DNA of 64,000 nucleotides from Gemmatimonadota bacterium (GTDB taxonomy: Bacteria > Gemmatimonadota > Gemmatimonadetes > Gemmatimonadales > Gemmatimonadaceae), in contig JAPLKS010000017.1 in assembly GCA_026387915.1 (NCBI GenBank), positions 372,001 to 436,000 on the forward strand. Direction: 5' to 3'. Positions 1 to 64,000 of this stretch are shown piece after piece. The translations under genes were made by a program, and so were the position numbers. The first letter of the stretch is position 1; the number at the start of each line of letters is the position of its first letter. The notes beneath the pieces were generated by a model. It was given only the letters and a program-made list of their open reading frames with translations, had not been told where the DNA came from and did not search any database.

Positions 1-1
1 G

Positions 2-76
2 CGTGAACTCGGGATTTCCCGCGCCACACTGATCAAGAAAATCCGCGAGTATGATCTCGCCGAAAAACCGCGCTGA
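2..76 (+). CDS. C-terminal end of an NtrC-type (Fis-HTH) regulator, truncated by the window edge
   Basis: Only the last 24 codons are visible, in the frame that starts at base 2 and stops at TGA 74-76. They read as the recognition helix of a Fis-type helix-turn-helix (RELGISRATLIKKIREYDL), the usual carboxy end of sigma-54-dependent activators. In that family the helix binds enhancer sites upstream of -24/-12 promoters. The receiver and AAA+ domains, if present, lie outside the window. A stand-alone Fis-like protein cannot be excluded. Confidence 0.75.
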   Translation, partial: RELGISRATLIKKIREYDLAEKPR

Positions 77-83
77 GGCTGAG

Positions 84-266
84 ATGACCACCGACCGCAT
101 GGCGTGCCGCTCCTGCGGCAGGGAAGAACGGGCGTCGGAAGGCTACCCGTGCCAGCAGTGTGGCACCTTTATTTGCCAGCTGTGCAACCTGCGCGGCGTC
201 GTCCTGTGCGCGAAGTGCGAAGCCGCCTCGACGGCATCCCCCGGCCGCGCAGACTCCGCTAGCTGA
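84..266 (+). CDS. Small eight-cysteine zinc-ribbon-like protein
   Basis: A 60-residue protein starting at ATG 84, eight bases after the preceding stop; an upstream in-frame ATG at 51 would overlap the regulator gene by 26 bases and is less likely. Eight cysteines form four CxxC pairs at residues 8/11, 23/26, 31/34 and 42/45, spaced like a cross-braced treble-clef (B-box or RING-like) site that could hold two zinc ions. No other domain, signal peptide or membrane segment is seen. Its stop overlaps by eight bases the convergent gene ending at 259. Partner and function are unknown; the closeness to the regulator gene suggests co-transcription. I do not recognise a named family. Confidence 0.6.
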   Translation: MTTDRMACRSCGREERASEGYPCQQCGTFICQLCNLRGVVLCAKCEAASTASPGRADSAS

Positions 267-681
267 CCAGTCCGTGCATGGGCGCCACAGGGGCGCCGAT
301 GCGCACGTGCAGCGTGAGTTCAGCGCGCGCGTCACCGTCCACGTCGATGCGCATCGTGTGTGCACCCGCCACCTGGATCGGCAGGTCAATCGACGCGATG
401 ACGGGAATATCCAGATCGTACGCCCCGGGCGGCGGCGTCCCGACTTCAAGCTCGCCGGACGACGACCAGATCTCCTCACCGGTGGGGCTTTGCCAGCAGA
501 AGGCCAGTGAGTGCAGGCCGGCATCCTCAGCGTCGGCCTTCAGGCGCACGACGAGCGTGGCCCTCGGGTGTACCGCCGGCAGGCTGCCAATTGATAGCGC
601 ATCGAACACGCCGAGGATATTGAGTTTGCCTTCCTGCGAGAGGTTGGCGGCGTCGGCGAAGAGAGCGAAGGAGACATGCAT
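259..681 (-). CDS. DUF6941-like conserved protein
   Basis: A 140-residue protein read from ATG 681; the frame is open further upstream to 795, but those codons show no protein-like pattern. The start (MHVSFALFADAANLSQEGK) and the following LNILGVFDAL look like a small conserved soluble family that I recall as DUF6941, in which the amino end begins directly with this strand. The predicted protein is beta-rich, with alternating hydrophobic strands and no signal peptide or catalytic motif. Function is unknown. It is divergent from the permease gene at 798 and convergent with the zinc-ribbon gene, so it is probably monocistronic. Confidence 0.65.
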   Translation of the reverse strand: MHVSFALFADAANLSQEGKLNILGVFDALSIGSLPAVHPRATLVVRLKADAEDAGLHSLAFCWQSPTGEEIWSSSGELEVGTPPPGAYDLDIPVIASIDLPIQVAGAHTMRIDVDGDARAELTLHVRIGAPVAPMHGLVS

Positions 682-730
682 GCCGTAAAGGTACGAACCC
701 GGCGCACCGTTCAACAGCGACCCGCTCGGC

Positions 731-751
731 CTGCGGGCGATTTGCCCGCAG
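731..751. repeat. Hairpin in the divergent intergenic region
   Basis: An inverted repeat with a perfect 8-bp stem (CTGCGGGC / GCCCGCAG) and a GATTT loop lies midway between the divergent starts at 681 and 798. It has no T tract, so it is not a typical terminator. It might be a protein-binding site or chance in GC-rich DNA. Confidence 0.4.
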
Positions 752-785
752 CACGCAATGTGTCCGCAGGGGTTCCACGAGGGGT

Positions 786-791
786 TAGTTT
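786..791 (+). promoter_or_regulatory. Candidate -10 element, leaderless start of the DMT permease
   Basis: TAGTTT lies exactly six bases before ATG 798. No Shine-Dalgarno is present. The spacing would place the transcription start at or next to the start codon. No clear -35 is seen. Confidence 0.4.
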
Positions 792-797
792 TCAACT

Positions 798-1727
798 ATG
801 AGCGTACACGCAAAGAGCCAAGTAGCACGACGCGAGGTGCTGGTCACCGAGGCCTTACTGCTGATTATGGTGGTGGTGTGGGGCGTGAACTTTGCCGTGC
901 TCAAGTACGGCACCACCCAGTTCGCACCGCTCGCCTACAACGGCATCCGTATGACTGTCGGGGCCCTTGCGCTGTTGGCAGTGACCTTCTGGTCGCGCGA
1001 GCCGCATCCTATACGCGCCGACATTCGGCGCCTGATGGTGCTCGGCGTGCTCGGTCACGGCATGTATCAACTGTTCTTCATCCTCGGCCTGTCGCGCGCG
1101 CGCGCCGGTACCGCCTCGCTGGTGGTGGCGTCGAGCCCGGCGATCATTGCGATCGTCGGCCGACTCCTCGGCGTGGAACGCATTTCGCGGCGCGCGGTGA
1201 TGGGAATCGCGTGCTCGATCACCGGCATTGCGTTCGTCATTCTCGGCTCCGCGGCCACGCACAGCGAAGACGCGAGCGTCGTGGGTGATTTGCTCATTCT
1301 GATCTCGGTGGTGTGCTGGTCCTTCTATACGCATCTGATGACGCCGATGCTCTCGCGCGTCAGCGGCCTCCAGATCACCACCTGGACGGTCGTGGGCGGC
1401 ACGATTCCGATGCTGATGTTCGCCATGCCCGACATCGTCCACGTGCAGTGGTCGCAGGTGGGGCCGCTCGCGTGGGGTGCGGTGTTCTACAGCGGGCTCG
1501 CCGCCATGGGGGTCGCGAACCTCTTTTGGTTTCGCGGCGTACGCGTGATCGGACCAACGCGCACCGCCATGTTCTCCAATCTGCAGCCGATTGTGGCCGT
1601 GCTCGTGAGTTGGCCGCTCCTCGGTGAAATCCCCACGATGTGGCAGGGCGTGGGCGCGGCGGGCGTGTTGGGTGGCTTGTTGCTGACGCGACAGTCGTCC
1701 GCTACCGAACCGGCGCACGGCGAATGA
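798..1727 (+). CDS. EamA/DMT-family permease
   Basis: A 309-residue integral inner-membrane protein with about ten hydrophobic segments arranged as two EamA repeats of five helices each. The first begins around residue 17 and the second around residue 155, each starting with a similar helix and a Trp-Gly motif. The drug/metabolite transporter superfamily exports metabolites, amino acids or drugs by proton-linked antiport; the substrate cannot be read from sequence. It is the first gene of a tightly packed operon: its stop overlaps the next start by four bases (ATGA). It has no ribosome-binding site and an AT-rich TTAGTTTTCAACT lead-in, consistent with leaderless translation. Confidence 0.9.
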   Translation: MSVHAKSQVARREVLVTEALLLIMVVVWGVNFAVLKYGTTQFAPLAYNGIRMTVGALALLAVTFWSREPHPIRADIRRLMVLGVLGHGMYQLFFILGLSRARAGTASLVVASSPAIIAIVGRLLGVERISRRAVMGIACSITGIAFVILGSAATHSEDASVVGDLLILISVVCWSFYTHLMTPMLSRVSGLQITTWTVVGGTIPMLMFAMPDIVHVQWSQVGPLAWGAVFYSGLAAMGVANLFWFRGVRVIGPTRTAMFSNLQPIVAVLVSWPLLGEIPTMWQGVGAAGVLGGLLLTRQSSATEPAHGE

Positions 1728-2419
1728 AGATCGCGCTGTTCGACATTGACGGCACCATCCTCTGGTCCCGCGGCGCGGGGCGTCGCTCGATGGAGCGTGC
1801 GCTCATGGCGGTGCATGGCGCAGTAGGCGCCCCAGGGTATCGCTACGATGGCAAAACCGATCGGCAGATTGTGCGCGAGTCCATGCGCGACGCGGGTATT
1901 CTCGAAGCCGACGTCGATGCTCGCATGGACGAAGTGCTCGATCGCTATTTGACGGAACTCGCCGTGGAGCTTTCGGGCGCCGATCACCAGTCCATGCTCC
2001 TTCCTGGCGTAGAAGCCATTCTGAATGAAGTGGAATCTCACGATGGCGTGATGCTGGGCCTGCTCACTGGTAATGTGGCCTCGGGCGCGGAGCAGAAATT
2101 GCGTCGCGTGGGTATCGACATCGGGCGCTTTCAAGTGGGCGCGTTCGGGAGCGATCACGAGGTGCGGCATGAGCTCCCCGCCATTGCGCAGGCGCGCGCG
2201 AGCGCACGACTCGGTCGCGCTGTCCCTGGTGGTGCGGTGATCGTGATTGGCGATACGCCGAGCGATGTGGCGTGCGCGCAGCCGATTGGCGCCCGCACGA
2301 TCGCCGTCGCCACGGGGTCGTTTGATGTGCCGGCGCTTGCCGCCTGTCGCCCGACCGCCGTGTTTGCTGATCTTTCCGACACTGCTGCGGTAATGGCCGC
2401 AATCCTCAACGATGCGTGA
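1724..2419 (+). CDS. HAD-superfamily phosphatase
   Basis: A 231-residue soluble protein with the HAD signature at its start: motif I FDIDGTIL supplies the nucleophile and acid/base Asp pair, motif II is the LTGN segment near residue 106, and motif IV (VIGDTPSDV) carries the acidic metal ligands. The helical cap after motif I makes it a phosphoglycolate-phosphatase-like member (Gph/YjjG style). The substrate is undetermined. The start ATG 1724 overlaps the permease stop and begins directly at motif I, as is typical; the open frame upstream to 1640 lies inside the permease gene. The stop overlaps the CYTH gene by eight bases, so translation is probably coupled. Confidence 0.88.
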   Translation: MKIALFDIDGTILWSRGAGRRSMERALMAVHGAVGAPGYRYDGKTDRQIVRESMRDAGILEADVDARMDEVLDRYLTELAVELSGADHQSMLLPGVEAILNEVESHDGVMLGLLTGNVASGAEQKLRRVGIDIGRFQVGAFGSDHEVRHELPAIAQARASARLGRAVPGGAVIVIGDTPSDVACAQPIGARTIAVATGSFDVPALAACRPTAVFADLSDTAAVMAAILNDA

Positions 2420-3005
2420 AGTTGAACTGAAGGGCGTTGCAGACGATCCTCACGCAGTCCAGCGTTCCCTTGCTGCTGCGGGCGCCGAGCTCGTATATGA
2501 AGGGCGCCTGCGCGACCGACGCTACGACACCGTGGCGCGCGCGCTCATCGCGCGTGACGAAGTGCTCCGCCTGCGCGTGTACGACGGCAAGGGATCCGGC
2601 GAGGCGATGCTCGACTGGAAAGGCCCCACGACCTATGCCGATGGCTACAAGGTGCGCGAAGAAATTTCCACCTCCGCCGGCGACGGTGACGTGCTCGCTA
2701 TGATGCTCGAACGGCTCGGCTACGAGGTGATTCGTGAAATCGATCGCGAGATTGCGCAGTACACCGTGTGTGGTGCGACGGTGCGCATGGAGTGGTATCC
2801 GCGGATGGACGTGCTGATCGAGGTGGAAGGGGAGCCGGCGGCGATTGAGGCGGCGATTGCCGTGCTCGGTGTGCCGCGCGCGAACTTTACCTCCGAACGG
2901 TTGCCGGATTTTGTGGCGCGTTTTGAGGCGCGCACCGGCCAGCGTGCGGCCATCTGCCAGCGCGAACTCGAGGGTGATTACCGCTACGGGGCGCGCGATG
3001 CCTGA
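2412..3005 (+). CDS. CYTH-domain protein (class IV adenylyl cyclase / triphosphatase fold)
   Basis: A 197-residue soluble protein that opens with the ExExK motif (EVELK, residues 3-7) defining the CYTH triphosphate tunnel. Alternating Arg/Glu-rich strands follow (VLRLRVYDG, MLDWKGP, KVREEI, MEWYPRMDVLIEVEG), as in class IV adenylyl cyclases and thiamine or inorganic triphosphatases. Chemistry on a triphosphate with divalent metal is expected from the family. Whether it makes cAMP or hydrolyses a triphosphate cannot be told. It is coupled by an eight-base overlap to the HAD gene upstream and by another eight-base overlap to the M14 gene downstream. Confidence 0.85.
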   Translation: MREVELKGVADDPHAVQRSLAAAGAELVYEGRLRDRRYDTVARALIARDEVLRLRVYDGKGSGEAMLDWKGPTTYADGYKVREEISTSAGDGDVLAMMLERLGYEVIREIDREIAQYTVCGATVRMEWYPRMDVLIEVEGEPAAIEAAIAVLGVPRANFTSERLPDFVARFEARTGQRAAICQRELEGDYRYGARDA

Positions 3006-5625
3006 GACCATCACGCTGGGGCTCCCGGAGTTCACGCGTGCGTTGCGCGTTTTCGCCACGCGTGCTGCGCTTGGCACGATGGAGCAGCGCGTCTTGTTTG
3101 CGCCGTTGTTGGCGGCGCGGGTGTCGGCCTCCAGAGTGAGCGGAGCGGAAGGGCGCATCGCCGCATTTGACGCGACGCGACTACGCACCGCGCTCAATGG
3201 CGCCCTGACGGAACTGGCGCTGGCGCGAGAACCGAAGTCGGAGCCTGATCGGCGCGCGGCGCTGGCACGCCTGCACGATGCGGCGGCGCCCACGTTTGCC
3301 GCACTGGAGCAACTGCGTGCCGCCGCAGCAGAAGTGCGCGCGGCCAGCAGCGAAGCCGGGCGCGCCAGCTGCTGGCCGCAGTGGACGGCCGCGGTTCAGA
3401 CGCTATTCACCGCAACCGACGGCATGCTGGCCGAGGTGCTCGAAGGGCGGGAATCGGCGGCGCGTTCGGGGGCGGCGAGCCGCGCGATCGGTGTCGCACT
3501 GTTCGCCGTGGGGGCATGCTCGTCGTTGCTCGCGGCACCGCTCAGCGCGCAGCACGTGACGCTGCGTGTGCCGAGTGTGCGAGCGGAGTCGCTCCAGGCG
3601 CGCGGGTTTGACGTGGTGGGTGTGGATCGTGGCGACGCATTGGTCGTGGTAGATGCGCGCGAACGCGCGCGACTCGCCGGCCTTGGGTGGCAGGGTGCCG
3701 AAGTCCGCAGTCTCAATGCTTTGGCACCGAGCGCGGTTAGCGCGGCGCCATTTCGCGACTACGACGACGCCTCGCGCGGCGTGCGGGCGTTCATTGATTC
3801 GCTCGCACGCGTGAACTCGCGCGTCAGCGTGGACACGCTGGGCCTGAGTTACGAGAAACGGCCGATGCTCGCCGTAAAGATTGGCCCGAAGGGCGACAGC
3901 CCGTCGCGGCCGAATGTGATTTTTGTGGCGACCTATCACGCGCGCGAGTGGGGCGCGACGGAAACGGCGCTCCGGCTCATCACCTATCTCGCGACCGCGA
4001 GCAATGCGCGCGTGGACTCGCTGCTGCAGACGCGCGACATCTGGATTATTCCGGTGGCCAATCCCGACGGCTACCAGTACACCTTCACGGCCGATCGTCT
4101 CTGGCGCAAAACGCGCTCGCCGCAGGCCGGTGGTGCCGTCGGTGTGGATATGAACCGCAATCACCGCGCCAGTTGGGGGCTCGACAACGTCGGGTCGTCT
4201 AACGATCCCGGCTCAGAAATTTTTCGTGGACCGTCGCCAGCGAGCGAGATTGAGACGCGCAACATCGAGGCGTTCCATACGGCGCATCCGCCGGTGGTTT
4301 CGATGAGCTATCACACCTACGCGGGTTTGTTGATGTTCCCGCCAGGCGCCGTGTACGGCGAAGTGCCGGCCGACCTGCCGGCGTATCAGACGCTCGCCGG
4401 CACCAACGCGCACCCCGCCGTCAAGGATCGCCTGCAGGGTTCGATGCGCACGTTCTATTCGCCCTCGGAAGCGTGGACGCTGTACACGACGAATGGCGAA
4501 TACAATGATTGGGCGTCGGCCACCTTTGGTGCCCTCTCGTTCACCACGGAACTCTCGAGTGGCTACAACGTGGCGGGCTACTACGGATTTGAATTTCCGG
4601 CCGACACCACGCAACTGCGCACCTTGTTCGACGACAACCTACCCTTTGCGCTCGATCTGATTGAGAGCGCGGGCGACCCGTCGGTGTATGCAAGCCCGAG
4701 CACGGCGCAGCGCCCGCGCGCGTTGCGGCTCGAATCGCTCTCGCCCGACATTCGCGTCACCGTGCCCAAGGCAGCGGTCGCCAACGTCACGCTCAGCGCG
4801 CCGACGCCGCTCGCGTTTCGCGTGGACAGCACGTCGGGGGCGCGGTATTTCCGACGGCTCATTGCCGGCAGCAGTGCGCGTCCCGCGCACGTGACAGTCA
4901 GTGCGTCCGGCCAGTCGGCAGCGTTCACCGCGCTTGGGTATGGCGGTGCCGAAGTGAGCGATACGGGGTGGACCGCCACGTCGTTTGTGCGCGATTCCAC
5001 TTTCACCATGGCCGGTAAGTATTCATGGCGCACCCCTGGTCGAGGTGAACTCAAATCGCCGGTGTATACGGTGCCGGCGACCGTGGACACGGTGTCGCTC
5101 ATCTTCTGGACGCGCTACAACGGCAGTGGCTTTGATGAGGCTCCGGCTGGGCTGGTGGAAATGTCCACCGACGGCGGCACCACGTTCTCGCTCGTCGCGC
5201 GTATGCAGGGTTTTGGGCCGCTCTATTATCCCGAACAAGTGACCGTCGGCGGTGTGAAGGGGCGCAAAATCCAGTGGCGCTTTACGCCGATTGCCTTGCA
5301 GTGGTGGCTCGATGAAATCACCACGGTGGCACACGGCGCCGTGCAGCTCGCACCGGCCGCCACGAGTCTTCCGTTCTTGCCCTCTGAAAACCCGGTCAAA
5401 CGCAGCGCGGTCTATTTTCAGTGGCCCTTCCCGGGCGCAACGGGTGATCTGCATGCGTATGACATCACGGGGCGCCTGGTGTGGCGCTCCCAGGTGACGC
5501 AGGACGGCAACGTGAAATGGGATCTCGCCGCTTCGTCGCTTCCGAACGGCGTCTATCTGGTCGTTGCGCGAAGTGCTGGGAAGGTGCAGCGCCTCAAACT
5601 CTTCGTCACGAGGGACGGCCGGTGA
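2998..5625 (+). CDS. M14 zinc carboxypeptidase fused to an N-terminal cytosolic-type domain, with a T9SS-like C-terminal tail
   Basis: An 875-residue open frame from ATG 2998. Residues 1-160 are Ala/Arg-rich, helical and lack a signal; I do not recognise them. Residues 163-182 are a hydrophobic stretch ending LLAAPLSAQ, which looks like a secretory signal peptide buried inside the protein. The M14 catalytic domain follows. Zinc ligands are H314 and E317 (HAREW) and H439 (SYH), the substrate-binding Asn-Arg is in DMNRNH, and the general base is E518 (TTEL). Beta-rich domains come next. The last 75 residues (NPVKRS, LHAYDITGRLVW, LPNGVYLVVA, RLKLFVTR) resemble FlgD/T9SS type A sorting tails. 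An alternative internal start at ATG 3424 would give a conventional 20-residue n-region before the signal. It is coupled to CYTH and acpS. Confidence 0.85.
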   Translation: MPETITLGLPEFTRALRVFATRAALGTMEQRVLFAPLLAARVSASRVSGAEGRIAAFDATRLRTALNGALTELALAREPKSEPDRRAALARLHDAAAPTFAALEQLRAAAAEVRAASSEAGRASCWPQWTAAVQTLFTATDGMLAEVLEGRESAARSGAASRAIGVALFAVGACSSLLAAPLSAQHVTLRVPSVRAESLQARGFDVVGVDRGDALVVVDARERARLAGLGWQGAEVRSLNALAPSAVSAAPFRDYDDASRGVRAFIDSLARVNSRVSVDTLGLSYEKRPMLAVKIGPKGDSPSRPNVIFVATYHAREWGATETALRLITYLATASNARVDSLLQTRDIWIIPVANPDGYQYTFTADRLWRKTRSPQAGGAVGVDMNRNHRASWGLDNVGSSNDPGSEIFRGPSPASEIETRNIEAFHTAHPPVVSMSYHTYAGLLMFPPGAVYGEVPADLPAYQTLAGTNAHPAVKDRLQGSMRTFYSPSEAWTLYTTNGEYNDWASATFGALSFTTELSSGYNVAGYYGFEFPADTTQLRTLFDDNLPFALDLIESAGDPSVYASPSTAQRPRALRLESLSPDIRVTVPKAAVANVTLSAPTPLAFRVDSTSGARYFRRLIAGSSARPAHVTVSASGQSAAFTALGYGGAEVSDTGWTATSFVRDSTFTMAGKYSWRTPGRGELKSPVYTVPATVDTVSLIFWTRYNGSGFDEAPAGLVEMSTDGGTTFSLVARMQGFGPLYYPEQVTVGGVKGRKIQWRFTPIALQWWLDEITTVAHGAVQLAPAATSLPFLPSENPVKRSAVYFQWPFPGATGDLHAYDITGRLVWRSQVTQDGNVKWDLAASSLPNGVYLVVARSAGKVQRLKLFVTRDGR

Positions 5626-6005
5626 TCATCGGACTGGGATTCGACCTCGTAGAGATTGCGCGCGTGGAGCGCTTGCTCGCCAATAAGGGGGAGCGCGCGC
5701 TCAAGCGTCTCTTCTCCGACGACGAAGTGGCCTACGCCACGGGGCGCGCTCGTCCGGCCATGCACCTCGCGGCTCGGCTGGCGGCCAAAGAAGCGGTATT
5801 CAAGGCCCTCTCAGGGAGCGATGATGCTCGGCTGATCGGCTGGCGAGAGGCCGAGGTGGTGCCACGTGAGGGGCATGGTCCGTGGCTGCGGCTGACCGGT
5901 CGCGCTGAGGCGCGCGCGGCCGAACTGGGGGTGACCCGCATCCTGCTGACTCTTAGCCACACCGACACAACAGCCGGCGCCGTCGTGGTGCTCAGCGGCC
6001 AATAA
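5622..6005 (+). CDS. acpS: Holo-[acyl-carrier-protein] synthase
   Basis: A 127-residue protein, the usual AcpS length, starting at GTG 5622, which overlaps the stop of the peptidase gene. The amino end IIGLGFDLVEIARVERLL carries the conserved metal-binding Asp, and RLAAKEAVFKAL is the second signature. AcpS transfers phosphopantetheine from CoA to the serine of acyl carrier protein in the cytosol, activating fatty-acid synthesis. It is last in the five-gene operon that starts at 798. The longer open frame upstream lies within the peptidase gene and is not used. Confidence 0.95.
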   Translation: MIIGLGFDLVEIARVERLLANKGERALKRLFSDDEVAYATGRARPAMHLAARLAAKEAVFKALSGSDDARLIGWREAEVVPREGHGPWLRLTGRAEARAAELGVTRILLTLSHTDTTAGAVVVLSGQ

Positions 6006-6031
6006 AGGCCCCCCGCGCTCGGCGGAACGCT

Positions 6032-6058
6032 GCCGGCGCGGTTCAGTGTGGCGCCGGC
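6032..6058 (+). terminator. Possible terminator hairpin after acpS
   Basis: An 8-bp perfect stem (GCCGGCGC / GCGCCGGC) with an 11-base loop lies 27 bases past the acpS stop. There is no T tract, so intrinsic termination is uncertain. Confidence 0.35.
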
Positions 6059-6094
6059 GGTGCCCCCTAGTAGCGCGGCGCTGAAGTAGCCGAC

Positions 6095-6100
6095 TAGCTT
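6095..6100 (+). promoter_or_regulatory. Candidate -10 element of the iron permease
   Basis: TAGCTT lies eight bases before ATG 6109 in an AT-rich pocket. The same hexamer at the same distance precedes rlmI (61256-61251, minus strand). No Shine-Dalgarno exists, so transcription probably starts close to the start codon. Confidence 0.4.
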
Positions 6101-6108
6101 ACTAGTAT

Positions 6109-8295
6109 ATGCTATTGAGAACGATTCTCAACGGGCTTTTTGCGCTCGGATTGGTTGGCGCCGCGCCTCGGTCGGAGGGCTCTCAGGAGCCGCCGGCCAA
6201 GCGGTTGTCGTCGATCGTTGGTGTTGCCGTTGAGGAGTACGCCAAGGGCATCGACGCGGCCGGCCGACTCATCTCCAGCACGGAGCTTGAAGAAGCCACC
6301 GGATTTTTACGCGACGCGCAGGACGTGGCCAAGCGCCTGACTGCGCCGAACGCCGACGCCATCCGACTATTGCTCGATTCCTTGGCCACCGCCGCAGCAC
6401 GTCACGAAAAGCCGTCGCAGCTGGTGGCCCTCTCCAAGAAACTGACGGTCGCGCTGGGCACCGACGGTGCGCTCGAGTTACCGACGACCACGGTCGACAT
6501 TGCTCGTGGCCGCGCGATCTTCGAACAGCATTGTATTGAATGCCATGGACCCACCGGTGCGGGCGATGGGCCGAAAGCCAAGGAACTGAATACTGTTCCT
6601 GCCGCGATCGGCACCAGCGCCACGATGCATGGTGTTACGCCGGCGTTTGCCTATCGCGTGGTGACGGTGGGCATTGTTAACACGCGGATGGTGAGTTGGT
6701 CTTCGCTGCTCTCCTCGGACGAGCGTTGGGCAGCGGTTCGCTACATCACGAGCCTGCGCGCCGACGACAGTGCGCGTCGACATGGCGCGGCGCTACTCAA
6801 GGCGCGTTGCGCGCGCTGCGGCACCGCGGCGGCACCAGAAGCCCTCGATTTTTCGTGGCAAGCCGAGCGCAGTGACGACGACATCGCCGCGTCGATTGCC
6901 GCTGGCGACCCAGCGGTAGGCGTGAGCGACGGTGCGTCGCTCGCGCCCACGGATGTGGCCGCGCTGATTGCCGCGATGCGCGCCGATGTCACGGTGCGTC
7001 AGGCGCAGACCGCCGCGGCCGGCAATGGCCAGCCCGACTCGCGTGATGCCGCGCGTACGACGATTCGCCTGCTCGACGACGCACTCTCCGCAGCGCGCAA
7101 TGGCCGTGCCGCCGAGGCGGGAGACAAGGCATTCGATGCGTACATCGCCTTTGAGCCGCTCGAAGGACCGGCGCGCATGCGCGATCCGAGTTTCGTGGCC
7201 ACCATGGAACGGCATTTTGCCGATTTCAAGGGCGCGGTGAAAACGGGCGATCTTGCGACGGCGGCCGCGCAGCGCGCGCTGGTGGAACAAGGCATGCCGC
7301 GTATTGTCGAGCTCTCGTCACCGACCAGAACGTGGTGGGGCGTGTTCGTCGAATCGTTCATCATCATTGTGCGCGAAGGCTTCGAAGCGATTCTCGTGAT
7401 CGGCGCGGTGGTGGCGTTTCTCATCAAGACGGGCAACCGCAAACGCCTCCGTGAAATCTGGATGGGGTCTATTGCGGGTTTGGCGGCGAGCGTGCTCCTC
7501 GCCGTCGTGCTCCGCACGGTGCTCAGCGCTGCGCCGGCGAGCCAAGAGATTATTGAAGGCGCCACCATGCTCGTGGCGGTCGTCGTGCTCTTCTCGGTGA
7601 GCTATTGGCTCCTCTCCAAGGTGGAAGGCGCCAACTGGCAGAAGTTCATTCGCGACAAAGTGAATACAGCGCTCTCCAAGGGCGGCAGTTCGGCGCTCGC
7701 GTTTGTGGCATTCCTTGCCGTATTTCGCGAGGGGGCGGAGACCGCGCTGTTCTATCAGGCGTTATTCACCCGCTCCTCAAACGTGTTGATGCCGGTGAGC
7801 GTGGGGCTCCTCTGCGGCTTCGCGGCGCTGACGGTGATCTTCATTCTGTTCTATCGTTTTGGCGTGAAGGTGCCGCTCCGTCCGTTCTTTGCGGTGACGA
7901 GCGGCCTGCTCTACTACATGGCGTTGGTCTTTGCGGGGAAGGGGATCAAGGAGCTGCAGGAAGGCAACGCGATCAACCAGACCTGGATTTCCGGCTTTCC
8001 GACGATCGACATGCTCGGTATTTATCCGACCGTCGAAACGCTCGTGGCACAGGGCATCTTGATTGCGCTGCTGTTGTTCGCGCTCTGGAAGACCTTTGTC
8101 CCGTCGGATGCTGCAGACGATGTCGTGGAGGCGGCTGCCGATTCGCATAGTGCCGCGCCGATTCCGCCGGAACTCGCGGCGCGCCTCGCCGAACTGCAGG
8201 CCACGGCCACCCGGTTGCAGGACCGCGTGGCGACCCTCGAGGCCGCGACGAGCGCGGTGGCCGCCGACTCCAACGATCCGACGCGCTCCAGATAG
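6109..8295 (+). CDS. Cytochrome c / FTR1-family iron permease fusion
   Basis: A 728-residue exported and membrane protein. Residues 1-20 form a signal peptide, and a helical region follows. A c-type heme site (C142, C145, H146) sits in a cytochrome domain. A second Cys pair (C234, C237) is followed by Gly instead of His, so it probably binds no heme. The FTR1 permease domain begins near residue 405 and carries both iron-binding motifs, REGFE (422-426) and REGAE (540-544), among about seven membrane segments. The tail is a short coiled coil. FTR1 proteins carry ferric iron after oxidation; the cytochrome may pass electrons from ferrous oxidation (inference). A Fur-like palindrome covers codons 3-8. 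The gene is monocistronic and followed by a strong terminator. Confidence 0.92.
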   Translation: MLLRTILNGLFALGLVGAAPRSEGSQEPPAKRLSSIVGVAVEEYAKGIDAAGRLISSTELEEATGFLRDAQDVAKRLTAPNADAIRLLLDSLATAAARHEKPSQLVALSKKLTVALGTDGALELPTTTVDIARGRAIFEQHCIECHGPTGAGDGPKAKELNTVPAAIGTSATMHGVTPAFAYRVVTVGIVNTRMVSWSSLLSSDERWAAVRYITSLRADDSARRHGAALLKARCARCGTAAAPEALDFSWQAERSDDDIAASIAAGDPAVGVSDGASLAPTDVAALIAAMRADVTVRQAQTAAAGNGQPDSRDAARTTIRLLDDALSAARNGRAAEAGDKAFDAYIAFEPLEGPARMRDPSFVATMERHFADFKGAVKTGDLATAAAQRALVEQGMPRIVELSSPTRTWWGVFVESFIIIVREGFEAILVIGAVVAFLIKTGNRKRLREIWMGSIAGLAASVLLAVVLRTVLSAAPASQEIIEGATMLVAVVVLFSVSYWLLSKVEGANWQKFIRDKVNTALSKGGSSALAFVAFLAVFREGAETALFYQALFTRSSNVLMPVSVGLLCGFAALTVIFILFYRFGVKVPLRPFFAVTSGLLYYMALVFAGKGIKELQEGNAINQTWISGFPTIDMLGIYPTVETLVAQGILIALLLFALWKTFVPSDAADDVVEAAADSHSAAPIPPELAARLAELQATATRLQDRVATLEAATSAVAADSNDPTRSR
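6115..6131. promoter_or_regulatory. Fur-box-like palindrome
   Basis: TTGAGAA-CGA-TTCTCAA is a perfect 7-bp inverted repeat around a 3-base centre. It matches well the classical Fur 7-1-7 pattern (TGAGAAT-n-ATTCTCA, from established knowledge). It overlaps the first codons of the iron permease and lies 15 bases past the candidate -10, where a bound repressor would block initiation or early elongation. Confidence 0.7.
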
Positions 8296-8324
8296 TCGCT
8301 CGGCCACGCTAGCATCCGAAAACA

Positions 8325-8361
8325 CGAACAGGGCGAAGCGCACCGCGCTTCGCCCTGTTCG
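8325..8361. terminator. Bidirectional terminator between the iron permease and lgt
   Basis: A perfect 17-bp stem (8325-8341 with 8345-8361) around an ACC loop lies between convergent genes. No long T run follows on either strand. An 11-base part of the right arm is repeated at 8365-8375. Confidence 0.75.
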
Positions 8362-8382
8362 TTGCGCCCTGTTCGCGCTGGA

Positions 8383-9216
8383 CTAGGCCTGCTGGGCCGC
8401 CGGCGCGCGCCGCACTGCCATCCACACGAGTCCGCCGGTGGCGAACAGCAGCGCGATCACCTGCGCCATTGTGAGCGGACCAAAAAAGTGGTCGTCCTTG
8501 GCGCGGAAAAACTCCACGGTAAACCGCTCGAGCCCAGCCAGCACGCAGTACATGCCGAAGAGCCAGCCGGCCGCGTGCTTGTGAGCGCGAAAGCGCCAGA
8601 GCACGGCAAACATCACGAGTCCCATCGCCACTTCAAACAACTGCGTGGGGTACACCGCGACCACGTCGGACAGCGGTTGTCCTTCCAAAGCCTTCACGCC
8701 GAACTGCTGCGTGAGGTTCGCGACCGTCGACGGCGGGGCGCCTTCAGGAAACTTCACCGCGAGAAAGCCATTCCACGGGCGGCCATAGTCGTCGCCCACG
8801 GCCCAACATCCGCTGCGTCCCACGGCATACGCCGCGGCGAGTCCGATGGCCGTCGCATCGCTGACGCGCGTGAACGTCAGCTTCTTCCATTTGATCACGG
8901 CAAAGGTGCCGAGGATACCGCCCACGAGGCCGCCCCAGAACACAAAGCCGCCGCGCGAAAACAGCGTCTCGTGAAAGAGGATCGAATAGTAGAGCTTCGC
9001 TCCGAGCAGGCCGCCGACCACCGCCGCCACGGTGAAGTCACCGAACGCCTCTGCCTCCACGGTATGGCCACGGCGGGTCAGCTCAGCAGTTCCGACGATC
9101 TGCCCGATCAGAAAGGCCATGAGCATCGCCAGTCCAAAGCCGGTGAGCGGAGGCAGTGAACCGATCTGCACTTCGAATCGGTGGACCGTGACGGAGAGCA
9201 ACGGATAGAATGGCAT
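8383..9216 (-). CDS. lgt: Prolipoprotein diacylglyceryl transferase
   Basis: A 277-residue inner-membrane protein with about seven hydrophobic helices. It transfers diacylglycerol from phosphatidylglycerol to the lipobox cysteine of prelipoproteins, the first step of lipoprotein maturation. The Lgt signature region is present as AVGRSGCWAVGDDYGRPWN, a variant in which Cys-Trp-Ala replaces the usual Asn-Phe-Ile but the invariant Arg and acidic residues remain; FVFWGGLVGG matches the second conserved loop. It is last in the minus-strand run rsmB-rpe-tlpA-tsaD-lgt, nine bases after tsaD. Clients within this window include the Ig-repeat lipoprotein and MltG. Confidence 0.92.
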   Translation of the reverse strand: MPFYPLLSVTVHRFEVQIGSLPPLTGFGLAMLMAFLIGQIVGTAELTRRGHTVEAEAFGDFTVAAVVGGLLGAKLYYSILFHETLFSRGGFVFWGGLVGGILGTFAVIKWKKLTFTRVSDATAIGLAAAYAVGRSGCWAVGDDYGRPWNGFLAVKFPEGAPPSTVANLTQQFGVKALEGQPLSDVVAVYPTQLFEVAMGLVMFAVLWRFRAHKHAAGWLFGMYCVLAGLERFTVEFFRAKDDHFFGPLTMAQVIALLFATGGLVWMAVRRAPAAQQA

Positions 9217-9225
9217 GGAGGAATC

Positions 9226-10299
9226 TTAGGGGGTCGCGCCGCCAAGCGCGATAAGCCCGGGAATCGGGAGCGAGGCGTAGGCGTTGAGATTGTAGTCCGA
9301 GCGTTCCCCGCGCTCCAGCCGAAACAACCCGGCGCGGGCAATCATGGCGGCATTGTCGGTCGCCAGCCTCGGTGACGGCGTGTGCACAGTCGCGCTCGCG
9401 CCAAGGGTGGTGCGTGCCTTCTCCGTGAGCGCTACGCTGAGCGCACGATTACATGCCACGCCGCCGCCGAGCACAATCCGCGTGCGGCCAAAGGCCGTGG
9501 CGGCGCGCACTGTTTTTGCAGTGAGCGTGTCGATGAGTGCATCCTGAAAGCCACGCGCCAAGTGCGGCGCGTCGTCGGCCAGCGTGCCCGCGGCTTCGGC
9601 GGCGCGCACCGCATGGAGCAGAGCGGTCTTGAGTCCGCTAAAGGACACATCGTAGTAGTCGGGGTCGCCGGGGCGCTGGCCCCCATTGAGCATGGGGCGC
9701 GCAAAGCGATGACGTTTGGCCTCGCCGCGCAGCGCCAGCGCCTCTACGTGCCGACCGCCGGGGTACGGCAGGCCGAGCAACTTGGCGACTTTGTCGAAGG
9801 CTTCGCCGGCGGCGTCGTCGCGGGTGGAGCCGAGGAGTTGATATTCGCCCCACGCGGGCACGTCGAGCAGCATCGTGTGCCCACCGCTCACGAGGAGCGC
9901 CGTGAATGGCGGCGCAGCCAGCGGGTCGTCGAGCGCGGTCGCAAACAGATGCCCTTCGAGGTGATGCACGCCGAGCACGGGAATGCCGCGCGCGGCGGCC
10001 AGTGCTTTGGCGTAGCTCACGCCCACCAACAATGCACCCACAAGCCCCGGCGCGTGCGTGACCGCAATCGCGTCGATCGTGCTCCACTCGGCGCCGGCCT
10101 GCTCGAGCGCGTGGCGCACCACCGGAGCAATGGCGGTGAGATGCGCCCGCGACGCGATTTCCGGCACCACGCCGCCGAAGATGGTGTGCACGTCCTGCGA
10201 GAGAATCGTCAGCGACTCGAGGCGCGCGTTATCACCGCTGCCGTGTACAACGGCGGCGGAGGTTTCGTCGCAGGAACTTTCGATGCCGAGGACGCGCAT
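9226..10299 (-). CDS. tsaD: tRNA N6-threonylcarbamoyladenosine transferase subunit
   Basis: A 357-residue cytosolic ASKHA-fold protein starting MRVLGIESSCDETS, the canonical TsaD opening. The metal-binding HLEGH motif near residue 113 and the SGGHT and NDN-type ATP segments are present. With TsaB, TsaC and TsaE it makes t6A37 on ANN-decoding tRNAs. Length is normal for the family. It lies between the thioredoxin-like gene and lgt on the same strand with short gaps (24 and 9 bases), so it is probably co-transcribed. No tsaB, tsaC or tsaE is in the window. Confidence 0.96.
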   Translation of the reverse strand: MRVLGIESSCDETSAAVVHGSGDNARLESLTILSQDVHTIFGGVVPEIASRAHLTAIAPVVRHALEQAGAEWSTIDAIAVTHAPGLVGALLVGVSYAKALAAARGIPVLGVHHLEGHLFATALDDPLAAPPFTALLVSGGHTMLLDVPAWGEYQLLGSTRDDAAGEAFDKVAKLLGLPYPGGRHVEALALRGEAKRHRFARPMLNGGQRPGDPDYYDVSFSGLKTALLHAVRAAEAAGTLADDAPHLARGFQDALIDTLTAKTVRAATAFGRTRIVLGGGVACNRALSVALTEKARTTLGASATVHTPSPRLATDNAAMIARAGLFRLERGERSDYNLNAYASLPIPGLIALGGATP

Positions 10300-10323
10300 A
10301 CGGATGTGAAGCGGCGGGCGCCG

Positions 10324-10878
10324 CTACGGGCGCGGTTCGCTGAGCAGTTGCCGAATGAGCGCCTGCTGCGGTTCGGCGGCCCAGTCGGTGGCGGCGAGTT
10401 GCCGTTTGCGAATCACGCCGTCGCGCCCAATCACGAAGGTCTCGGGAACACCAGTCGTTTGATACACGGTCTGAATATCGCCAGTCTGATCGTAGAGCAA
10501 ATCGAAGGTGAGTCCGAGCTGCTTGGCGAAGTCGCGAATCGGCTGTTCCATGCCGGGGTTGTCGATGCTCACGGCCACAATCTTCAATCCCTTCGGTCCA
10601 AGTGCGTCGTTGAGCACTTGCATGCTCGGCATTTCACGACGGCACGGTTCGCACCACGTCGCCCACACGTTGAGTAGCACGACTTCGCCCTTGTAGTTGG
10701 CGATTCCTCGTGGTTGCGCTGGGCCGCTCAAGACGGTGACGGCTTTGAAGTCCGGTGCTTTGGCGCCCGCTTCGACGGGGCGCACTTCGTCGCCGAAGAG
10801 ATAGGTCGCGGCGGCGAGCCCGAGGCCGAGAATGGCCACAATGCCAGCCACCATCAGCCATTGGCCTTTGTTGTTCAT
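10324..10878 (-). CDS. TlpA/ResA-type membrane-anchored thiol-disulfide oxidoreductase
   Basis: A 184-residue protein with an amino-terminal membrane anchor or uncleaved signal (residues 8-27) and a thioredoxin fold carrying the active site WATWCEPCRREMP. The cis-proline segment GVPETFVIGRDG is characteristic of TlpA/ResA/DsbE-type periplasmic reductases, which keep apo-cytochrome c or other extracytoplasmic cysteines reduced. ATG 10878 overlaps the rpe stop by four bases; the open frame upstream to 11217 lies inside rpe and is not coding. The heme-bearing iron permease nearby is a possible client (inference). Confidence 0.92.
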   Translation of the reverse strand: MNNKGQWLMVAGIVAILGLGLAAATYLFGDEVRPVEAGAKAPDFKAVTVLSGPAQPRGIANYKGEVVLLNVWATWCEPCRREMPSMQVLNDALGPKGLKIVAVSIDNPGMEQPIRDFAKQLGLTFDLLYDQTGDIQTVYQTTGVPETFVIGRDGVIRKRQLAATDWAAEPQQALIRQLLSEPRP

Positions 10879-11552
10879 ACCGTCTCCGCGCAGCACGCGC
10901 GTAAGGCGGCGATTTCTGCGGCCGGATCTTTGGCCGAGAACACTGCGGTGCCCGCGACGAAGGTATCGGCGCCGGCGCGCCAGCAGGCGGCGATGGTGTC
11001 GCGTGTGATGCCGCCGTCTACTTCGAGGAGCGCGCGGCTCCCAGCGGAATCGAGCAGCGCACGTGCGCGCTTGATTTTTTCCACACTGCCTGGGATGAAC
11101 TTCTGACCGCCAAAGCCCGGGTTCACGCTCATGACGAGCAGGAGATCGAGATCGGCGGCGACATCGCGTAGTGATTCCACTGGCGTGGCCGGATTGATCA
11201 CCGCGCCCGCGCCGCATCCGAGTTCTTTAATCCGCATCAACTGACGGTGAAGGTGCGGTGCCGTTTCTACGTGAATGGTGAGCATCGCCGCACCCGCTTT
11301 GGCAAAGCTGTCGAAGTACTTCTCTGGTTCGACCACCATCAGATGGACATCGAGCGGCAGCGTCGTGAGCGCGCGGCAAGTTTCAATCATTTTCGCGCCG
11401 AATGTGAGATTCGGCACGAAGACGCCGTCCATCACGTCTACGTGGAGCCAGTCGGCGCCGCCGGCCTCGAGCATAGCGAGGCCGGCTTTGAGGCGGCCGA
11501 AATCGGCGGAGAGCAACGATGGTGCGATGCGAACTTTGGCAGCGGAGCTCAT
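10875..11552 (-). CDS. rpe: Ribulose-phosphate 3-epimerase
   Basis: A 225-residue TIM-barrel enzyme interconverting ribulose-5-phosphate and xylulose-5-phosphate in the pentose phosphate pathway. The conserved opening IAPSLLSADFGRL, the metal-site segments WLHVDVMDGVFVPNLTFG and HLMV, VMSVNPGFGGQKFI and EVDGGI are all present in the expected order. Length is typical. It lies 27 bases downstream of rsmB and overlaps the thioredoxin-like gene by four bases, indicating translational coupling. Confidence 0.97.
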   Translation of the reverse strand: MSSAAKVRIAPSLLSADFGRLKAGLAMLEAGGADWLHVDVMDGVFVPNLTFGAKMIETCRALTTLPLDVHLMVVEPEKYFDSFAKAGAAMLTIHVETAPHLHRQLMRIKELGCGAGAVINPATPVESLRDVAADLDLLLVMSVNPGFGGQKFIPGSVEKIKRARALLDSAGSRALLEVDGGITRDTIAACWRAGADTFVAGTAVFSAKDPAAEIAALRACCAETV

Positions 11553-11579
11553 CGGGCGGTGTGCGAGAGGTGAGAGGCG

Positions 11580-12911
11580 TTAGTTCGAGGCGCGACGCAG
11601 GCGGGCGGCAAAGGCGCCATCCGTTCCGTGGAGTTGTGGTAGCACGCGCAGGCGTCCGGCATCGAGCACGGTGGCCGGTACGGCATTCGCGGGTGGTGGT
11701 TCGAGGGTGAACTCCGGATGCTCGCCGAGGAACAGTTCAACTTGCGCGTCGTTCTCCTCGATTTCGAGCGAGCAGGTGCTGTACACCAGCAGGCCGCCCG
11801 GTGTTACGAGCGATGCTGCCGCGCGCAGAATGGAGCGTTGCGCTGCGGCCATCACGGCGAGGTCGCTCACTTTGAGGCGCCAGCGGGCGTCCGGATGCCG
11901 GCGGAAGGTGCCGGTGCCGGTGCATGGGGCGTCGACGAGCACCGCGTCCACCGGCGCAAAGGCGGGGTGGCGCGCGTCGCAGGCGACGGGGAAGACGTTG
12001 GTGAGGTCGAGCCGCACAATGGTTTCGCGCAGGCGCTGCAGGCGACTCACGGAAAGGTCGGCGCTGAACACGGCGCTCGCCCGTCGCGAGAGTTCCACCG
12101 ACTTTCCGCCTGGCGCAGAGCAGAGGTCGGCCACGGTCGCGCCTGCTGGGATGGCCGCGTACTCGGTGACGAGCGTGGCGGCCGGATCCTGCACAAAGAA
12201 CTGTCCCTGCTGAAATGCGCCCAGTTCGCGGAGCGCGGTGCCCCCGGGAAGCACGAGCGAATCGGTCAGCAGCGGTGAGTCGGTGGTGGTGACGCCGGCG
12301 GCTTCGAGTATCGCCTCGAGCTGTTCGCGCACGACGTGCATGGGGCGCACAACTGTTGGCGGCTCGGCGTTGTTCGCGTCGAGCAGTGCCTGCGTGGACT
12401 CGGCGCCCCAACGGGCCGCCCAGCGCGCAATGAGCCAGCGCGGATGCGAATGGGTAAGCGCGAGTGCTTCGAGCGGATCGACGGGGAGCGCGGGAGTCGG
12501 TTCGTCGCGCTCGCGGTCGAGGCGCCGCAGCACCGCGTTCACGAGTTTGCTGGCCCCAATGCCATGCCGCTCCTTGGCCTGTTCCACGGTTTGGGCGATC
12601 GCCGCGTAGGCCGGAACGCTTCCCATATAAAGGAGCTGGTAGGCGCCCAGTCGCAGGAGGTCGGTGAGGTCGGCGTCCAAACGTGCCATGCCGCCCTTGA
12701 TCCGGTTGTTGAGTAGCAGGTCGAGCCAGCCGCGCCGCCGGAGGGTGCCGTACACCAGTTCTTGGGTCCAGCGTCGGTCGCGCGGGTCCAGGGCGCTGAC
12801 CCGCTGGTCAAAGGACGCGTCGAGCACCATATGCTGCCGCAGGTCGGCAAGAATGCCGGCGGCGACGACACGGGCGTCGGTGACTTGAAAGCGGGTGGAC
12901 GGCGAAGGCAT
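11580..12911 (-). CDS. rsmB: 16S rRNA (cytosine-967-C5) methyltransferase
   Basis: A 443-residue protein with an amino-terminal NusB-like RNA-binding helical domain (about 1-150) and a carboxy-terminal Rossmann methyltransferase domain. AdoMet-binding DLCSAPGGKS, the motif IV cysteine in VDAPCTGTGTFRRHPD and the catalytic motif VI cysteine in YSTCSLE are visible. RsmB methylates C967 of 16S rRNA. It heads the minus-strand operon to lgt. No Shine-Dalgarno precedes ATG 12911; the lead-in is extremely AT-rich (CTTATATAAATA), which may hold the -10 itself. Confidence 0.95.
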   Translation of the reverse strand: MPSPSTRFQVTDARVVAAGILADLRQHMVLDASFDQRVSALDPRDRRWTQELVYGTLRRRGWLDLLLNNRIKGGMARLDADLTDLLRLGAYQLLYMGSVPAYAAIAQTVEQAKERHGIGASKLVNAVLRRLDRERDEPTPALPVDPLEALALTHSHPRWLIARWAARWGAESTQALLDANNAEPPTVVRPMHVVREQLEAILEAAGVTTTDSPLLTDSLVLPGGTALRELGAFQQGQFFVQDPAATLVTEYAAIPAGATVADLCSAPGGKSVELSRRASAVFSADLSVSRLQRLRETIVRLDLTNVFPVACDARHPAFAPVDAVLVDAPCTGTGTFRRHPDARWRLKVSDLAVMAAAQRSILRAAASLVTPGGLLVYSTCSLEIEENDAQVELFLGEHPEFTLEPPPANAVPATVLDAGRLRVLPQLHGTDGAFAARLRRASN

Positions 12912-13148
12912 TATTTATATAAGTAGTGGCTGGACTGAAGATAGCGATGCCGGGGGCCCTCCGGCGACCCGTATAGACCATTCTGGCAGCTGGCGAAGCG
13001 CTCCCGGGGTCTCCGAATGTGACCCCAACTGGCGTTCGCACGTCAAACGATGGAGAATCCTTAAGTGCTGCCCCCCGCGGCCCGTCGCTGACGCTACCTG
13101 CGACTCGATGGTACAGGGCGGGGTAATCGTTGAATTCAGGAGTTCGTG

Positions 13149-14882
13149 ATGCATCGTAGCCATCTTGCCGCGAAGGGATTCCGGATAGTCGCCGCACTCG
13201 GCGTCTTTGCCGCTTTGGGTTGTATCGATCACTCGACGACCGGCCCATCGCAGGTGAAAAACGCGGATCTTGCGGTGCGGTTGCTGCTGCTCAATGGAAA
13301 TAGCCAGACGGGCGCGGTGTCGTCTGCCTTGCCGACGCCGGTAACCGTTCGGGTGTTGGATGCGAATGGCATCGGCGTCAGAGGCGCGACGGTCACATTC
13401 GCGGTGCGCGTGGGCGGAGGACGTGTGTCGGCTCCCACGGCTCAGTCCGACAGTGTTGGCAATGCGGTGACGCTGTGGACGCTCGGGGCCTCCCCTGGTG
13501 CCAATCAGCTCACCGCCATTCTGACCACAAAGGCGATTCTAGATAGCGTTGTTATCTCTGCGAGTGCCGTCGCCGGAGGCCCCGCGAATCTATCGGTGAT
13601 CGGTGGTGATCGTCAGTCGGCCATTCCGGGCGCGAAACTCCCGACGCCGATTAGCGTGCGGGTCAGTGACGCCTTGGGAAATGGTGTCGTTGGCGTCAGT
13701 GTCGGGTTTGCCATCGCTGCGCAGAACGGCGGCGGATCGGTGTTGCCCGAAAGCGCGGTGACTGACGGGACTGGCGTTGCCACGACTGCATGGACGCTTG
13801 GATCGAACTTTGGTGTGCAAACGCTTACCGCCACGGTGTCTGGACTTACCCCGGTGACGATCAGCGCGATTCCTGCTGGCTTTCCGTCGAGAATCCGAGT
13901 CGTGAGCGGCAATGGTCAAATCGGCCGCTCAAGCAACGTGCTCGTCCAGCCGCTCATTGTGAACGTCACGGATGCGGCCGGCAGTCCGGTGGCCGGCGCC
14001 CAGATCAAGTGGACGCAGGGTGCTGGAAACGCTGACGGCTATGTTGCGCCGTCTCCGGCTACCACCGATGCCACGGGTAATGCGTCGGTGCTCTGGACAC
14101 TCGGCGGAAATCTGACGTCATCCGTGCTGACGGATACGGTGTTCGCTTCGCTCGAGGATGCCCCGTCGCTTGGCTCCATCGCCTTCACGGCGAGTGCGCG
14201 TCCGCAGCCGCGGATTCGCTTTATCCGTGGCACGACTACGGGACAGCCGGCTGGCACTCAGCTGGATACCACGGGCACGACACTGTCAGATACGTTGGTC
14301 GTGCAGGTGTATGATCCGTCGACGAATACTGGTATTCAAGGGACGACCGTCACGTGGGCGCCGCAGGCGGGCGATGCCACCGACGGCAAGTCCGTGAACT
14401 CTGTGGTGACCACGGACAATCTCGGGTACGCAAAAAATAGGTGGTTGCTCCGCTCGAACTCCGGTAATGCGATTCCGCCGAGTTCGGTCGCCAAGCGAAT
14501 GATTGCGACGGCCGCGGGGATTGGTGACGTGGAGTTCCGCGCGCGAGTGTACCCTGGTCAGGCGGTCGCTCTCAGCTTGAGTCTGCCCACATTGCTCCGA
14601 AAGGACTCAACGACATCTGTCACGGCGACGCTCAAGGATGCGAATGGAAATCTCATTTCTGGCGCCACCATCGTCTGGACGTTGTCGGGTCAGATTGCGA
14701 GTCCGGCGAGTCCCGCCACCGGCGCCGAAACGGGAGCTGACGGTACCTCCACCCTTGTTCTGACGTGGGCAGGCGCGGCGGGATCGGCTAACGTGAAGGT
14801 GACCGCATCGACGACGGTGACAGGCCCATACCCTGTTAGCACCTCAGTCTCTGTGACGCGAAGTTTCGCGATCACTCCTTAG
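13149..14882 (+). CDS. Lipoprotein with five Ig-like (Big-1/invasin-type) repeats
   Basis: A 577-residue exported lipoprotein. ATG 13149 is preferred over GTG 13146 because AGGAG at 13138-13142 is six bases from it. Residues 1-25 are a signal peptide ending in the lipobox AALGC. Five tandem Ig-like modules of about 95-105 residues follow. Each has a PTPVTVRVLDANG-type strand, a GATVTFAV strand and a VTLWTLG strand, the Big-1 pattern found in intimin/invasin stalks and bacterial surface adhesins. No catalytic domain is seen, so a structural or adhesive surface role is inferred. It stands alone between divergent rsmB and a strong terminator. Confidence 0.85.
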   Translation: MHRSHLAAKGFRIVAALGVFAALGCIDHSTTGPSQVKNADLAVRLLLLNGNSQTGAVSSALPTPVTVRVLDANGIGVRGATVTFAVRVGGGRVSAPTAQSDSVGNAVTLWTLGASPGANQLTAILTTKAILDSVVISASAVAGGPANLSVIGGDRQSAIPGAKLPTPISVRVSDALGNGVVGVSVGFAIAAQNGGGSVLPESAVTDGTGVATTAWTLGSNFGVQTLTATVSGLTPVTISAIPAGFPSRIRVVSGNGQIGRSSNVLVQPLIVNVTDAAGSPVAGAQIKWTQGAGNADGYVAPSPATTDATGNASVLWTLGGNLTSSVLTDTVFASLEDAPSLGSIAFTASARPQPRIRFIRGTTTGQPAGTQLDTTGTTLSDTLVVQVYDPSTNTGIQGTTVTWAPQAGDATDGKSVNSVVTTDNLGYAKNRWLLRSNSGNAIPPSSVAKRMIATAAGIGDVEFRARVYPGQAVALSLSLPTLLRKDSTTSVTATLKDANGNLISGATIVWTLSGQIASPASPATGAETGADGTSTLVLTWAGAAGSANVKVTASTTVTGPYPVSTSVSVTRSFAITP

Positions 14883-14897
14883 CGACCGCAGTACCAC

Positions 14898-14945
14898 CGC
14901 ATAGCAAAACGGGCCGCCCCATTGGGCGGCCCGTTTTGCTATGCG
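14898..14945. terminator. Bidirectional terminator (22-bp stem)
   Basis: A perfect 22-bp inverted repeat with a CATT loop ends the Ig-lipoprotein gene and serves the convergent fmt operon. The GGGCGGCCCGTTTTGCT arm supplies a short internal T run, and its mirror supplies one on the other strand. Confidence 0.85.
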
Positions 14946-14983
14946 TGATGACGGACTTGCGCCAACGCTCTGGCGCCGTAGCG

Positions 14984-15913
14984 CTACACCAGCATTTCCC
15001 CAACCGCCACCCCCCGCCCCCGCGCCCACTCCGCCGCCGCAAGCCGCTTCCGCCCTGCCGGATGCACATCACTAATCCGCACCGCGCCGGCTCCACACGC
15101 TACCACAATTCCCTCGCCGTCGGCCTCCAGCACCGTCCCAGGAGCCCCCGAGAGCGCTTCAAGCACCTTCGCCCCATAGCAGCGCACTTCGAGCGCTCCC
15201 AGCGTCGTCCACGCGCCAGGCTTGGGGTCGTACGCACGGATCGCCGCCTGCACGGCATTCGCCGGCAAGTCCCAGTGAATGCGCGCGTGCTCGCGTTCAA
15301 TCTTCGGCGAGTATGTGGCGGCCGCTTCGTCCTGCGGCGTTTCGGTAGACTGCCCTACGCTGATCAACACCAGCGCCTCGACAATCGCCGCCGCGCCAAG
15401 TTCGGAGAGACGCAGTTGTAACTCGCCGGCTGTTTCCTCGGGCGCGATCGGTGTGGTAAGCGCGAGCACCACCGGCCCAGCATCGAGCCGCTCCACCATC
15501 CGCTGCACCGACACGCCGCTCACCGCGCAGCCGTCGCGCACCGCCGCTTGAATGGGCGCGGCGCCGCGATAGTGCGGGAGCAACGACGCGTGAATGTTGA
15601 ACGTGCCAAACGGCGGCAGATCAATCACCTCGCGCGGCAGAATATGACCATAGGCCACCACGACGCTCACGTCGGGCTCGGCGGCGCGCAGGGCTTCTAC
15701 AAACTCAGCCCCGCGCGGGCGCTCGGGCTGCAGCACGGGGATCCCTTCTTCGAGCGCAATCTGCTTGACGGGCGACGGCTCGAGTTGCGAGCGCGAGCGT
15801 CCGCGTGGACGATCGGGCTGCGTGACCACCACCACCACGTCGTGCCCCTCGCCGATCAGCGCGCGGAGCGCGGCCGTCGCGAACTCGGGAGTACCGAAGA
15901 AGGCGATGCGCAC
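14984..15913 (-). CDS. fmt: Methionyl-tRNA formyltransferase
   Basis: A 309-residue protein from GTG 15913, one base after the def stop, giving the canonical opening RIAFFGTPEFA; an upstream in-frame ATG at 15952 would overlap def and add a non-conserved Thr-rich tail. The catalytic Asn-His-Asp set is visible in FNIHASLLPHYRGAAP and the downstream GVSVQ segment. Fmt formylates initiator Met-tRNA with 10-formyl-THF. It is last gene of the long minus-strand operon, directly downstream of deformylase as in many bacteria. Confidence 0.95.
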   Translation of the reverse strand: MRIAFFGTPEFATAALRALIGEGHDVVVVVTQPDRPRGRSRSQLEPSPVKQIALEEGIPVLQPERPRGAEFVEALRAAEPDVSVVVAYGHILPREVIDLPPFGTFNIHASLLPHYRGAAPIQAAVRDGCAVSGVSVQRMVERLDAGPVVLALTTPIAPEETAGELQLRLSELGAAAIVEALVLISVGQSTETPQDEAAATYSPKIEREHARIHWDLPANAVQAAIRAYDPKPGAWTTLGALEVRCYGAKVLEALSGAPGTVLEADGEGIVVACGAGAVRISDVHPAGRKRLAAAEWARGRGVAVGEMLV

Positions 15914-15914
15914 G

Positions 15915-16478
15915 CTAGAGCCGCTCGTCGTCGTGCGCGGGGTCGTCGTCATCGTGCACTTCTTTCGAAATATCGCGCACGAAGTTCGGATACTGATCCT
16001 TCTCGGCGTCCCACAGCGCCATCACCTTTTGCCGCTTGAGAAAGCTCAGGTGATCAATGAACAGCTTGCCGTGCAAGTGATCGATCTCATGCTGCATGCA
16101 CACGCCGAGGAGTTCCGTCCCTTCAATCTCGACGGTGTGGCCGTCGCGATTCATCGCACGCACTACCACACGCTTGCTGCGCGTGACGTCGCCGTAAATC
16201 TCGGGAATCGACAGGCACCCTTCTTCCCACTTGAGGGTGCCTTCGCGTTCGATGATCTCGGGGTTGATCAGCACGTGCGGCTGGCCATCCACCTCAATCA
16301 CCGCCACGCGCTCCGTGCGCCCCACCTGCGGCGCGGCGAGTCCCACGCCGCGTGCCGCGTGCATCGTCTCGAACATATTGTCGATCAACGCCTGCAACTC
16401 GGGCGTGATGGCGTCCACGAGCACCGTCTCCTCGCGGAGCACGGGATCGCCGAGGACACGAATGCCAAGCAACGGCAT
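15915..16478 (-). CDS. def: Peptide deformylase
   Basis: A 187-residue metalloenzyme with the three PDF motifs: GVGLAAPQVG, EEGCLSIPE (metal-ligand Cys) and QHEIDHLHG (two metal His and the catalytic Glu). It removes the formyl group from nascent proteins, pairing functionally with fmt. The start ATG 16478 shares a base with the yajC stop. The acidic Asp/His-rich carboxy tail after residue 170 extends slightly beyond the usual fold. Confidence 0.97.
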   Translation of the reverse strand: MPLLGIRVLGDPVLREETVLVDAITPELQALIDNMFETMHAARGVGLAAPQVGRTERVAVIEVDGQPHVLINPEIIEREGTLKWEEGCLSIPEIYGDVTRSKRVVVRAMNRDGHTVEIEGTELLGVCMQHEIDHLHGKLFIDHLSFLKRQKVMALWDAEKDQYPNFVRDISKEVHDDDDPAHDDERL

Positions 16479-16846
16479 CAGTCTTTCGCTTCGCTCGGGT
16501 TGGAGCCGAGCACTTTGGCAATGCGGCCGCGCTCGACAATGACCTTCGACTCACCGGTCCGGATGGTGATGCGGTCATCCAGCGTTTTGGCGGAGTTACC
16601 GTCCTTCATTCCTTCCTTGATGTGCACCACTTCGCCCACGAGTCCGCCGGCGGTGACAATCTCATCACCCTTATGCAGGCCGAGCAGCGCGGCTTCGTGC
16701 TGTTTGCGCTGCTTCTGCTGCGGGCGGATCATCAAGAAGTAAAAGATCGCGAAGATCGCCCCGAACTGGACGAGCATCACGTACATGCCGTTATTGCCAG
16801 CCTGAGCGGCTGCGGCCTGAGCGAAGATCGGGAGAAAAGCGTGCAT
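16478..16846 (-). CDS. yajC: Preprotein translocase subunit YajC
   Basis: A 122-residue small inner-membrane protein read from ATG 16846, two bases after the tgt stop. One membrane helix (LVQFGAIFAIFYFLMIRPQQ) ends in the RPQQK motif diagnostic of YajC. A cytosolic domain with GDEIVTAGGLVGEV follows. It accompanies SecDF at the Sec translocon. The tgt-yajC order is widely conserved; secDF is not in this window. The open frame upstream to 17059 lies within tgt. Confidence 0.95.
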   Translation of the reverse strand: MHAFLPIFAQAAAAQAGNNGMYVMLVQFGAIFAIFYFLMIRPQQKQRKQHEAALLGLHKGDEIVTAGGLVGEVVHIKEGMKDGNSAKTLDDRITIRTGESKVIVERGRIAKVLGSNPSEAKD

Positions 16847-16848
16847 GG

Positions 16849-19086
<2,238 letters not shown>

Positions 19087-19090
<4 letters not shown>

Positions 19091-20514
19091 TCGCCGACAA
19101 TCATCCGGACGCCGAGCAGCCGGAACGGCGCTGCGGCTTCCATCTCAAACGTCAGCGTGGCCGGATCGCCTTCACCGGTGCGGCAGCGTACTTCGAGCAC
19201 GGTGACAGACTTGGCCACAAACGCCACCGGCACCAAGGCGCCGAGTCGCACGCGTCGCGAGAGGGCGAGTTTTACGCGGTCCTCGAGCGACCGATTGTCC
19301 TGCGCATTCGGCGCCATGTTTTCCGAAAGAAACTTGCCAAGCGACGCAACATCTCCTGCCATCATTTCGTGCAACCACTGCGCGGCGAGCTTCCCCACCG
19401 GAGTGTCGGGGAGCGCGATGGCCGGTGCGTCCGGCGCCGTGCGCGGCCCGGGGCCCTCCATGCGCACCGTGCTGTACTGCGCCAGCAACGCGCGGTGCAC
19501 CTTCGGCGCGGGATGCTCGGCGACGTTCGATGCCATCACCATCACAAGTCCCGACTGCGGCTCGCGGTTGTAGAGAAAAAAGTTCACCATGTCTGACCCT
19601 GCGAGCACCACCGGCTCGTCGGGAAAGAACTCGTCGCGCATCTCGCGCGAGAGCAAGCGCTCCGTGGTGAAGAGCGAGTCATAGAACGCGGCCATATCGT
19701 CCACGGTCGAGAGCAGGCCACCATTGCCGCGCAGATTCCAGTGACTGCCGTCGGCGGCGTGCGGGCGCTCGAGCATCGTGGGCAGTTCGGTGCCGGCCTC
19801 GAGGCCGTGCGCGAGATCGGCTGGCGAAAAATGCGGGAGCAACAAGCCGGTCTTCGCCATGCCGACCGGCGTAAAGACGTGCTCTTGCAAATAGGCGTCG
19901 TACGGCTGCTGCGCCACAATCTCGATGATCGCCGCGAGCAGGGAGTAGCCGGTGTTGGAATATTGTTCAGCGCTTCCGGGCGCGAACTTGAGCGGCGTGG
20001 CCATCGCGCGTGCCATCAGTTCGCCGCGAGAGATTGGCTCAAAGTCTGGCCCAACGCCAATCGGAAAGCCCGCGCGATGATAGAGCAACTGCTGCACCGA
20101 GATACCGCGTTTGTCGGCCGGCACATTGGGGAGGAATCGGCCAATGGTATCGACAAGGCGCAGCTTGCCGGCGTCGCGCAGTTGCAACACGGCGACTTTG
20201 GTGAAGTCCTTGGTGTTGGAGCCAATCTGCACCACGGTGCCGGGCGTGAACTTCGTGCTGGCCGCGCGATTCGCGAGTCCGTAGCCGCGGCGTAGTAACA
20301 CTTCACCGTTCCGGCGCACGAGCACCACGCCGGCAAAGCCGGCTTTCGTTTCGGCGGTGAGAATGGAATCGGCCACGCGCCCGGCGGGGGCCATCACCTC
20401 TGCTCCGAGTGGGACTCGCCGTGACTGCGCTCCGCTCTCCGCAGAGGGGAGCGCACACAACAGCAACAGCGCAGTGCAGCGCAAAGCCATCGAAATGTTC
20501 ATGGGGCTGTTCAC
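19087..20514 (-). CDS. Serine hydrolase of the class C beta-lactamase / DD-peptidase family
   Basis: A 475-residue exported protein. A signal peptide (TALLLLCALPSAESGAQ) follows either GTG 20514 or, more simply, the in-frame ATG at 20502; neither has a good ribosome site. The nucleophile motif SxxK is SNTK in VQIGSNTKDF, the second-motif Tyr is in LLYHRAGF, and the later RGNGGLLSTVDDM segment is typical of the family. A 130-residue carboxy extension may be a lipocalin-like domain. Members hydrolyse peptides or esters in the periplasm; the substrate is unknown. It interrupts the common ruvB-queA gene order and overlaps queA by four bases. Confidence 0.85.
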
Positions 20515-20541
20515 GTGAGAGTGGATCCGTCCTGCAGAGCC

Positions 20542-21564
20542 CTAGAACAGTGTCGCCTGCTCCCGCTCGGGCGGCGTGTAGCCGAGGTGTCGGTACGCCT
20601 GCGGGCTGGCCATGCGGCCACGCGCGGTGCGTTGCAACAAGCCGTTCTGTACGAGAAACGGCTCGTACACTTCCTCGATGGTGTCTGGGTCTTCGCCAAT
20701 CGCCGCGGCAATCGTCGTGACACCCACGGGGCCGCCCTCAAACTTCTCGATGATGGTGCGGAGGATGCGCGTGTCCATGTCGTCGAGGCCGAACTCGTCG
20801 ACGTCGAGCAGCGCAAGCGCGTCGCGCGCCACGGCGAGCGTGATAATACCGTCGGCCTTCACCTGCGCAAAGTCGCGCACGCGGCGGAGCAGGCGATTGG
20901 CGATGCGTGGGGTGCCGCGCGAGCGCACCGCGATTTCGTGCGCGCCGTCATCGTGCAGTTCCACGCCCAGCACTTCACCGGTGCGCCGGACAATCGTTTC
21001 AATCTCGTTGGCGGGGTAGAAGTCCAACCGCATGGTGAGCCCGAACCGCGCGCGCATTGGCGAGGTCAGCAACCCGTAACGCGTTGTGGCTCCCACCAGT
21101 GTGAACTTTTCAATCGCCATCGTCACCGTCTGCGCGTTGGGGCCGTCGCTCAGGCGGATGTCAATCTTGTAATCCTCCATCGCCGGATATAAAAACTCCT
21201 CGATGATCGGACGCAGGCGGTGGATTTCGTCAATAAATAGAATGTCGCCAGCGCGCAGGTTGGTGAGCGTGCCCACCAAGTCGCCGGGCTTTTCGAGCGC
21301 GGGCCCTGACGTCGTGCGGATGTTCACGCCCAACTCGCGCGCCATCAACTCAGCGAGCGTGGTTTTGCCGAGTCCTGGCGGGCCGTGAAAGAGCGTGTGG
21401 TCGAGCGACTCACGCCGCCCCATTGCTGCCTGAATGGCAATGTCGAGCGCGTCCTTCACCTTAGACTGGCCAATAAATTCGGCCAGTCGCTGCGGACGCA
21501 GCGACAGCTCGACGACCGATTCGTCGGCGAGGACTTCAGGGGTGGTAATTTCGGCGCGGCTCAC
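20542..21564 (-). CDS. ruvB: Holliday junction branch-migration DNA helicase RuvB
   Basis: A 340-residue AAA+ ATPase with Walker [11 protein letters not shown], Walker [10 protein letters not shown], sensor [18 protein letters not shown] carrying the arginine finger, and a winged-helix carboxy domain ending in [13 protein letters not shown]. Hexameric RuvB drives branch migration with RuvA. It lies nine bases after ruvA in the same direction. Confidence 0.98.
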
Positions 21565-21573
21565 AGTCGTAAA

Positions 21574-22182
21574 CTAACGCTTTTGCAGTACGGCCAGCGC
21601 GGCCCGAATAACATCGGCTGTCCCGCCGGGCTTCCCGCCGTCGAGCGCCTTCTGCACCGCCTTCTCGGCGTCGGCGGCGTTGTAGCCGAGGGCCACCAGC
21701 GCACGCACGGCATCGGCGGCGCCGGAGTCGGGGCCTGAGGTGCCGCCCGCGGCGCTACCCGACACGTCGGCGGCGAACTCCTTCATTTTGTCGCCGAGCT
21801 CGACGCACAGGCGTTCGGCAGTTTTCTTGCCGACGCGCGGCACGCCACTCAGTGTGGCAAAGTCGCGGTCGCGAATGGCGCGCACCACGCGCGCGCTACC
21901 GAGTGCGGAGATGAGCCCCAGGGCGAGAGCAGGGCCCACGCCGCTCGCACTCCGCAACGTGTAGAACAGCGCGCGGTCTTCGGGGGTGGAAAAGCCATAG
22001 AGCTGCCACCCGTCTTCTTTTACGATGAGCGCCGTGTGCAGTGATACCGTTTCGCCAACACGGGGCAGTGATTCGAGCACGCCAATGGGAATGTGGAGTT
22101 CGTAGCCCACGCCGCCGGAAGTCAGGATTTGAATCCGGTCCATGTCTTTGGACACGAGCGTGCCGTGCAAGCGGGCGATCAT
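21574..22182 (-). CDS. ruvA: Holliday junction DNA helicase subunit RuvA
   Basis: A 202-residue protein starting MIARLHGTLV with the OB fold, central helix-hairpin-helix motifs (SGVGPALALGLIS and SGVPRVGKKTAERL) and a UBA-like carboxy domain (ALVALGYNAADAEKAVQKAL) that contacts RuvB. It tetramerises on Holliday junctions. The ATG overlaps the ruvC stop by four bases. Confidence 0.97.
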   Translation of the reverse strand: MIARLHGTLVSKDMDRIQILTSGGVGYELHIPIGVLESLPRVGETVSLHTALIVKEDGWQLYGFSTPEDRALFYTLRSASGVGPALALGLISALGSARVVRAIRDRDFATLSGVPRVGKKTAERLCVELGDKMKEFAADVSGSAAGGTSGPDSGAADAVRALVALGYNAADAEKAVQKALDGGKPGGTADVIRAALAVLQKR

Positions 22183-22775
22183 GACTTACTCCTCGTGACG
22201 CCAGTGCGGCGAGCGGCGGGGCGCACGGCCCGCAGCGGCGCGAGAGCGGCCGCGTCGCGCCGTAGACGCGCCAGCGGTCCCTCAGACGCCAGCACGCAGG
22301 TCAGCGCGCACGCGACGCCGTCCGCCGCGTCGGCGGGCTGCGGGGCGTGCTTGAGGCGCAGCAACTTGGCGACCATGAACTGGACTTGCTCCTTCGTAGC
22401 GGCGCCTGTGCCGACCACCGTCTTCTTGATGACCGATGGCGGATACTCGTGAATGGCCAACCCCGCCGTGGCGCCGGCCAAGAGAATCACGCCGCGCGCA
22501 TGGCCGAGCACGAGGGTGGTGCGCACGTTGCGGGCGTAAAACACGTCTTCCACCGCGAGCGCGTCGGGTTGGTGCCGCGCAATGAGTTCGGTGACGCCGT
22601 CGTGAATATCCTTGAGCCGTTCATGCAACGGCGCTTGGGCGCTCGTGCGAATCACCCCGCACTCTATCAGCCGCGCCCCCGCCACCGCGCCGGGCGCGCT
22701 CCCGGCCGCGCCGCCTGCGAGCACGACGCCGTAGCCCGTGACCGCCGTACCCGGGTCAATACCGAGGACGATCAC
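22179..22775 (-). CDS. ruvC: Crossover junction endodeoxyribonuclease RuvC
   Basis: A 198-residue protein from GTG 22775, starting VIVLGIDPGTAVTGYG with the first catalytic Asp. The second acidic residue is in ALAVEDVFYARN and the last pair in DAADGVACAL. RuvC resolves Holliday junctions as a dimer. The carboxy end runs about 25 residues beyond the typical length, in an Arg/Ala-rich tail. The open frame upstream of 22775 lies in yebC and is not coding. Confidence 0.95.
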   Translation of the reverse strand: MIVLGIDPGTAVTGYGVVLAGGAAGSAPGAVAGARLIECGVIRTSAQAPLHERLKDIHDGVTELIARHQPDALAVEDVFYARNVRTTLVLGHARGVILLAGATAGLAIHEYPPSVIKKTVVGTGAATKEQVQFMVAKLLRLKHAPQPADAADGVACALTCVLASEGPLARLRRDAAALAPLRAVRPAARRTGVTRSKS

Positions 22776-22785
22776 GGCGCGCGGC

Positions 22786-23529
22786 TCACGCGTCGGCCAT
22801 CTCCGAGACGTCCATGTCGAAGTTGGCGTCCACCTTCTGCACGTCGTCGAGTTCTTCGATGGCTTCAATCAGCTTGAGCAATGTGTCGGCGGTCTCGCCT
22901 TCCACGCGAATGGTGCTCTTGGGAATCCAGGAGAGTTCAGCGGATTCGGCTTTGAGCCCCACCTTCTCGAGCGCGCCGTACACGACGTGCAGATCCGCTG
23001 GCGCTGTCGTGATGGTAAAGGCGTCGTCTTCCTTCACAAAGTCTTCGGCGCCCGCCTCGAGTGCTTTTTCCATGGCGGCATCTTCATCCATGCTGTTGGC
23101 AAGGACGATAATTTGCCCCTTGCGGTCGAACATGAAGGCCACGGAGTTCACCGCACCCAGATTCCCACCGAGGCGCGAGAGCTTGGCGCGCACTTCGGCG
23201 ACGGTACGCGTGGGGTTGTCGGTCAGCGCCTGCACCATCAGCGCCACGCCGCCCGGGCCGTAGGCTTCGTACAGCACTTCGACGTAATCGACCCCTTCGA
23301 GATCACCGGTGCCCTTGGCGACGGCGCGCTCAATGTTCTCGCGCGGCATCGACTGCGAACGTGCCGCGTCGATGGCGGTGCGCAAGCGCGGATTGCCGGC
23401 AGGGTCCCCGCCGCCGAACTTGGCGGCGACGGTGATTTCACGAATGAGTTTGGTAAACATCGCGCCGCGCTTCTTGTCCGTTGCGGCTTTGGCGCGCTTA
23501 ATGGTCTTCCATTTACTGTGGCCAGCCAT
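22786..23529 (-). CDS. yebC: YebC/TACO1-family protein (transcriptional regulator / translation factor)
   Basis: A 247-residue protein from ATG 23529 with the invariant opening MAGHSKWKTIKRAKAATDKKRG. The GPGGVALM, NRKGxxA-type loop and DDVQKVDANF ends follow. The family was long annotated as a DNA-binding regulator, often next to ruvC; more recent knowledge links members to translation of proline-rich stretches. It heads the operon with ruvCAB. A candidate -10 (TATATT, 23567-23562) lies 32 bases upstream. Confidence 0.95.
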   Translation of the reverse strand: MAGHSKWKTIKRAKAATDKKRGAMFTKLIREITVAAKFGGGDPAGNPRLRTAIDAARSQSMPRENIERAVAKGTGDLEGVDYVEVLYEAYGPGGVALMVQALTDNPTRTVAEVRAKLSRLGGNLGAVNSVAFMFDRKGQIIVLANSMDEDAAMEKALEAGAEDFVKEDDAFTITTAPADLHVVYGALEKVGLKAESAELSWIPKSTIRVEGETADTLLKLIEAIEELDDVQKVDANFDMDVSEMADA

Positions 23530-23602
23530 TCTGAACCCTGGGGCAGAGAGGTGAAGCCCTAAATATAGGCGGACTGAACGGCCGACAGAACCGTTCACTG
23601 CC

Positions 23603-24799
23603 CTAGTGCAAGCGAATCAGGAGCGAGGCGCGGAAGCCGGTGACGTCCGTCGTGGATCCGTCAGCCGTGGAATACAAGCGACCGACCGTGTACGTCGCAC
23701 TTGGGTTGATGCTGAGCCCCGCGAGGTCAAAGCGCAGGCGCAGACCAGCATTCCCGAGTGTGCCGGCGTGTACCCCCGCCACCTGCCAAATCCGACCTTC
23801 CGCGCTGGGCTGCACAAACAGCCCGCCCAGCTGAAATCCGAGCGCTGCTGTCACGTCGGCCACGTTCTCCCACGGTGCTTTGTCGCCAATGCGCTCCCCT
23901 TCGGCGCGGAACAGATTCCACGCGGAAATCGAGAAATCGGCGCCGCCAAGCGGAATGGAGAGCGCGGCCTGTGCGAGCGCACGGTCTCCGGTGGCAAAGG
24001 TGGTCGAGTCTGCGGCATCCTTGCCGTAGCGCGAATAGGTGAGCCCCATCGAGACGCGGCCATCGCCAACGGGGCGGTCGACGCCGAGCCGCAGGCGGTA
24101 TTCGTCGCCTGGGGTGAAGCGCAACGGCTGCGTTTTCACCACGTAGGCGTCAAACTTCGTCGAACGACGGAAGCTCGCGCCAAAACCAAAATTCCAGTCG
24201 CCCACCGGCTGCGCAAAGCCAATGCCACCGGTGGTAGAGAGCCCGCTTCCCATCGACGACACAGGATAGACCAAGAAGTCATTGCCGATCTGCCCGGCAG
24301 CCTCCTGTTGTCCCTCGGGTACCTTATACATCCCCGACGGCAGGTTGAGCCCGAGCGTGAGCACGCCAACGTTGTCGCCCAACGTGTAGTTGCCGCGAAG
24401 CTGGACGTCCGTGAGGCCGTTGATCGCGCTCGTTTTCTTGCCAGCAAAATGTACTTCGCTACTCGCGTACGACGACGAAAGATCGAGATTGAACTTCTCG
24501 CCAAAGGGCACGATGATCGCGAACGGCACCGATAGCTGGCTCACCGTTTTTTGCGTGGTGGCGTCGCCAAACTTGTAACTCACAAACTGCGGCCCTGCGA
24601 ATACGCTGGCGTCGCTCAGGCTCTGCGCGTGCGCCGTTGCCGCAAGAAACGACAGCGCGAACGCGGCACGCAGCAGCGCGACACGCAGCAGCGCGACACG
24701 CAGCAGCGCGACACGCAGCAGCGCGACACTCGCGCGAGCGACGGAAATGATCGGCTGTCCATGGGTCAGGGAGCGGACGGTGTTGACGCGACCGATCAT
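23603..24799 (-). CDS. Outer-membrane beta-barrel protein with a repeat-expanded signal peptide
   Basis: A 398-residue protein from ATG 24799, the only in-frame start before the signal. The first 59 residues are a long signal region: a 24-residue lead, four tandem VALLR pentapeptides, then AAFALSFLAATAHAQ and probable cleavage. The mature part has many amphipathic beta strands with aromatic girdles and ends in a hydrophobic strand (FRASLLIRLH), as expected for an outer-membrane barrel inserted by BAM. I do not recognise the family; a transporter or porin-like role is only an inference. It follows the TPR/CsgG-like gene by one base and is probably co-transcribed. Confidence 0.75.
   Translation of the reverse strand: MIGRVNTVRSLTHGQPIISVARASVALLRVALLRVALLRVALLRAAFALSFLAATAHAQSLSDASVFAGPQFVSYKFGDATTQKTVSQLSVPFAIIVPFGEKFNLDLSSSYASSEVHFAGKKTSAINGLTDVQLRGNYTLGDNVGVLTLGLNLPSGMYKVPEGQQEAAGQIGNDFLVYPVSSMGSGLSTTGGIGFAQPVGDWNFGFGASFRRSTKFDAYVVKTQPLRFTPGDEYRLRLGVDRPVGDGRVSMGLTYSRYGKDAADSTTFATGDRALAQAALSIPLGGADFSISAWNLFRAEGERIGDKAPWENVADVTAALGFQLGGLFVQPSAEGRIWQVAGVHAGTLGNAGLRLRFDLAGLSINPSATYTVGRLYSTADGSTTDVTGFRASLLIRLH
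24667..24726. repeat. Four perfect 15-bp tandem repeats inside a signal-peptide coding region
   Basis: The unit CACGCAGCAGCGCGA occurs four times head to tail without a mismatch, followed by the first three bases of a fifth. On the minus strand each unit encodes the pentapeptide VALLR, so gain or loss of units keeps the reading frame. The pattern is typical of replication-slippage variation. Confidence 0.95.
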
Positions 24800-24800
24800 T

Positions 24801-26156
24801 CTACGGCTTCCTCAGAATGATCGTCACCTGCCCCGTGCGCGGGGCGGGTTGGTCGGTGCCAGTCTTTTCCGCGGCGGCGTTCCCCGTGGTGGGCGGAGGA
24901 GCGGCGGCCGCGCTCGTGCTGGTGCTCACCGTGTTGGTCGTCGTCGGGTTTACTGCGCCGACCACGTTGTTGAGCGTAGAACCGAGGCTCGCCGAGTTAC
25001 TCACCGACGACACGCCGCGCTCGGCGGCCGACGCAATCTGACCTTCACTCGAACTCTTGAGATTCGACTCGACCTTTGCTGGCGGCGCGGCCTGCGCGGC
25101 GGCGGCGGTGCTCTGGGCACGCTGCAACGCCGCGCCAAAGCCGGGATCGAGTGACCGGGCGTTCTCAAAGAAGCGAGCGGCTTCGTCGAGTTTCCCTTCA
25201 TCCTCGGCTACTAATCCGCGGCTGTAGGCGAGAAAGGCCTGCAGCGAGTTGGTGGGGCGGCGATCCACGTCCTGACGCTCGCGCGGCGTCAGTGTGATGC
25301 CGAGCGCGTCGAACACCCCAAACACCAGCGTTTTTTCGAGGGCGAATAAGTTATCCAACACGCCGTCTGCCTTGGCATTGACCGACGTGATCTCGCGATC
25401 AGACGCGCCCACGACGTTCGCGTTCAGCGAGATCTCGCGCCCGTTGGGCGAGACGATGCTCCCTTGAACAATGCGTCCGGCCCGAATGAGACGTCCCGCA
25501 CGGACGGCAGTCGTCGCATCCACCCGGCCATTTTGCGAGAGCGCGATTTCGTCGGACATCGCCTGCAACCGGTCGCGCTCCAAGAGCGTGAGCCCAGGCT
25601 TCTTGCTCAAGTCGTTGATCATCAGGTCGGCGAGTCCGCGCGCGAGTGGCGCGATACTCGGGTCGCAGGCGCTGCAGAGCAGCGGCGGCACGGCGATCGT
25701 GGTGGACGACCCGGGCTGCTGCGCAATCACGGCTTCGTTCGCGAGGGCTCGCTTCGCTTCCGCTTTTCCCTCTTCGCGGGCGACGCTCACCAACCGCGCG
25801 CGAATGTCCTTGCGCACTTTGCTCGTCTTGCCCACGGCGATGTACGACGTGTACGCCGCCTTGGCCGACGACCAATCTTTCTGGTGTTCTGCTGCGAGTC
25901 CGGCATACAAGGCGCTCACACCATCGAGCGGGTCGAGCTTGCGGGCCTGCTCCAACGGCGCGCGCGACTCATCAAAACGTTCGTTCTTGTAGTACCAAAT
26001 GCCGAGGGCGCGGTTGGCAGCCACCGATGACGGCGTGGCCGCCACTTCGCGCTGGAGTCGTGTGAGCGCATCGGTGGCGCGCGACTGCTGCGCCGCGCCG
26101 ACGCGAGAACACGCGAGCAGTGCGAAACAGAGACCAAAACGGGGAAGCAAACGCAT
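24801..26156 (-). CDS. Exported TPR protein with a CsgG/FlgO-like domain
   Basis: A 451-residue protein with a signal peptide (FGLCFALLACSRVGAAQ; the Cys may be a lipobox). Tetratricopeptide helices are at about 30-125 and again at 325-360. Between them lies an alpha/beta domain with IAVPPLL, GLADLMINDLSK, LTLLERDRLQAM and GRIVQGSIV, the pattern of CsgG/FlgO-type outer-membrane-associated domains. The carboxy end is Ala/Thr-rich and ends VTIILRKP. Role unknown; an envelope assembly or secretion accessory is inferred from the domain and the adjacent beta-barrel gene. Confidence 0.78.
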   Translation of the reverse strand: MRLLPRFGLCFALLACSRVGAAQQSRATDALTRLQREVAATPSSVAANRALGIWYYKNERFDESRAPLEQARKLDPLDGVSALYAGLAAEHQKDWSSAKAAYTSYIAVGKTSKVRKDIRARLVSVAREEGKAEAKRALANEAVIAQQPGSSTTIAVPPLLCSACDPSIAPLARGLADLMINDLSKKPGLTLLERDRLQAMSDEIALSQNGRVDATTAVRAGRLIRAGRIVQGSIVSPNGREISLNANVVGASDREITSVNAKADGVLDNLFALEKTLVFGVFDALGITLTPRERQDVDRRPTNSLQAFLAYSRGLVAEDEGKLDEAARFFENARSLDPGFGAALQRAQSTAAAAQAAPPAKVESNLKSSSEGQIASAAERGVSSVSNSASLGSTLNNVVGAVNPTTTNTVSTSTSAAAAPPPTTGNAAAEKTGTDQPAPRTGQVTIILRKP

Positions 26157-26165
26157 GTCGATCTC

Positions 26166-27020
26166 CTAGCGGTCCGGATCCAGCATGTCTTCAAAGCGCA
26201 ACCACTGCTTGTAAAAATACAGGTCGATATAGCCCGTGCCGCCATTCCGATTCTTGAGCACGAGCAGTTCGGTGGCGCCGGCCACATCGTTGCCGGGCTG
26301 AAACATTTCTTCGCGAAAAATCCCGAGCACGACATCGGCGTGCTGCTTCACGGCGCCGAGCGCACCAAAGTCGTCCAGTGTCGGTCGCGGATCGGAGCGG
26401 CCGGTGGACGACACGTCGAGGTGCGACGTGACCACGATGGCGATATCGAGTTCCTGCGCCAGCGACTTGAGCGCGCGCACGGACGAGGCGAGCTCCTCGG
26501 CCTGCGCGCCGTTGCCGGTGGCGAGCGCCTGAAGGGGATCCACAAATGCCACCTGCAGGTCGAGCGTACGACGGAGTTCCTCGGCGAGCGGGACCGCGCC
26601 GCCGTGCGGCAAGCGAGACACCACGGGTGCATGCTCGCGCAGTTTGAATGCCACACTCCCAATGGCGGCGCGCGTCAGTTCGTCGAGCGTCCCAGCGCGA
26701 ATGTCATCAATGCGCGCTCGCCCTTCGATGGCGAGCGATCGCTCCATCACGCGCTCCACGCTCATTTCGTGCGTCAAAAACGCCGCGGTCACGCCGGACT
26801 GTGCCATCCGCATGGCCATCGCCAGCGCCAAGCTCGACTTGCCACTCCCGACCTCACCGCCGAGCACGATCAGGTCGCCCCGACGTACTCCGCCCCCGAG
26901 CATGCGGTCCACGCTCGGAAAGCCCGTGCCAAACGCGTCCGCTGCCGGCGCGCCATCGGCGGCGGCGTCAACGCGTTGTACGAGGCGCGTAAGTGGTGAG
27001 ATATCGGTGGGGCGCAACAC
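26166..27020 (-). CDS. DnaB-like RecA-fold ATPase (stand-alone helicase C-terminal domain)
   Basis: A 284-residue protein from GTG 27020. It contains a RecA-type ATPase core: Walker A GGEVGSGKSS (54-63), the FLTHEMS segment that matches DnaB FSLEM, Walker B AFVDPLQAL, the sensor VTSHL and the terminal KNRNGGTGYIDLYF, which in DnaB carries the arginine finger. The amino-terminal DnaG-binding domain of replicative DnaB is absent, so it is either a paralogue or a KaiC/RadA-like ATPase. It lies nine bases upstream of the CsgG-like gene. Confidence 0.82.
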   Translation of the reverse strand: MLRPTDISPLTRLVQRVDAAADGAPAADAFGTGFPSVDRMLGGGVRRGDLIVLGGEVGSGKSSLALAMAMRMAQSGVTAAFLTHEMSVERVMERSLAIEGRARIDDIRAGTLDELTRAAIGSVAFKLREHAPVVSRLPHGGAVPLAEELRRTLDLQVAFVDPLQALATGNGAQAEELASSVRALKSLAQELDIAIVVTSHLDVSSTGRSDPRPTLDDFGALGAVKQHADVVLGIFREEMFQPGNDVAGATELLVLKNRNGGTGYIDLYFYKQWLRFEDMLDPDR

Positions 27021-27115
27021 GACGGCTGGGACTCCGGCGGCGGTGGGTCGAGGGGCGGCTGTCTATAGTAGTCATTGGCGACTCGGGCGCCAATGGACGG
27101 CGGCCGTATTCCGAG

Positions 27116-27508
27116 CTACACCGAGAGGCGAGCGGCGAGGCGAGCGAGCTCCAAACGTGCCTGCCGGTCGAGGTAGGTCGCCGTGACCTCAGTCACCTTT
27201 GTCACGGCCGCGGCCACGGCGTGGCGGTCGTCAGTGGCCGAGGTGTCGATCAACTTGAGCACGGAGGCTCGCACCGGCGCTGGGAGCGCCAGGGCCGAGA
27301 GCCAGATCCGCGCGGCGTCCGCTCGTACGCGTCTGGCGCCGGCTGGAAGCACTGTGGGCGCCGCCGACCCATCGGCGAGCCGTGCCGCCATCAAGATCGC
27401 CAGCGCCGACTCCCGCGCACCACCCATCGGCGCCTTGCCGGCGAGAGCCGTGAGGGCGCGAAAGGGAAACGGCGGCACGGCGAGCGTGTATGGAGGGGGG
27501 GCGGTCAC
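27116..27508 (-). CDS. Unrecognised Ala-rich helical protein
   Basis: A 130-residue soluble protein from GTG 27508. It is rich in Ala and Leu with helical periodicity in the second half (DRHAVAAAVTKVTEVTATYL, ARLELARLAARL) and has no signal, cysteine or catalytic motif. I do not recognise it. Support for being real: a good -10-like TAAGAT exactly six bases before the start, no competing gene on the other strand, and the position at the head of the DnaB-like ATPase gene run. Confidence 0.5.
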   Translation of the reverse strand: MTAPPPYTLAVPPFPFRALTALAGKAPMGGARESALAILMAARLADGSAAPTVLPAGARRVRADAARIWLSALALPAPVRASVLKLIDTSATDDRHAVAAAVTKVTEVTATYLDRQARLELARLAARLSV

Positions 27509-27514
27509 TCCGAA

Positions 27515-27520
27515 ATCTTA
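27515..27520 (-). promoter_or_regulatory. Candidate -10 of the unknown gene at 27116-27508
   Basis: TAAGAT on the minus strand is followed by six bases (TTCGGA) and then GTG 27508. This again suggests a leaderless transcript. Confidence 0.4.
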
Positions 27521-27583
27521 CCCGTTTTCCGCGTCCACCGCGAGGCGGGGCCAATCGCTTGTCCGGCGTTGGTCGCCGGCGGT

Positions 27584-27589
27584 TATCTT
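27584..27589 (+). promoter_or_regulatory. Candidate -10 of the PorX-like regulator
   Basis: TATCTT lies eight bases before ATG 27598. TTGTCC at 27559-27564 could be a -35 with a 19-base spacer. There is no Shine-Dalgarno. Confidence 0.38.
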
Positions 27590-27597
27590 TATAGGTC

Positions 27598-29163
27598 ATG
27601 CCCGCGTCGCCAAAGCAGATCCTATGGGTGGACGACGAGGCCGAGCTCCTCGAGTCCCACCGCCTGTTCCTTCGGGAGAAGGGGTACGAGGTCGAGATGG
27701 CGCGAAACGCCTCCGACGCCCTCGAACTCCTTCGTCGGCGCACGTTCGACCTGCTCCTGCTCGACGAGCAGATGCCCGGCATGCGCGGCGTAGCGATGGT
27801 GCGCGAGGCACGAGAGCTGGTGCCGACCCTTCCGGTCGTGATGGTCACCAAGAGCGAAGAAGACGAAACGCTCCGCGAAGCGCTGGGCGCCGATGTGGCC
27901 GAGTATCTCGTGAAACCGGTGAATCCGCGGCAGGTGCTGAGTGTCGTGACCCGCATTCTCGAGGGGCCGCGTATCCGCCAGCAAGCCCTCGCGCGGTCGT
28001 TCGTGACGCGGTTCCGCGAACTTGAGCACGCCGGCTCGCGCGACCTCGACTGGCGCGGCTGGATCGACCGTTTTGCCGAATACACGCAGTGGGACGTCGA
28101 ACTCGCCACCGCAGGCGAAATGGGGCTGTATTCGTCGCTGCGCGGGCTCTACCCCGAAATGCACCGCGATTTTGCGGCGTATATGCAGTCCAACTATCCC
28201 GTCTGGGTGAACGAGCAGGTGCAAGGCGAACGGCCGCCGCTCTCTATCGACGTGGTGAGCGAGTTCTTGCTGCCGGTGCTCGACAGCGAAAAACGCGCCC
28301 TGTTCATCGTCGTGGATTGCCTGCGTCTCGACCAGTGGAAAGTGATCGAACCGCTGATCGCGCCACTCTTCGAAATCGAAACGACCCACTACTTCTCGCT
28401 GCTGCCCACGGCCACGCCGTACTCGCGGAACGCACTGTTCAGCGGCCTCTTCCCTGGGGAAATCGCCGCGCGGTACCCGGATTGGTGGGGCGAGAAAGAA
28501 GACGAATCGCTCAATGCCCACGAGCGTGAACTCCTTGACCTGCAAATGAAGGAGCTGGGGCGCAATACACCGGTGCGCTACCACAAGATTTCGTCGGCGC
28601 ACGACTCCGACGATCTGGATCGTCATCTCGCCAACGCTATCGCCCCCGAAGGGGTCACCGCGTTTGTGTTCAATTTTGTGGACCTGCTCACGCACGGTCG
28701 CTCTGAGTCGGCCATCCTCTACGAAGTGGCCCGCGACGAAATCGCGCTGCGCCAACTCACGCTCCAGTGGTTCCGACGCTCGGCGTTGTTCTCCGTGCTC
28801 AAGGAGGCCGCGCGCAAGCACATTCCGGTGCTCCTGACCAGCGATCACGGATCCATTCACTGCAACACGCCGGTCACCGTGTTGGCTCGCCGTGACGCCA
28901 CCGCCAACCTGCGCTTCAAGTTCGGCGAAGATCTTCGCGCCGAGAAAGAAGACGAAGCGATGCTCTTTACCGACGCCGACAAGCTGCGTATGCCGCGCAT
29001 CGGTAACGGGGCCAATACGCTCCTCGCGGTGGGCGACGGATTTTTTGTGTACCCCACCAAGTTGCGCGAGTATCAGCAGCGATATCGCGGGGCCTTCCTT
29101 CACGGCGGCGTGACGCCGGAGGAAGTGATTCTGCCGCTCAGCCTCCTGACCCCGAGGCGGTAA
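27598..29163 (+). CDS. PorX-like response regulator with a PglZ (alkaline-phosphatase-fold) output domain
   Basis: A 521-residue cytosolic protein. Residues 6-120 are a receiver domain with acidic D12/D13, phospho-acceptor D56, T84 and K106. A helical linker follows, and residues 200-515 form a PglZ domain of the alkaline-phosphatase superfamily. Candidate metal residues are D240 (VVDCLRLDQW), the Thr pair in LLPTATPYSRN, D362/H366 (FVDLLTH) and D416/H417/H421 (TSDHGSIH). This two-domain layout is that of PorX, which with kinase PorY controls type IX secretion in Bacteroidota and in which PglZ cleaves oligonucleotides or binds zinc (family knowledge). Its stop overlaps the ABC exporter start (TAATG). 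Confidence 0.88.
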   Translation: MPASPKQILWVDDEAELLESHRLFLREKGYEVEMARNASDALELLRRRTFDLLLLDEQMPGMRGVAMVREARELVPTLPVVMVTKSEEDETLREALGADVAEYLVKPVNPRQVLSVVTRILEGPRIRQQALARSFVTRFRELEHAGSRDLDWRGWIDRFAEYTQWDVELATAGEMGLYSSLRGLYPEMHRDFAAYMQSNYPVWVNEQVQGERPPLSIDVVSEFLLPVLDSEKRALFIVVDCLRLDQWKVIEPLIAPLFEIETTHYFSLLPTATPYSRNALFSGLFPGEIAARYPDWWGEKEDESLNAHERELLDLQMKELGRNTPVRYHKISSAHDSDDLDRHLANAIAPEGVTAFVFNFVDLLTHGRSESAILYEVARDEIALRQLTLQWFRRSALFSVLKEAARKHIPVLLTSDHGSIHCNTPVTVLARRDATANLRFKFGEDLRAEKEDEAMLFTDADKLRMPRIGNGANTLLAVGDGFFVYPTKLREYQQRYRGAFLHGGVTPEEVILPLSLLTPRR

Positions 29164-30977
29164 TGCTGAGTCTGTACCGCCGGCTCCTGCGATTCCTGCG
29201 CCCCCACGCGTGGCGATTGGCGGGAAACATCGGGGCGAACGTCGCCGCCGCCATCCTCGACGCGGTGTCGTTCTCGCTCCTGATTCCGTTCCTCAATACG
29301 CTGTTCGGCAACCCAGACGCCATTCCTGGCGGCAAGGGGTGGCTTACCGATTTACTGCGTGCGCTCGTTGGCCGACTCATCGTGCCGGGCGACTACGCGG
29401 CGTCGCTCCGCGGCATCATCATCGTGATGCTCGGCTTGATTGTGCTCAAGAACATGTTCGTCTGGCTGGGCGGACAATACGGCGCCTCGCTGCAGGAACG
29501 CATTACGCGCGATCTGCGCGACGCGGTGTTCACGCACATGCAGCGCCTTCCCCTTGGGTGGTTCTCGCGCACCAAGACGGGGCAGGTGATGTCGCGCATC
29601 CTCACCGACACCGAGCAGGCCAAGGCGGTCCTCGCGGAAGTCGCGACCAAGTCGGTGCAGAATCTCACGCAGGTGCTGGTCACCATCGTCGTGCTCGTGC
29701 GCATGTCGCCACAGCTCGCGCTGATCTCGCTCGTCATTGCGCCGTTGATTACCGCCACGCTGCAGCCGATCCTCCGGCGTTTGCGCCACGGACATCGACG
29801 GCTCCGCAACGAGTACGGTGAAATCACCAGCGTGTTGCAGGAAGTCATCAGTGGCATCCGCTTGGTGAAGAGTTTCCGCGGCGAGCCCTATGAGGATCAG
29901 CGCTTTACGAGTGCCAGCGGCGCCTACACCCGCGGCATGGTGCGCATCACCCGACTCTCGCTCCTCGCGAGCCCGCTCACCGAGGTGCTCGGCACCGTGG
30001 TCGCACTCACCGTGCTCTGGATTGGTGCGCAACAGGTGTTTGCCCATCAACTCGACAGCGGCACGCTGATGACGTTCATGGTGCTCGTGATGCGTCTCCT
30101 GCCGCCGCTCAAGCAACTGTCGCAGGCGCCGACCACCGCGCAGCAGTCGCTGGCGGCCGCCGAGCGCCTGTTCGATGTGCTTGACGAGCCCACGGAAGCG
30201 CAGCGTGACAAGGGCACCCGCCACGCGCACGGCCTCAGTGACGCCATCGTCTTTGAAAATGTGAACTTCACCTACGGCGACGCGCCCGTCTTGCAGCAGA
30301 TCGACTTTACCGCCCGTCGAGGCGATGTGATTGCGCTCGTTGGATCGAGCGGTGCGGGCAAGAGCACGCTCGTCGATCTCATTCCACGCTTTATTGAGCC
30401 CACCGGTGGGCGCATCACGCTCGACGGCATCGATACGCGCGACATTGCGCTGCCGTCGCTCCGCGCACTCACGGGGATCGTGAGTCAGGACACGGTGCTG
30501 TTCAACGACACCGTGCGTGCCAATATCGCGTACGGCGCCGGCGATAAATACACGGCCGCACAGATCGAGGCGGCCGCGCGCGCGGCCAATGCGCACGAGT
30601 TCATTGCCGCGCTCCCGCAGGGGTACGACACACCGCTCGGCGAACGCGGCACGCGACTCTCCGGCGGCCAGCGCCAGCGCATTGCCATCGCGCGCGCGCT
30701 GTTGACCGACCCGCCCGTTTTGATTCTCGACGAGGCCACGTCGGCGCTCGATACCGAGAGCGAACGGTTGGTGCAGGAGGCGATCGATCGCTTGCTCGCC
30801 GGTCGCACCGTGTTTGTGATTGCGCACCGATTGTCGACGGTCACGAACGCCACCGAGATCCTCGTGCTCGACCAGGGGCGGATCGTCGAACGCGGAACGC
30901 ACGCCGCGCTGCTCGCGGCCGGCGGCGCGTATGCGCGCTTGCACGCGTTGCAGATGGGCGACCCCGGTCTGCCGTAG
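29163..30977 (+). CDS. ABC exporter, fused permease-ATPase (MsbA/lipid-flippase type)
   Basis: A 604-residue half-transporter. The type-1 exporter membrane domain spans about 20-320 with six helices. The nucleotide-binding domain has Walker A VGSSGAGKSTL, signature LSGGQRQRIAIA, Walker B VLILDEATSALD and the H-loop IAHRLST. Homodimers flip lipid-linked substrates or export peptides. The neighbouring glycosyltransferase, epimerase and LpxL-like genes suggest lipid A or another glycolipid, as for MsbA (inference). Start ATG 29163 shares a base with the PorX-like stop. Confidence 0.93.
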   Translation: MLSLYRRLLRFLRPHAWRLAGNIGANVAAAILDAVSFSLLIPFLNTLFGNPDAIPGGKGWLTDLLRALVGRLIVPGDYAASLRGIIIVMLGLIVLKNMFVWLGGQYGASLQERITRDLRDAVFTHMQRLPLGWFSRTKTGQVMSRILTDTEQAKAVLAEVATKSVQNLTQVLVTIVVLVRMSPQLALISLVIAPLITATLQPILRRLRHGHRRLRNEYGEITSVLQEVISGIRLVKSFRGEPYEDQRFTSASGAYTRGMVRITRLSLLASPLTEVLGTVVALTVLWIGAQQVFAHQLDSGTLMTFMVLVMRLLPPLKQLSQAPTTAQQSLAAAERLFDVLDEPTEAQRDKGTRHAHGLSDAIVFENVNFTYGDAPVLQQIDFTARRGDVIALVGSSGAGKSTLVDLIPRFIEPTGGRITLDGIDTRDIALPSLRALTGIVSQDTVLFNDTVRANIAYGAGDKYTAAQIEAAARAANAHEFIAALPQGYDTPLGERGTRLSGGQRQRIAIARALLTDPPVLILDEATSALDTESERLVQEAIDRLLAGRTVFVIAHRLSTVTNATEILVLDQGRIVERGTHAALLAAGGAYARLHALQMGDPGLP

Positions 30978-30991
30978 CACTCCCCGCCCAT

Positions 30992-32035
30992 ATGCGGGTC
31001 TGCTTTCTTTTTCTCGACGCGGCTTGGGACGGGCGCGCGCGCGCGTTCGCGGAAGCGGGGACGGCACTGCGCGGGCGCGGCGTTGACGTCGCGATGGTCT
31101 GCCCCGCGCACAGTGCGGTGTCACGGATGGTGCGTGACTGCGGATTCGACGCGGTAGAAATCGCGGTGCGAGGCCGCTGGATGGGCGATGCGTGGCGACT
31201 CCGCGGCGTGTTGCGACAGACGCTCTCCGACGTGGTCTTCGTGCACGGTGAACGCGCGCAACTCGTGGCGTCCGTGGCAACTCGGACTGTGGGGCGCGGC
31301 GCCGTCGTGCGCCGCCATCCACCTCGCGCGCACTTGGCGGACGGGCGCGCCGCTCGATTTGGCGCGCGTCTCGTGCGAACCGGATGGCTCTTTGCTTCGG
31401 AAGAAGATCGTCGCACGGCACAGCTCTCACCGCGGCTGATCGACGCCGGCGTAGCGGTCAGCGCGGCGCCGGACGCCATGTCGCCGCGTGTGCCCACGGG
31501 CGCCGTGGTCACCTGTGTGTTTGATCACGACACGCAGAGTGCACTCCTTCCGGCGCTCCGCGCACTCTCGTTCGTCGCGGCACGCCATCCGGAGCTTCGT
31601 ATCGTCTTGGCTGGGCCGACCGGCGACGACGATGCACTCCGGATTCAGGTGGCCGCGCTCGGATTTGGCGCTGTCGTATCACTCGCTGACGAGCCGGCAG
31701 CGCGCGCGCTGGCGGTGGCGGACGCACGCGTCGTATGGAACCTCTCCGATGGCGATAACTTTGCCTTCGCTGCGCTCGACGCGTTCGCGGCGGGCGTGCC
31801 AGTGCTTGCGCTACGCACGCCGCTCGCCGCGCGGTACGTCACCGACGGGGTCAACGGAATCGCCCTGACGTCTGCGGATCCGGCGAACGCGGCCTCAGCG
31901 GTCGCGCGATTGCTCGCCGACGATGCGTTGCACGCCCAACTCGTCACGGGCGCCTTCGCTACCGCGGCACACTGGCCGCGCGCGGCCATGGCCGACGGCT
32001 ACGAACGTGCCGCAGCGGCTGCGAGGAATTCGTAG
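30992..32035 (+). CDS. Glycosyltransferase, GT-B fold (family 4-like)
   Basis: A 347-residue soluble or membrane-associated enzyme with a divergent amino half and a family-4-like carboxy Rossmann domain (RIVLAGPTGDDDAL, the acidic VWNLSDGDNFAFAALDAFAAGVPVLAL donor-site segment). The usual EPFG-type Glu motif is altered to DNFAFAALD. It probably transfers a nucleotide sugar onto a glycolipid. It lies 14 bases after the ABC exporter; its last 37 bases overlap the convergent next glycosyltransferase gene. Confidence 0.75.
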   Translation: MRVCFLFLDAAWDGRARAFAEAGTALRGRGVDVAMVCPAHSAVSRMVRDCGFDAVEIAVRGRWMGDAWRLRGVLRQTLSDVVFVHGERAQLVASVATRTVGRGAVVRRHPPRAHLADGRAARFGARLVRTGWLFASEEDRRTAQLSPRLIDAGVAVSAAPDAMSPRVPTGAVVTCVFDHDTQSALLPALRALSFVAARHPELRIVLAGPTGDDDALRIQVAALGFGAVVSLADEPAARALAVADARVVWNLSDGDNFAFAALDAFAAGVPVLALRTPLAARYVTDGVNGIALTSADPANAASAVARLLADDALHAQLVTGAFATAAHWPRAAMADGYERAAAAARNS

Positions 32036-33213
32036 AGGCGCGAGGTCACGGCGGTCGCCTCATGTGCCTCGGCCACGAGCGCGTACCCGGCGGCGGCCAT
32101 CGTCTGCCCTTCGGCGCGGTGCTCCATGCACCGTTGCAGCACCTCGTCCGCCGTCGAAGGCGCGGTGGACTCCAGCAACCACGCGCAACGATGATCGCGC
32201 AAATAGCGATTCGATGCGGCAAACTCCGGGCCGCAGGCGAGAATCGGTCGGCCCACCGAGAGATAGTCGGTGACTTTGGTCTGCAATGATGATCGCGAGA
32301 GTGCTGCGTGTTCGAGCGCGAATGAACTCGCCACCAGCAGTAGATCGTACTCGCCGAGCTTCGCGCGAAGGTCGCGGTACGGGACAAGTCCGCCCCATTC
32401 CACGCCGAGCGCGGTCCACTCGGTCGCGCCCGTGCGCCAGAAATAATCGTCGGTGTGCAATACGAGTCGCACGTCGAGGCCTCGCGCACGAAGCCGCGCC
32501 ACGGATTCGGCCACCAGCCGAATGGCGTCGGCATGCATCGGCCACACGGAGCCCGCGTAGGCGATGCGATAAGGACCCGTGCGCGGTGCCGCGAGGGCGG
32601 TCGGCGGCGTGGTGTCCAGCGTCACGGGATTGTGCACCACCTGCAACGGGCGCTGCATCCGCGCCATTTTCGGCAGTCGCTCAGCCAGCGAGGGTGAAAT
32701 CGCTAACCAGCCGGCGGACGCGCGTAAGAGTGCCCGAGTGGAGTCGATGGCATTCCCGCCCAACCACTTGGGCTCGTTCATCCACTCGTCCATAAGGTAG
32801 GTCACCACCGGGCGCCCGAGTGCGCGCGCCATCCGCTCTCCCCACACGAGTGCGGGGGCGGTCGACGGCACCACGAGCACCACCTCTGGTGCAAACGCGC
32901 GGAGTTCCGTGCGACCAGGCAACGGGCGCCACCGCGCCCATAGTGCCTGCGCGTCTCCGACCAGCGGGGAGAGGCGAGACGCCATGCCGCCGGCTAACCA
33001 CCCGCCGACCTGCATGACGCGATGCCCATGTTCGTCGAGTGGCGGCTGACCGCTGGCGGTGGTGGCAATGAGGAGGCGATCCACAGGCCAGCGCGCGAGC
33101 AGGTTGACGAGTGTGCGCCCAGCACCGCGGCTATCGTGCTTGACGTCGCCGTCCGTGATGACCGCGAGTCGCGGCAGCGCCGCTGGTGTGTTCAGCGCAA
33201 CCGGTCCCGCCAC
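31999..33213 (-). CDS. Glycosyltransferase, GT-B fold (family 4-like)
   Basis: A 404-residue enzyme with two Rossmann-like halves. Features include the opening [36 protein letters not shown], the central [33 protein letters not shown] and the donor-site [20 protein letters not shown]. It probably adds a sugar in surface polysaccharide or LPS synthesis; donor and acceptor are unknown. It overlaps the epimerase gene upstream by 22 bases and the convergent glycosyltransferase downstream by 37 bases. Both overlaps are unusual but the frames are clearly coding. Confidence 0.82.
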
Positions 33214-34244
33214 GCGTCAACGATCTCGTCGAAGATCGTGCCGAGCGGAATCGTGATCGTCCACCCCGGAAAATGCGCTTCCATCTTCCGGAGATCGCTG
33301 TAGTAGCAGATGTGGTCGCCCACACGATTGGTTGTGTCGTACTCGTGCAGCATCGGCTTGCCCGTGCGCGCGGCGACGAGATCAAAGGCCTCGATCACCG
33401 AACACGCATTTCCCTTGCCGCCGCCGAGGTTGTACACCTCACCCACGCGCGGTGCGGCGATGAAGGCTTCGGCAAAGCGCGCCACGTCTTTGGCGTGGAT
33501 GTTGTCGCGCACCTGCTTTCCTTTGTAGCCGAACACGCGATAGGTGCGCTCCTCGACGTTGCATTTGACGAGGTAACTCAAAAAACCGTGGAGCTCCACA
33601 CCGCTGTGGCTCGGCCCCGTCAAACAGCCGCCACGCAGGCAGCAGGTGGGCATGTCGAAGTAGCGGCCGTACTCCTGCACGAGCACGTCGGCCGCCACCT
33701 TCGATGCCCCGAACAGCGAATGCGTACTCTGGTCAATGGTGAACGTTTCAGCGATGCCGTGCGCATACGTGGGATCCGCGTAGTCCCAGCGCGTGGGGAG
33801 TTCGGTGAGCGCAATCCGGTTGGGCGCGTCGCCGTACACTTTGTTCGTGGAGAAGTGCACGAACGGCGCGCGCGGCGTGTGGCGGCGCGCAGCCTCGAGC
33901 AGATTGAGCGTCCCCACGGCATTCGTATCAAAGTCGTCGAACGGAATGCTGGCGGCGCGGTCGTGGCTCGGCTGCGCCGCAGCGTGCACGATGGCATCGG
34001 GGCGCACGGTGGCGAGCAGGGCGTCAATTCCAGCCCGGTCGCGGACATCCACCTCATGATGCGTAAACCCGCGCACTTCACGCTGCAGTCGCTGCTGGTT
34101 CCAGCGGGTATCGCCGCTCGGGCCAAAGAACACCGCGCGCTGATTGCTGTCGAGGCCGTGTACCTCCCAGCCCAGCGCCGCAAAGTGCACGACCATTTCG
34201 GAGCCAATGAGCCCCGACGACCCGGTAACAAGCAGACGTGACAT
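33192..34244 (-). CDS. NAD-dependent sugar epimerase/dehydratase (CDP-paratose 2-epimerase-like SDR)
   Basis: A 350-residue extended short-chain dehydrogenase. The NAD loop is TGSSGLIG (residues 8-15). FSTNKVYGD (131-139) is the variant typical of CDP-paratose/tyvelose 2-epimerases. The catalytic YxxxK is replaced by F178-GAS-K182, a Tyr-to-Phe change I have seen as a consistent feature of one SDR clade; if it acts in this enzyme the mechanism must differ. It probably supplies a deoxy or branched sugar nucleotide for the two glycosyltransferases. It is the first gene of its transcription unit, with an AT-rich leader and TATTAT six bases upstream. Confidence 0.85.
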
Positions 34245-34250
34245 AGCTGA

Positions 34251-34256
34251 ATAATA
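34251..34256 (-). promoter_or_regulatory. Candidate -10 of the epimerase gene
   Basis: TATTAT on the minus strand ends six bases before ATG 34244. The alternative TAGTAT is three bases further up. No Shine-Dalgarno. Confidence 0.42.
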
Positions 34257-34335
34257 CTACGCCGCTGAGCAGGTGTCCTGTTCCGCGCGTAAGGTTATCG
34301 TTCGAGCAGGTTCTACCGCCCCTTCCTTCGCTCTC

Positions 34336-35256
34336 GTGAAGACTCCGACCCTCGCGCACCGACTCGAATACGCCGCGCTCCGTGCATTTGTCGGGGCGCT
34401 CGCACCCCTCGGGGTGCGCCGCGGCGGGGCGGTGGCCGGATTCATTGCTCGGCTTGGCTATTGGCCGCTCGGCATCCGGCGGGGCGTGGTCGAGCGGCAG
34501 GTCGCCGCCGCCTTTCCGGCCTTTTCCGAGGCCGAAGTCGCGGCGGTCGCTCGCGAGGCCTACGACAACATTGGCCGCGTGGCCATCGAAGCCACCTTGC
34601 TCTCGCGCGGAACCCGCGAAAACCTGCTGGAGCTCTTCCACCCGTGCCCCACCTGGCACCTTGTGGACGAAGCCTTAGCGCGCGGACGCGGACTCATCTT
34701 TGTAGCTGGGCACCTCGGCAACTGGGAACTCAGCGGCGCGTACATCGCCGCGCGCGGGATTCCGTTTCACGCCATTGCCCGCGGCATGGGGAACCCGCTC
34801 TCCGATCGCTTCTTCCGCCGCACGCGCGAACGCCTCGGCATGCAGGTGATGCACGACCAAGAGGCGGTGCGCCGCGTGCCGCGGGCCCTCAAGGCCGGTG
34901 AGGCGGTCGGCGTGCTGAGCGATCAAGCCACCGTGGGGCTGGCCTCCACCATCGTGCCATTCTTTGGCCGCCCAGCCAAAACCCCGCGCGGGGGCGCCGT
35001 CTTTGCCCTTCGTGGCGATGTGCCCGTGCTGTTCGTGCAGGCGCTGCGCCAGCAAGACGGTCGATATGTGTTTGTCGCCGAGGAAATTCCGATCACGCAT
35101 TCGGACAATCGCGAGCGCGACGTGGACGACATCATGATCCGCTTCTCGGAGCGGCTCGAAGCGCTCGTGCGCCAATATCCCGGCCAGTATTTCTGGCAGC
35201 ACCGCCGTTGGAAACATCAGCCCCCCGACACGCCGCCACACTTGAGGGAACCGTGA
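34336..35256 (+). CDS. LpxL/HtrB-type lysophospholipid (lipid A) acyltransferase
   Basis: A 306-residue membrane-associated protein from GTG 34336, chosen because the family-like sequence begins there. The acyltransferase HX4E motif is H126-LGNW-E131, followed by GMGNPLSDRFFRRTRERLG, VGVLSDQA and PGQYFWQHRRWK, which match the LpxL/LpxM family. These enzymes add secondary acyl chains to Kdo2-lipid IVA at the inner membrane. The context with an MsbA-like exporter and glycosyltransferases agrees. It overlaps the aminotransferase gene by four bases. Confidence 0.9.
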   Translation: MKTPTLAHRLEYAALRAFVGALAPLGVRRGGAVAGFIARLGYWPLGIRRGVVERQVAAAFPAFSEAEVAAVAREAYDNIGRVAIEATLLSRGTRENLLELFHPCPTWHLVDEALARGRGLIFVAGHLGNWELSGAYIAARGIPFHAIARGMGNPLSDRFFRRTRERLGMQVMHDQEAVRRVPRALKAGEAVGVLSDQATVGLASTIVPFFGRPAKTPRGGAVFALRGDVPVLFVQALRQQDGRYVFVAEEIPITHSDNRERDVDDIMIRFSERLEALVRQYPGQYFWQHRRWKHQPPDTPPHLREP

Positions 35257-36407
35257 CCTTCGACGTGCACGCATTTCGCGCCCGGGAGTTTCCGTGGGCC
35301 GAGGCCGGTGAGGCCATCTATCTCGACCACGCCTCGACGGGGCCGTTACCGCAGCGGACCCGCGACGAAATCGCCGCATTCGGTCTTAAGCGTGCCGAAC
35401 CGTTCCGGCTCTCGAACGACGACTACTTCCCAACCTTCGAGCGCGCGCGCAACGCGGCGGCTCGTTTGCTCAATGTGAGTCCGCGCACCATTGCGTTGAT
35501 GTCGAATACCTCGCACGGTGTGAACCTCGCGGCGCGCGCGCTCCCCTATGGTCCCGGCGATGTCGTGCTCAGCGTACACGGCGAGTTTCCGGCCAACGTG
35601 TATCCGTGGATCATCGCCGCTCGCCGGCGCGGCGCCGAACACCGGTTGCTTCCCCTCGTCAACGGACGCCCAGATGAAGCGGCGTTGATGCATGCCATCG
35701 AGACCGACCCACGGGTGAAGGTAGTCGCGCTCAGTTGGGTGAGCTTCTGGAGTGGCTACCGTTTTGATCTTGCGGCCATCGGAGCCGCCTGCCGCGCACG
35801 CGGCATCTATTTTGTGGTCGACGCCATTCAGGGGCTGGGGCCGCTGACCATCGACCTCGCCAACACGCCGGTCGACATCTTTGCGTGTGGTACACAGAAG
35901 TGGCTGCTCTCCCCGTGGGGCACGGGCTTCACCTACGTGCGCGACGAACTCATCGGCGAACTGGAACCCGAGGAGATTGGATGGGCATCACAGGCCTCGA
36001 GTGGCGACTTCGGGCGTTTCCTCGACTACGACCCCACCTTCCACGATGATGCCCGTCGCTTTGAAGTGATCACCCTCGATTTCGTGCACTTCAGTGCTAT
36101 GGCCGAATCGCTCGAGATGTTTCTGGAGATCGGCCCACAAGAGATTGCCGATCGCGTGCGAATGCTCGCCGACCGTGCGGTGGCATTCGCCGACGCGCAT
36201 CCGGAAGTCGCGCTCATCACCCCAGTCGATCCGGCGCAGCGCGCCGGGGTGCTCTCGTTCCGCACGGTCGACGTTCCCGCGACCAGTGAACGTCTGCGCC
36301 TCGGCAAAGTCACGCACACCGTGCGCGAAGGGTGTATCCGACTTTCACCGCATTTCTACAACACCGCGGCGGAACTCGACGCCGCACTGGAGTTGCTGCT
36401 GAGCTGA
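35253..36407 (+). CDS. Class V aminotransferase (cysteine-desulfurase-like PLP enzyme)
   Basis: A 384-residue PLP enzyme from GTG 35253, which overlaps the previous stop (GTGA) and has GAGGG four bases upstream; ATG 35208 is possible but would overlap by 49 bases. Landmarks are YLDHASTGPLP, the His of SNTSHGVNLAA that stacks on PLP, the Asp in FVVDAIQGLGPL and the Schiff-base Lys in FACGTQKWLLSPWGTGF. No active-site Cys loop of IscS/SufS is apparent, so desulfurase activity is doubtful; isopenicillin-N-epimerase-like or kynureninase-like chemistry is possible. Substrate unknown. Confidence 0.85.
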   Translation: MTFDVHAFRAREFPWAEAGEAIYLDHASTGPLPQRTRDEIAAFGLKRAEPFRLSNDDYFPTFERARNAAARLLNVSPRTIALMSNTSHGVNLAARALPYGPGDVVLSVHGEFPANVYPWIIAARRRGAEHRLLPLVNGRPDEAALMHAIETDPRVKVVALSWVSFWSGYRFDLAAIGAACRARGIYFVVDAIQGLGPLTIDLANTPVDIFACGTQKWLLSPWGTGFTYVRDELIGELEPEEIGWASQASSGDFGRFLDYDPTFHDDARRFEVITLDFVHFSAMAESLEMFLEIGPQEIADRVRMLADRAVAFADAHPEVALITPVDPAQRAGVLSFRTVDVPATSERLRLGKVTHTVREGCIRLSPHFYNTAAELDAALELLLS

Positions 36408-36441
36408 GTTCGGCCAGCGCGACGCCTCGCGGAATGGCGAC

Positions 36442-37710
36442 TTAGCCGAGTTCCGCGAGCGCGATGTCGCGCCCGCCTTTGCGTACGAGGAGCCAGCGCC
36501 CCTGCACGGCGCGGTCCGCCGAAATCGTCGCTTCGTCCGCGCCCAGCTTGGTACCGTTCACCGACAACGCGTTTTGCTGTAGCAGTTTTTTCCCTGCGCC
36601 GCGCGAGATGGCAAACGCGCCCTCAAGAATCGCCAGCACGTCCACCGTGCCGTCGGCGGCGCGCGTGACCGTGACGCTCGGAATCTCTGGACGCAAGAAC
36701 TCAAACACGTCGTGGCCAAACTCCGACGGGTTTGCATTCTTATCAAAGATGATGCGGCTCACCGTTTCGGCGAGCGCGGCCGCTTCGGCGCTATGAATGA
36801 GCGTCGTGACGGCGGTCGCCAACGCCTTCTGTGCGCGCCGTTCGTGCGGCGCGGCCGCGTGCGAGGCCTCGAGCGCTTCGATCTCTCCCTTCGGCAGTAA
36901 CGTGAACATCCGCAGGAATCGCCCAATGTCCGCGTCCTCCGCGTTCACCCAAAACTGATAGAACTGGTACGGGCTCGTGAGCGTGGCGTCGAGCCACACC
37001 GCCCCCGATTCCGTTTTGCCAAATTTCTTGCCACTCGACGTCGTAATGAGCGGCGCCGTGAGCGCGTGCGCCTCGCCGCTGTCCGAGCGCCGAATGAGTT
37101 CCGTGCCCGAGGTGATATTCCCCCACTGGTCGCTCCCACCCACCTGCAATGACACCCCTTCGCGGTACAGCACAAGAAAATCGTAGGCCTGTGTGAGCAT
37201 ATAGGAGAACTCGGCGTACGAGATCCCCGTCTCGAGACGGCTCGCCACCGTATCCTTGGCCAGCATAAAGTTCACACTGAAATGCTTGCCGACCGTGCGT
37301 AGGAAGTCGAGAAACCCCAGCGGCCGTAGCCACACATCGTTGTTCCGCAGTGTCACACCGCTCGCGCCCGCGCGCGCAAAGACGCCGGAGAGCTGCGCGT
37401 GGATCTGCGCGCCGTTGGCGTCAATCGCCTCTGGAGAGAGCAGGGGACGCTCCACCGACTTGCCCGACGGATCACCGATCATCGCCGTGCCGCCGCCAAT
37501 CAGCGCCACGGCCTTATGCCCGTGCCGCGCCAGATGCACCAGCAGCATCGTGGGAATCAGGTTGCCAATGTGCAGGCTCGGCGCCGTGGGGTCATAGCCA
37601 CAATAGGCCGTGCGCGGCGCACCGGAGAGGTGCGCGTCGAGACCATCGGTCTGCTGATATACGAGTCCGCGCCAGGCGAGCTCGTCAAGAACGGGAGAGG
37701 GGTGAGCCAT
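36442..37710 (-). CDS. tyrS: Tyrosyl-tRNA synthetase
   Basis: A 422-residue class I synthetase. The HIGH motif is LHIGNL, the tyrosine pocket is in GYDPTAPS and QAYDFLVL, the KMSKS loop appears as KKFGKTESG, and a carboxy S4 RNA-binding domain begins near residue 355. It charges tRNA-Tyr. A minus-strand TAGCTT five bases before ATG 37710 and the lack of a Shine-Dalgarno suggest a leaderless message. Confidence 0.96.
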   Translation of the reverse strand: MAHPSPVLDELAWRGLVYQQTDGLDAHLSGAPRTAYCGYDPTAPSLHIGNLIPTMLLVHLARHGHKAVALIGGGTAMIGDPSGKSVERPLLSPEAIDANGAQIHAQLSGVFARAGASGVTLRNNDVWLRPLGFLDFLRTVGKHFSVNFMLAKDTVASRLETGISYAEFSYMLTQAYDFLVLYREGVSLQVGGSDQWGNITSGTELIRRSDSGEAHALTAPLITTSSGKKFGKTESGAVWLDATLTSPYQFYQFWVNAEDADIGRFLRMFTLLPKGEIEALEASHAAAPHERRAQKALATAVTTLIHSAEAAALAETVSRIIFDKNANPSEFGHDVFEFLRPEIPSVTVTRAADGTVDVLAILEGAFAISRGAGKKLLQQNALSVNGTKLGADEATISADRAVQGRWLLVRKGGRDIALAELG

Positions 37711-37715
37711 GCCGA

Positions 37716-37721
37716 AAGCTA
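37716..37721 (-). promoter_or_regulatory. Candidate -10 of tyrS
   Basis: TAGCTT on the minus strand, five bases before ATG 37710, identical to the hexamer before the iron permease and rlmI. Confidence 0.38.
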
Positions 37722-37822
37722 GACACCTCGCCCCCCGCTGTCACTTGATCTCACTGAGCCCCCGCCGGCACGGTACCGTCGAATCGCCCCCGTCCTGCGT
37801 TGCCCAGCCCTTCGCAACGGCC

Positions 37823-37828
37823 TAGCTT
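37823..37828 (+). promoter_or_regulatory. Candidate -10 of the PBP1A gene
   Basis: TAGCTT again, 12 bases before ATG 37841. Here a short leader with AGGA at 37835-37838 could bind the ribosome. Confidence 0.35.
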
Positions 37829-37840
37829 CCGCGCAGGAAG

Positions 37841-39931
37841 ATGAACAGCCGCCGTCCCCTCCTCATCGCGTTGGCCATCCTCGCTGGCGTCGCCCTCATT
37901 GGGCTCGTCGGCGCGGGTATTGGCTGGTCCCTGGTGTGCCGCGGCGTGTGCCCCTCGCTCACGAGCCTCGAGCAGTATCAGCCCCGTCAGACGAGCCGTA
38001 TCTACGCCGCTGACGGTCGATTCGTAGCAGAAATCGGCCTCGAACGCCGCACCCTCATCAAGCTCGAACAAATCCCCCGTGTGGTGCAGCAAGCCTTTGT
38101 CATCACCGAAGACAAACGCTTCTACTCCCACGGCGGCATCGACTTTTATCGCATCTTCGGCGCGAGTCTCGCCAATCTGCGAGCCGCCGGCATTGCGCAG
38201 GGCTTCTCCACCATCACGATGCAGCTCGCGCGCAATCTTTTCCCCGAGCGACTCAACGCTCGCGAAAAGACGATCATGCGCAAACTCCGCGAGGCCAAAG
38301 TCTCGCGCGACATCGAAGCCAAGTACTCCAAGAACCGCATTCTCGAGCTGTATCTCAATCAGATCTACCTGGGCAACGGCGCCTACGGCGTAGAGTCGGC
38401 CAGCCAGCGCTACTTCGGCAAGTCGGTGCGAGAAGTGAACCTCGCCGAAGCCGCCATGCTCGCCGCACTGCCCAAAGGTCCGGAACGCTATAACCCGCGC
38501 CGCTTTCCCGAGCGCGCGGTGCAGCGTCGCAACACCGTCCTCGAGCTGATGCGCCGCGCGGGCGCCATCAGCGACGCGGATGCCTCACTCGCCAGCGCCT
38601 ATCCGCTGCGCATGGCGCACCGTCGCGGCGGCTCCGGCGAGAACGCCCCGTATTTCGTCGAATACGTCCGCCGCATGCTCGACGAAAAATTCGGCAAAAA
38701 ACTCTACGAACAGGGACTGCGCGTCTACACCACGCTCGATCTCGACCTTCAGGGCACCGCCGAACGCGCGCTCGACCGCCAGCTCCGCGCCGTGGAGAGT
38801 GGTTCACTCGGCGCCTTCCCGCACCGCAGCTACGAGCAGTACCTCGCGCGCTCCGCGATGGTGACCGCCGAAGACTCCTCGGCCGCCGTGTCGCCGTACT
38901 TGCAGGGTGCGTTCATTGCGCTCGATCCGCGCACCGGTGCCATTCGCGCGCTGGTAGGCGGGCGCGATTTTGAAGACTCCAAGTTTGATCGCGCCACGCA
39001 GGCCAAGCGGCAACCTGGTTCGACGTTCAAGCCCATCGTCTACGCCACCGCCATTCAGAGCGGTCGCCCGCCGAGCTATCTCGTGGACGACTCGCCCATC
39101 AGCGTGCCACAGCTCGACTCCACCAAGCCGTGGACGCCGCAAAACTACGATCTCAAGTTCGAAGGCAATATGACCATGCGGCGCGGACTCTATCAGTCGC
39201 GCAACATGATCGCCATCAAAGTGGGAATGGAAGTCGGCGAAGCCAGCGTGGTCGAAATGGCCAAACGCTTCGGCATCACCACCCCAGTGCCGCCGTTTCC
39301 GTCGGTCCACATCGGCTCGGCGGACGTGTATCCCATCGAAATGGTGGCCGCGTATTCCGTCTTTGCGAATCTCGGATCACGGACCGCGCCTTATCCGATC
39401 ATGCGCGTCGAAAACGAGAAAGGCGAAGTCGTGTGGAAGCCGGAGCCGGTCATCGAGCCCGTCCTCTCACGCGAAGAATCGTGGCTGATGGTGGACATGA
39501 TGAAAGACGTCATCCGAAAGGGCACCGCCGCCGCCAGTGTGGGGCAGTACATCCGGCTCCCCGCCGGCGGAAAAACCGGAACGACAAACGACGGAGCCGA
39601 CGTCTGGTTTATTGGCTACACCGCCGATCTCGTCGCCGGTGTGTGGATGGGCTTCGACGCGCCGCAGAAAATCATGCCCAACGCACAGGGTGGGCGCCTC
39701 GCGGCTCCCGCGTGGACATCATTCATGCGCGAAGTGTACGAGCGCAAACCGGCGCCGCCCGACTGGCCACGTCCGTCCTCGCTCGTCTCGCGCATTGTCG
39801 ATGTGGGGACAGGGCTCCTGCACGGTCCGCTCTGTCCCGTCGAAGACGCCTACACCGAGTGGTTTATTGCCGGCACGGAGCCCACCCGCGAGTGCCCGCG
39901 GCGCACCACGGTCATCTCCACCAAACCGTGA
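37841..39931 (+). CDS. Class A penicillin-binding protein (PBP1A-type)
   Basis: A 696-residue bifunctional peptidoglycan synthase anchored by one helix (about 7-28). The GT51 glycosyltransferase domain shows the catalytic Glu in TEDKRFYSHGGID, then GFSTITMQLARNLF and NRILELYLNQIYLGNGAYG. The transpeptidase domain has the nucleophile Ser in GSTFKP, the SRN motif in YQSRNM and the KTG motif in GGKTGTTND. It polymerises and cross-links murein in the periplasm. It overlaps the following amidohydrolase gene by four bases (GTGA). Confidence 0.95.
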   Translation: MNSRRPLLIALAILAGVALIGLVGAGIGWSLVCRGVCPSLTSLEQYQPRQTSRIYAADGRFVAEIGLERRTLIKLEQIPRVVQQAFVITEDKRFYSHGGIDFYRIFGASLANLRAAGIAQGFSTITMQLARNLFPERLNAREKTIMRKLREAKVSRDIEAKYSKNRILELYLNQIYLGNGAYGVESASQRYFGKSVREVNLAEAAMLAALPKGPERYNPRRFPERAVQRRNTVLELMRRAGAISDADASLASAYPLRMAHRRGGSGENAPYFVEYVRRMLDEKFGKKLYEQGLRVYTTLDLDLQGTAERALDRQLRAVESGSLGAFPHRSYEQYLARSAMVTAEDSSAAVSPYLQGAFIALDPRTGAIRALVGGRDFEDSKFDRATQAKRQPGSTFKPIVYATAIQSGRPPSYLVDDSPISVPQLDSTKPWTPQNYDLKFEGNMTMRRGLYQSRNMIAIKVGMEVGEASVVEMAKRFGITTPVPPFPSVHIGSADVYPIEMVAAYSVFANLGSRTAPYPIMRVENEKGEVVWKPEPVIEPVLSREESWLMVDMMKDVIRKGTAAASVGQYIRLPAGGKTGTTNDGADVWFIGYTADLVAGVWMGFDAPQKIMPNAQGGRLAAPAWTSFMREVYERKPAPPDWPRPSSLVSRIVDVGTGLLHGPLCPVEDAYTEWFIAGTEPTRECPRRTTVISTKP

Positions 39932-41310
39932 CCTCGTCCGGAACGGCCCCGCGCACGCGCTACCATGCGCGCTGGGTCATCCCGGTGACCGCGCCAACCA
40001 TTGAGCACGGCACCGTCGTCGTAGAAGGCGAACGCATCATCTGGGTGGGGGCGCGCGGCGATGCGCCCGAAGGACGCGACGAAGACCTCGGCGAAGTCAT
40101 TCTCACCCCAGGGCTCGTCAACACGCACACGCATCTTGACCTCACGGTGATGCGAGGCTTCCTCGAAGGACTCTCGTTCTTCTCGTGGATCCGCACCCTC
40201 ACCGCCGCGCGCGCCGAGCTCACGTACGAAGAGCTCCTCGCCAGCGCGCGTCTCGGTATCATCGAAGGACTCCGGCACGGCATCACAACATTTGCGGACA
40301 CCGCGCCGAGTCCCGCCGCGTTCGACGCCATGCGCGCGCTCGGCGTGCGCGGCATTTCGTATCGTGAAACCTTCGGTCCCGATCCGCGCGCCTGGCAGCA
40401 GTCGGTGGATGATCTCCGGCGCGCCGTGCGCGCGATGCAGACGTATGAGACCCCGCTCGTGCGTGTCGGCGTCTCGCCGCACGCGCCGTACTCGGTGAGC
40501 GATGCGCTCTACACCGGCGTTGCCGCATTCGCGCGCGCACATCAGCTCCCGATAGCCACGCACATCGCCGAAAGCGCAGAGGAGTCCGATCTCGTCGAAG
40601 GAGGAGAGGGCGCCTTTGCCGCGTTTCTGCACGGCCGCAAAATCGATGTTGCCAAGCGGGCGCGCTCGCCCATCGCTCTTCTGGAACAGACCGGAGTGCT
40701 CGCCGAGCGACCGCTGCTCATTCACTGCGTCCGAACCGACGCCGCCGACCTCGCCGCCATCGCCGCACACAACTGCGGCGTCGCCCATTGCCCGGCCTCC
40801 AACGCCAAACTCGGCCACGGCATCGCCTCGCTCCGCGAGATGCGCGACATCGGGATCCACGTGGGCCTCGGTACCGATTCCATGGCATCCAACAATCGGA
40901 TGCACCTCCTCGACGAGGGGCGCCTCGCGATCTTGGCGCAGCGCGCGCGTGCAGGGCGCGACGACCTCTTCACCGGCCGTGACGCCCTTGAGATGGCCAC
41001 CCTCGGAGGAGCCAAGGCACTCGGAATGGGGGGGATCATCGGTTCGATCGAGCATAACAAGGCCGCCGATCTCGCCGCGTTTCCTGTTCCCGACGAGGCG
41101 TATCCCGTGTACGAACCGGCCGACGCGCTCATCTGGTCGCTCAGCAACTCGCCGGCGTCGCTGGTGGTCGTCAACGGCGTGCCGCGCGTGCGAAATGGCC
41201 GAGTCCTCGGTGTGGATATTGGCGAAGAAGCGCTGGTGGTACGCGAGACCGCCCAGCGCCTTGGGCGCTGGAAGCGCGCCCGCTCCGGCACCGTGACGCC
41301 AACGCCCTGA
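39928..41310 (+). CDS. Metal-dependent amidohydrolase (MtaD/TrzN/guanine-deaminase-like)
   Basis: A 460-residue TIM-barrel hydrolase from GTG 39928, which overlaps the PBP1A stop. Metal ligands are visible in NTHTHLDL, HIAESAEE and HCVRT, and the catalytic Asp in GTDSMASNN. The family deaminates S-adenosylhomocysteine, 5-methylthioadenosine, guanine or related rings; the exact substrate cannot be fixed. The open frame extends upstream to 39130 inside PBP1A, but those codons are Arg-rich shadow. Translational coupling to a cell-wall gene looks like operon packing rather than shared function. Confidence 0.88.
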   Translation: MTSSGTAPRTRYHARWVIPVTAPTIEHGTVVVEGERIIWVGARGDAPEGRDEDLGEVILTPGLVNTHTHLDLTVMRGFLEGLSFFSWIRTLTAARAELTYEELLASARLGIIEGLRHGITTFADTAPSPAAFDAMRALGVRGISYRETFGPDPRAWQQSVDDLRRAVRAMQTYETPLVRVGVSPHAPYSVSDALYTGVAAFARAHQLPIATHIAESAEESDLVEGGEGAFAAFLHGRKIDVAKRARSPIALLEQTGVLAERPLLIHCVRTDAADLAAIAAHNCGVAHCPASNAKLGHGIASLREMRDIGIHVGLGTDSMASNNRMHLLDEGRLAILAQRARAGRDDLFTGRDALEMATLGGAKALGMGGIIGSIEHNKAADLAAFPVPDEAYPVYEPADALIWSLSNSPASLVVVNGVPRVRNGRVLGVDIGEEALVVRETAQRLGRWKRARSGTVTPTP

Positions 41311-41433
41311 CGTTCCCGCCCCCGCGTGGGAGCGATACCACTGTCTGCAGGCGAATGCCACGCCAGCGCACTCCGTAGCGCGGCGCTGCGCACCGCAGTT
41401 AGAATTCGGAGTACCTCTCGCACGAGGAGCGCA

Positions 41434-42387
41434 ATGGCGCAGGGCAGCGGACCTACGGCCCGCATTTGGCGAAACGGATCGCTCGTGAACTGGGCGGACG
41501 CCAACATCCACGTGATGAGTCACGTGGTGCACTACGGGTCGGCGGTCTTCGAAGGCGTTCGCTGCTACGAGACTCCTACCGGCGGCGCTGTTTTCCGGTT
41601 GCATGACCATATGCGCCGCCTGCGCGACTCCGCCAAGATCTACCGCCTCGATGTACCCTGGTCGGTGGACCAACTCTGTCAGGCTGTCGTCGACACCATC
41701 GCGGCCAACGGACTTCGCGAGTGCTATATCCGTCCGCTCATCGCGCGCACGGGTGAACAGATGGGGATCTTCGCCAAGGACGCCCCGGTCGAGACCTTTA
41801 TTATTTGCTGGGAATGGGGCACCTACCTCGGTCATGCTGCCGTCACCGAGGGCGCGGACGTTCGCGTCTCCAGTTGGCGCCGCGCGGCCCCGAACACCTT
41901 CCCGACACTCGCCAAGGCCAGCGGGAATTATCTGAATTCGCAGCTCACCAAAGCCGAAGCGCGGCAGGACGATTACCTCGAAGGCATCATGCTCGACAGC
42001 GCCGGCTTTGTGGCCGAAGGATCGGGGGAGAATCTGTTTCTGGTGCGCGACGGCGTGCTGTTCACGTCGCCCCTCTCGTCGGGGATTCTCAACGGCATTA
42101 CACGCGACTCCGTGGTGCGGATCGCCACGGACCTCGGCCTCACCGTCAAAGAAATGGTGATGCCGCGTGAGTTTCTGTATTTGGTGGATGAGGCGTTCTT
42201 CTGCGGAACAGCAGCAGAACTGACCCCCATTCGAACGATTGATCGCTATCCGGTTGGCGACGGCAAGCCCGGCCCCATCGCGACGGCGATCCGCGAACGC
42301 TACATGGCCATCGCCAAGGGACGGGCCGAAGATGTGCACGGCTGGTTGACCCCCGTGCCGGTCACCGAGGCGGAAAGCAGTAGATGA
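41434..42387 (+). CDS. ilvE: Branched-chain amino-acid aminotransferase
   Basis: A 317-residue fold-type IV PLP enzyme starting at ATG 41434, with a strong GAGGAG Shine-Dalgarno at 41424-41429; the open frame back to 41326 is not family-like. Landmarks are HVVHYGSAVFEGVRCY, RPLIARTGEQMG, the Schiff-base Lys in FPTLAKASGNYLNSQL, the phosphate-binding SGENLFLVRDG and SSGILNGITRDSV. It makes or degrades leucine, isoleucine and valine with 2-oxoglutarate. Confidence 0.93.
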   Translation: MAQGSGPTARIWRNGSLVNWADANIHVMSHVVHYGSAVFEGVRCYETPTGGAVFRLHDHMRRLRDSAKIYRLDVPWSVDQLCQAVVDTIAANGLRECYIRPLIARTGEQMGIFAKDAPVETFIICWEWGTYLGHAAVTEGADVRVSSWRRAAPNTFPTLAKASGNYLNSQLTKAEARQDDYLEGIMLDSAGFVAEGSGENLFLVRDGVLFTSPLSSGILNGITRDSVVRIATDLGLTVKEMVMPREFLYLVDEAFFCGTAAELTPIRTIDRYPVGDGKPGPIATAIRERYMAIAKGRAEDVHGWLTPVPVTEAESSR

Positions 42388-42436
42388 CGGTGGGCGCGAG
42401 ACTGCGCCGCCAGACTCACTCTCCACGGAGGGATGC

Positions 42437-43036
42437 GTGATTGTTGGCTGTCTCGCCCTGAACTCGTCCTTCGAACCATTGACGATGGTGCCGCTGCGCC
42501 GCGCGTTGCGACTGGTTATCGACGGCAAAGCGGAGATCGTCGAAGCCGACCTCGACTCCCTCGTACACTCGGCGCGCTTCGCCTACCCGCGTCCGGTCGT
42601 CATTCGCCTTACCAAGTTCATTCACGTGCCGCGGCGTTTCCGCCGTCAGGTGACGAATACGTTCCTGTTCGCGCGCGATCACTATACCTGCCAGTACTGC
42701 GGTCGTCGCTCGAATCAGCTACGCCACCGTGAAGCGCTCACGCGCGATCACGTCGTGCCGCTTTCCCGCGGCGGACTCAATACGTGGAACAACGTCGTCA
42801 CGGCGTGCAGTAGCTGCAATACGCGCAAGTCGAATCACCTCCCCGACGAATGCGGGATGCATCTCCAGCATCCGCCAGTGGAGCCGCATTTCGTGCACCT
42901 GTCGTGGGCCGTCCGTCGCCTCACCCCCGCGCAGGCCAAGTACATTCGGATGTTTTATGGCCCCGACGTGCTGCACCAGATCGAAGCACTCGAGAGTCGC
43001 ACGCCAGCCGTACCACGCGCGGCGCGGAAGGGATAA
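42437..43036 (+). CDS. HNH endonuclease family protein
   Basis: A 199-residue protein from GTG 42437, with GGAGGG at 42427-42432. A short amino beta domain (NSSFEPLTMVPLRRALRLVIDGKAE) is followed by a zinc-bearing HNH core: CQYCG, the catalytic LTRDHVVPLSRGG, Asn in WNNVVTAC and the second CSSC. Many bacteria carry one such chromosomal copy with this IDGKAEI amino domain; its biological role is not known to me. There are no mobile-element flanks, so it is probably not an intron or homing nuclease. Confidence 0.88.
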   Translation: MIVGCLALNSSFEPLTMVPLRRALRLVIDGKAEIVEADLDSLVHSARFAYPRPVVIRLTKFIHVPRRFRRQVTNTFLFARDHYTCQYCGRRSNQLRHREALTRDHVVPLSRGGLNTWNNVVTACSSCNTRKSNHLPDECGMHLQHPPVEPHFVHLSWAVRRLTPAQAKYIRMFYGPDVLHQIEALESRTPAVPRAARKG

Positions 43037-43043
43037 CGCGAAG

Positions 43044-43691
43044 CTACGGAAGCTGAAACGACTCCGTATGCGCCTCGTACTCGAGTTTCTCTCCGCCTAG
43101 GACGCGCGCCACGAGGGTCTTGAGTCCGCGGGTGATCGCCGTGCCGGCGTTCCCGTTGAACGCGGGCTCGATTTCGCCGCGGAGCCAACGGTCCACCTCG
43201 TCGAGGTCGCGTAGCGAGAGTACTTCCACATCGAGCGTCACTTGGTAATACTGCCGGCGACTGATGCGCCGTGCAGTCACCGGCGCGCGCGTGGGACGTG
43301 CAATCGCCGCTTCGGCATCTTCCACTCGTGCGAATCGTCCGAGCGGAAGCGCGCGATCGTCTGTCACCTGAACCACTTCGTACACTTTCTCGAGCGGAAT
43401 GTAGCGCACCTTGACGTCGTACTCCGCCCGACGCTCGACGTCATTCGTCCATCGCCCCTCGCTCCACAGCTCCACCCGAAAGTGGAACTGCGCGGGAAAG
43501 CCGGCCATCAATAGCTCGCGAATACGGCTCCCCGCGAGCATGTCGCGCGCCGTGACCACGGGCCCTTCGACCATCGCCATCGCTGGCGCAGGCGCACGCA
43601 CCTCCACCACCGGATGCCGTTGCGCGAGCAACGGCATCCGGCTCACCACGGTGAAGGCCGCCAATGCGGCCAGGCGTCGCAATGCACCCAC
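43044..43691 (-). CDS. DUF4390-like exported protein
   Basis: A 215-residue protein with a signal peptide (LRRLAALAAFTVVSRMPLLAQ). A beta-rich region follows with MLAGSRIRELLMAGFPAQFHFRVELW and FVxL-like strands, then RRQYYQVTLDVEVLSLRDLDEVDRWLRGEI; this resembles the DUF4390 family commonly encoded with NtrY/NtrX-like two-component genes. Function unknown. It is the last gene on this minus-strand run, three bases after the bactofilin-like/barrel gene. Confidence 0.72.
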   Translation of the reverse strand: MGALRRLAALAAFTVVSRMPLLAQRHPVVEVRAPAPAMAMVEGPVVTARDMLAGSRIRELLMAGFPAQFHFRVELWSEGRWTNDVERRAEYDVKVRYIPLEKVYEVVQVTDDRALPLGRFARVEDAEAAIARPTRAPVTARRISRRQYYQVTLDVEVLSLRDLDEVDRWLRGEIEPAFNGNAGTAITRGLKTLVARVLGGEKLEYEAHTESFQLP

Positions 43692-43694
43692 GCG

Positions 43695-45425
43695 CTAGAA
43701 CCGCCGTTCCAAACGAACGATGAATCGCGCGGGCTCGTGTTCGTCGCTCACCGGCTTAGCCCAGTACGCGCCAAAGCCACCAAAGTCGATGCCGATACCG
43801 AGGTCGGTCTTGTACGAGTTGAAGCTCGGCATCGCATCCTTGGAGTACGTCAGCGAGCCGTCTGCGGTCCCAACCTTCCAGCCGCGGCCCGCATCGGCGA
43901 ACAGCACCCACTGGGTGCGGTGATTGAGGCCGGGGCGCCACCAGTCTTCCTCTGCATCGCTGCGCAGCGCCGACCATAAGAACCCAGAGCGCAACTCAAC
44001 CTGCGCCAACGCCACACGATCGCACTGCGCGGGGGCACCGGCTTGCACCATACCGCCCGCGCAGGTCAGGATGTCAGGATGCCCACCGGTATCGCGAAAG
44101 TCGAAGCCCGGTAGCGTGCCGGGACCGCCGACGCCGAGTCGCCGTTGCGTCGGTAATGCATCACCGCTCATCCAGCCGCCCGCGGCCACGCGGAAGTTCA
44201 AGAAGAAGTCGGGCGCAATGCGATTGTAGCGGCGCACATCCGCAAACCCTCGCGTGTACGACACCGCTTCGGGTGTCGGCACGGCAAACGTCTGCACCGG
44301 CGCGCCGAAGCGCGTGATACGCCCCGCGCCTTTTTCCAACTCCGCCACCAAATACCAGCCGGCCCACGGCGAGCCGGTCTGCTCGCGCGTGTCGACCCGC
44401 AGACGCGTGGTGAGCAGGTGCATCGAACCGGGATCCATCGTCGGGTTCGCTCTCCACGGCTCATTGCCGCGCGTCGCCGACCACGGGTCGCCAGCGGCGC
44501 GATTGCGCCACTGCTCGTCACTGAGCCCAACGGTAAGATCCGCATCATCCGACGCCTGAAGGCGCGCATACAGCTGACCGCCGTGGCGCACATAGTAGTC
44601 GCGATAATCACGGTGGAGCAGCGCCGACGCGAGCCCCGTTTCGGTATTCCCCATCTGCCAGCTTTCCGTTGGCTCCACTACGTCGAACGCGCGCGCACCA
44701 ATCGCCAAACCAATCGGCTTGCCGAACTGCACCTCAGCGCGCGCGTCGTGACCCAGCGTCTGATTGTCCCATTGGATGGGGCTCACAGTACGAACCACAC
44801 CGAACGCCTCAATTTTGACCTTGCCCCAATCGGGCGTGCGCTGAAAACGCGGTCCAGCCACAAACGACCATCCCTCCACTCGGTTGTACGAGCGGGAGGC
44901 GACATAGAAAAAGTCGGTGAAGGCCTCACCGCGCCGGAACTCGTGCCGCACGCGATGTCGGGTCCACCACGACTCGTCGTACACCGGCTCACCGTCGGCC
45001 ACCAAACGTTGCCCGTCGAGATGATAGCGGAGCAACTCGGCCTGCACGCGCATCTCGCCACCGATTTTCGCCGCGTCCTGACCGGCGAGGCTGCCCCCAA
45101 CCACAATCACGTGCTGGCCCACCTCGGCGCCCGCCGCAAAGTGGACATCGGCGTTGATCGCCACCAAGGTGCCGGCAATCCGACCTGCCACCGTGACGGG
45201 GCCGTTGAGGACCGCCACATCGCCAGTGAAGATCGTGCCTGCCGGTACATCCAACGCGCCAGTCACCCGTCGCGTCGCCGCGGCGTTGTAACTCTCCACC
45301 GCACTGCGTGCCACCGACGACAATCGGAGCGCAGTGGTGTCAACGCGTTGCGCCGTTGCAGTCAGCGGCATCAGCGGGGCGCACGCAAGGCCAGCGAGCA
45401 GTGTGTATCGCAGAATGGATTTCAT
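43695..45425 (-). CDS. Outer-membrane barrel protein with a bactofilin-like amino domain
   Basis: A 576-residue exported protein from ATG 45425. A signal peptide (LLAGLACAPLMPLTATAQ) is followed at about 55-125 by a parallel beta-solenoid stretch with repeated G-x-V/I patterns (TGDVAVLNGPVTVAGRIAGTLVAI), as in polymer-forming bactofilins. About 400 residues of alternating strands follow, with the RRLGVGGPGTLPGFDFRD segment and a final aromatic residue (RLERRF), typical of BamA/surface-antigen-like barrels. The carboxy region has calcium- or turn-rich Asp/Gly loops. It may display or anchor a surface polymer (inference). A sigma-54-like -24/-12 site and a palindrome lie just upstream. Confidence 0.8.
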   Translation of the reverse strand: MKSILRYTLLAGLACAPLMPLTATAQRVDTTALRLSSVARSAVESYNAAATRRVTGALDVPAGTIFTGDVAVLNGPVTVAGRIAGTLVAINADVHFAAGAEVGQHVIVVGGSLAGQDAAKIGGEMRVQAELLRYHLDGQRLVADGEPVYDESWWTRHRVRHEFRRGEAFTDFFYVASRSYNRVEGWSFVAGPRFQRTPDWGKVKIEAFGVVRTVSPIQWDNQTLGHDARAEVQFGKPIGLAIGARAFDVVEPTESWQMGNTETGLASALLHRDYRDYYVRHGGQLYARLQASDDADLTVGLSDEQWRNRAAGDPWSATRGNEPWRANPTMDPGSMHLLTTRLRVDTREQTGSPWAGWYLVAELEKGAGRITRFGAPVQTFAVPTPEAVSYTRGFADVRRYNRIAPDFFLNFRVAAGGWMSGDALPTQRRLGVGGPGTLPGFDFRDTGGHPDILTCAGGMVQAGAPAQCDRVALAQVELRSGFLWSALRSDAEEDWWRPGLNHRTQWVLFADAGRGWKVGTADGSLTYSKDAMPSFNSYKTDLGIGIDFGGFGAYWAKPVSDEHEPARFIVRLERRF

Positions 45426-45440
45426 CAGGTAGTTCTCCAA

Positions 45441-45456
45441 AGGTGAACGGTCACCT
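45441..45456. promoter_or_regulatory. Operator-like palindrome before the bactofilin/barrel gene
   Basis: AGGTGA-ACGG-TCACCT is a perfect 6-bp inverted repeat with a four-base centre. It lies 16 bases before ATG 45425 and over the start expected from the candidate sigma-54 promoter. Confidence 0.35.
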
Positions 45457-45465
45457 GTAGCACAA

Positions 45466-45479
45466 GCACGGGCTGTGCC
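45466..45479 (-). promoter_or_regulatory. Candidate sigma-54 (-24/-12) promoter
   Basis: The minus strand reads GGCACAGCCCGTGC: GG and GC are separated by ten bases, as in the GGCACG-N4-TTGC consensus, with GGCAC and TGC matched. It would start transcription about 30 bases before ATG 45425. The gene immediately upstream encodes a sigma-54 activator. Confidence 0.45.
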
Positions 45480-45601
45480 GCGTGTCCGCCCATCGCCTAA
45501 GTCGTTGTCCCGCTGATCATTCGTGCATGCCATCATCTGTGTTACGGTGGTCGCCTGTGTCGCTTTGCGTGAGACGTACCGTGTCACTTCGCGCGCCACC
45601 T

Positions 45602-46981
<1,380 letters not shown>

Positions 46982-47008
46982 GAGTGAGTTCGAGAAAAAT
47001 GTCGAGAA

Positions 47009-47323
47009 TCAGACCGCGTCGCGGCGCACCGCGCCCGCGTCGAGTGATGACGCCTGGAGCGCATGCGCCGCATCCGGCGTGCGACGTTCCGAGAGCAGCT
47101 TCGTCGTGAAGCGCTGTCCCTCCGAAATGCGTTCGACTTCTATTGCCACCGATTCCAGCGATGCCTCAATCCGCGCGAGGCGAGCCGACAGCTCTGGATC
47201 GCTCGGCGGCAAATGCGACTGCGCGTCTTGCCGACGCACATACGCGCGCACAAGCGGAACCCCAAGGGCGAGCACCACCACCGTGCCGAAAAATGCGATA
47301 GGAATGATGATGTCTGCGTTCAA
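47009..47323 (-). CDS. Small membrane-anchored coiled-coil protein
   Basis: A 104-residue protein starting at TTG 47323, whose first two bases overlap the kinase stop codon (TTGA). Residues 3-22 are one hydrophobic helix (IIIPIAFFGTVVVLALGVPL), followed by a charged helix with heptad spacing (LSARLARIEASLESVAIEVERI). No family recognised. The strict overlap with the kinase gene and the short gap to the regulator suggest that it belongs to the same signalling unit. The longer open frame to 47509 is inside the kinase gene and not used. Confidence 0.65.
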   Translation of the reverse strand: MNADIIIPIAFFGTVVVLALGVPLVRAYVRRQDAQSHLPPSDPELSARLARIEASLESVAIEVERISEGQRFTTKLLSERRTPDAAHALQASSLDAGAVRRDAV

Positions 47324-48537
47324 GAAATGGTCCCCAATACCGGCGGCGTTACCGGAAAGATGAGTCGAATCTCTGTTCCCGCTTCGGGCGAACTTTGCGC
47401 TTCCACGCGCCCGCCGTGGGCTTCCACGGTCTGCTTGACAATGGCGAGGCCGAGTCCGGTGCCCCCGGCCTTCATAGTTACGTACGGCTCCCAAATAGTC
47501 GTCACGCAATCGGCTGGAATGCCGGACCCCGTGTCGTGTACCGCCAGCATGAGTTCGTCTGCACCCACACGCACTACCCGCGCCTCAATCGCTCCGCCCT
47601 GCTGGCACGCGTCCACGGCATTGAGCAGCACATTGGCCACCGCACGACTGAGCGCGTCGTAATAGCCCAGCATCAACGGCAACGGCTCGTCGGCATGCAG
47701 TTGGAAGACCACCTGTTCCGGTATGGTCGTGCGCGCCGTCGTCTGCACCAACTCGCCAAGGTCTATCTCCGCCAACGGCCCTTCGGGCAGGCGGCCGAAC
47801 TGCGCAAAGCTCCGGGCCATCGCTTCCAGTCGTGCCGACTCCACCTGCAACACCTCTACGGTGTCAGACAGCTCCGGCGGCACCGATCGTTTGAGCCGGT
47901 CTACGGCAAAACGGATCGGCGTCAGCGGATTCTTGATCTCGTGCGCCATCTGGCGCGCCGATTCCCGAAACGCCCTCAACCGCTCAGCTTCGATCGCAGC
48001 ACGGCGCCCCGCGTCCAGATCAAGCGCCATCTGCCGCATCCCGTCGCGTAACAGCGCAAACTCGGGGGCACCGCGCGATTCCGTGTGCTCCGGCAATGCC
48101 CGCCCAGCACGGATTCGACCAGTCCACCCGACCAGTTCGTCGAGCGGACGGCTGAGCTGTCGGCTCAAATGCCCCGCCACTCGCGACGCCAAAAACGTCA
48201 GCAACGCCAACGCCACCACGCCGATCAACAGCATCGCCGGCACCAACTGGCGCGCCAAATACTCAAACCGGCGCGCTTGGGTCAGCGACATCGCCAACTC
48301 CCGCTCGTGATCCGCCAACACTCCCGCTTGCGCAGGGGAGAGCGCCCCTCGGCTTCGTGCCACCTCCAACGCCCGAGTGCCACTCGCGGCCGCGCTATCC
48401 CAAGCCGCCGTCCCGCTCATACGGGGAAGGAGACGCGCGACCGCCCCGCCCCATGCCACCGTCAGCAGAATGGCGGGAACGAAGGCAAAAAGCGCCAGAA
48501 TAAGGAACAGACGGGACCGGAACCCGAGTCGCTTCAC
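47320..48537 (-). CDS. NtrY-like sensor histidine kinase
   Basis: A 405-residue inner-membrane kinase from GTG 48537. Two membrane helices (about 8-30 and 95-118) flank a short periplasmic loop. A HAMP segment follows (SRVAGHLSRQLSRPLDELVG). The H-box is MAHEIKNPLTPIRFAV with the phospho-His and the KNPLTPI signature of NtrY/NtrB types. The ATPase domain shows the N box LLNAVDAC, DTGSGIP and GGTGLGLAI. It probably phosphorylates the sigma-54 regulator encoded downstream. The signal sensed is unknown. A TACAAA hexamer lies six bases before the GTG. Confidence 0.93.
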   Translation of the reverse strand: MKRLGFRSRLFLILALFAFVPAILLTVAWGGAVARLLPRMSGTAAWDSAAASGTRALEVARSRGALSPAQAGVLADHERELAMSLTQARRFEYLARQLVPAMLLIGVVALALLTFLASRVAGHLSRQLSRPLDELVGWTGRIRAGRALPEHTESRGAPEFALLRDGMRQMALDLDAGRRAAIEAERLRAFRESARQMAHEIKNPLTPIRFAVDRLKRSVPPELSDTVEVLQVESARLEAMARSFAQFGRLPEGPLAEIDLGELVQTTARTTIPEQVVFQLHADEPLPLMLGYYDALSRAVANVLLNAVDACQQGGAIEARVVRVGADELMLAVHDTGSGIPADCVTTIWEPYVTMKAGGTGLGLAIVKQTVEAHGGRVEAQSSPEAGTEIRLIFPVTPPVLGTIS

Positions 48538-48952
48538 TGACTATTTGTACGGTGCGGGGAAGGGAAGGTTTCGCCTTGGAACTTACCGTCCCCCACGCCC
48601 CTCCGCCCCCTCTCCAGCCGGGGAGACGGTGACAAACGCCTATCGGGTCATTAGCTTCCTATGCACGATGCGCTGTGCGCGTCGATGATCGCCGGCGCTC
48701 AGAGGCGACGTCGATCACCGGCACGACCGGCGCGTCGATTGGACCACGGGGTTGTCGGCGTCTGCGCCATCACCATCCGCTGGGTCGCTGGCATCGCAAG
48801 GACGATGCGCGCCTAGCTGACCGGATGAGCGTGCTCGCCGCCCCTACACATCACAGGGCCTCCGAGCCGCCTCACGGGCGCTGCCGCGCATTTGGCGCGA
48901 AGCAGCCACCGATTGGCCGCTGGCCCGCCATCGGCGAGTTCGCCAGAGAGTC
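48538..48952. other. 415-base divergent intergenic region
   Basis: This lies between the NtrY-like kinase start (minus) and the NYN/LOTUS gene (plus). I see a possible minus-strand -10 (TACAAA, 48549-48544) next to the kinase start. Otherwise there is GC-rich sequence with short C-runs at 48590-48620. The 93-codon open frame at 48675-48956 is Arg/His-rich and looks like noise. No tRNA or convincing structured RNA was found by eye. Confidence 0.5.
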
Positions 48953-50923
48953 ATGAAGTCACGTCATTCGCACGTCGTTCCATCCCGCGGGCCGGTTGCG
49001 CCTTTGCACCGCGGACCGCAGGCGCACGCCCCACAGTCCATGCTGCCGGGTGCCCTCGTTCCGCATCACGCGCCCAACGCCGCGCTCCTCATCGATTTCG
49101 ACAACGTCACGATGGGGATCCGCTCCGATCTACAAACGGAGCTGCGCAACCTGCTGTCGTCCGACATCATCCACGGAAAGGTCGCCGTCCAGCGCGCCTA
49201 CGCGGATTGGCGCCGCTACCCGCAGTACATCGTCCCGCTCAGCGAAGCGTCGATCGACCTCATCTTCGCCCCGGCCTACGGGTCGTCCAAGAAGAACGCG
49301 ACCGACATCCGCCTCGCCATCGACGCCATGGAGCTCGTCTTCACGCGTCCCGAAATCGGCACGATCATCCTGCTCTCCGGTGACTCCGACTTCTCGAGCC
49401 TCGTTATCAAGCTCAAGGAGTACGGCAAGTACGTCATCGGCGTCGGCATCCGTGAATCGTCCAGCGACCTGCTCGTGCAGAACTGCGACGAGTACTACAG
49501 CTACAACGCGCTCGCCGGCCTCGTAAAGGCCAACGAAGAAGGCGGAGCCGACACCAAGTACGACCCGTGGGAACTCGTCACGGAAGCCATTACGCGTATG
49601 GTGCGCAACGGCGACGTCATGCGCTCCGATCGCCTCAAGCAGGTCATGCAGGAGATCGACAGCTCCTTCGACGAAAAGGACTTGGGCATTTCGAAATTCT
49701 CCAAGTTCTGCGCCGAAGCGGCACAGAAGGGACTGATTCTCGTCACCAAGCTCGAAAACGGGCAGCTCGAAGTGGCCCCCACGAAGGGCGCCGTCAAGAG
49801 CGGCGAGCCGGCGGCAACGCCGGCCCCGCGCCCAGCTGGCGCTGAAGTTGAAGAACGCGAAGGGCGTCGTCGCGGACGTCGCGGTGGTCGCGGTCGCGGT
49901 CGTCGCGAGCGTGAAGAGGCCACCGGAACCGCAGAGCAGGGTGCTGAAGTCGCTCCGGCTTCGGTGGAAGTGCCGGTCGCCGCGCCCGTCGCTGCCGTCG
50001 CTGCCGTCGCTGACGTCGCTCAGGCTGCCCTGGCATCGGCCCGCCCCGCTGGTCGTGGCAGCCGCAAGGCAGGCGCGGTCGCTGTCTCAACTCCCACGCA
50101 GCCGATCACCGCACCGGTCGTTGTCGTGGCTGTTGCCGTCCCGGCCGTTCCGGCCGTTCCTGTTGCGCCGGTTGCCGTTGACTCGCGCCGTCATCGCGAA
50201 CCGCGAAGCGAGCGTCGCGAGCCGGTCGTGGTCAACGCCAACATCGGCCGCGCCGGCATTCGCCTCACGCGCGACGAAGCCTTTGCGCTCGTGCGCAACG
50301 CCGTCACGGCGCTCGTCACCGGCGAAGACGCGGTCGGCGCTGAACAGGTACGCCAAAAGGCGTTCGATCTCCTCGGCCGCGACAGCGAGAGCCTCAACGA
50401 ACGCAACTTCCCGCGCATCCTCCGCGATGCGCACGACGGGGATGTTGTCGATCTTCGCAAGCGCGGTGATTCGTACGAAGTCGCGCGGTCCGCGACGGCC
50501 GCCAGCGTTTCCTCGCAGATCGAAGTGAAGGAAGCCGAGCTCAAGGCCGCCGACGATAAGGTCAAGGCCGCTGCCAATCCCCCCGCGCCCCGTGGCATGG
50601 TCGCACGTGGCGTTCCGAATCGCGGTGGACGCGGTGGAAAGGCTATGGCGCCGCCGCCGAACTTCCTGCTGATCGGTGTCGTCGAGTCGGCGTCGCCCAA
50701 GCCGGCCGCCGTCGTGACGCCGGTTGCCCCGGTTGCTCCGGTTTCCAGTGCCGCACCGGCCGCGGCTGAAGCACCCGCCAAAAAGACGCGCGCCAAGGCC
50801 GCACCCAAGGCCGCACCCAAGGCCGACGCACCTGCCAAGGCAAAGGCGCCGGCTAAGGCTGCCAAGGCCGACGCACCCGCCAAGCGCCCGGCGTCGAAGA
50901 AGAAGGGTGCCGCGACCGCCTAA
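48953..50923 (+). CDS. NYN-domain (LabA/DUF88-like) protein with two LOTUS-like domains and basic tails
   Basis: A 656-residue protein. The NYN PIN-like nuclease domain is at about 43-185, with acidic sites in LLIDFDNVTMG, KNATDIRLAIDAM and LLSGDSDFSSLV. A LOTUS/OST-HTH-like winged helix follows at about 205-275. Next come an RGG-like stretch of Arg and Gly (about 300-320), a low-complexity Ala/Val/Pro linker, a second LOTUS-like segment (436-508) and a final 50-residue Lys/Ala/Pro tail like histone H1. The family is thought to bind or cut RNA. The arrangement suggests a nucleic-acid-associated regulator. The start ATG 48953 has only a weak AGAGAG upstream. It is monocistronic and ends before a 46-bp palindrome. 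Confidence 0.85.
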   Translation: MKSRHSHVVPSRGPVAPLHRGPQAHAPQSMLPGALVPHHAPNAALLIDFDNVTMGIRSDLQTELRNLLSSDIIHGKVAVQRAYADWRRYPQYIVPLSEASIDLIFAPAYGSSKKNATDIRLAIDAMELVFTRPEIGTIILLSGDSDFSSLVIKLKEYGKYVIGVGIRESSSDLLVQNCDEYYSYNALAGLVKANEEGGADTKYDPWELVTEAITRMVRNGDVMRSDRLKQVMQEIDSSFDEKDLGISKFSKFCAEAAQKGLILVTKLENGQLEVAPTKGAVKSGEPAATPAPRPAGAEVEEREGRRRGRRGGRGRGRREREEATGTAEQGAEVAPASVEVPVAAPVAAVAAVADVAQAALASARPAGRGSRKAGAVAVSTPTQPITAPVVVVAVAVPAVPAVPVAPVAVDSRRHREPRSERREPVVVNANIGRAGIRLTRDEAFALVRNAVTALVTGEDAVGAEQVRQKAFDLLGRDSESLNERNFPRILRDAHDGDVVDLRKRGDSYEVARSATAASVSSQIEVKEAELKAADDKVKAAANPPAPRGMVARGVPNRGGRGGKAMAPPPNFLLIGVVESASPKPAAVVTPVAPVAPVSSAAPAAAEAPAKKTRAKAAPKAAPKADAPAKAKAPAKAAKADAPAKRPASKKKGAATA

Positions 50924-50961
50924 CGAACGGCGACCGCTGGCCCACCTGTCATCCGTGGCGT

Positions 50962-51007
50962 AAACGAAGAGCGGCGCGATCCCTAGGGATCGCGCCGCTC
51001 TTCGTTT
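50962..51007. terminator. Bidirectional terminator, 46-bp perfect palindrome
   Basis: The arms of 23 bases are fully complementary with no loop other than the central CCCTAGGG. TTTT follows the plus-strand arm and, by symmetry, AAAA precedes the other. It lies between convergent genes. Confidence 0.85.
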
Positions 51008-51026
51008 TGTGCACCCTACGCGCCGA

Positions 51027-51686
51027 CTACCACTTCTTATCGATCGACGACCCCGCGTTGTAGCGCACGCCCAGCGCCCACGCATTGGAGAATCCCTTGC
51101 CGTTGATCAGCCAAGTGCCGGCGCCCTGTGTCGGCATCACCGTGTATTCCACAAACGGTGCCCAGCGACGCCAGGTCGCCATCACACCAAACTGCCCAAA
51201 GAGCTTGCCAGCCGAACGCGCCTTGTTGATGCGCGTGTCAATCGAGTCCTTCGCGGCGGCGCTCGCAAAATAGGTGCCCAGCGGCGCGCTCTCGCGCACG
51301 TAGTTGAACGCATAGCCGAGGCCCACATACGGCCGCACAATATTGATGTTCGGGGTGAAGATCGTGACCGCCGCGCCCACGCGTCGGAGGTCCGTGATGC
51401 TCACCTGGCGCGCTGCGCCCGTTGGAAAATCGGTCACGGTGCTCACGGCGTCGAAGTACGACTGGTCCGTAAACACCCGCAACGCGAAGTTCGAGCGCGT
51501 AATTAGCCAGTCCGCGCCGATCGTCGGAGCGGTCGTCCGCGCGACGACCGTCGGGAACGACAGCTGGCCGCCATAGAGGCCCCAGTACCAAGAATCTTGC
51601 CACGAGACCGTGCTGGCCTGCGCCGCGAGCGGGCGCGCCAGAACTGCGGTAAGGGCGATGACGACGAAAGTTCGAAACAGGCGCAT
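51027..51686 (-). CDS. Small outer-membrane beta-barrel protein
   Basis: A 219-residue exported protein. A signal peptide (RTFVVIALTAVLARPLAAQA) is followed by about eight amphipathic strands with aromatic ends (SWYWGLYGGQLSF, NFALRVFTDQSYF, IVRPYVGLGYAFNYV, FGQFGVMATWRRWAPFVEYTV, WALGVRYNAG). This OmpA/OmpW-like barrel size class carries no catalytic motif. Role unknown. It stands alone after the palindromic terminator; its start context has GGAGGTG-like purines (CCTCCGAGGTGTAGCAT region) that could bind ribosomes. Confidence 0.78.
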   Translation of the reverse strand: MRLFRTFVVIALTAVLARPLAAQASTVSWQDSWYWGLYGGQLSFPTVVARTTAPTIGADWLITRSNFALRVFTDQSYFDAVSTVTDFPTGAARQVSITDLRRVGAAVTIFTPNINIVRPYVGLGYAFNYVRESAPLGTYFASAAAKDSIDTRINKARSAGKLFGQFGVMATWRRWAPFVEYTVMPTQGAGTWLINGKGFSNAWALGVRYNAGSSIDKKW

Positions 51687-51829
51687 ATGCTACACCTCGG
51701 AGGGGAGGACCGGCCGTCCATACGGCGCGCTCGGGCAACCCTTTCGGGCGGTCCGGTGGCTCACCTCTCGGACGAACCGCCGGTCGTTCGCGTCACGCGT
51801 GGCTCCCGTGCCGCCCGCGTGACACCGCC

Positions 51830-53038
51830 CTATTTCACGATGCCGACGCGCTCCGCCACCTTCCGAATCGCCCGTACGGCGAACTCGAGGTCCGCGCGCG
51901 TGTGCGCCGCCGACACCTGACACCGGAGCCGCGCCGTGCCCTGCGGCACCACCGGAAAGCCAAAGCCCGTCACGAAAATTCCTTCGTCCAACAACATGTC
52001 GCTCATCCGGATCGCGTCCGCTGTCTCGCCCACGATAATCGGCACAATCGGCGTTTCGCCGGCGAGCGGATTGAGCCCAGCCTCCACCAGCGCCTGCCGG
52101 AAGAACTTCGAGTTGTCGTGGAGCGTCGCCACTCGGTCCGGGTGCGCTTCAATAAACTCCACCGCCGCCAGCGCACTGGCCGCCACCGTGGGCGGGAGCG
52201 CGTTCGAGAACAGCTGTGGGCGCGAGCGCTGCGTCAGCATGTCGCACAGCGCCGCGGAGCCGGCCACAAACCCGCCGGCCGCACCGCCGATCGCCTTGCC
52301 CAGCGTACTCGTAATCACGTCCACCTCGCCAATCACCCCAAAATGCTCCGCGGTGCCGCGCCCCGTGGCGCCAATCACACCGGTGGCGTGCGAGTCATCC
52401 ATGATCAGCACGGCGTCGTGGTCGCGCGCAATCTGCAGCAGTTCCGGCAGCTTCGCGATACTCCCTTCCATCGAGAAAATGCCGTCCGTCCAAATAAGAC
52501 GGCGCTTCGCACCACTATTGGCGCGCAGTTTGGCCACCAGATCGTCGAGATCGCCGTGCGGATACACCGCCGTCGTGCACTTCGTGATCGCCTTGGCCAG
52601 CCGGATCGAGTCAATGATCGACGCATGGTTGAGCGCATCGCTCACCACAAAATCACCTTCCTCGACCACCGTCGCGGTCAGTCCCTCATTGGCGTTCCAC
52701 GCCGACACAAACGACATCGCCGCCGGCGCTCCCACAAAACGCGCGAGCGCCTGCTCGAGTGCGCGGTGCACCGTGAAGGTGCCGCAAATAAACCGCACGC
52801 TTCCCGTGCCGGCGCCGTATTTTCGGATCCCCGCGATGCCGGCTTCCATCACCGACGGCTCGTCGCACAGGCCGAGGTAGTTGTTCGACGAGAGAATCAA
52901 CACCTCGCCGCGCCCTTCCATCTTCACCCGCGCCGACTGCGGCGACTCGAGATAGTTGAGCGACTTGTAAACGCGATCCTTCTTGAGTTGCGTAATCTTG
53001 CCTTCAAGATCCGCGACGAAATTCGTATTGATGGACAT
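51830..53038 (-). CDS. kbl: Glycine C-acetyltransferase (2-amino-3-ketobutyrate CoA ligase)
   Basis: A 402-residue alpha-oxoamine synthase from ATG 53038; the frame is open to 53071 but the family starts here. Landmarks are LSSNNYLGLCDEPSV, the acyl-CoA site GTGSVRFICGTFTVHRALE, DDSHATGVIG and the Schiff-base Lys in STLGKAIGGAAGG. It converts 2-amino-3-oxobutyrate and CoA to glycine and acetyl-CoA, following threonine dehydrogenase. It is encoded 67 bases downstream of tdh, with palindromes between them. In enteric bacteria the order is kbl-tdh; here it is reversed. Confidence 0.95.
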   Translation of the reverse strand: MSINTNFVADLEGKITQLKKDRVYKSLNYLESPQSARVKMEGRGEVLILSSNNYLGLCDEPSVMEAGIAGIRKYGAGTGSVRFICGTFTVHRALEQALARFVGAPAAMSFVSAWNANEGLTATVVEEGDFVVSDALNHASIIDSIRLAKAITKCTTAVYPHGDLDDLVAKLRANSGAKRRLIWTDGIFSMEGSIAKLPELLQIARDHDAVLIMDDSHATGVIGATGRGTAEHFGVIGEVDVITSTLGKAIGGAAGGFVAGSAALCDMLTQRSRPQLFSNALPPTVAASALAAVEFIEAHPDRVATLHDNSKFFRQALVEAGLNPLAGETPIVPIIVGETADAIRMSDMLLDEGIFVTGFGFPVVPQGTARLRCQVSAAHTRADLEFAVRAIRKVAERVGIVK

Positions 53039-53056
53039 GATGGATGCGGCAGGTAA

Positions 53057-53093
53057 ACGGTAGACCGTCAACGGTTAACGGGTCACCGTTAAC
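53057..53093. repeat. Palindrome cluster between tdh and kbl
   Basis: Two adjacent inverted repeats: ACGGT-AG-ACCGT (53057-53068) and GTTAACGG-GTCA-CCGTTAAC (53074-53093). The half-site ACCGT(C/T)AAC occurs twice. It could be an operator for the threonine genes or an intercistronic RNA hairpin that tunes kbl expression. Confidence 0.55.
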
Positions 53094-53105
53094 TCGCAGT
53101 TGCAG

Positions 53106-54134
53106 TTATGCGATTTCAAACACCACTTTCCCCGCTTCCCCCGCCTTGATCACGCGAATCGCCTCCGCGTGCGCCTCCAGCGGGAACCGGTGCGTGATCA
53201 CCGGGCGCGGATCAAACTGACCGCTCCGCAGAAACTGCGTCATCTGAATCCACGTCTCGTACATCCGGCGTCCTACCACGCCGTAGACGGTGATCCCCTT
53301 GAAGATGATCTCCGAGGCGAGTTCAATGTCCAGCGGCTTGGACGGAATCCCGAGCATCTGCACGCGGCCACCCACCCGCACCAGCTTGAACGCCTGATGG
53401 ATCGCTGCCGGCACGCCGCTCATCTCGAGCACCACGTCCACGCCAAGTCCGTCGGTCGCCGCGCGCACCGCGCGTTCGGCGTCCTGTGGTTGCACGGCGT
53501 CGTGCGCGCCCATCTGCGCGGCCAGCGCCAGTCGCGTCGGATTCACATCGCTTGCAATCACGCGGCTGGCTCCAGCCGCCTTGCAGATCCCCACCGCAAA
53601 AATGCCGATCGGTCCGCATCCCGTGATGAGAACCGTCTTTCCTGGCAGTTCCGTGTCGTGCAGCGCCGTATGGAACGCGTTCCCCATGGGGTCATGAATG
53701 CCTCCCACCTCAAACGACACCTCGTCGTCGAGGTGCCAGACATTCGTCGCCGGCATCGCAATGTACTCCGCAAAGCAGCCGTCGCGGTCCACGCCAATAA
53801 TTTTTGTGTTCGGACATACATGCCCATTTCCGGTGCGGCACAGATGGCACCGTCCACAGACAATGTGCCCCTCGGCGGTCACGCGGTCGCCAACCTTTAC
53901 ATCGGTCACCAAGTTGCCGACCTCGACTACTTCACCGGCAAACTCGTGGCCCACGGTAAACGGCGGCCGACAGCGGTTCTGAGCCCACGCGTCCCATTCA
54001 TGGATGTGGACGTCGGTACCGCAGACACCAGCGCGGCGAACCTTGATGAGCACTTCGTCGCCGCGAATGGCGGGGACGGGAACATCCATCAGCGTAAAGC
54101 CGGCGGACGGGGATGTTTTAACGAGGGCTTTCAT
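53106..54134 (-). CDS. tdh: L-threonine 3-dehydrogenase
   Basis: A 342-residue zinc-dependent medium-chain dehydrogenase. The catalytic-zinc Cys is in GVCGTDVHIHEWD, the His-Glu in VGHEFAGEVVEVG, the structural zinc in CGRCHLCRTGNGHVC, and the NAD fold GCGPIGIFAVG. It oxidises threonine to 2-amino-3-oxobutyrate in the cytosol, the substrate of the kbl product. It is the first gene of a two-gene catabolic operon. Confidence 0.95.
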   Translation of the reverse strand: MKALVKTSPSAGFTLMDVPVPAIRGDEVLIKVRRAGVCGTDVHIHEWDAWAQNRCRPPFTVGHEFAGEVVEVGNLVTDVKVGDRVTAEGHIVCGRCHLCRTGNGHVCPNTKIIGVDRDGCFAEYIAMPATNVWHLDDEVSFEVGGIHDPMGNAFHTALHDTELPGKTVLITGCGPIGIFAVGICKAAGASRVIASDVNPTRLALAAQMGAHDAVQPQDAERAVRAATDGLGVDVVLEMSGVPAAIHQAFKLVRVGGRVQMLGIPSKPLDIELASEIIFKGITVYGVVGRRMYETWIQMTQFLRSGQFDPRPVITHRFPLEAHAEAIRVIKAGEAGKVVFEIA

Positions 54135-54454
54135 ATGTTAAACGTCGCGGGTGGCGCTGGGTGGCGAAAGTGGAGGAATCCCTCGCGCCGGTGCGCGGGT
54201 TTCCGGAGGGTGGCACCGCCCTGCCGGCCCCCCACCGATCTCTAAACGAGGAACTCCTCCACGACGTTGTCGCGATCTGCGCGCTTTCTGCCAAGACTCG
54301 CCCCTTCCCGTATCCGGCACGGTCAACTCATATTCAGCAATCAACCGTCAGTTCTGCCGCCGCGTTTCCCCCACCTGCGGCTCACCACGACCGAGATTCG
54401 CGACTCGGCCGCGCACTGTCTCCTCGTGGCCCGGTGCCCGGAGCGAGTGATTGA
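54135..54454. other. 320-base divergent region between tdh and tldD
   Basis: No recognised gene. Two overlapping plus-strand frames run through it into tldD. One (54267-54458) ends with about 25 codons of strongly G/C third positions (LTTTEIRDSAAHCLLVARC) and overlaps the tldD start by four bases, but has no convincing start or homologue I know. AGGGTGGC and other purine runs near 54203 are not promoter-like. I see no clear -10 for either flanking gene. Confidence 0.4.
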
Positions 54455-56092
54455 ATGACCGATAGGCGCGAGTTCTTGAAGCATGCCGGTAGCGCCGGCG
54501 CCGCCATGGCCCTGCTGTCCACCTTCCCGCGTGGACTCCATGCCGCCCCGGCCGCCACACCCCAGAATCTCGATCGGTTCCTGAGTGGTATGAACGGTGG
54601 GAATAAGGAACTGATGATGGACGCGCTCAACGCCGCCAAGCTCGCTGGCGCGTCGTGGGCCGATGTGCGCATCGCGCGCTTTCGTCAGAACTTCGTCGTC
54701 ACCCGCGAACAGCAGATCATCAACGTGGTCGACACCGACACCATCGGCTGCGGTGTGCGCGTGCTCGTCGACGGCTGCTGGGGCTTTGCCGCCACCCGCA
54801 ATCTCACGCGCGACGCGGTCACCGCCGCCGCTCGCGAAGCCGCAGCCATCGCCAAAGCCAATCGTGTCGCGCGCGACCGCGCCGTGGAACTCGCCCCGGC
54901 ACCTGCCTTTCCAAACGCCAAGTGGCAGGGCGCGTACTCCGTCGACCCCTTTGACGTGACCGTCGAAGAAAAAGTGGACCTCCTGCTCAAGACCAACGCC
55001 GAGGCCCTAAAGGCCGGCAAGGTGAAGTTCGTGAGCTCGGTGCTCTTTTTTGTGAAGCAAGACCGACAGTACGCCAACACCGACGGCTCCGTCATTGAGC
55101 AGAACTTCGTGCGAAGCTGGCCCCAAGTCGCCGTCACCGCTGTCGCGGATGATCGCAGCGACTTCCAAACCCGTCAGTCTGCAGAAGTCGCGCCGATGGG
55201 GCGGGGGTGGGAGTATGTGAAGGGCAGCGATCTTATGGGACGCGCCCGCCAATGGGGCGAAGAAGCCGCGCAGAAACTCACCGCCAAGTCGGTGGATGTC
55301 GGTCGGTATGATTTGGTGCTCCACCCCTCCAACATCTGGCTCACCATCCACGAATCCATCGGCCACCCGCTCGAACTCGATCGTGCGCTAGGCTACGAAG
55401 CCAACTACGCCGGCACCAGCTTCGTCGCACCCCCCGAAGACAAGCTCGGCAAACTGCGCTACGGTCCCGCCATCATGAACATCCAGGGCGACCGCTCGCA
55501 GGAAGGCGCGCTCTCCACCATCGGCTACGACGACGACGGCGTGCAGCCTGACGACTTCCTCATCATCAAGGAAGGGATGGTCAACGACTACCAGACCACG
55601 CGCGAACAAGCCCCGTGGCTCAAATGGTGGTATGACAAGCAAGGCCGGCCCACCCGCTCACACGGGTGCGCCTATGCCGACAGTTGGTCCAGCGTGGCCT
55701 TCCAGCGAATGCCCAACGTCTCCCTCTTGCCCGGCAAGGAAGACAAGACGTGGGAAGATCTCATTGCCGCCACCGACAAGGGCATCGCGATCATCGGCGA
55801 CGGTTCGTTCTCCATTGATCAGCAACGCTACAACGCACAGTTCGGTGGCCAGCTGTTCTATGAGATTAAGGGCGGCAAGCTCGCCGGCATGCTCAAAGAC
55901 GTGGCCTACCAGATTCGCACGCCGGACTTCTGGAACTCCCTCGACATGCTCGGCGGCAAATCCAGTTATCAGCTTGGCGGATCCTTCTTCGACGGCAAAG
56001 GACAGCCCGGTCAGTCCAACGCTGTCAGCCACGGCGCCGTGCCTGCCCGCTTCCGCAACGTCAACATCATCAACACGGGGAGGAAGAACTAA
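54455..56092 (+). CDS. tldD: TldD-type metallopeptidase with a Tat signal
   Basis: A 545-residue protein. The amino end DRREFLKHAG followed by a hydrophobic stretch and GLHAAPAA is a twin-arginine signal, unlike the cytosolic TldD of enteric bacteria. The zinc site is H299-E300-SIG-H304 (HExxxH). TldD and TldE form a heterodimeric protease that trims unfolded peptides and antitoxins and matures some RiPPs (family knowledge). Its stop shares a base with the tldE start (TAATG), so the two are co-translated. Export of the complex is inferred from the leader. Confidence 0.92.
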   Translation: MTDRREFLKHAGSAGAAMALLSTFPRGLHAAPAATPQNLDRFLSGMNGGNKELMMDALNAAKLAGASWADVRIARFRQNFVVTREQQIINVVDTDTIGCGVRVLVDGCWGFAATRNLTRDAVTAAAREAAAIAKANRVARDRAVELAPAPAFPNAKWQGAYSVDPFDVTVEEKVDLLLKTNAEALKAGKVKFVSSVLFFVKQDRQYANTDGSVIEQNFVRSWPQVAVTAVADDRSDFQTRQSAEVAPMGRGWEYVKGSDLMGRARQWGEEAAQKLTAKSVDVGRYDLVLHPSNIWLTIHESIGHPLELDRALGYEANYAGTSFVAPPEDKLGKLRYGPAIMNIQGDRSQEGALSTIGYDDDGVQPDDFLIIKEGMVNDYQTTREQAPWLKWWYDKQGRPTRSHGCAYADSWSSVAFQRMPNVSLLPGKEDKTWEDLIAATDKGIAIIGDGSFSIDQQRYNAQFGGQLFYEIKGGKLAGMLKDVAYQIRTPDFWNSLDMLGGKSSYQLGGSFFDGKGQPGQSNAVSHGAVPARFRNVNIINTGRKN

Positions 56093-57483
56093 TGTCCGCC
56101 CCCAAACGCCTCCTCGACGCCGTCACCCGCCTTTCCGCCGAACCCGAAGGGGTGCTCAGCCGCGAGGCTGTGCAGGCGCTGTGCGAGAAGACCGTCAAAA
56201 TGTCCAAGGCCGATGCCGTCAACGTGAGCATCAATGGCGGCATCACGCAGAACATCCGCTTTGCCGCCAATCAGCTCTCCACCGCTGGTTCGATCGTCGA
56301 TGCCACGGTAGTGGTGCAGTCATCATTTGGCGCCAAGCACGCCGTCGTCACCACCAACGATCTCTCGGACGAATCGCTCCTTCGCACCGTCCGGGCATCG
56401 GAACGCCTCGCCAAGCTCGCTCCGGACGATCCCGAAGCCATGCCCGAGCTCTCGGCGCAGCAGTACGACGCCGTCAACGCGTGGTTTGATGTCACCGCCA
56501 ACAACTCGGCGGCGGACCGCGCCGGTGTGGCGCGTACCGCGCTCGACCCCGCACGGCAGGCCGGCGATGTCACCACTGCGGGCTTCCTCATTGCTGGCGC
56601 CGGCTACAACGCCATCGCCAACCAGAAGGGATTGTTCGCGTATTTCCGTTCCACGAGCGCGAATTATCAGCTCACCGTGCGCACCAACGATGGAACGGGA
56701 TCGGGATGGGCCGCGGCCGATCATCCCGATTGGGCGCAGATTGATTACGCCGCCGTGGCACGTCGCGCGCTCGAAAAAGCGCGTGCATCACGTGCGCCGG
56801 CCAAAATCGAACCCGGCCGATATGTGGTCATTCTTGAGCCGCAAGCGACGGGAGACCTCGTTCAGCTCATTTTAAATTATGCCGATGCCCGCAGTTCCGA
56901 CGAGGGTCGATCGCCCTTCGTGAAGGCCGATGGCGGTAACAAAATAGGGGAGAAGATCGTCGATTCTCGGGTCACTTTATTTTCTGATCCCGCCGATCCA
57001 CAGTTGCGCTCGCAACCGTTCGATGGGGAAGGTTTCCCTCTGAAAAAACAACTTTGGATAGAAAACGGCGTGTTGAAGCAGTTGTACTATTCACGCTTCT
57101 GGGCACAGAAACAAAAGAAGATCGCGACCGGTGCACCAAGCTCGTTTAATATGTCCGGAGGCTCCAAAAGTGTCGAAGAATTGGTCCAGGGCACGGAACG
57201 CGGAATTCTCGTAACTAGGCTCTGGTACTTGCGCGAAGTCGATCCTCGTACAATTCTGTACACAGGATTGACGCGCGATGGCACGTTCTTAATTGAAAAT
57301 GGAAAGATTGCGAAGAGCGTTTCGAACCTTCGGTTCAACGAATCACCGCTCTTCATGTTGAATAATCTTGAGGCGCTCGGACGGACTGAGCGACTCGCCG
57401 GGACTGAGCAAGGCGGAGCAGTGGCAATGCCGTCGATCAAAGTCCGGGACTTCAACTTCACGAGCCTCTCTGAGGCCGTGTAA
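56092..57483 (+). CDS. TldE/PmbA-type partner subunit
   Basis: A 463-residue TldD/PmbA-family protein without the HExxxH motif and without any signal peptide, as expected for the non-catalytic partner. Family landmarks include SINGGITQNIRFAANQLS, GFLIAGAGYNAIANQKGL, SGWAAADHPDW and the carboxy GTFLIENGKIAKSVSNLRFNESP. From about base 56870 (residue 260) to the end the DNA becomes clearly richer in A and T, with codons such as TTA, ATA and AAT, unlike the first half and the neighbours. The protein frame stays intact. This looks like an intragenic recombination junction. Confidence 0.9.
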   Translation: MSAPKRLLDAVTRLSAEPEGVLSREAVQALCEKTVKMSKADAVNVSINGGITQNIRFAANQLSTAGSIVDATVVVQSSFGAKHAVVTTNDLSDESLLRTVRASERLAKLAPDDPEAMPELSAQQYDAVNAWFDVTANNSAADRAGVARTALDPARQAGDVTTAGFLIAGAGYNAIANQKGLFAYFRSTSANYQLTVRTNDGTGSGWAAADHPDWAQIDYAAVARRALEKARASRAPAKIEPGRYVVILEPQATGDLVQLILNYADARSSDEGRSPFVKADGGNKIGEKIVDSRVTLFSDPADPQLRSQPFDGEGFPLKKQLWIENGVLKQLYYSRFWAQKQKKIATGAPSSFNMSGGSKSVEELVQGTERGILVTRLWYLREVDPRTILYTGLTRDGTFLIENGKIAKSVSNLRFNESPLFMLNNLEALGRTERLAGTEQGGAVAMPSIKVRDFNFTSLSEAV

Positions 57484-57491
57484 GAACGGGG

Positions 57492-57536
57492 CCGCGGAAA
57501 CGCGGTTTCGGACCCAGCGATCCACCGGGGGATCGC
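57492..57536 (+). promoter_or_regulatory. Two leader hairpins before the 20-residue gene
   Basis: The first is CCGCG-GAAA-CGCGG (57492-57505), a GNRA tetraloop hairpin. The second is GCGATCC-ACCGGG-GGATCGC (57517-57536). They begin nine bases after the tldE stop and precede the AGGAG of the small gene. They could be an mRNA-stabilising leader or a regulatory structure. Confidence 0.5.
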
Positions 57537-57569
57537 CAGGGATTTCACTCCTTCACAGGAGCTAGTACC

Positions 57570-57632
57570 ATGGCTGCCAAGAAGAAGGCTGCAAAGAAGG
57601 CCACGAAGAAAAAGGCCGCGAAGAAGAAGTAG
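57570..57632 (+). CDS. 20-residue Ala/Lys protein (histone-H1-tail-like)
   Basis: A complete minigene: AGGAG at 57557-57561, eight bases, ATG 57570, 20 codons, TAG, then a strong terminator. The product has eleven Lys, seven Ala, one Thr and the initiator Met, arranged as KKK/AA repeats like the tails of bacterial histone H1 (Hc1/AlgP type) and like the carboxy end of the NYN protein at 48953-50923. It should bind nucleic acid or act as a basic counter-ion; this is inference from composition. Lys codons are AAG/AAA mixed. It could instead be the remnant of a longer AlgP-like gene, but the clean expression signals argue for a working gene. Confidence 0.65.
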   Translation: MAAKKKAAKKATKKKAAKKK

Positions 57633-57641
57633 TTTCTTCGT

Positions 57642-57677
57642 ACAGCGGGGAGCCGGCGCAAGCCGGCTCCCCGCTGT
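57642..57677 (+). terminator. Rho-independent terminator of the 20-residue gene
   Basis: A perfect 16-bp stem with a GCAA (GNRA) loop (57642-57657, 57662-57677), followed by CGTTTAA. It lies ten bases after the stop. Confidence 0.85.
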
Positions 57678-57747
57678 CGTTTAAGCGATCCCCAAAATCA
57701 AAAAGCCCCACGAGCGGCGCTGAGCGTATGAACCGGAAGAAAGAAAC

Positions 57748-57770
57748 GCCCCAGAGCGAGCTCTGGAGCG
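57748..57770 (-). terminator. Terminator of the 54-residue minus-strand gene
   Basis: The core stem CCAGAG-CGAG-CTCTGG is extended by CGC/GCG after one mismatch. On the minus strand it is followed by the T-rich TTTCTTTCTTCC (57747-57733). Confidence 0.6.
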
Positions 57771-57802
57771 TGTGTACGTTCTGGCGACGAGGGAGTGCGC
57801 GG

Positions 57803-57831
57803 CTAGGCCACGCTAGGCCACTCTAGGCCAC
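57803..57831. repeat. Three 10-bp repeats placing a stop codon in every minus-strand frame
   Basis: CTAGGCCAC occurs at 57803, 57813 and 57823. On the minus strand each unit is GTGGCCTAG. Because the period is 10, the TAG falls in a different frame each time. The first one read is the real stop of the 54-residue gene. Confidence 0.85.
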
Positions 57832-57987
57832 CAGCTTTCCGTTTACTTCCGCCTCTTCTTCCTCGTTCACCGGCACCGGTCCCCACACGTATGCCGAAAA
57901 ACGCGGCGTCTCTTCCGTGCGATTGCCCCCGGAAATAATGATTCCCATGGGCTCTTCATCCGCCTTGGCTCGACGCAGACTATCCAT
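57823..57987 (-). CDS. 54-residue protein of unknown function
   Basis: A small gene on the minus strand: GAGGG at 57997-57993, five bases, ATG 57987, and stop at 57825-57823. The product has a basic helical start (MDSLRRAKADEEPMG), a central IIISGGNRTEETPRF and YVWGPVP segment, and an acidic EEEEAE end. Codon choice is coding-like and it has its own terminator. I do not recognise it. The same helix continues upstream in another frame (MDEALSSLL, start 58055): removing one T from the CTTCTTTATTG stretch would join them into a 76-residue protein. So either a frameshifted longer ancestor, a sequence error or chance. Confidence 0.55.
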   Translation of the reverse strand: MDSLRRAKADEEPMGIIISGGNRTEETPRFSAYVWGPVPVNEEEEAEVNGKLVA

Positions 57988-57999
57988 TGCATCCCTCAG

Positions 58000-58019
58000 G
58001 GCGAGCAGATCCGCTCGCC
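58000..58019 (-). promoter_or_regulatory. Hairpin just before the ribosome site of the 54-residue gene
   Basis: GGCGAGC-GGATCT-GCTCGCC on the minus strand, a 7-bp perfect stem two bases upstream of GAGGG. It might gate translation, or lie inside a longer coding region if the frameshift reading is right. Confidence 0.4.
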
Positions 58020-58124
58020 TTTCAATAAAGAAGTGAACTCAAAGCTTCGTCCATTAGACGTTGCAGGACGGGTGCCAGTTTCCAAGCATAGGTAAAGCTT
58101 TTTGTGGCAATGGGTTATAAACAA

Positions 58125-58153
58125 AACAGCCGGCCTGAAAAAGGCCGGCTGTT
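58125..58153 (-). terminator. Rho-independent terminator of the gene at 58194-58970
   Basis: An 11-bp perfect stem (AACAGCCGGCC) with a seven-base loop. On the minus strand the arm runs on into TTTTGTTTAT, a T-rich tail. Confidence 0.85.
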
Positions 58154-58193
58154 GCATTAAGACACGTCGTAAATTGAACTGTGTGTCAGTTCG

Positions 58194-58970
58194 TTACGCC
58201 ATGGTTTTTCTTGCCACCAGCGTCTTCGACGCGCCGGGCTCAGGGACAAAGGACAAATCCCAGCCCACGTACTGCGCTCGGAGCTCCTCTTCGGTGATCG
58301 CTTCCTGCCCGGCGATGATCGTCTCGACGAGGTGCACGCCGCCGTCGGCCGTGGCGAGTTGGAGCGCGGCAATCAGCTTTGAGCGCTCCCGATCCGAAAG
58401 TCCGGCAAAGGCCGCCGGCGTAAACACCACCGCTGCCATCGGTCCCTCGGGAAGCCAGCGACTGAAATCCGTGGTCAGGCCAGTCACGCGCGACTGCAGC
58501 CCCGCTTCCTGCGCTGCGAGCAGCACACGTTCGACCACGTCGTGCTCAGGTTCGATGGCCGTCACCTGACAGCCATTGGCCGCGAGGTACAGCGCCGAAC
58601 CCTGCACGCGCGCGCCGGAGACCACGACGTGTGCACTGAGCGACGCGGTGCCGAGTGCATGGGCGAGTGGCGTGTCGGACCGGAGTCCCCAGTATTCCGG
58701 GTTCTTCGGCTCCGATGCGTTTTTGAGCAGACGGCGGCGCCACGTTGCAAACGACGGAATCTTGAGGCGGCGCAAAATCAGGCGGTCGACCTCTGCCGCG
58801 AGAAGCACATCGCGCATCCCCAGCTGTAGCTCCGTCTCGAAGACCGCCTGGGCGGCGTCGGCAATGCCGCACAAATGCTCGCGCGACACGGACTCCTTGT
58901 ACGCCTCAACCTCGCGGTCGACGTACAACTCATATTCGTGACGGAGTGAGCGTGGCGAGCGTGGCTGCAT
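58194..58970 (-). CDS. Class I methyltransferase-like protein
   Basis: A 258-residue soluble protein from ATG 58970; GTG 58985 in frame is the alternative, and neither has a good ribosome site. The amino third is helical and charged. A Rossmann-like core follows, with HVVVSGARVQGSALYLAANGCQVTAIEPE (motif I to acidic motif II), a VTGLTTDFSRWLP segment and VVFTPAAFAGLSDRERSKLI. The glycine loop is degenerate (SGARVQGS), so AdoMet binding is uncertain. Substrate unknown. It is a monocistronic gene ending in a strong terminator. Confidence 0.68.
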   Translation of the reverse strand: MQPRSPRSLRHEYELYVDREVEAYKESVSREHLCGIADAAQAVFETELQLGMRDVLLAAEVDRLILRRLKIPSFATWRRRLLKNASEPKNPEYWGLRSDTPLAHALGTASLSAHVVVSGARVQGSALYLAANGCQVTAIEPEHDVVERVLLAAQEAGLQSRVTGLTTDFSRWLPEGPMAAVVFTPAAFAGLSDRERSKLIAALQLATADGGVHLVETIIAGQEAITEEELRAQYVGWDLSFVPEPGASKTLVARKTMA

Positions 58971-59079
58971 CGGGTGGCCGATCACGAGTGGGCGTGCTTG
59001 ATCAAATCCAAGCTACACAAGATTTCTCTGCACTCAAAGAGAAAAGTTGTCCACACAACGACGGGATGGTCTCTGATGT

Positions 59080-59091
59080 GTGACGTGTCAC
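59080..59091. promoter_or_regulatory. Operator-like palindrome between divergent genes
   Basis: GTGAC-GT-GTCAC, a perfect 5-bp inverted repeat, lies between the methyltransferase-like gene and mutM. A possible repressor site; short enough to be chance. Confidence 0.25.
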
Positions 59092-59193
59092 GCCAGCGTC
59101 GCGTCACGCCCCATTGGCGCCACCGGAGCACGGCGCGCATTCTTCTGGCGCAGAACAGCTGTCCTCACTAGCGGCTCCCATCTCCCAACCCTG

Positions 59194-59985
59194 ATGCCAG
59201 AACTGCCGGAAGTCGAAGAAGCCGCGCAGCGACTCCGCGTCGCCGCTGTAGGGCACACCGTGATCGCCTTGCGTGCGTTGCATCCCTCCCAGCGGAAGCA
59301 ACTCCCCGCCCGTCGTGCTCGGCGTGCCATCGGCCGCCGCATCGTAGCGGTCGAGCGGCGCGGAAAGTATCAGAGCATTCGCTTCGACGACGACTCCACG
59401 CTCCTCGTGCATTTTCGCATGGACGGCGATTGGCACGTTGGACGGTGCGAGGATCCGCCGGCGCGCTTTGCACGCGCCGTACTCGATCTCGAGAACGACA
59501 CGCGCCTCTCGCTCGTGGACGCGCGCGCGCTCTGCACCATCACCTGGCATGAGAGCGGCGTCGATCCACTGCCGGCACTCGGACCCGAAGCGGACGATCC
59601 CGCGATCACCGCAACGGCGTTGCGCAACGCGCTGGCGGCTCGCCGCGGCCCCATCAAGGCCGTCTTGCTCGATCAACGCGTGTTGGCAGGCCTCGGCAAT
59701 ATTTACGCGGCAGAATCGCTCTGGCGCGCTTCTATCCATCCTGCCGCATCAGCCGCCGCACTGCGCGAGCCCACGTTGCAACGTTTGATCACCGCCATCC
59801 GCGCTTCACTCGCCGATGGGGTGCGCAACGCCGCGCGGTACCGTACTGGTGTGCGCGTGGCGCCGCTCAAGGTGTACGATCGCGAAGGCGAACCGTGCAC
59901 GCGCTGCAGTGCCACGATTCGGCGCATCACGCAGGCGGGGCGCTCCACGTACTACTGCGCGGGCTGCCAGCGGCTCAAGCGCTAG
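59194..59985 (+). CDS. Formamidopyrimidine-DNA glycosylase family protein (MutM/Nei)
   Basis: A 263-residue base-excision-repair enzyme starting at ATG 59194 with MPELPEVEEAAQRL, where Pro2 is the Schiff-base nucleophile and Glu3 catalytic. The conserved Lys is in RRGKYQSIRF, the helix-two-turn-helix segment in VLLDQRVLAGLGNIYAAE, and the zinc finger ends CTRC to CAGCQR. It removes oxidised purines (8-oxoG) and nicks the strand; Nei-like specificity for pyrimidines is possible. The open frame upstream of 59194 is not coding. Confidence 0.92.
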   Translation: MPELPEVEEAAQRLRVAAVGHTVIALRALHPSQRKQLPARRARRAIGRRIVAVERRGKYQSIRFDDDSTLLVHFRMDGDWHVGRCEDPPARFARAVLDLENDTRLSLVDARALCTITWHESGVDPLPALGPEADDPAITATALRNALAARRGPIKAVLLDQRVLAGLGNIYAAESLWRASIHPAASAAALREPTLQRLITAIRASLADGVRNAARYRTGVRVAPLKVYDREGEPCTRCSATIRRITQAGRSTYYCAGCQRLKR

Positions 59986-60016
59986 CTGGTGCCGCGCGGA
60001 ACAAGCGCCGGCGTCA

Positions 60017-60048
60017 GCGGTCGCGCTGCTCGGCGGTCGCGCTGCTCG
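60017..60048. repeat. Two 16-bp direct repeats between convergent genes
   Basis: GCGGTCGCGCTGCTCG is present twice in perfect tandem (60017-60032, 60033-60048), with four more bases of a third copy. It is non-coding and has no known function. Confidence 0.85.
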
Positions 60049-60072
60049 GCGGGACCTATCACAGCCTCCTGA

Positions 60073-61242
60073 TCAATCTCCGGCTTCGAGCAACGCGCCC
60101 TTGAGGTATCCGGTCTCCGGTACCGTGATGACCTCCGGATGATCGAGTGGCTGACCGGTGATCGCCCGCAACACCATGCGACGCCCAGAATCGGCCGCCG
60201 AGTCCTGGAGCATTTCCAAAAAGCGCGACTTGCTCAGGTGGTAGCTGCAGCTCGCCGTGTACAGCAATCCGCCGGGCGCGAGCAGCCGCATGGCTCGAAA
60301 GTTGATGTCCTTATAGCCGCGCACGGCGCCTTCGAGCGATGCCTTGTTCTTGGCAAACGCTGGCGGATCAAGCACGATCGTGTCGTACCGCGCCCCTTCC
60401 GCTTCGCGCGCCCGCAGAAAATCGAACGCGTCGGCTTCCACCAGCGTGATGTTCTGGCGCCCGTTCAGCACGGCGTTCTCGCTCGCCCGCGCCAGCGCCG
60501 GGCCGGAGCTGTCCACCGCCGTCACGCTGTCCGAGCGCTGCGCGAGATGCAGCGCAAATGACCCGTGATAACTGAACACATCGAGGGCCCGCCCACGCGC
60601 CACCGAGCCAACCAGCACGCGGTTCTCGCGCTGATCCAAAAACGCGCCGGTCTTCTGCCCAGTGTGCGGCGCGGCAAAATATCGAACGCCATGTTCGTTC
60701 ACTTCCACTTCCTGCGGCACCTCGCCCCACAACGGCTCCACCGTGCGCTCCAAGCCCTCGCGCGTGCGCACCGACACGTCGTTGCGTGCCAACGCCCCCT
60801 CGGCGCCGGTCAGCGCATGCAGCGCTTCAACAATCTCCTCGCGAAACGCCTCGACCCCGGCCGAGAGAAACTGCGCCACGAGCCAACGGTCAAACCGATC
60901 CACGACCAGCGAGGGGAGGCCGTCCCCCTCGCCATGCACCAATCGGCAGGAGTCGGTCAGCCCCGCGAGCGGGAGGCGGCGTGCGATCGCCGATTGGAGC
61001 TGTGCGTGCCACCAACGGCCGTCAATCACCGCGTCGGGGTCGCGGTCGAGCAGTCGCAACGAAATCTCGGACGCCGGACTCCAAAGCGCCCAGCCTAGTG
61101 CGCGGCCCTGTTGGTCGCGCGTCAGCACCGCGCCGGGCGGTGCCGCAGGCGGCTTCACGATGTCGGAACGGAAGATCCAGGGATGGCCCGTCTGCCAGCG
61201 GCGGGCACCTCGAGCGGAGACGACGGCGTGGGATTCTTTCAT
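60073..61242 (-). CDS. rlmI: 23S rRNA (cytosine-1962-C5) methyltransferase RlmI-type
   Basis: A 389-residue protein with an amino-terminal PUA-like RNA-binding domain (about 5-75), a central EEHGVRYFAAPHTGQKTGAFLDQREN segment and a Rossmann methyltransferase core (ALDVFSYHGSFALHL, TAVDSSGPAL, IVLDPPAFAKNK, LYTASCSYHLS with the catalytic Cys). It methylates C1962 of 23S rRNA. ATG 61242 has no Shine-Dalgarno; TAGCTT lies eight bases upstream. Confidence 0.93.
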   Translation of the reverse strand: MKESHAVVSARGARRWQTGHPWIFRSDIVKPPAAPPGAVLTRDQQGRALGWALWSPASEISLRLLDRDPDAVIDGRWWHAQLQSAIARRLPLAGLTDSCRLVHGEGDGLPSLVVDRFDRWLVAQFLSAGVEAFREEIVEALHALTGAEGALARNDVSVRTREGLERTVEPLWGEVPQEVEVNEHGVRYFAAPHTGQKTGAFLDQRENRVLVGSVARGRALDVFSYHGSFALHLAQRSDSVTAVDSSGPALARASENAVLNGRQNITLVEADAFDFLRAREAEGARYDTIVLDPPAFAKNKASLEGAVRGYKDINFRAMRLLAPGGLLYTASCSYHLSKSRFLEMLQDSAADSGRRMVLRAITGQPLDHPEVITVPETGYLKGALLEAGD

Positions 61243-61250
61243 CTTCGGTC

Positions 61251-61256
61251 AAGCTA
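61251..61256 (-). promoter_or_regulatory. Candidate -10 of rlmI
   Basis: TAGCTT on the minus strand, eight bases before ATG 61242. The spacing matches that at the iron permease and PorX-like genes. Confidence 0.4.
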
Positions 61257-61278
61257 ATGGTGGACAGGCGGTGCGGAA

Positions 61279-61671
61279 ATGAGCAGAATACCGACTATGT
61301 CCCGCTACAAAGTCCGCGCCGTGCGCGGTGCCACGACGGTCGATCGCGACGAACCGGGTGAAATCCGGCTCGCCGTGCACGAAATGCTCGACGCCCTCCT
61401 CGATCAGAACGATCTGACCTCGCTCGACATCGTGAGCGCCCTCTTCACGGCGACGCCCGATGTCGTGAGCGAGTTTCCTGCGCATGCCGCGCGCCTCTAC
61501 GGCTGGACCGACGTGCCGCTGATCTGCGCGCAAGAACTTCCGGTGGAAGGCGCGCTCTCGCACTGCCTGCGGGTGATGCTCCACGTCGAAACCGCTCGCG
61601 CCCGCCACGAAATGCGCCATGTGTACCTCCGCAACGCGGTGCTCCTGCGGCAGGACCTCCTCTCCGACTAG
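61279..61671 (+). CDS. aroH: Chorismate mutase, AroH type
   Basis: A 130-residue trimeric AroH-fold enzyme converting chorismate to prephenate for Phe/Tyr synthesis. The opening VRAVRGATTVDRDEPGEI holds the active-site Arg, SALFTATPDVVSEFPAHAAR and QELPVEGALSHCLRVM are family signatures, and ARHEMRHVYLRNAVLLRQDL closes the site. Start ATG 61279 or ATG 61297 both fit; the latter begins six residues before the conserved block. It overlaps the mltG stop by four bases on the opposite strand. Confidence 0.93.
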   Translation: MSRIPTMSRYKVRAVRGATTVDRDEPGEIRLAVHEMLDALLDQNDLTSLDIVSALFTATPDVVSEFPAHAARLYGWTDVPLICAQELPVEGALSHCLRVMLHVETARARHEMRHVYLRNAVLLRQDLLSD

Positions 61672-62753
61672 GGCTTGATCGTATCGCGCGGCCATACCGC
61701 ACGAGTCGCCGAGTCACGCGCCGCTTTCCGCGCCGCCGCTTCCCGCTGAGCCGAATCAACGCGCGCTGCGGACCGCACCATCTGAATCGCTTCCAAATGC
61801 TCGGCGAAAGTCCGCCGAAACTCGTGGTGGCCGTCTGGGTGCGCCACAAAAAATCGATACGGCACCTTGGCCGGCGATACCGAAGCCTGTAGACTCGCGC
61901 TCCCTGGCGACGCGATCGGGCCGGGAGGGAGCCCCACCACGCGGTACGTATTGTAGGGCGAATCGACCCTCAGATCTTTGAAATACACGCGCCCTGGGCG
62001 CTTGCCGAGCGCGTACTGCACGGTGGGATCGGCCTGAAGCGGAATGTGCGCCTTGAGTCGGTTGAGATACACCGCCGCCACCACGGGCCGTTCTTCTCCG
62101 CGCCGCACTTCCTTCTCGACAATCGACGCGAGCGTCACGATGTCATTGCGCGACATCGCCATCTCGGCGAGTCGTGCATTCCATTCGGGCTTCCACGCTT
62201 TTTCAAACCGCTCCACCATCAACCGCACCGCTTCGCGCGCCGTGGTGCGGTCCGCAAAGGTGTAGGTGTCGGGAAACAAATAGCCTTCGAGCGTCGGGGC
62301 AGGGGTGTCCACGCGGTGGCGCAACGCGGTGTCGCGCACGGCGGCATCCACAGAATCCGCAGACACGTCGAGCGCTTCCACCAAGAGCGGCGTGATCTGC
62401 GCAATAGTGAAGCCTTCGGGCACCGTCATCGAGTGCACAATGCCGCGACCGGCGCGCAGGGCGTCGAGCAGCTGCTCGTACGAAAGCCCCGCGCGCAATA
62501 CATAGGTGCCCCAGCGCAGTTTCCGATCGTGACCACGGACTTCCGCATATAGTCCAAAGACGCGCGCCGATCGCACGAGCCCATGCGCCGCGAGGGAGTC
62601 TGCCGCCTCACGGAACGACGAGCCCTTCCGGATGGTGAGATGCACTTCAGGGCCGGTGGCGCTGCCGCAGGCGGTGAGTGCCGCGGCCATCAATACGCCA
62701 ACCAACCACGCGGCGCGGCGCGTGTGAGTCCGAGACGACGATTCACGCAACAT
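61668..62753 (-). CDS. mltG: Endolytic murein transglycosylase MltG, lipoprotein form
   Basis: A 361-residue protein from ATG 62753 with an excellent GGAGGAG ribosome site and an 11-base overlap with yqgF. The signal ends in a lipobox (AALTACGS), so this MltG is predicted lipid-anchored instead of helix-anchored. A LysM-like domain follows, then the YceG catalytic region: VPEGFTIAQI, LEGYLFPDTYTF, the catalytic Glu in ASIVEKEVRRGEE, and LQADPTVQYALGKRPG to SPYNTYRVVGLPPGPI. It cleaves nascent glycan strands near their ends and sets their length. The open frame upstream of 62753 is in yqgF. Confidence 0.95.
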   Translation of the reverse strand: MLRESSSRTHTRRAAWLVGVLMAAALTACGSATGPEVHLTIRKGSSFREAADSLAAHGLVRSARVFGLYAEVRGHDRKLRWGTYVLRAGLSYEQLLDALRAGRGIVHSMTVPEGFTIAQITPLLVEALDVSADSVDAAVRDTALRHRVDTPAPTLEGYLFPDTYTFADRTTAREAVRLMVERFEKAWKPEWNARLAEMAMSRNDIVTLASIVEKEVRRGEERPVVAAVYLNRLKAHIPLQADPTVQYALGKRPGRVYFKDLRVDSPYNTYRVVGLPPGPIASPGSASLQASVSPAKVPYRFFVAHPDGHHEFRRTFAEHLEAIQMVRSAARVDSAQREAAARKAARDSATRAVWPRDTIKP

Positions 62754-63222
62754 CGGCTCCTCCTGCGTTCGCTTCGGGTTGTGGCGCAACCTCGGCCATG
62801 CGCATCGCGTGCTGCAATAGCAACGTCGCGGCAATGGCGTCGACGTCTCCTTTACGTCCGCGCGTCGACCCACCCATCGCAGCAATCGCGCCCAGCGCGG
62901 CGCTGGTGGTAAAGCGCTCATCGACCAAGCGGGCGGGAAGTCCCGTGCGAATGGAGAGTTCTTCTGAAAGTCGACGTGCTTCCGCAGCGCGCGGGCCTTC
63001 TTCGCCGGCGCCATCGAGGGGAAGCCCCACGACGAATCCCTGCGCCTCGAGCTCCTTGGCCTTGGCGAGCAGGGCCGTGAGCGGGGGACGCTTTCCTGCC
63101 CGCCGCTCGATGAAGCCTGCCGGGCTAGCGATCATCCCTTCGGGATCGCTCAGCGCCAAGCCCACTCGGCGGTCGCCGAGATCGATTGCCATCCAGCGCG
63201 CGAGCTTGGTGGGGTTGATCAT
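62743..63222 (-). CDS. yqgF: YqgF/RuvX-family putative Holliday-junction resolvase / pre-16S rRNA nuclease
   Basis: A 159-residue RNase-H-fold protein with the acidic residues of the active site in [26 protein letters not shown] and [12 protein letters not shown], and the [13 protein letters not shown] motif. In Escherichia coli the family trims the 16S rRNA 5' end; junction resolution is an older proposal. ATG 63222 overlaps the rho stop by four bases. The carboxy tail is short and Ala/Pro-rich. Confidence 0.94.
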
Positions 63223-64000
63223 TGCCCTTCGGCCATGCGCGCAAAGAACTCTTCGTTGTTCTTGGTCTGTTTGAGACGCTTGAGCAGAAAGGTGATCGCG
63301 TCCTCGGGTGCCATGTCGCCAAGAAAATGGCGCAGGAGGAAGATGCGATTGCGTTCGAGTTCGGTGAGCAACAGTTCTTCTTTGCGGGTCCCCGACTTGA
63401 GCATATCGATGGCCGGAAAGACGCGCCGGTTGGCGATTTCGCGGTCGAGCACGAGTTCCATGTTCCCCGTGCCCTTGAACTCTTCAAAGATCACTTCGTC
63501 CATGCGCGAGCCGGTGGTCACCAACGCCGTGGCGACAATCGTGAGCGAGCCGCCGCCGGCAATGCGCCGCGCGGCGCCAAAAAAGCGCTTGGGTTTTTCG
63601 AGCGCTTTTGCGTCGACGCCGCCGGAGAGAATCTTGCCCGACATTGGCGTCACGGTGTTATGTGCGCGTGCGAGCCGCGTGATGGAGTCGAGCAGAATGA
63701 CGACGTCGCGTCCCGCTTCGACCAATCGTTTTGCTTTTTCGATGACCATGTCGGCCACCTGCACGTGACGGCTCGCTTGTTCGTCAAATGTTGAGCTCAC
63801 CACCTCAGCACGAGGCACCGAGGCAATAAAGTCGGTCACTTCTTCTGGACGCTCGTCAATCAGAAGGACAAACAGCTCCACCTCCGGATGGTTCTCGGAG
63901 ATGGCGTTCGCCATACGCTGGAGTAAAATCGTTTTCCCCGCGCGCGGCGGTGCCACAATGAGGCCGCGCTGCCCTTTGCCGAGCGGGGCAATGAGATCCA
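63219..64000 (-). CDS. rho: Transcription termination factor Rho, 3' part (5' end beyond the window)
   Basis: The last 259 residues of Rho. The frame runs off the right edge; the visible part begins [23 protein letters not shown], which holds the P-loop (with Arg for the usual Lys before AGKT). [21 protein letters not shown] and the R-loop segment [19 protein letters not shown] are diagnostic, ending in KTKNNEEFF. The RNA-binding amino domain is outside. Hexameric Rho terminates untranslated transcripts, and matters here because several gene ends lack T-tract terminators. Confidence 0.97.

Follow-up and report, generated by a model that had tools for sequence, protein, structure and literature searches.

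The locus at 57484-57690 of the window (the whole 64-kb stretch of DNA analysed here) probably encodes a minimal histone-H1-like polycation on a monocistronic message, headed by a leader that controls its translation or stability. Judged by comparison of sequences among relatives, the locus is real, conserved and coding, and its micro-ORF is under purifying selection. The initial annotation had seen here a basic micro-protein equipped with translation signals of its own, a reading borne out by a frame that is open in all relatives and varies at third codon positions. Beyond that reading, we found a nearly invariant hexaloop in the leader, a family-wide distribution and a continuum of product lengths.

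Architecture of the micro-gene

The elements of the locus follow one another in the order P1, P2, SD hairpin, ATG, 20 codons with TAG, and 3' stem. They are given here together with the protein genes of the window considered below.

48953 to 50923, + strand: NYN protein with an Ala/Pro/Lys-rich tail (by composition)
54455 to 56092, + strand: TldD-like metallopeptidase with a twin-arginine signal
56092 to 57483, + strand: PmbA/TldE-like metallopeptidase, a frequent but not constant upstream neighbour
57487 to 57510, + strand: hairpin P1, 10 bp, GAAA loop (predicted fold)
57513 to 57541, + strand: hairpin P2, loop ACCGGG at 57524-57529 (fold and covariation)
57548 to 57561, + strand: small hairpin in which CUCCU (57548-57552) pairs with the SD AGGAG (predicted fold)
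57557 to 57561, + strand: Shine-Dalgarno (SD) sequence AGGAG, 8 nt 5' of the ATG at 57570
57570 to 57632, + strand: micro-ORF, 20 codons and TAG, product MAAKKKAAKKATKKKAAKKK (frame open in every relative, substitutions favouring third positions)
57642 to 57677, + strand: terminator-like stem, 16 bp, GCAA loop (fold; weak U tract in the window)
58194 to 58985, - strand: convergent neighbour, 263 aa, class-I SAM methyltransferase-like (sequence profile and fold; syntenic with short and long forms)

Both the frame and the RNA stand out from their surroundings. The 20-codon Lys/Ala frame described initially is present, and its Lys share of 55% compares with 12% for the runner-up among the 53 SD-preceded short frames of the window and with a maximum of 30% across 60 Markov-simulated windows. 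The folding energy of the locus is -103.7 kcal/mol, against -71.2 ± 4.5 kcal/mol for dinucleotide shuffles (z -7.3), and no 40-nt hairpin stronger than the 3' stem was detected across the 64 kb.

This stem had been called a 16-bp terminator with a GNRA loop. The stem and its GCAA loop are there, but the U tract that follows is poor in the window (GUCGUUUAAG), and for this reason it was not listed by the terminator scan. Relatives keep the stem, with a median of 14 bp; strong 3' structure is found in 76 of 78, and 50 of 78 have at least five T among the 12 bases at its end. No promoter was recognised in the window; in some relatives (genus g5), a promoter-like pair, TTGCGC-N17-TATATT, lies about 100 nt upstream of P2. 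The window holds no tRNA or known RNA. Between the micro-gene and the convergent gene, at 57800-57835, CTAGGCCAC occurs in three close copies.

The initial annotation also saw in the peptide an echo of the tail of the NYN protein. This likeness proved superficial, being one of composition only between an Ala/Pro/Lys-rich tail and the micro-protein, with no positional connection. Closer kin are found in the H1-like orthologues of 95-129 aa and in the Lys/Ala tails that SWIB proteins carry, both described below.

Coding conservation

A DNA search of 61 genomes for the leader and the ORF recovered both in 15 of the 17 other species of the window's genus, with weaker matches in other genera. In all of the first 20 loci the frame is intact, begins with MAAKKK and encodes 14-29 aa. 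The wider collection comprises 102 distinct ORF sequences of 14-129 aa, every one of them open, and the length changes among them are always multiples of three. The products are without exception Lys/Ala- or Lys/Arg/Gly-rich, varying in length in frame over this whole range.

The pattern of substitutions is that of a coding sequence. In the 10 groups whose ORFs encode one and the same protein, 45 sites vary, every one of them a third codon position. When nearest neighbours of equal length are compared, 70 of 160 changes are synonymous, where 21-26% would be expected (binomial p 1.6e-4 against 30%). Lys is encoded by AAG in 2127 of its 2223 codons in the collection.

These data bear on the reading in which the RNA itself is the product, a regulatory sRNA, perhaps of dual function, whose P1, P2 and terminator matter while the frame is incidental or secondary. 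Stable structure does dominate the 200-nt unit, P2 is conserved above the remainder, and a frame of 14 codons is very short. A frame broken in relatives, as the initial annotation anticipated for a non-coding RNA, was nevertheless not seen in any of the 102 sequences. The frame is always open, with length steps in multiples of three and third-position variation, and the same leader stands before proteins of 95-129 aa at the same place and before SWIB proteins, thus behaving as a 5' leader. We therefore regard a pure or predominant sRNA as very unlikely, and treat the structured RNA as the leader of a gene for a micro-protein.

The leader RNA

The initial annotation had described a structured leader made of a GNRA hairpin and a second stem, and both P1, with its GAAA loop, and P2 are present by fold. 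The sequence of P1 varies among genera, with a hairpin usually predicted at the same place; over 78 loci the P1 region has a median z of -1.8, with 47 loci below -1.5. The hexaloop of P2 reads ACCGGG in 63 of 65 loci (the exceptions being one ACTGGG and one ACCGGT), lies 41-46 nt upstream of the ATG and is always closed by a C-G pair, while the stem below it varies freely. Among 40 distinct sequences, 93.6% of the pair cells of the stem are standard pairs, and both sides have changed in six of the seven pairs. Cells with a double change number 45, against a mean of 10.1 ± 2.6 in shuffles, none of 500 shuffles reaching as high, and the signal is lost when the partner strand is slid. Since the stem covaries while the loop is fixed, P2 is best explained as an RNA structure with a sequence-specific loop; the arms of a DNA operator would be conserved.

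The third hairpin involves the ribosome-binding site. AGGAG does lie at good spacing, 8 nt before the ATG, as first described, but it is not free, being predicted to pair with CUCCU. Most relatives have this SD hairpin, one clade and a few further loci have lost it, and it shows no covariation of its own. The high expression suggested by the initial annotation is thus at most conjectural, the SD being predicted to be partly sequestered. A switch in which GGGG of the P2 loop pairs with CUCC and frees the SD was considered and is not supported, the loop being unchanged in the clade without CUCC.

Covarying structure, a fixed loop and a constant position before one gene type together mark the element as a candidate cis-regulatory leader. 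Alternatively, the hairpins could serve as mRNA stability or insulation elements only, with neither binding factor nor regulation. Stable 5' hairpins are generally protective for bacterial mRNAs, which lends this reading some weight. Protection, however, would tolerate other loops, yet ACCGGG is kept in 63 of 65 loci despite a freely changing stem, and the same loop recurs on other stems before SWIB genes; we thus hold stability alone to be rather unlikely and favour a leader that is read through its loop.

Two covariance models were used in searches: R1, of P2 and the SD hairpin, and R2, built from 65 loci. Against the 4227 families of Rfam, the leader has no match; the candidates BjrC68, BSnc120, sX7 and Chloroflexi-1 fell below the gathering score and aligned only to the 3' GC-rich stem. 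The motif YCACCGGGGR has 26 copies in the window's genome, but a 7-bp stem accompanies only the leader and a single copy lying inside a coding region (L206), and a search with R2 gives no further leader there below E 0.7. The ACCGGG element is therefore taken to be unique in this genome. As a general pre-gene signal, CACTCC...GGAG was likewise sought and occurs at only three places in the genome.

Most class-level R2 matches in family f5 were set aside as a different element, associated with small-gene arrays, terminator-like hairpins and a similar SD hairpin. Four loci (L177, L178, L179 and L180, in genomes G357, G273 and G311 of another family of the class) are arrays of small genes with a GC-rich hairpin before nearly every gene, followed by TTCACTCC-n-ACAGGAGGCAGGAACC-ATG, which resembles the SD hairpin of the micro-gene leader. 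They may belong to a phage or mobile element that uses a stereotyped start signal.

Distribution, synteny and length classes

R1 has a match in 122 of the 179 family genomes, almost without exception a single copy, and in 32 of 35 genera. R2 matches in 93 of 103 Gemmatimonadaceae genomes drawn from the phylum (about 90%), with only five weak cases outside the family. One match comes from a different family within the order (G040, L020); its loop is ACTGGG, and it too is followed by a Lys/Ala micro-ORF. Furthermore, 84,980 named species were scanned with the pattern CCACCGGGGG, 30-60 nt, then M-A-x-x-K-K. By our count, the 84 stretches returned comprise 75 micro-genes, two SWIB genes and seven chance occurrences. 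The titles of the 75 place them in Gemmatimonadaceae or Gemmatimonadota, except for one unnamed bacterium and one MAG labelled Candidatus Kuenenia stuttgartiensis (L102, CALQGY020000016.1). The latter bears the Gemmatimonas form of the locus, and its contig is probably misbinned, since its neighbour gene falls inside the Gemmatimonas clade.

Products are shortest, at 14-24 aa, in the genus of the window and those close to it; they have 26-65 aa in other genera and 95-129 aa, with AAKK, GAKK and ARKT repeats, in Gemmatimonas and relatives. The short (up to 24 aa) and long (at least 95 aa) forms are orthologues, because the same convergent neighbour accompanies both. On the tree of this neighbour the size classes are clustered, three classes requiring six changes against 32.8 with shuffled labels. 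More specifically, 31 rows of at most 24 aa form one clade and 24 rows of at least 95 aa another, and a further separate clade consists mostly of short forms. This clustering argues that the short state is old and maintained, and does not reflect recent gene decay.

Gene order also bears on whether the micro-ORF could be a translated leader peptide, an attenuator for a downstream gene, which a short Lys-rich frame with a terminator-like stem resembles at first sight. No same-strand gene follows it: the next gene is convergent (58194-58985, - strand) in the window and in nearly all relatives, and the orthologues are full-size proteins. On the evidence of synteny an attenuator is already refuted, barring antisense-type read-through transcripts, and we give it next to no credence.

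The convergent protein, TehB-like in fold apart from an additional helical stretch of about 100 aa at the N-terminus, is a conserved companion of the micro-gene throughout the family. It could conceivably methylate Lys residues of the tail, a speculation prompted by synteny. On the upstream side, TldD/PmbA was considered as a necessary partner and rejected, being absent there in several species of the same genus. At three loci (L119, L124 and L165), two tandem TldD/PmbA-like pairs lie upstream of the micro-gene.

SWIB genes with the same loop

The SWIB domain (PF02201) is absent from the micro-ORF but is found in a separate gene with the same tail. SWIB-domain proteins are encoded in 92 of 99 Gemmatimonadaceae genomes, and also across the window's genus, and a Lys/Ala-rich N-terminal tail is present on those whose sequences were read. 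Such genes are located at L202, L142, L164, L175, L176, L194, L195, L200 and L249. A hairpin with the ACCGGG hexaloop occurs in eight of 41 SWIB leaders, at -38 to -46 from the ATG, compared with 0.065 in shuffles, and in genus g13 the entire SWIB leader scores with R2 (E 5e-8 to 5e-5). The SWIB leader of the window's genome (L202, G000:C22:178583-178804) folds but lacks the ACCGGG loop. The SWIB promoter region in the window's genus looks conserved, as ATTGCGC, about 17 nt and TAnTTTCGA.

The common loop hairpin at the micro-gene and at Lys/Ala-tailed SWIB genes suggests a small shared control circuit.

Proposed function and significance

In the reading we favour, the micro-ORF would be translated into a Lys-rich peptide that neutralises DNA or another polyanion, such as RNA or polyphosphate, in the manner of H1-like tails. 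Its dose would be set post-transcriptionally, by a putative trans-acting factor that reads the ACCGGG hexaloop and alters SD access or the life of the mRNA. This factor could be a Lys-rich tail protein itself, as the tail-bearing SWIB genes share the loop. A peptide of 14-20 residues with 9-11 Lys should bind DNA weakly on its own, and a role in compaction would thus need high abundance.

Gemmatimonas aurantiaca accumulates polyphosphate. The peptide may serve a target other than DNA, namely polyphosphate granules, RNA or the ribosome, which would be compatible with the leader model. Polyphosphate is mentioned in Gemmatimonas papers, and the Lys/Ala/Pro tail of AlgP is needed in the spacing of polyphosphate granules (PMC9239181). 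Against this, the connection with SWIB-domain proteins bearing the same tail points to chromatin-type functions, and we consider a non-DNA target possible but doubtful. Tentative too is the further proposal that the ACCGGG hexaloop defines a new class of cis-regulatory RNA by which Lys-tail chromatin-type proteins (the H1-like micro-protein and SWIB) detect their own abundance and repress their translation in response, a reading we hold to be unlikely as it stands. If true, the short clades would be evidence that a bacterial "linker histone" can shrink to 14-24 residues and still be retained by selection.

As genes of 14-24 codons are usually omitted from annotation, clades with the short form may contain a chromatin-type gene, present in single copy throughout the family, that no record shows. 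Nature has in effect tested the minimal length of a Lys-rich polyanion-binding protein here, with products of 14 to 129 residues encoded at one syntenic position. As for the leader, the support for a structured RNA is strong, no known family includes it, and it is tied to one gene type, so that a direct search for its ligand is feasible; Gemmatimonas, with some species in culture, falls in the long-form clade and has the same leader.

Comparison with known systems

Broadly, the micro-protein is of the kind of the bacterial H1-like proteins, which bind DNA and vary in length through their repeats (PMC2848022), although by sequence profile it fails the curated test and is not filed as HC2. The 113-aa orthologue (L089) scores 34.2 bits (E 3.4e-8) against HC2 (PF07382), where the cut-off is 40, and 34.0 bits (E 3.5e-8) against NF038053, where it is 80; the window peptide has no match to the HC2/H1-like profiles PF07382, NF038052 and NF038053. 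All scores being under the curated cut-offs, membership of the HC2/H1 family is not claimed. Chlamydial Hc2 (HctB), Bordetella BpH1 and the Burkholderia Hc2-like proteins share with the products described here Lys/Ala-rich repeats, in-frame length variation and a basic character throughout. Hc2 has 165-237 aa (PMC2848022) and BpH1 182-206 aa, whereas the short forms here are far smaller at 14-24 aa, and none of the Hc2/BpH1-type proteins has been described with a structured leader.

The Lys/Ala/Pro-rich C-terminal tails of Pseudomonas AlgP and PhaF have an H1-like composition like that of the micro-protein; they are disordered, and peptides from them bind DNA. AlgP, whose tail is the one required for granule spacing (PMC9239181), combines a helical domain at the N-terminus with 154 aa of KPAA repeats, whereas the micro-protein consists of tail-like sequence alone. 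SWIB-domain proteins of the same genomes (PF02201) have the MAAKKKAAKK N-terminus in common with it and, in eight of 41 cases, a hairpin with its hexaloop, placed equally far from the ATG, but they carry a folded SWIB domain and are encoded elsewhere in the genome.

The leader has the layout of protein-bound cis-regulatory leaders such as the autoregulation sites of ribosomal proteins, with a covarying stem, a fixed loop and a partly sequestered SD, and like them it precedes the gene for a basic protein of a nucleic-acid-binding type. It differs from them in matching no Rfam family and in having a binding factor that is, here, putative. The literature on Gemmatimonas histones and on structured RNAs of the phylum, as far as it was covered, contains no description of the micro-gene or leader, though one may exist elsewhere, and the main text of a G. 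phototrophica transcriptome paper does not mention histones. What is new compared with these systems is how extremely short stable orthologues can be, the synteny across the family that links forms of 14 aa and 129 aa, and the leader element.
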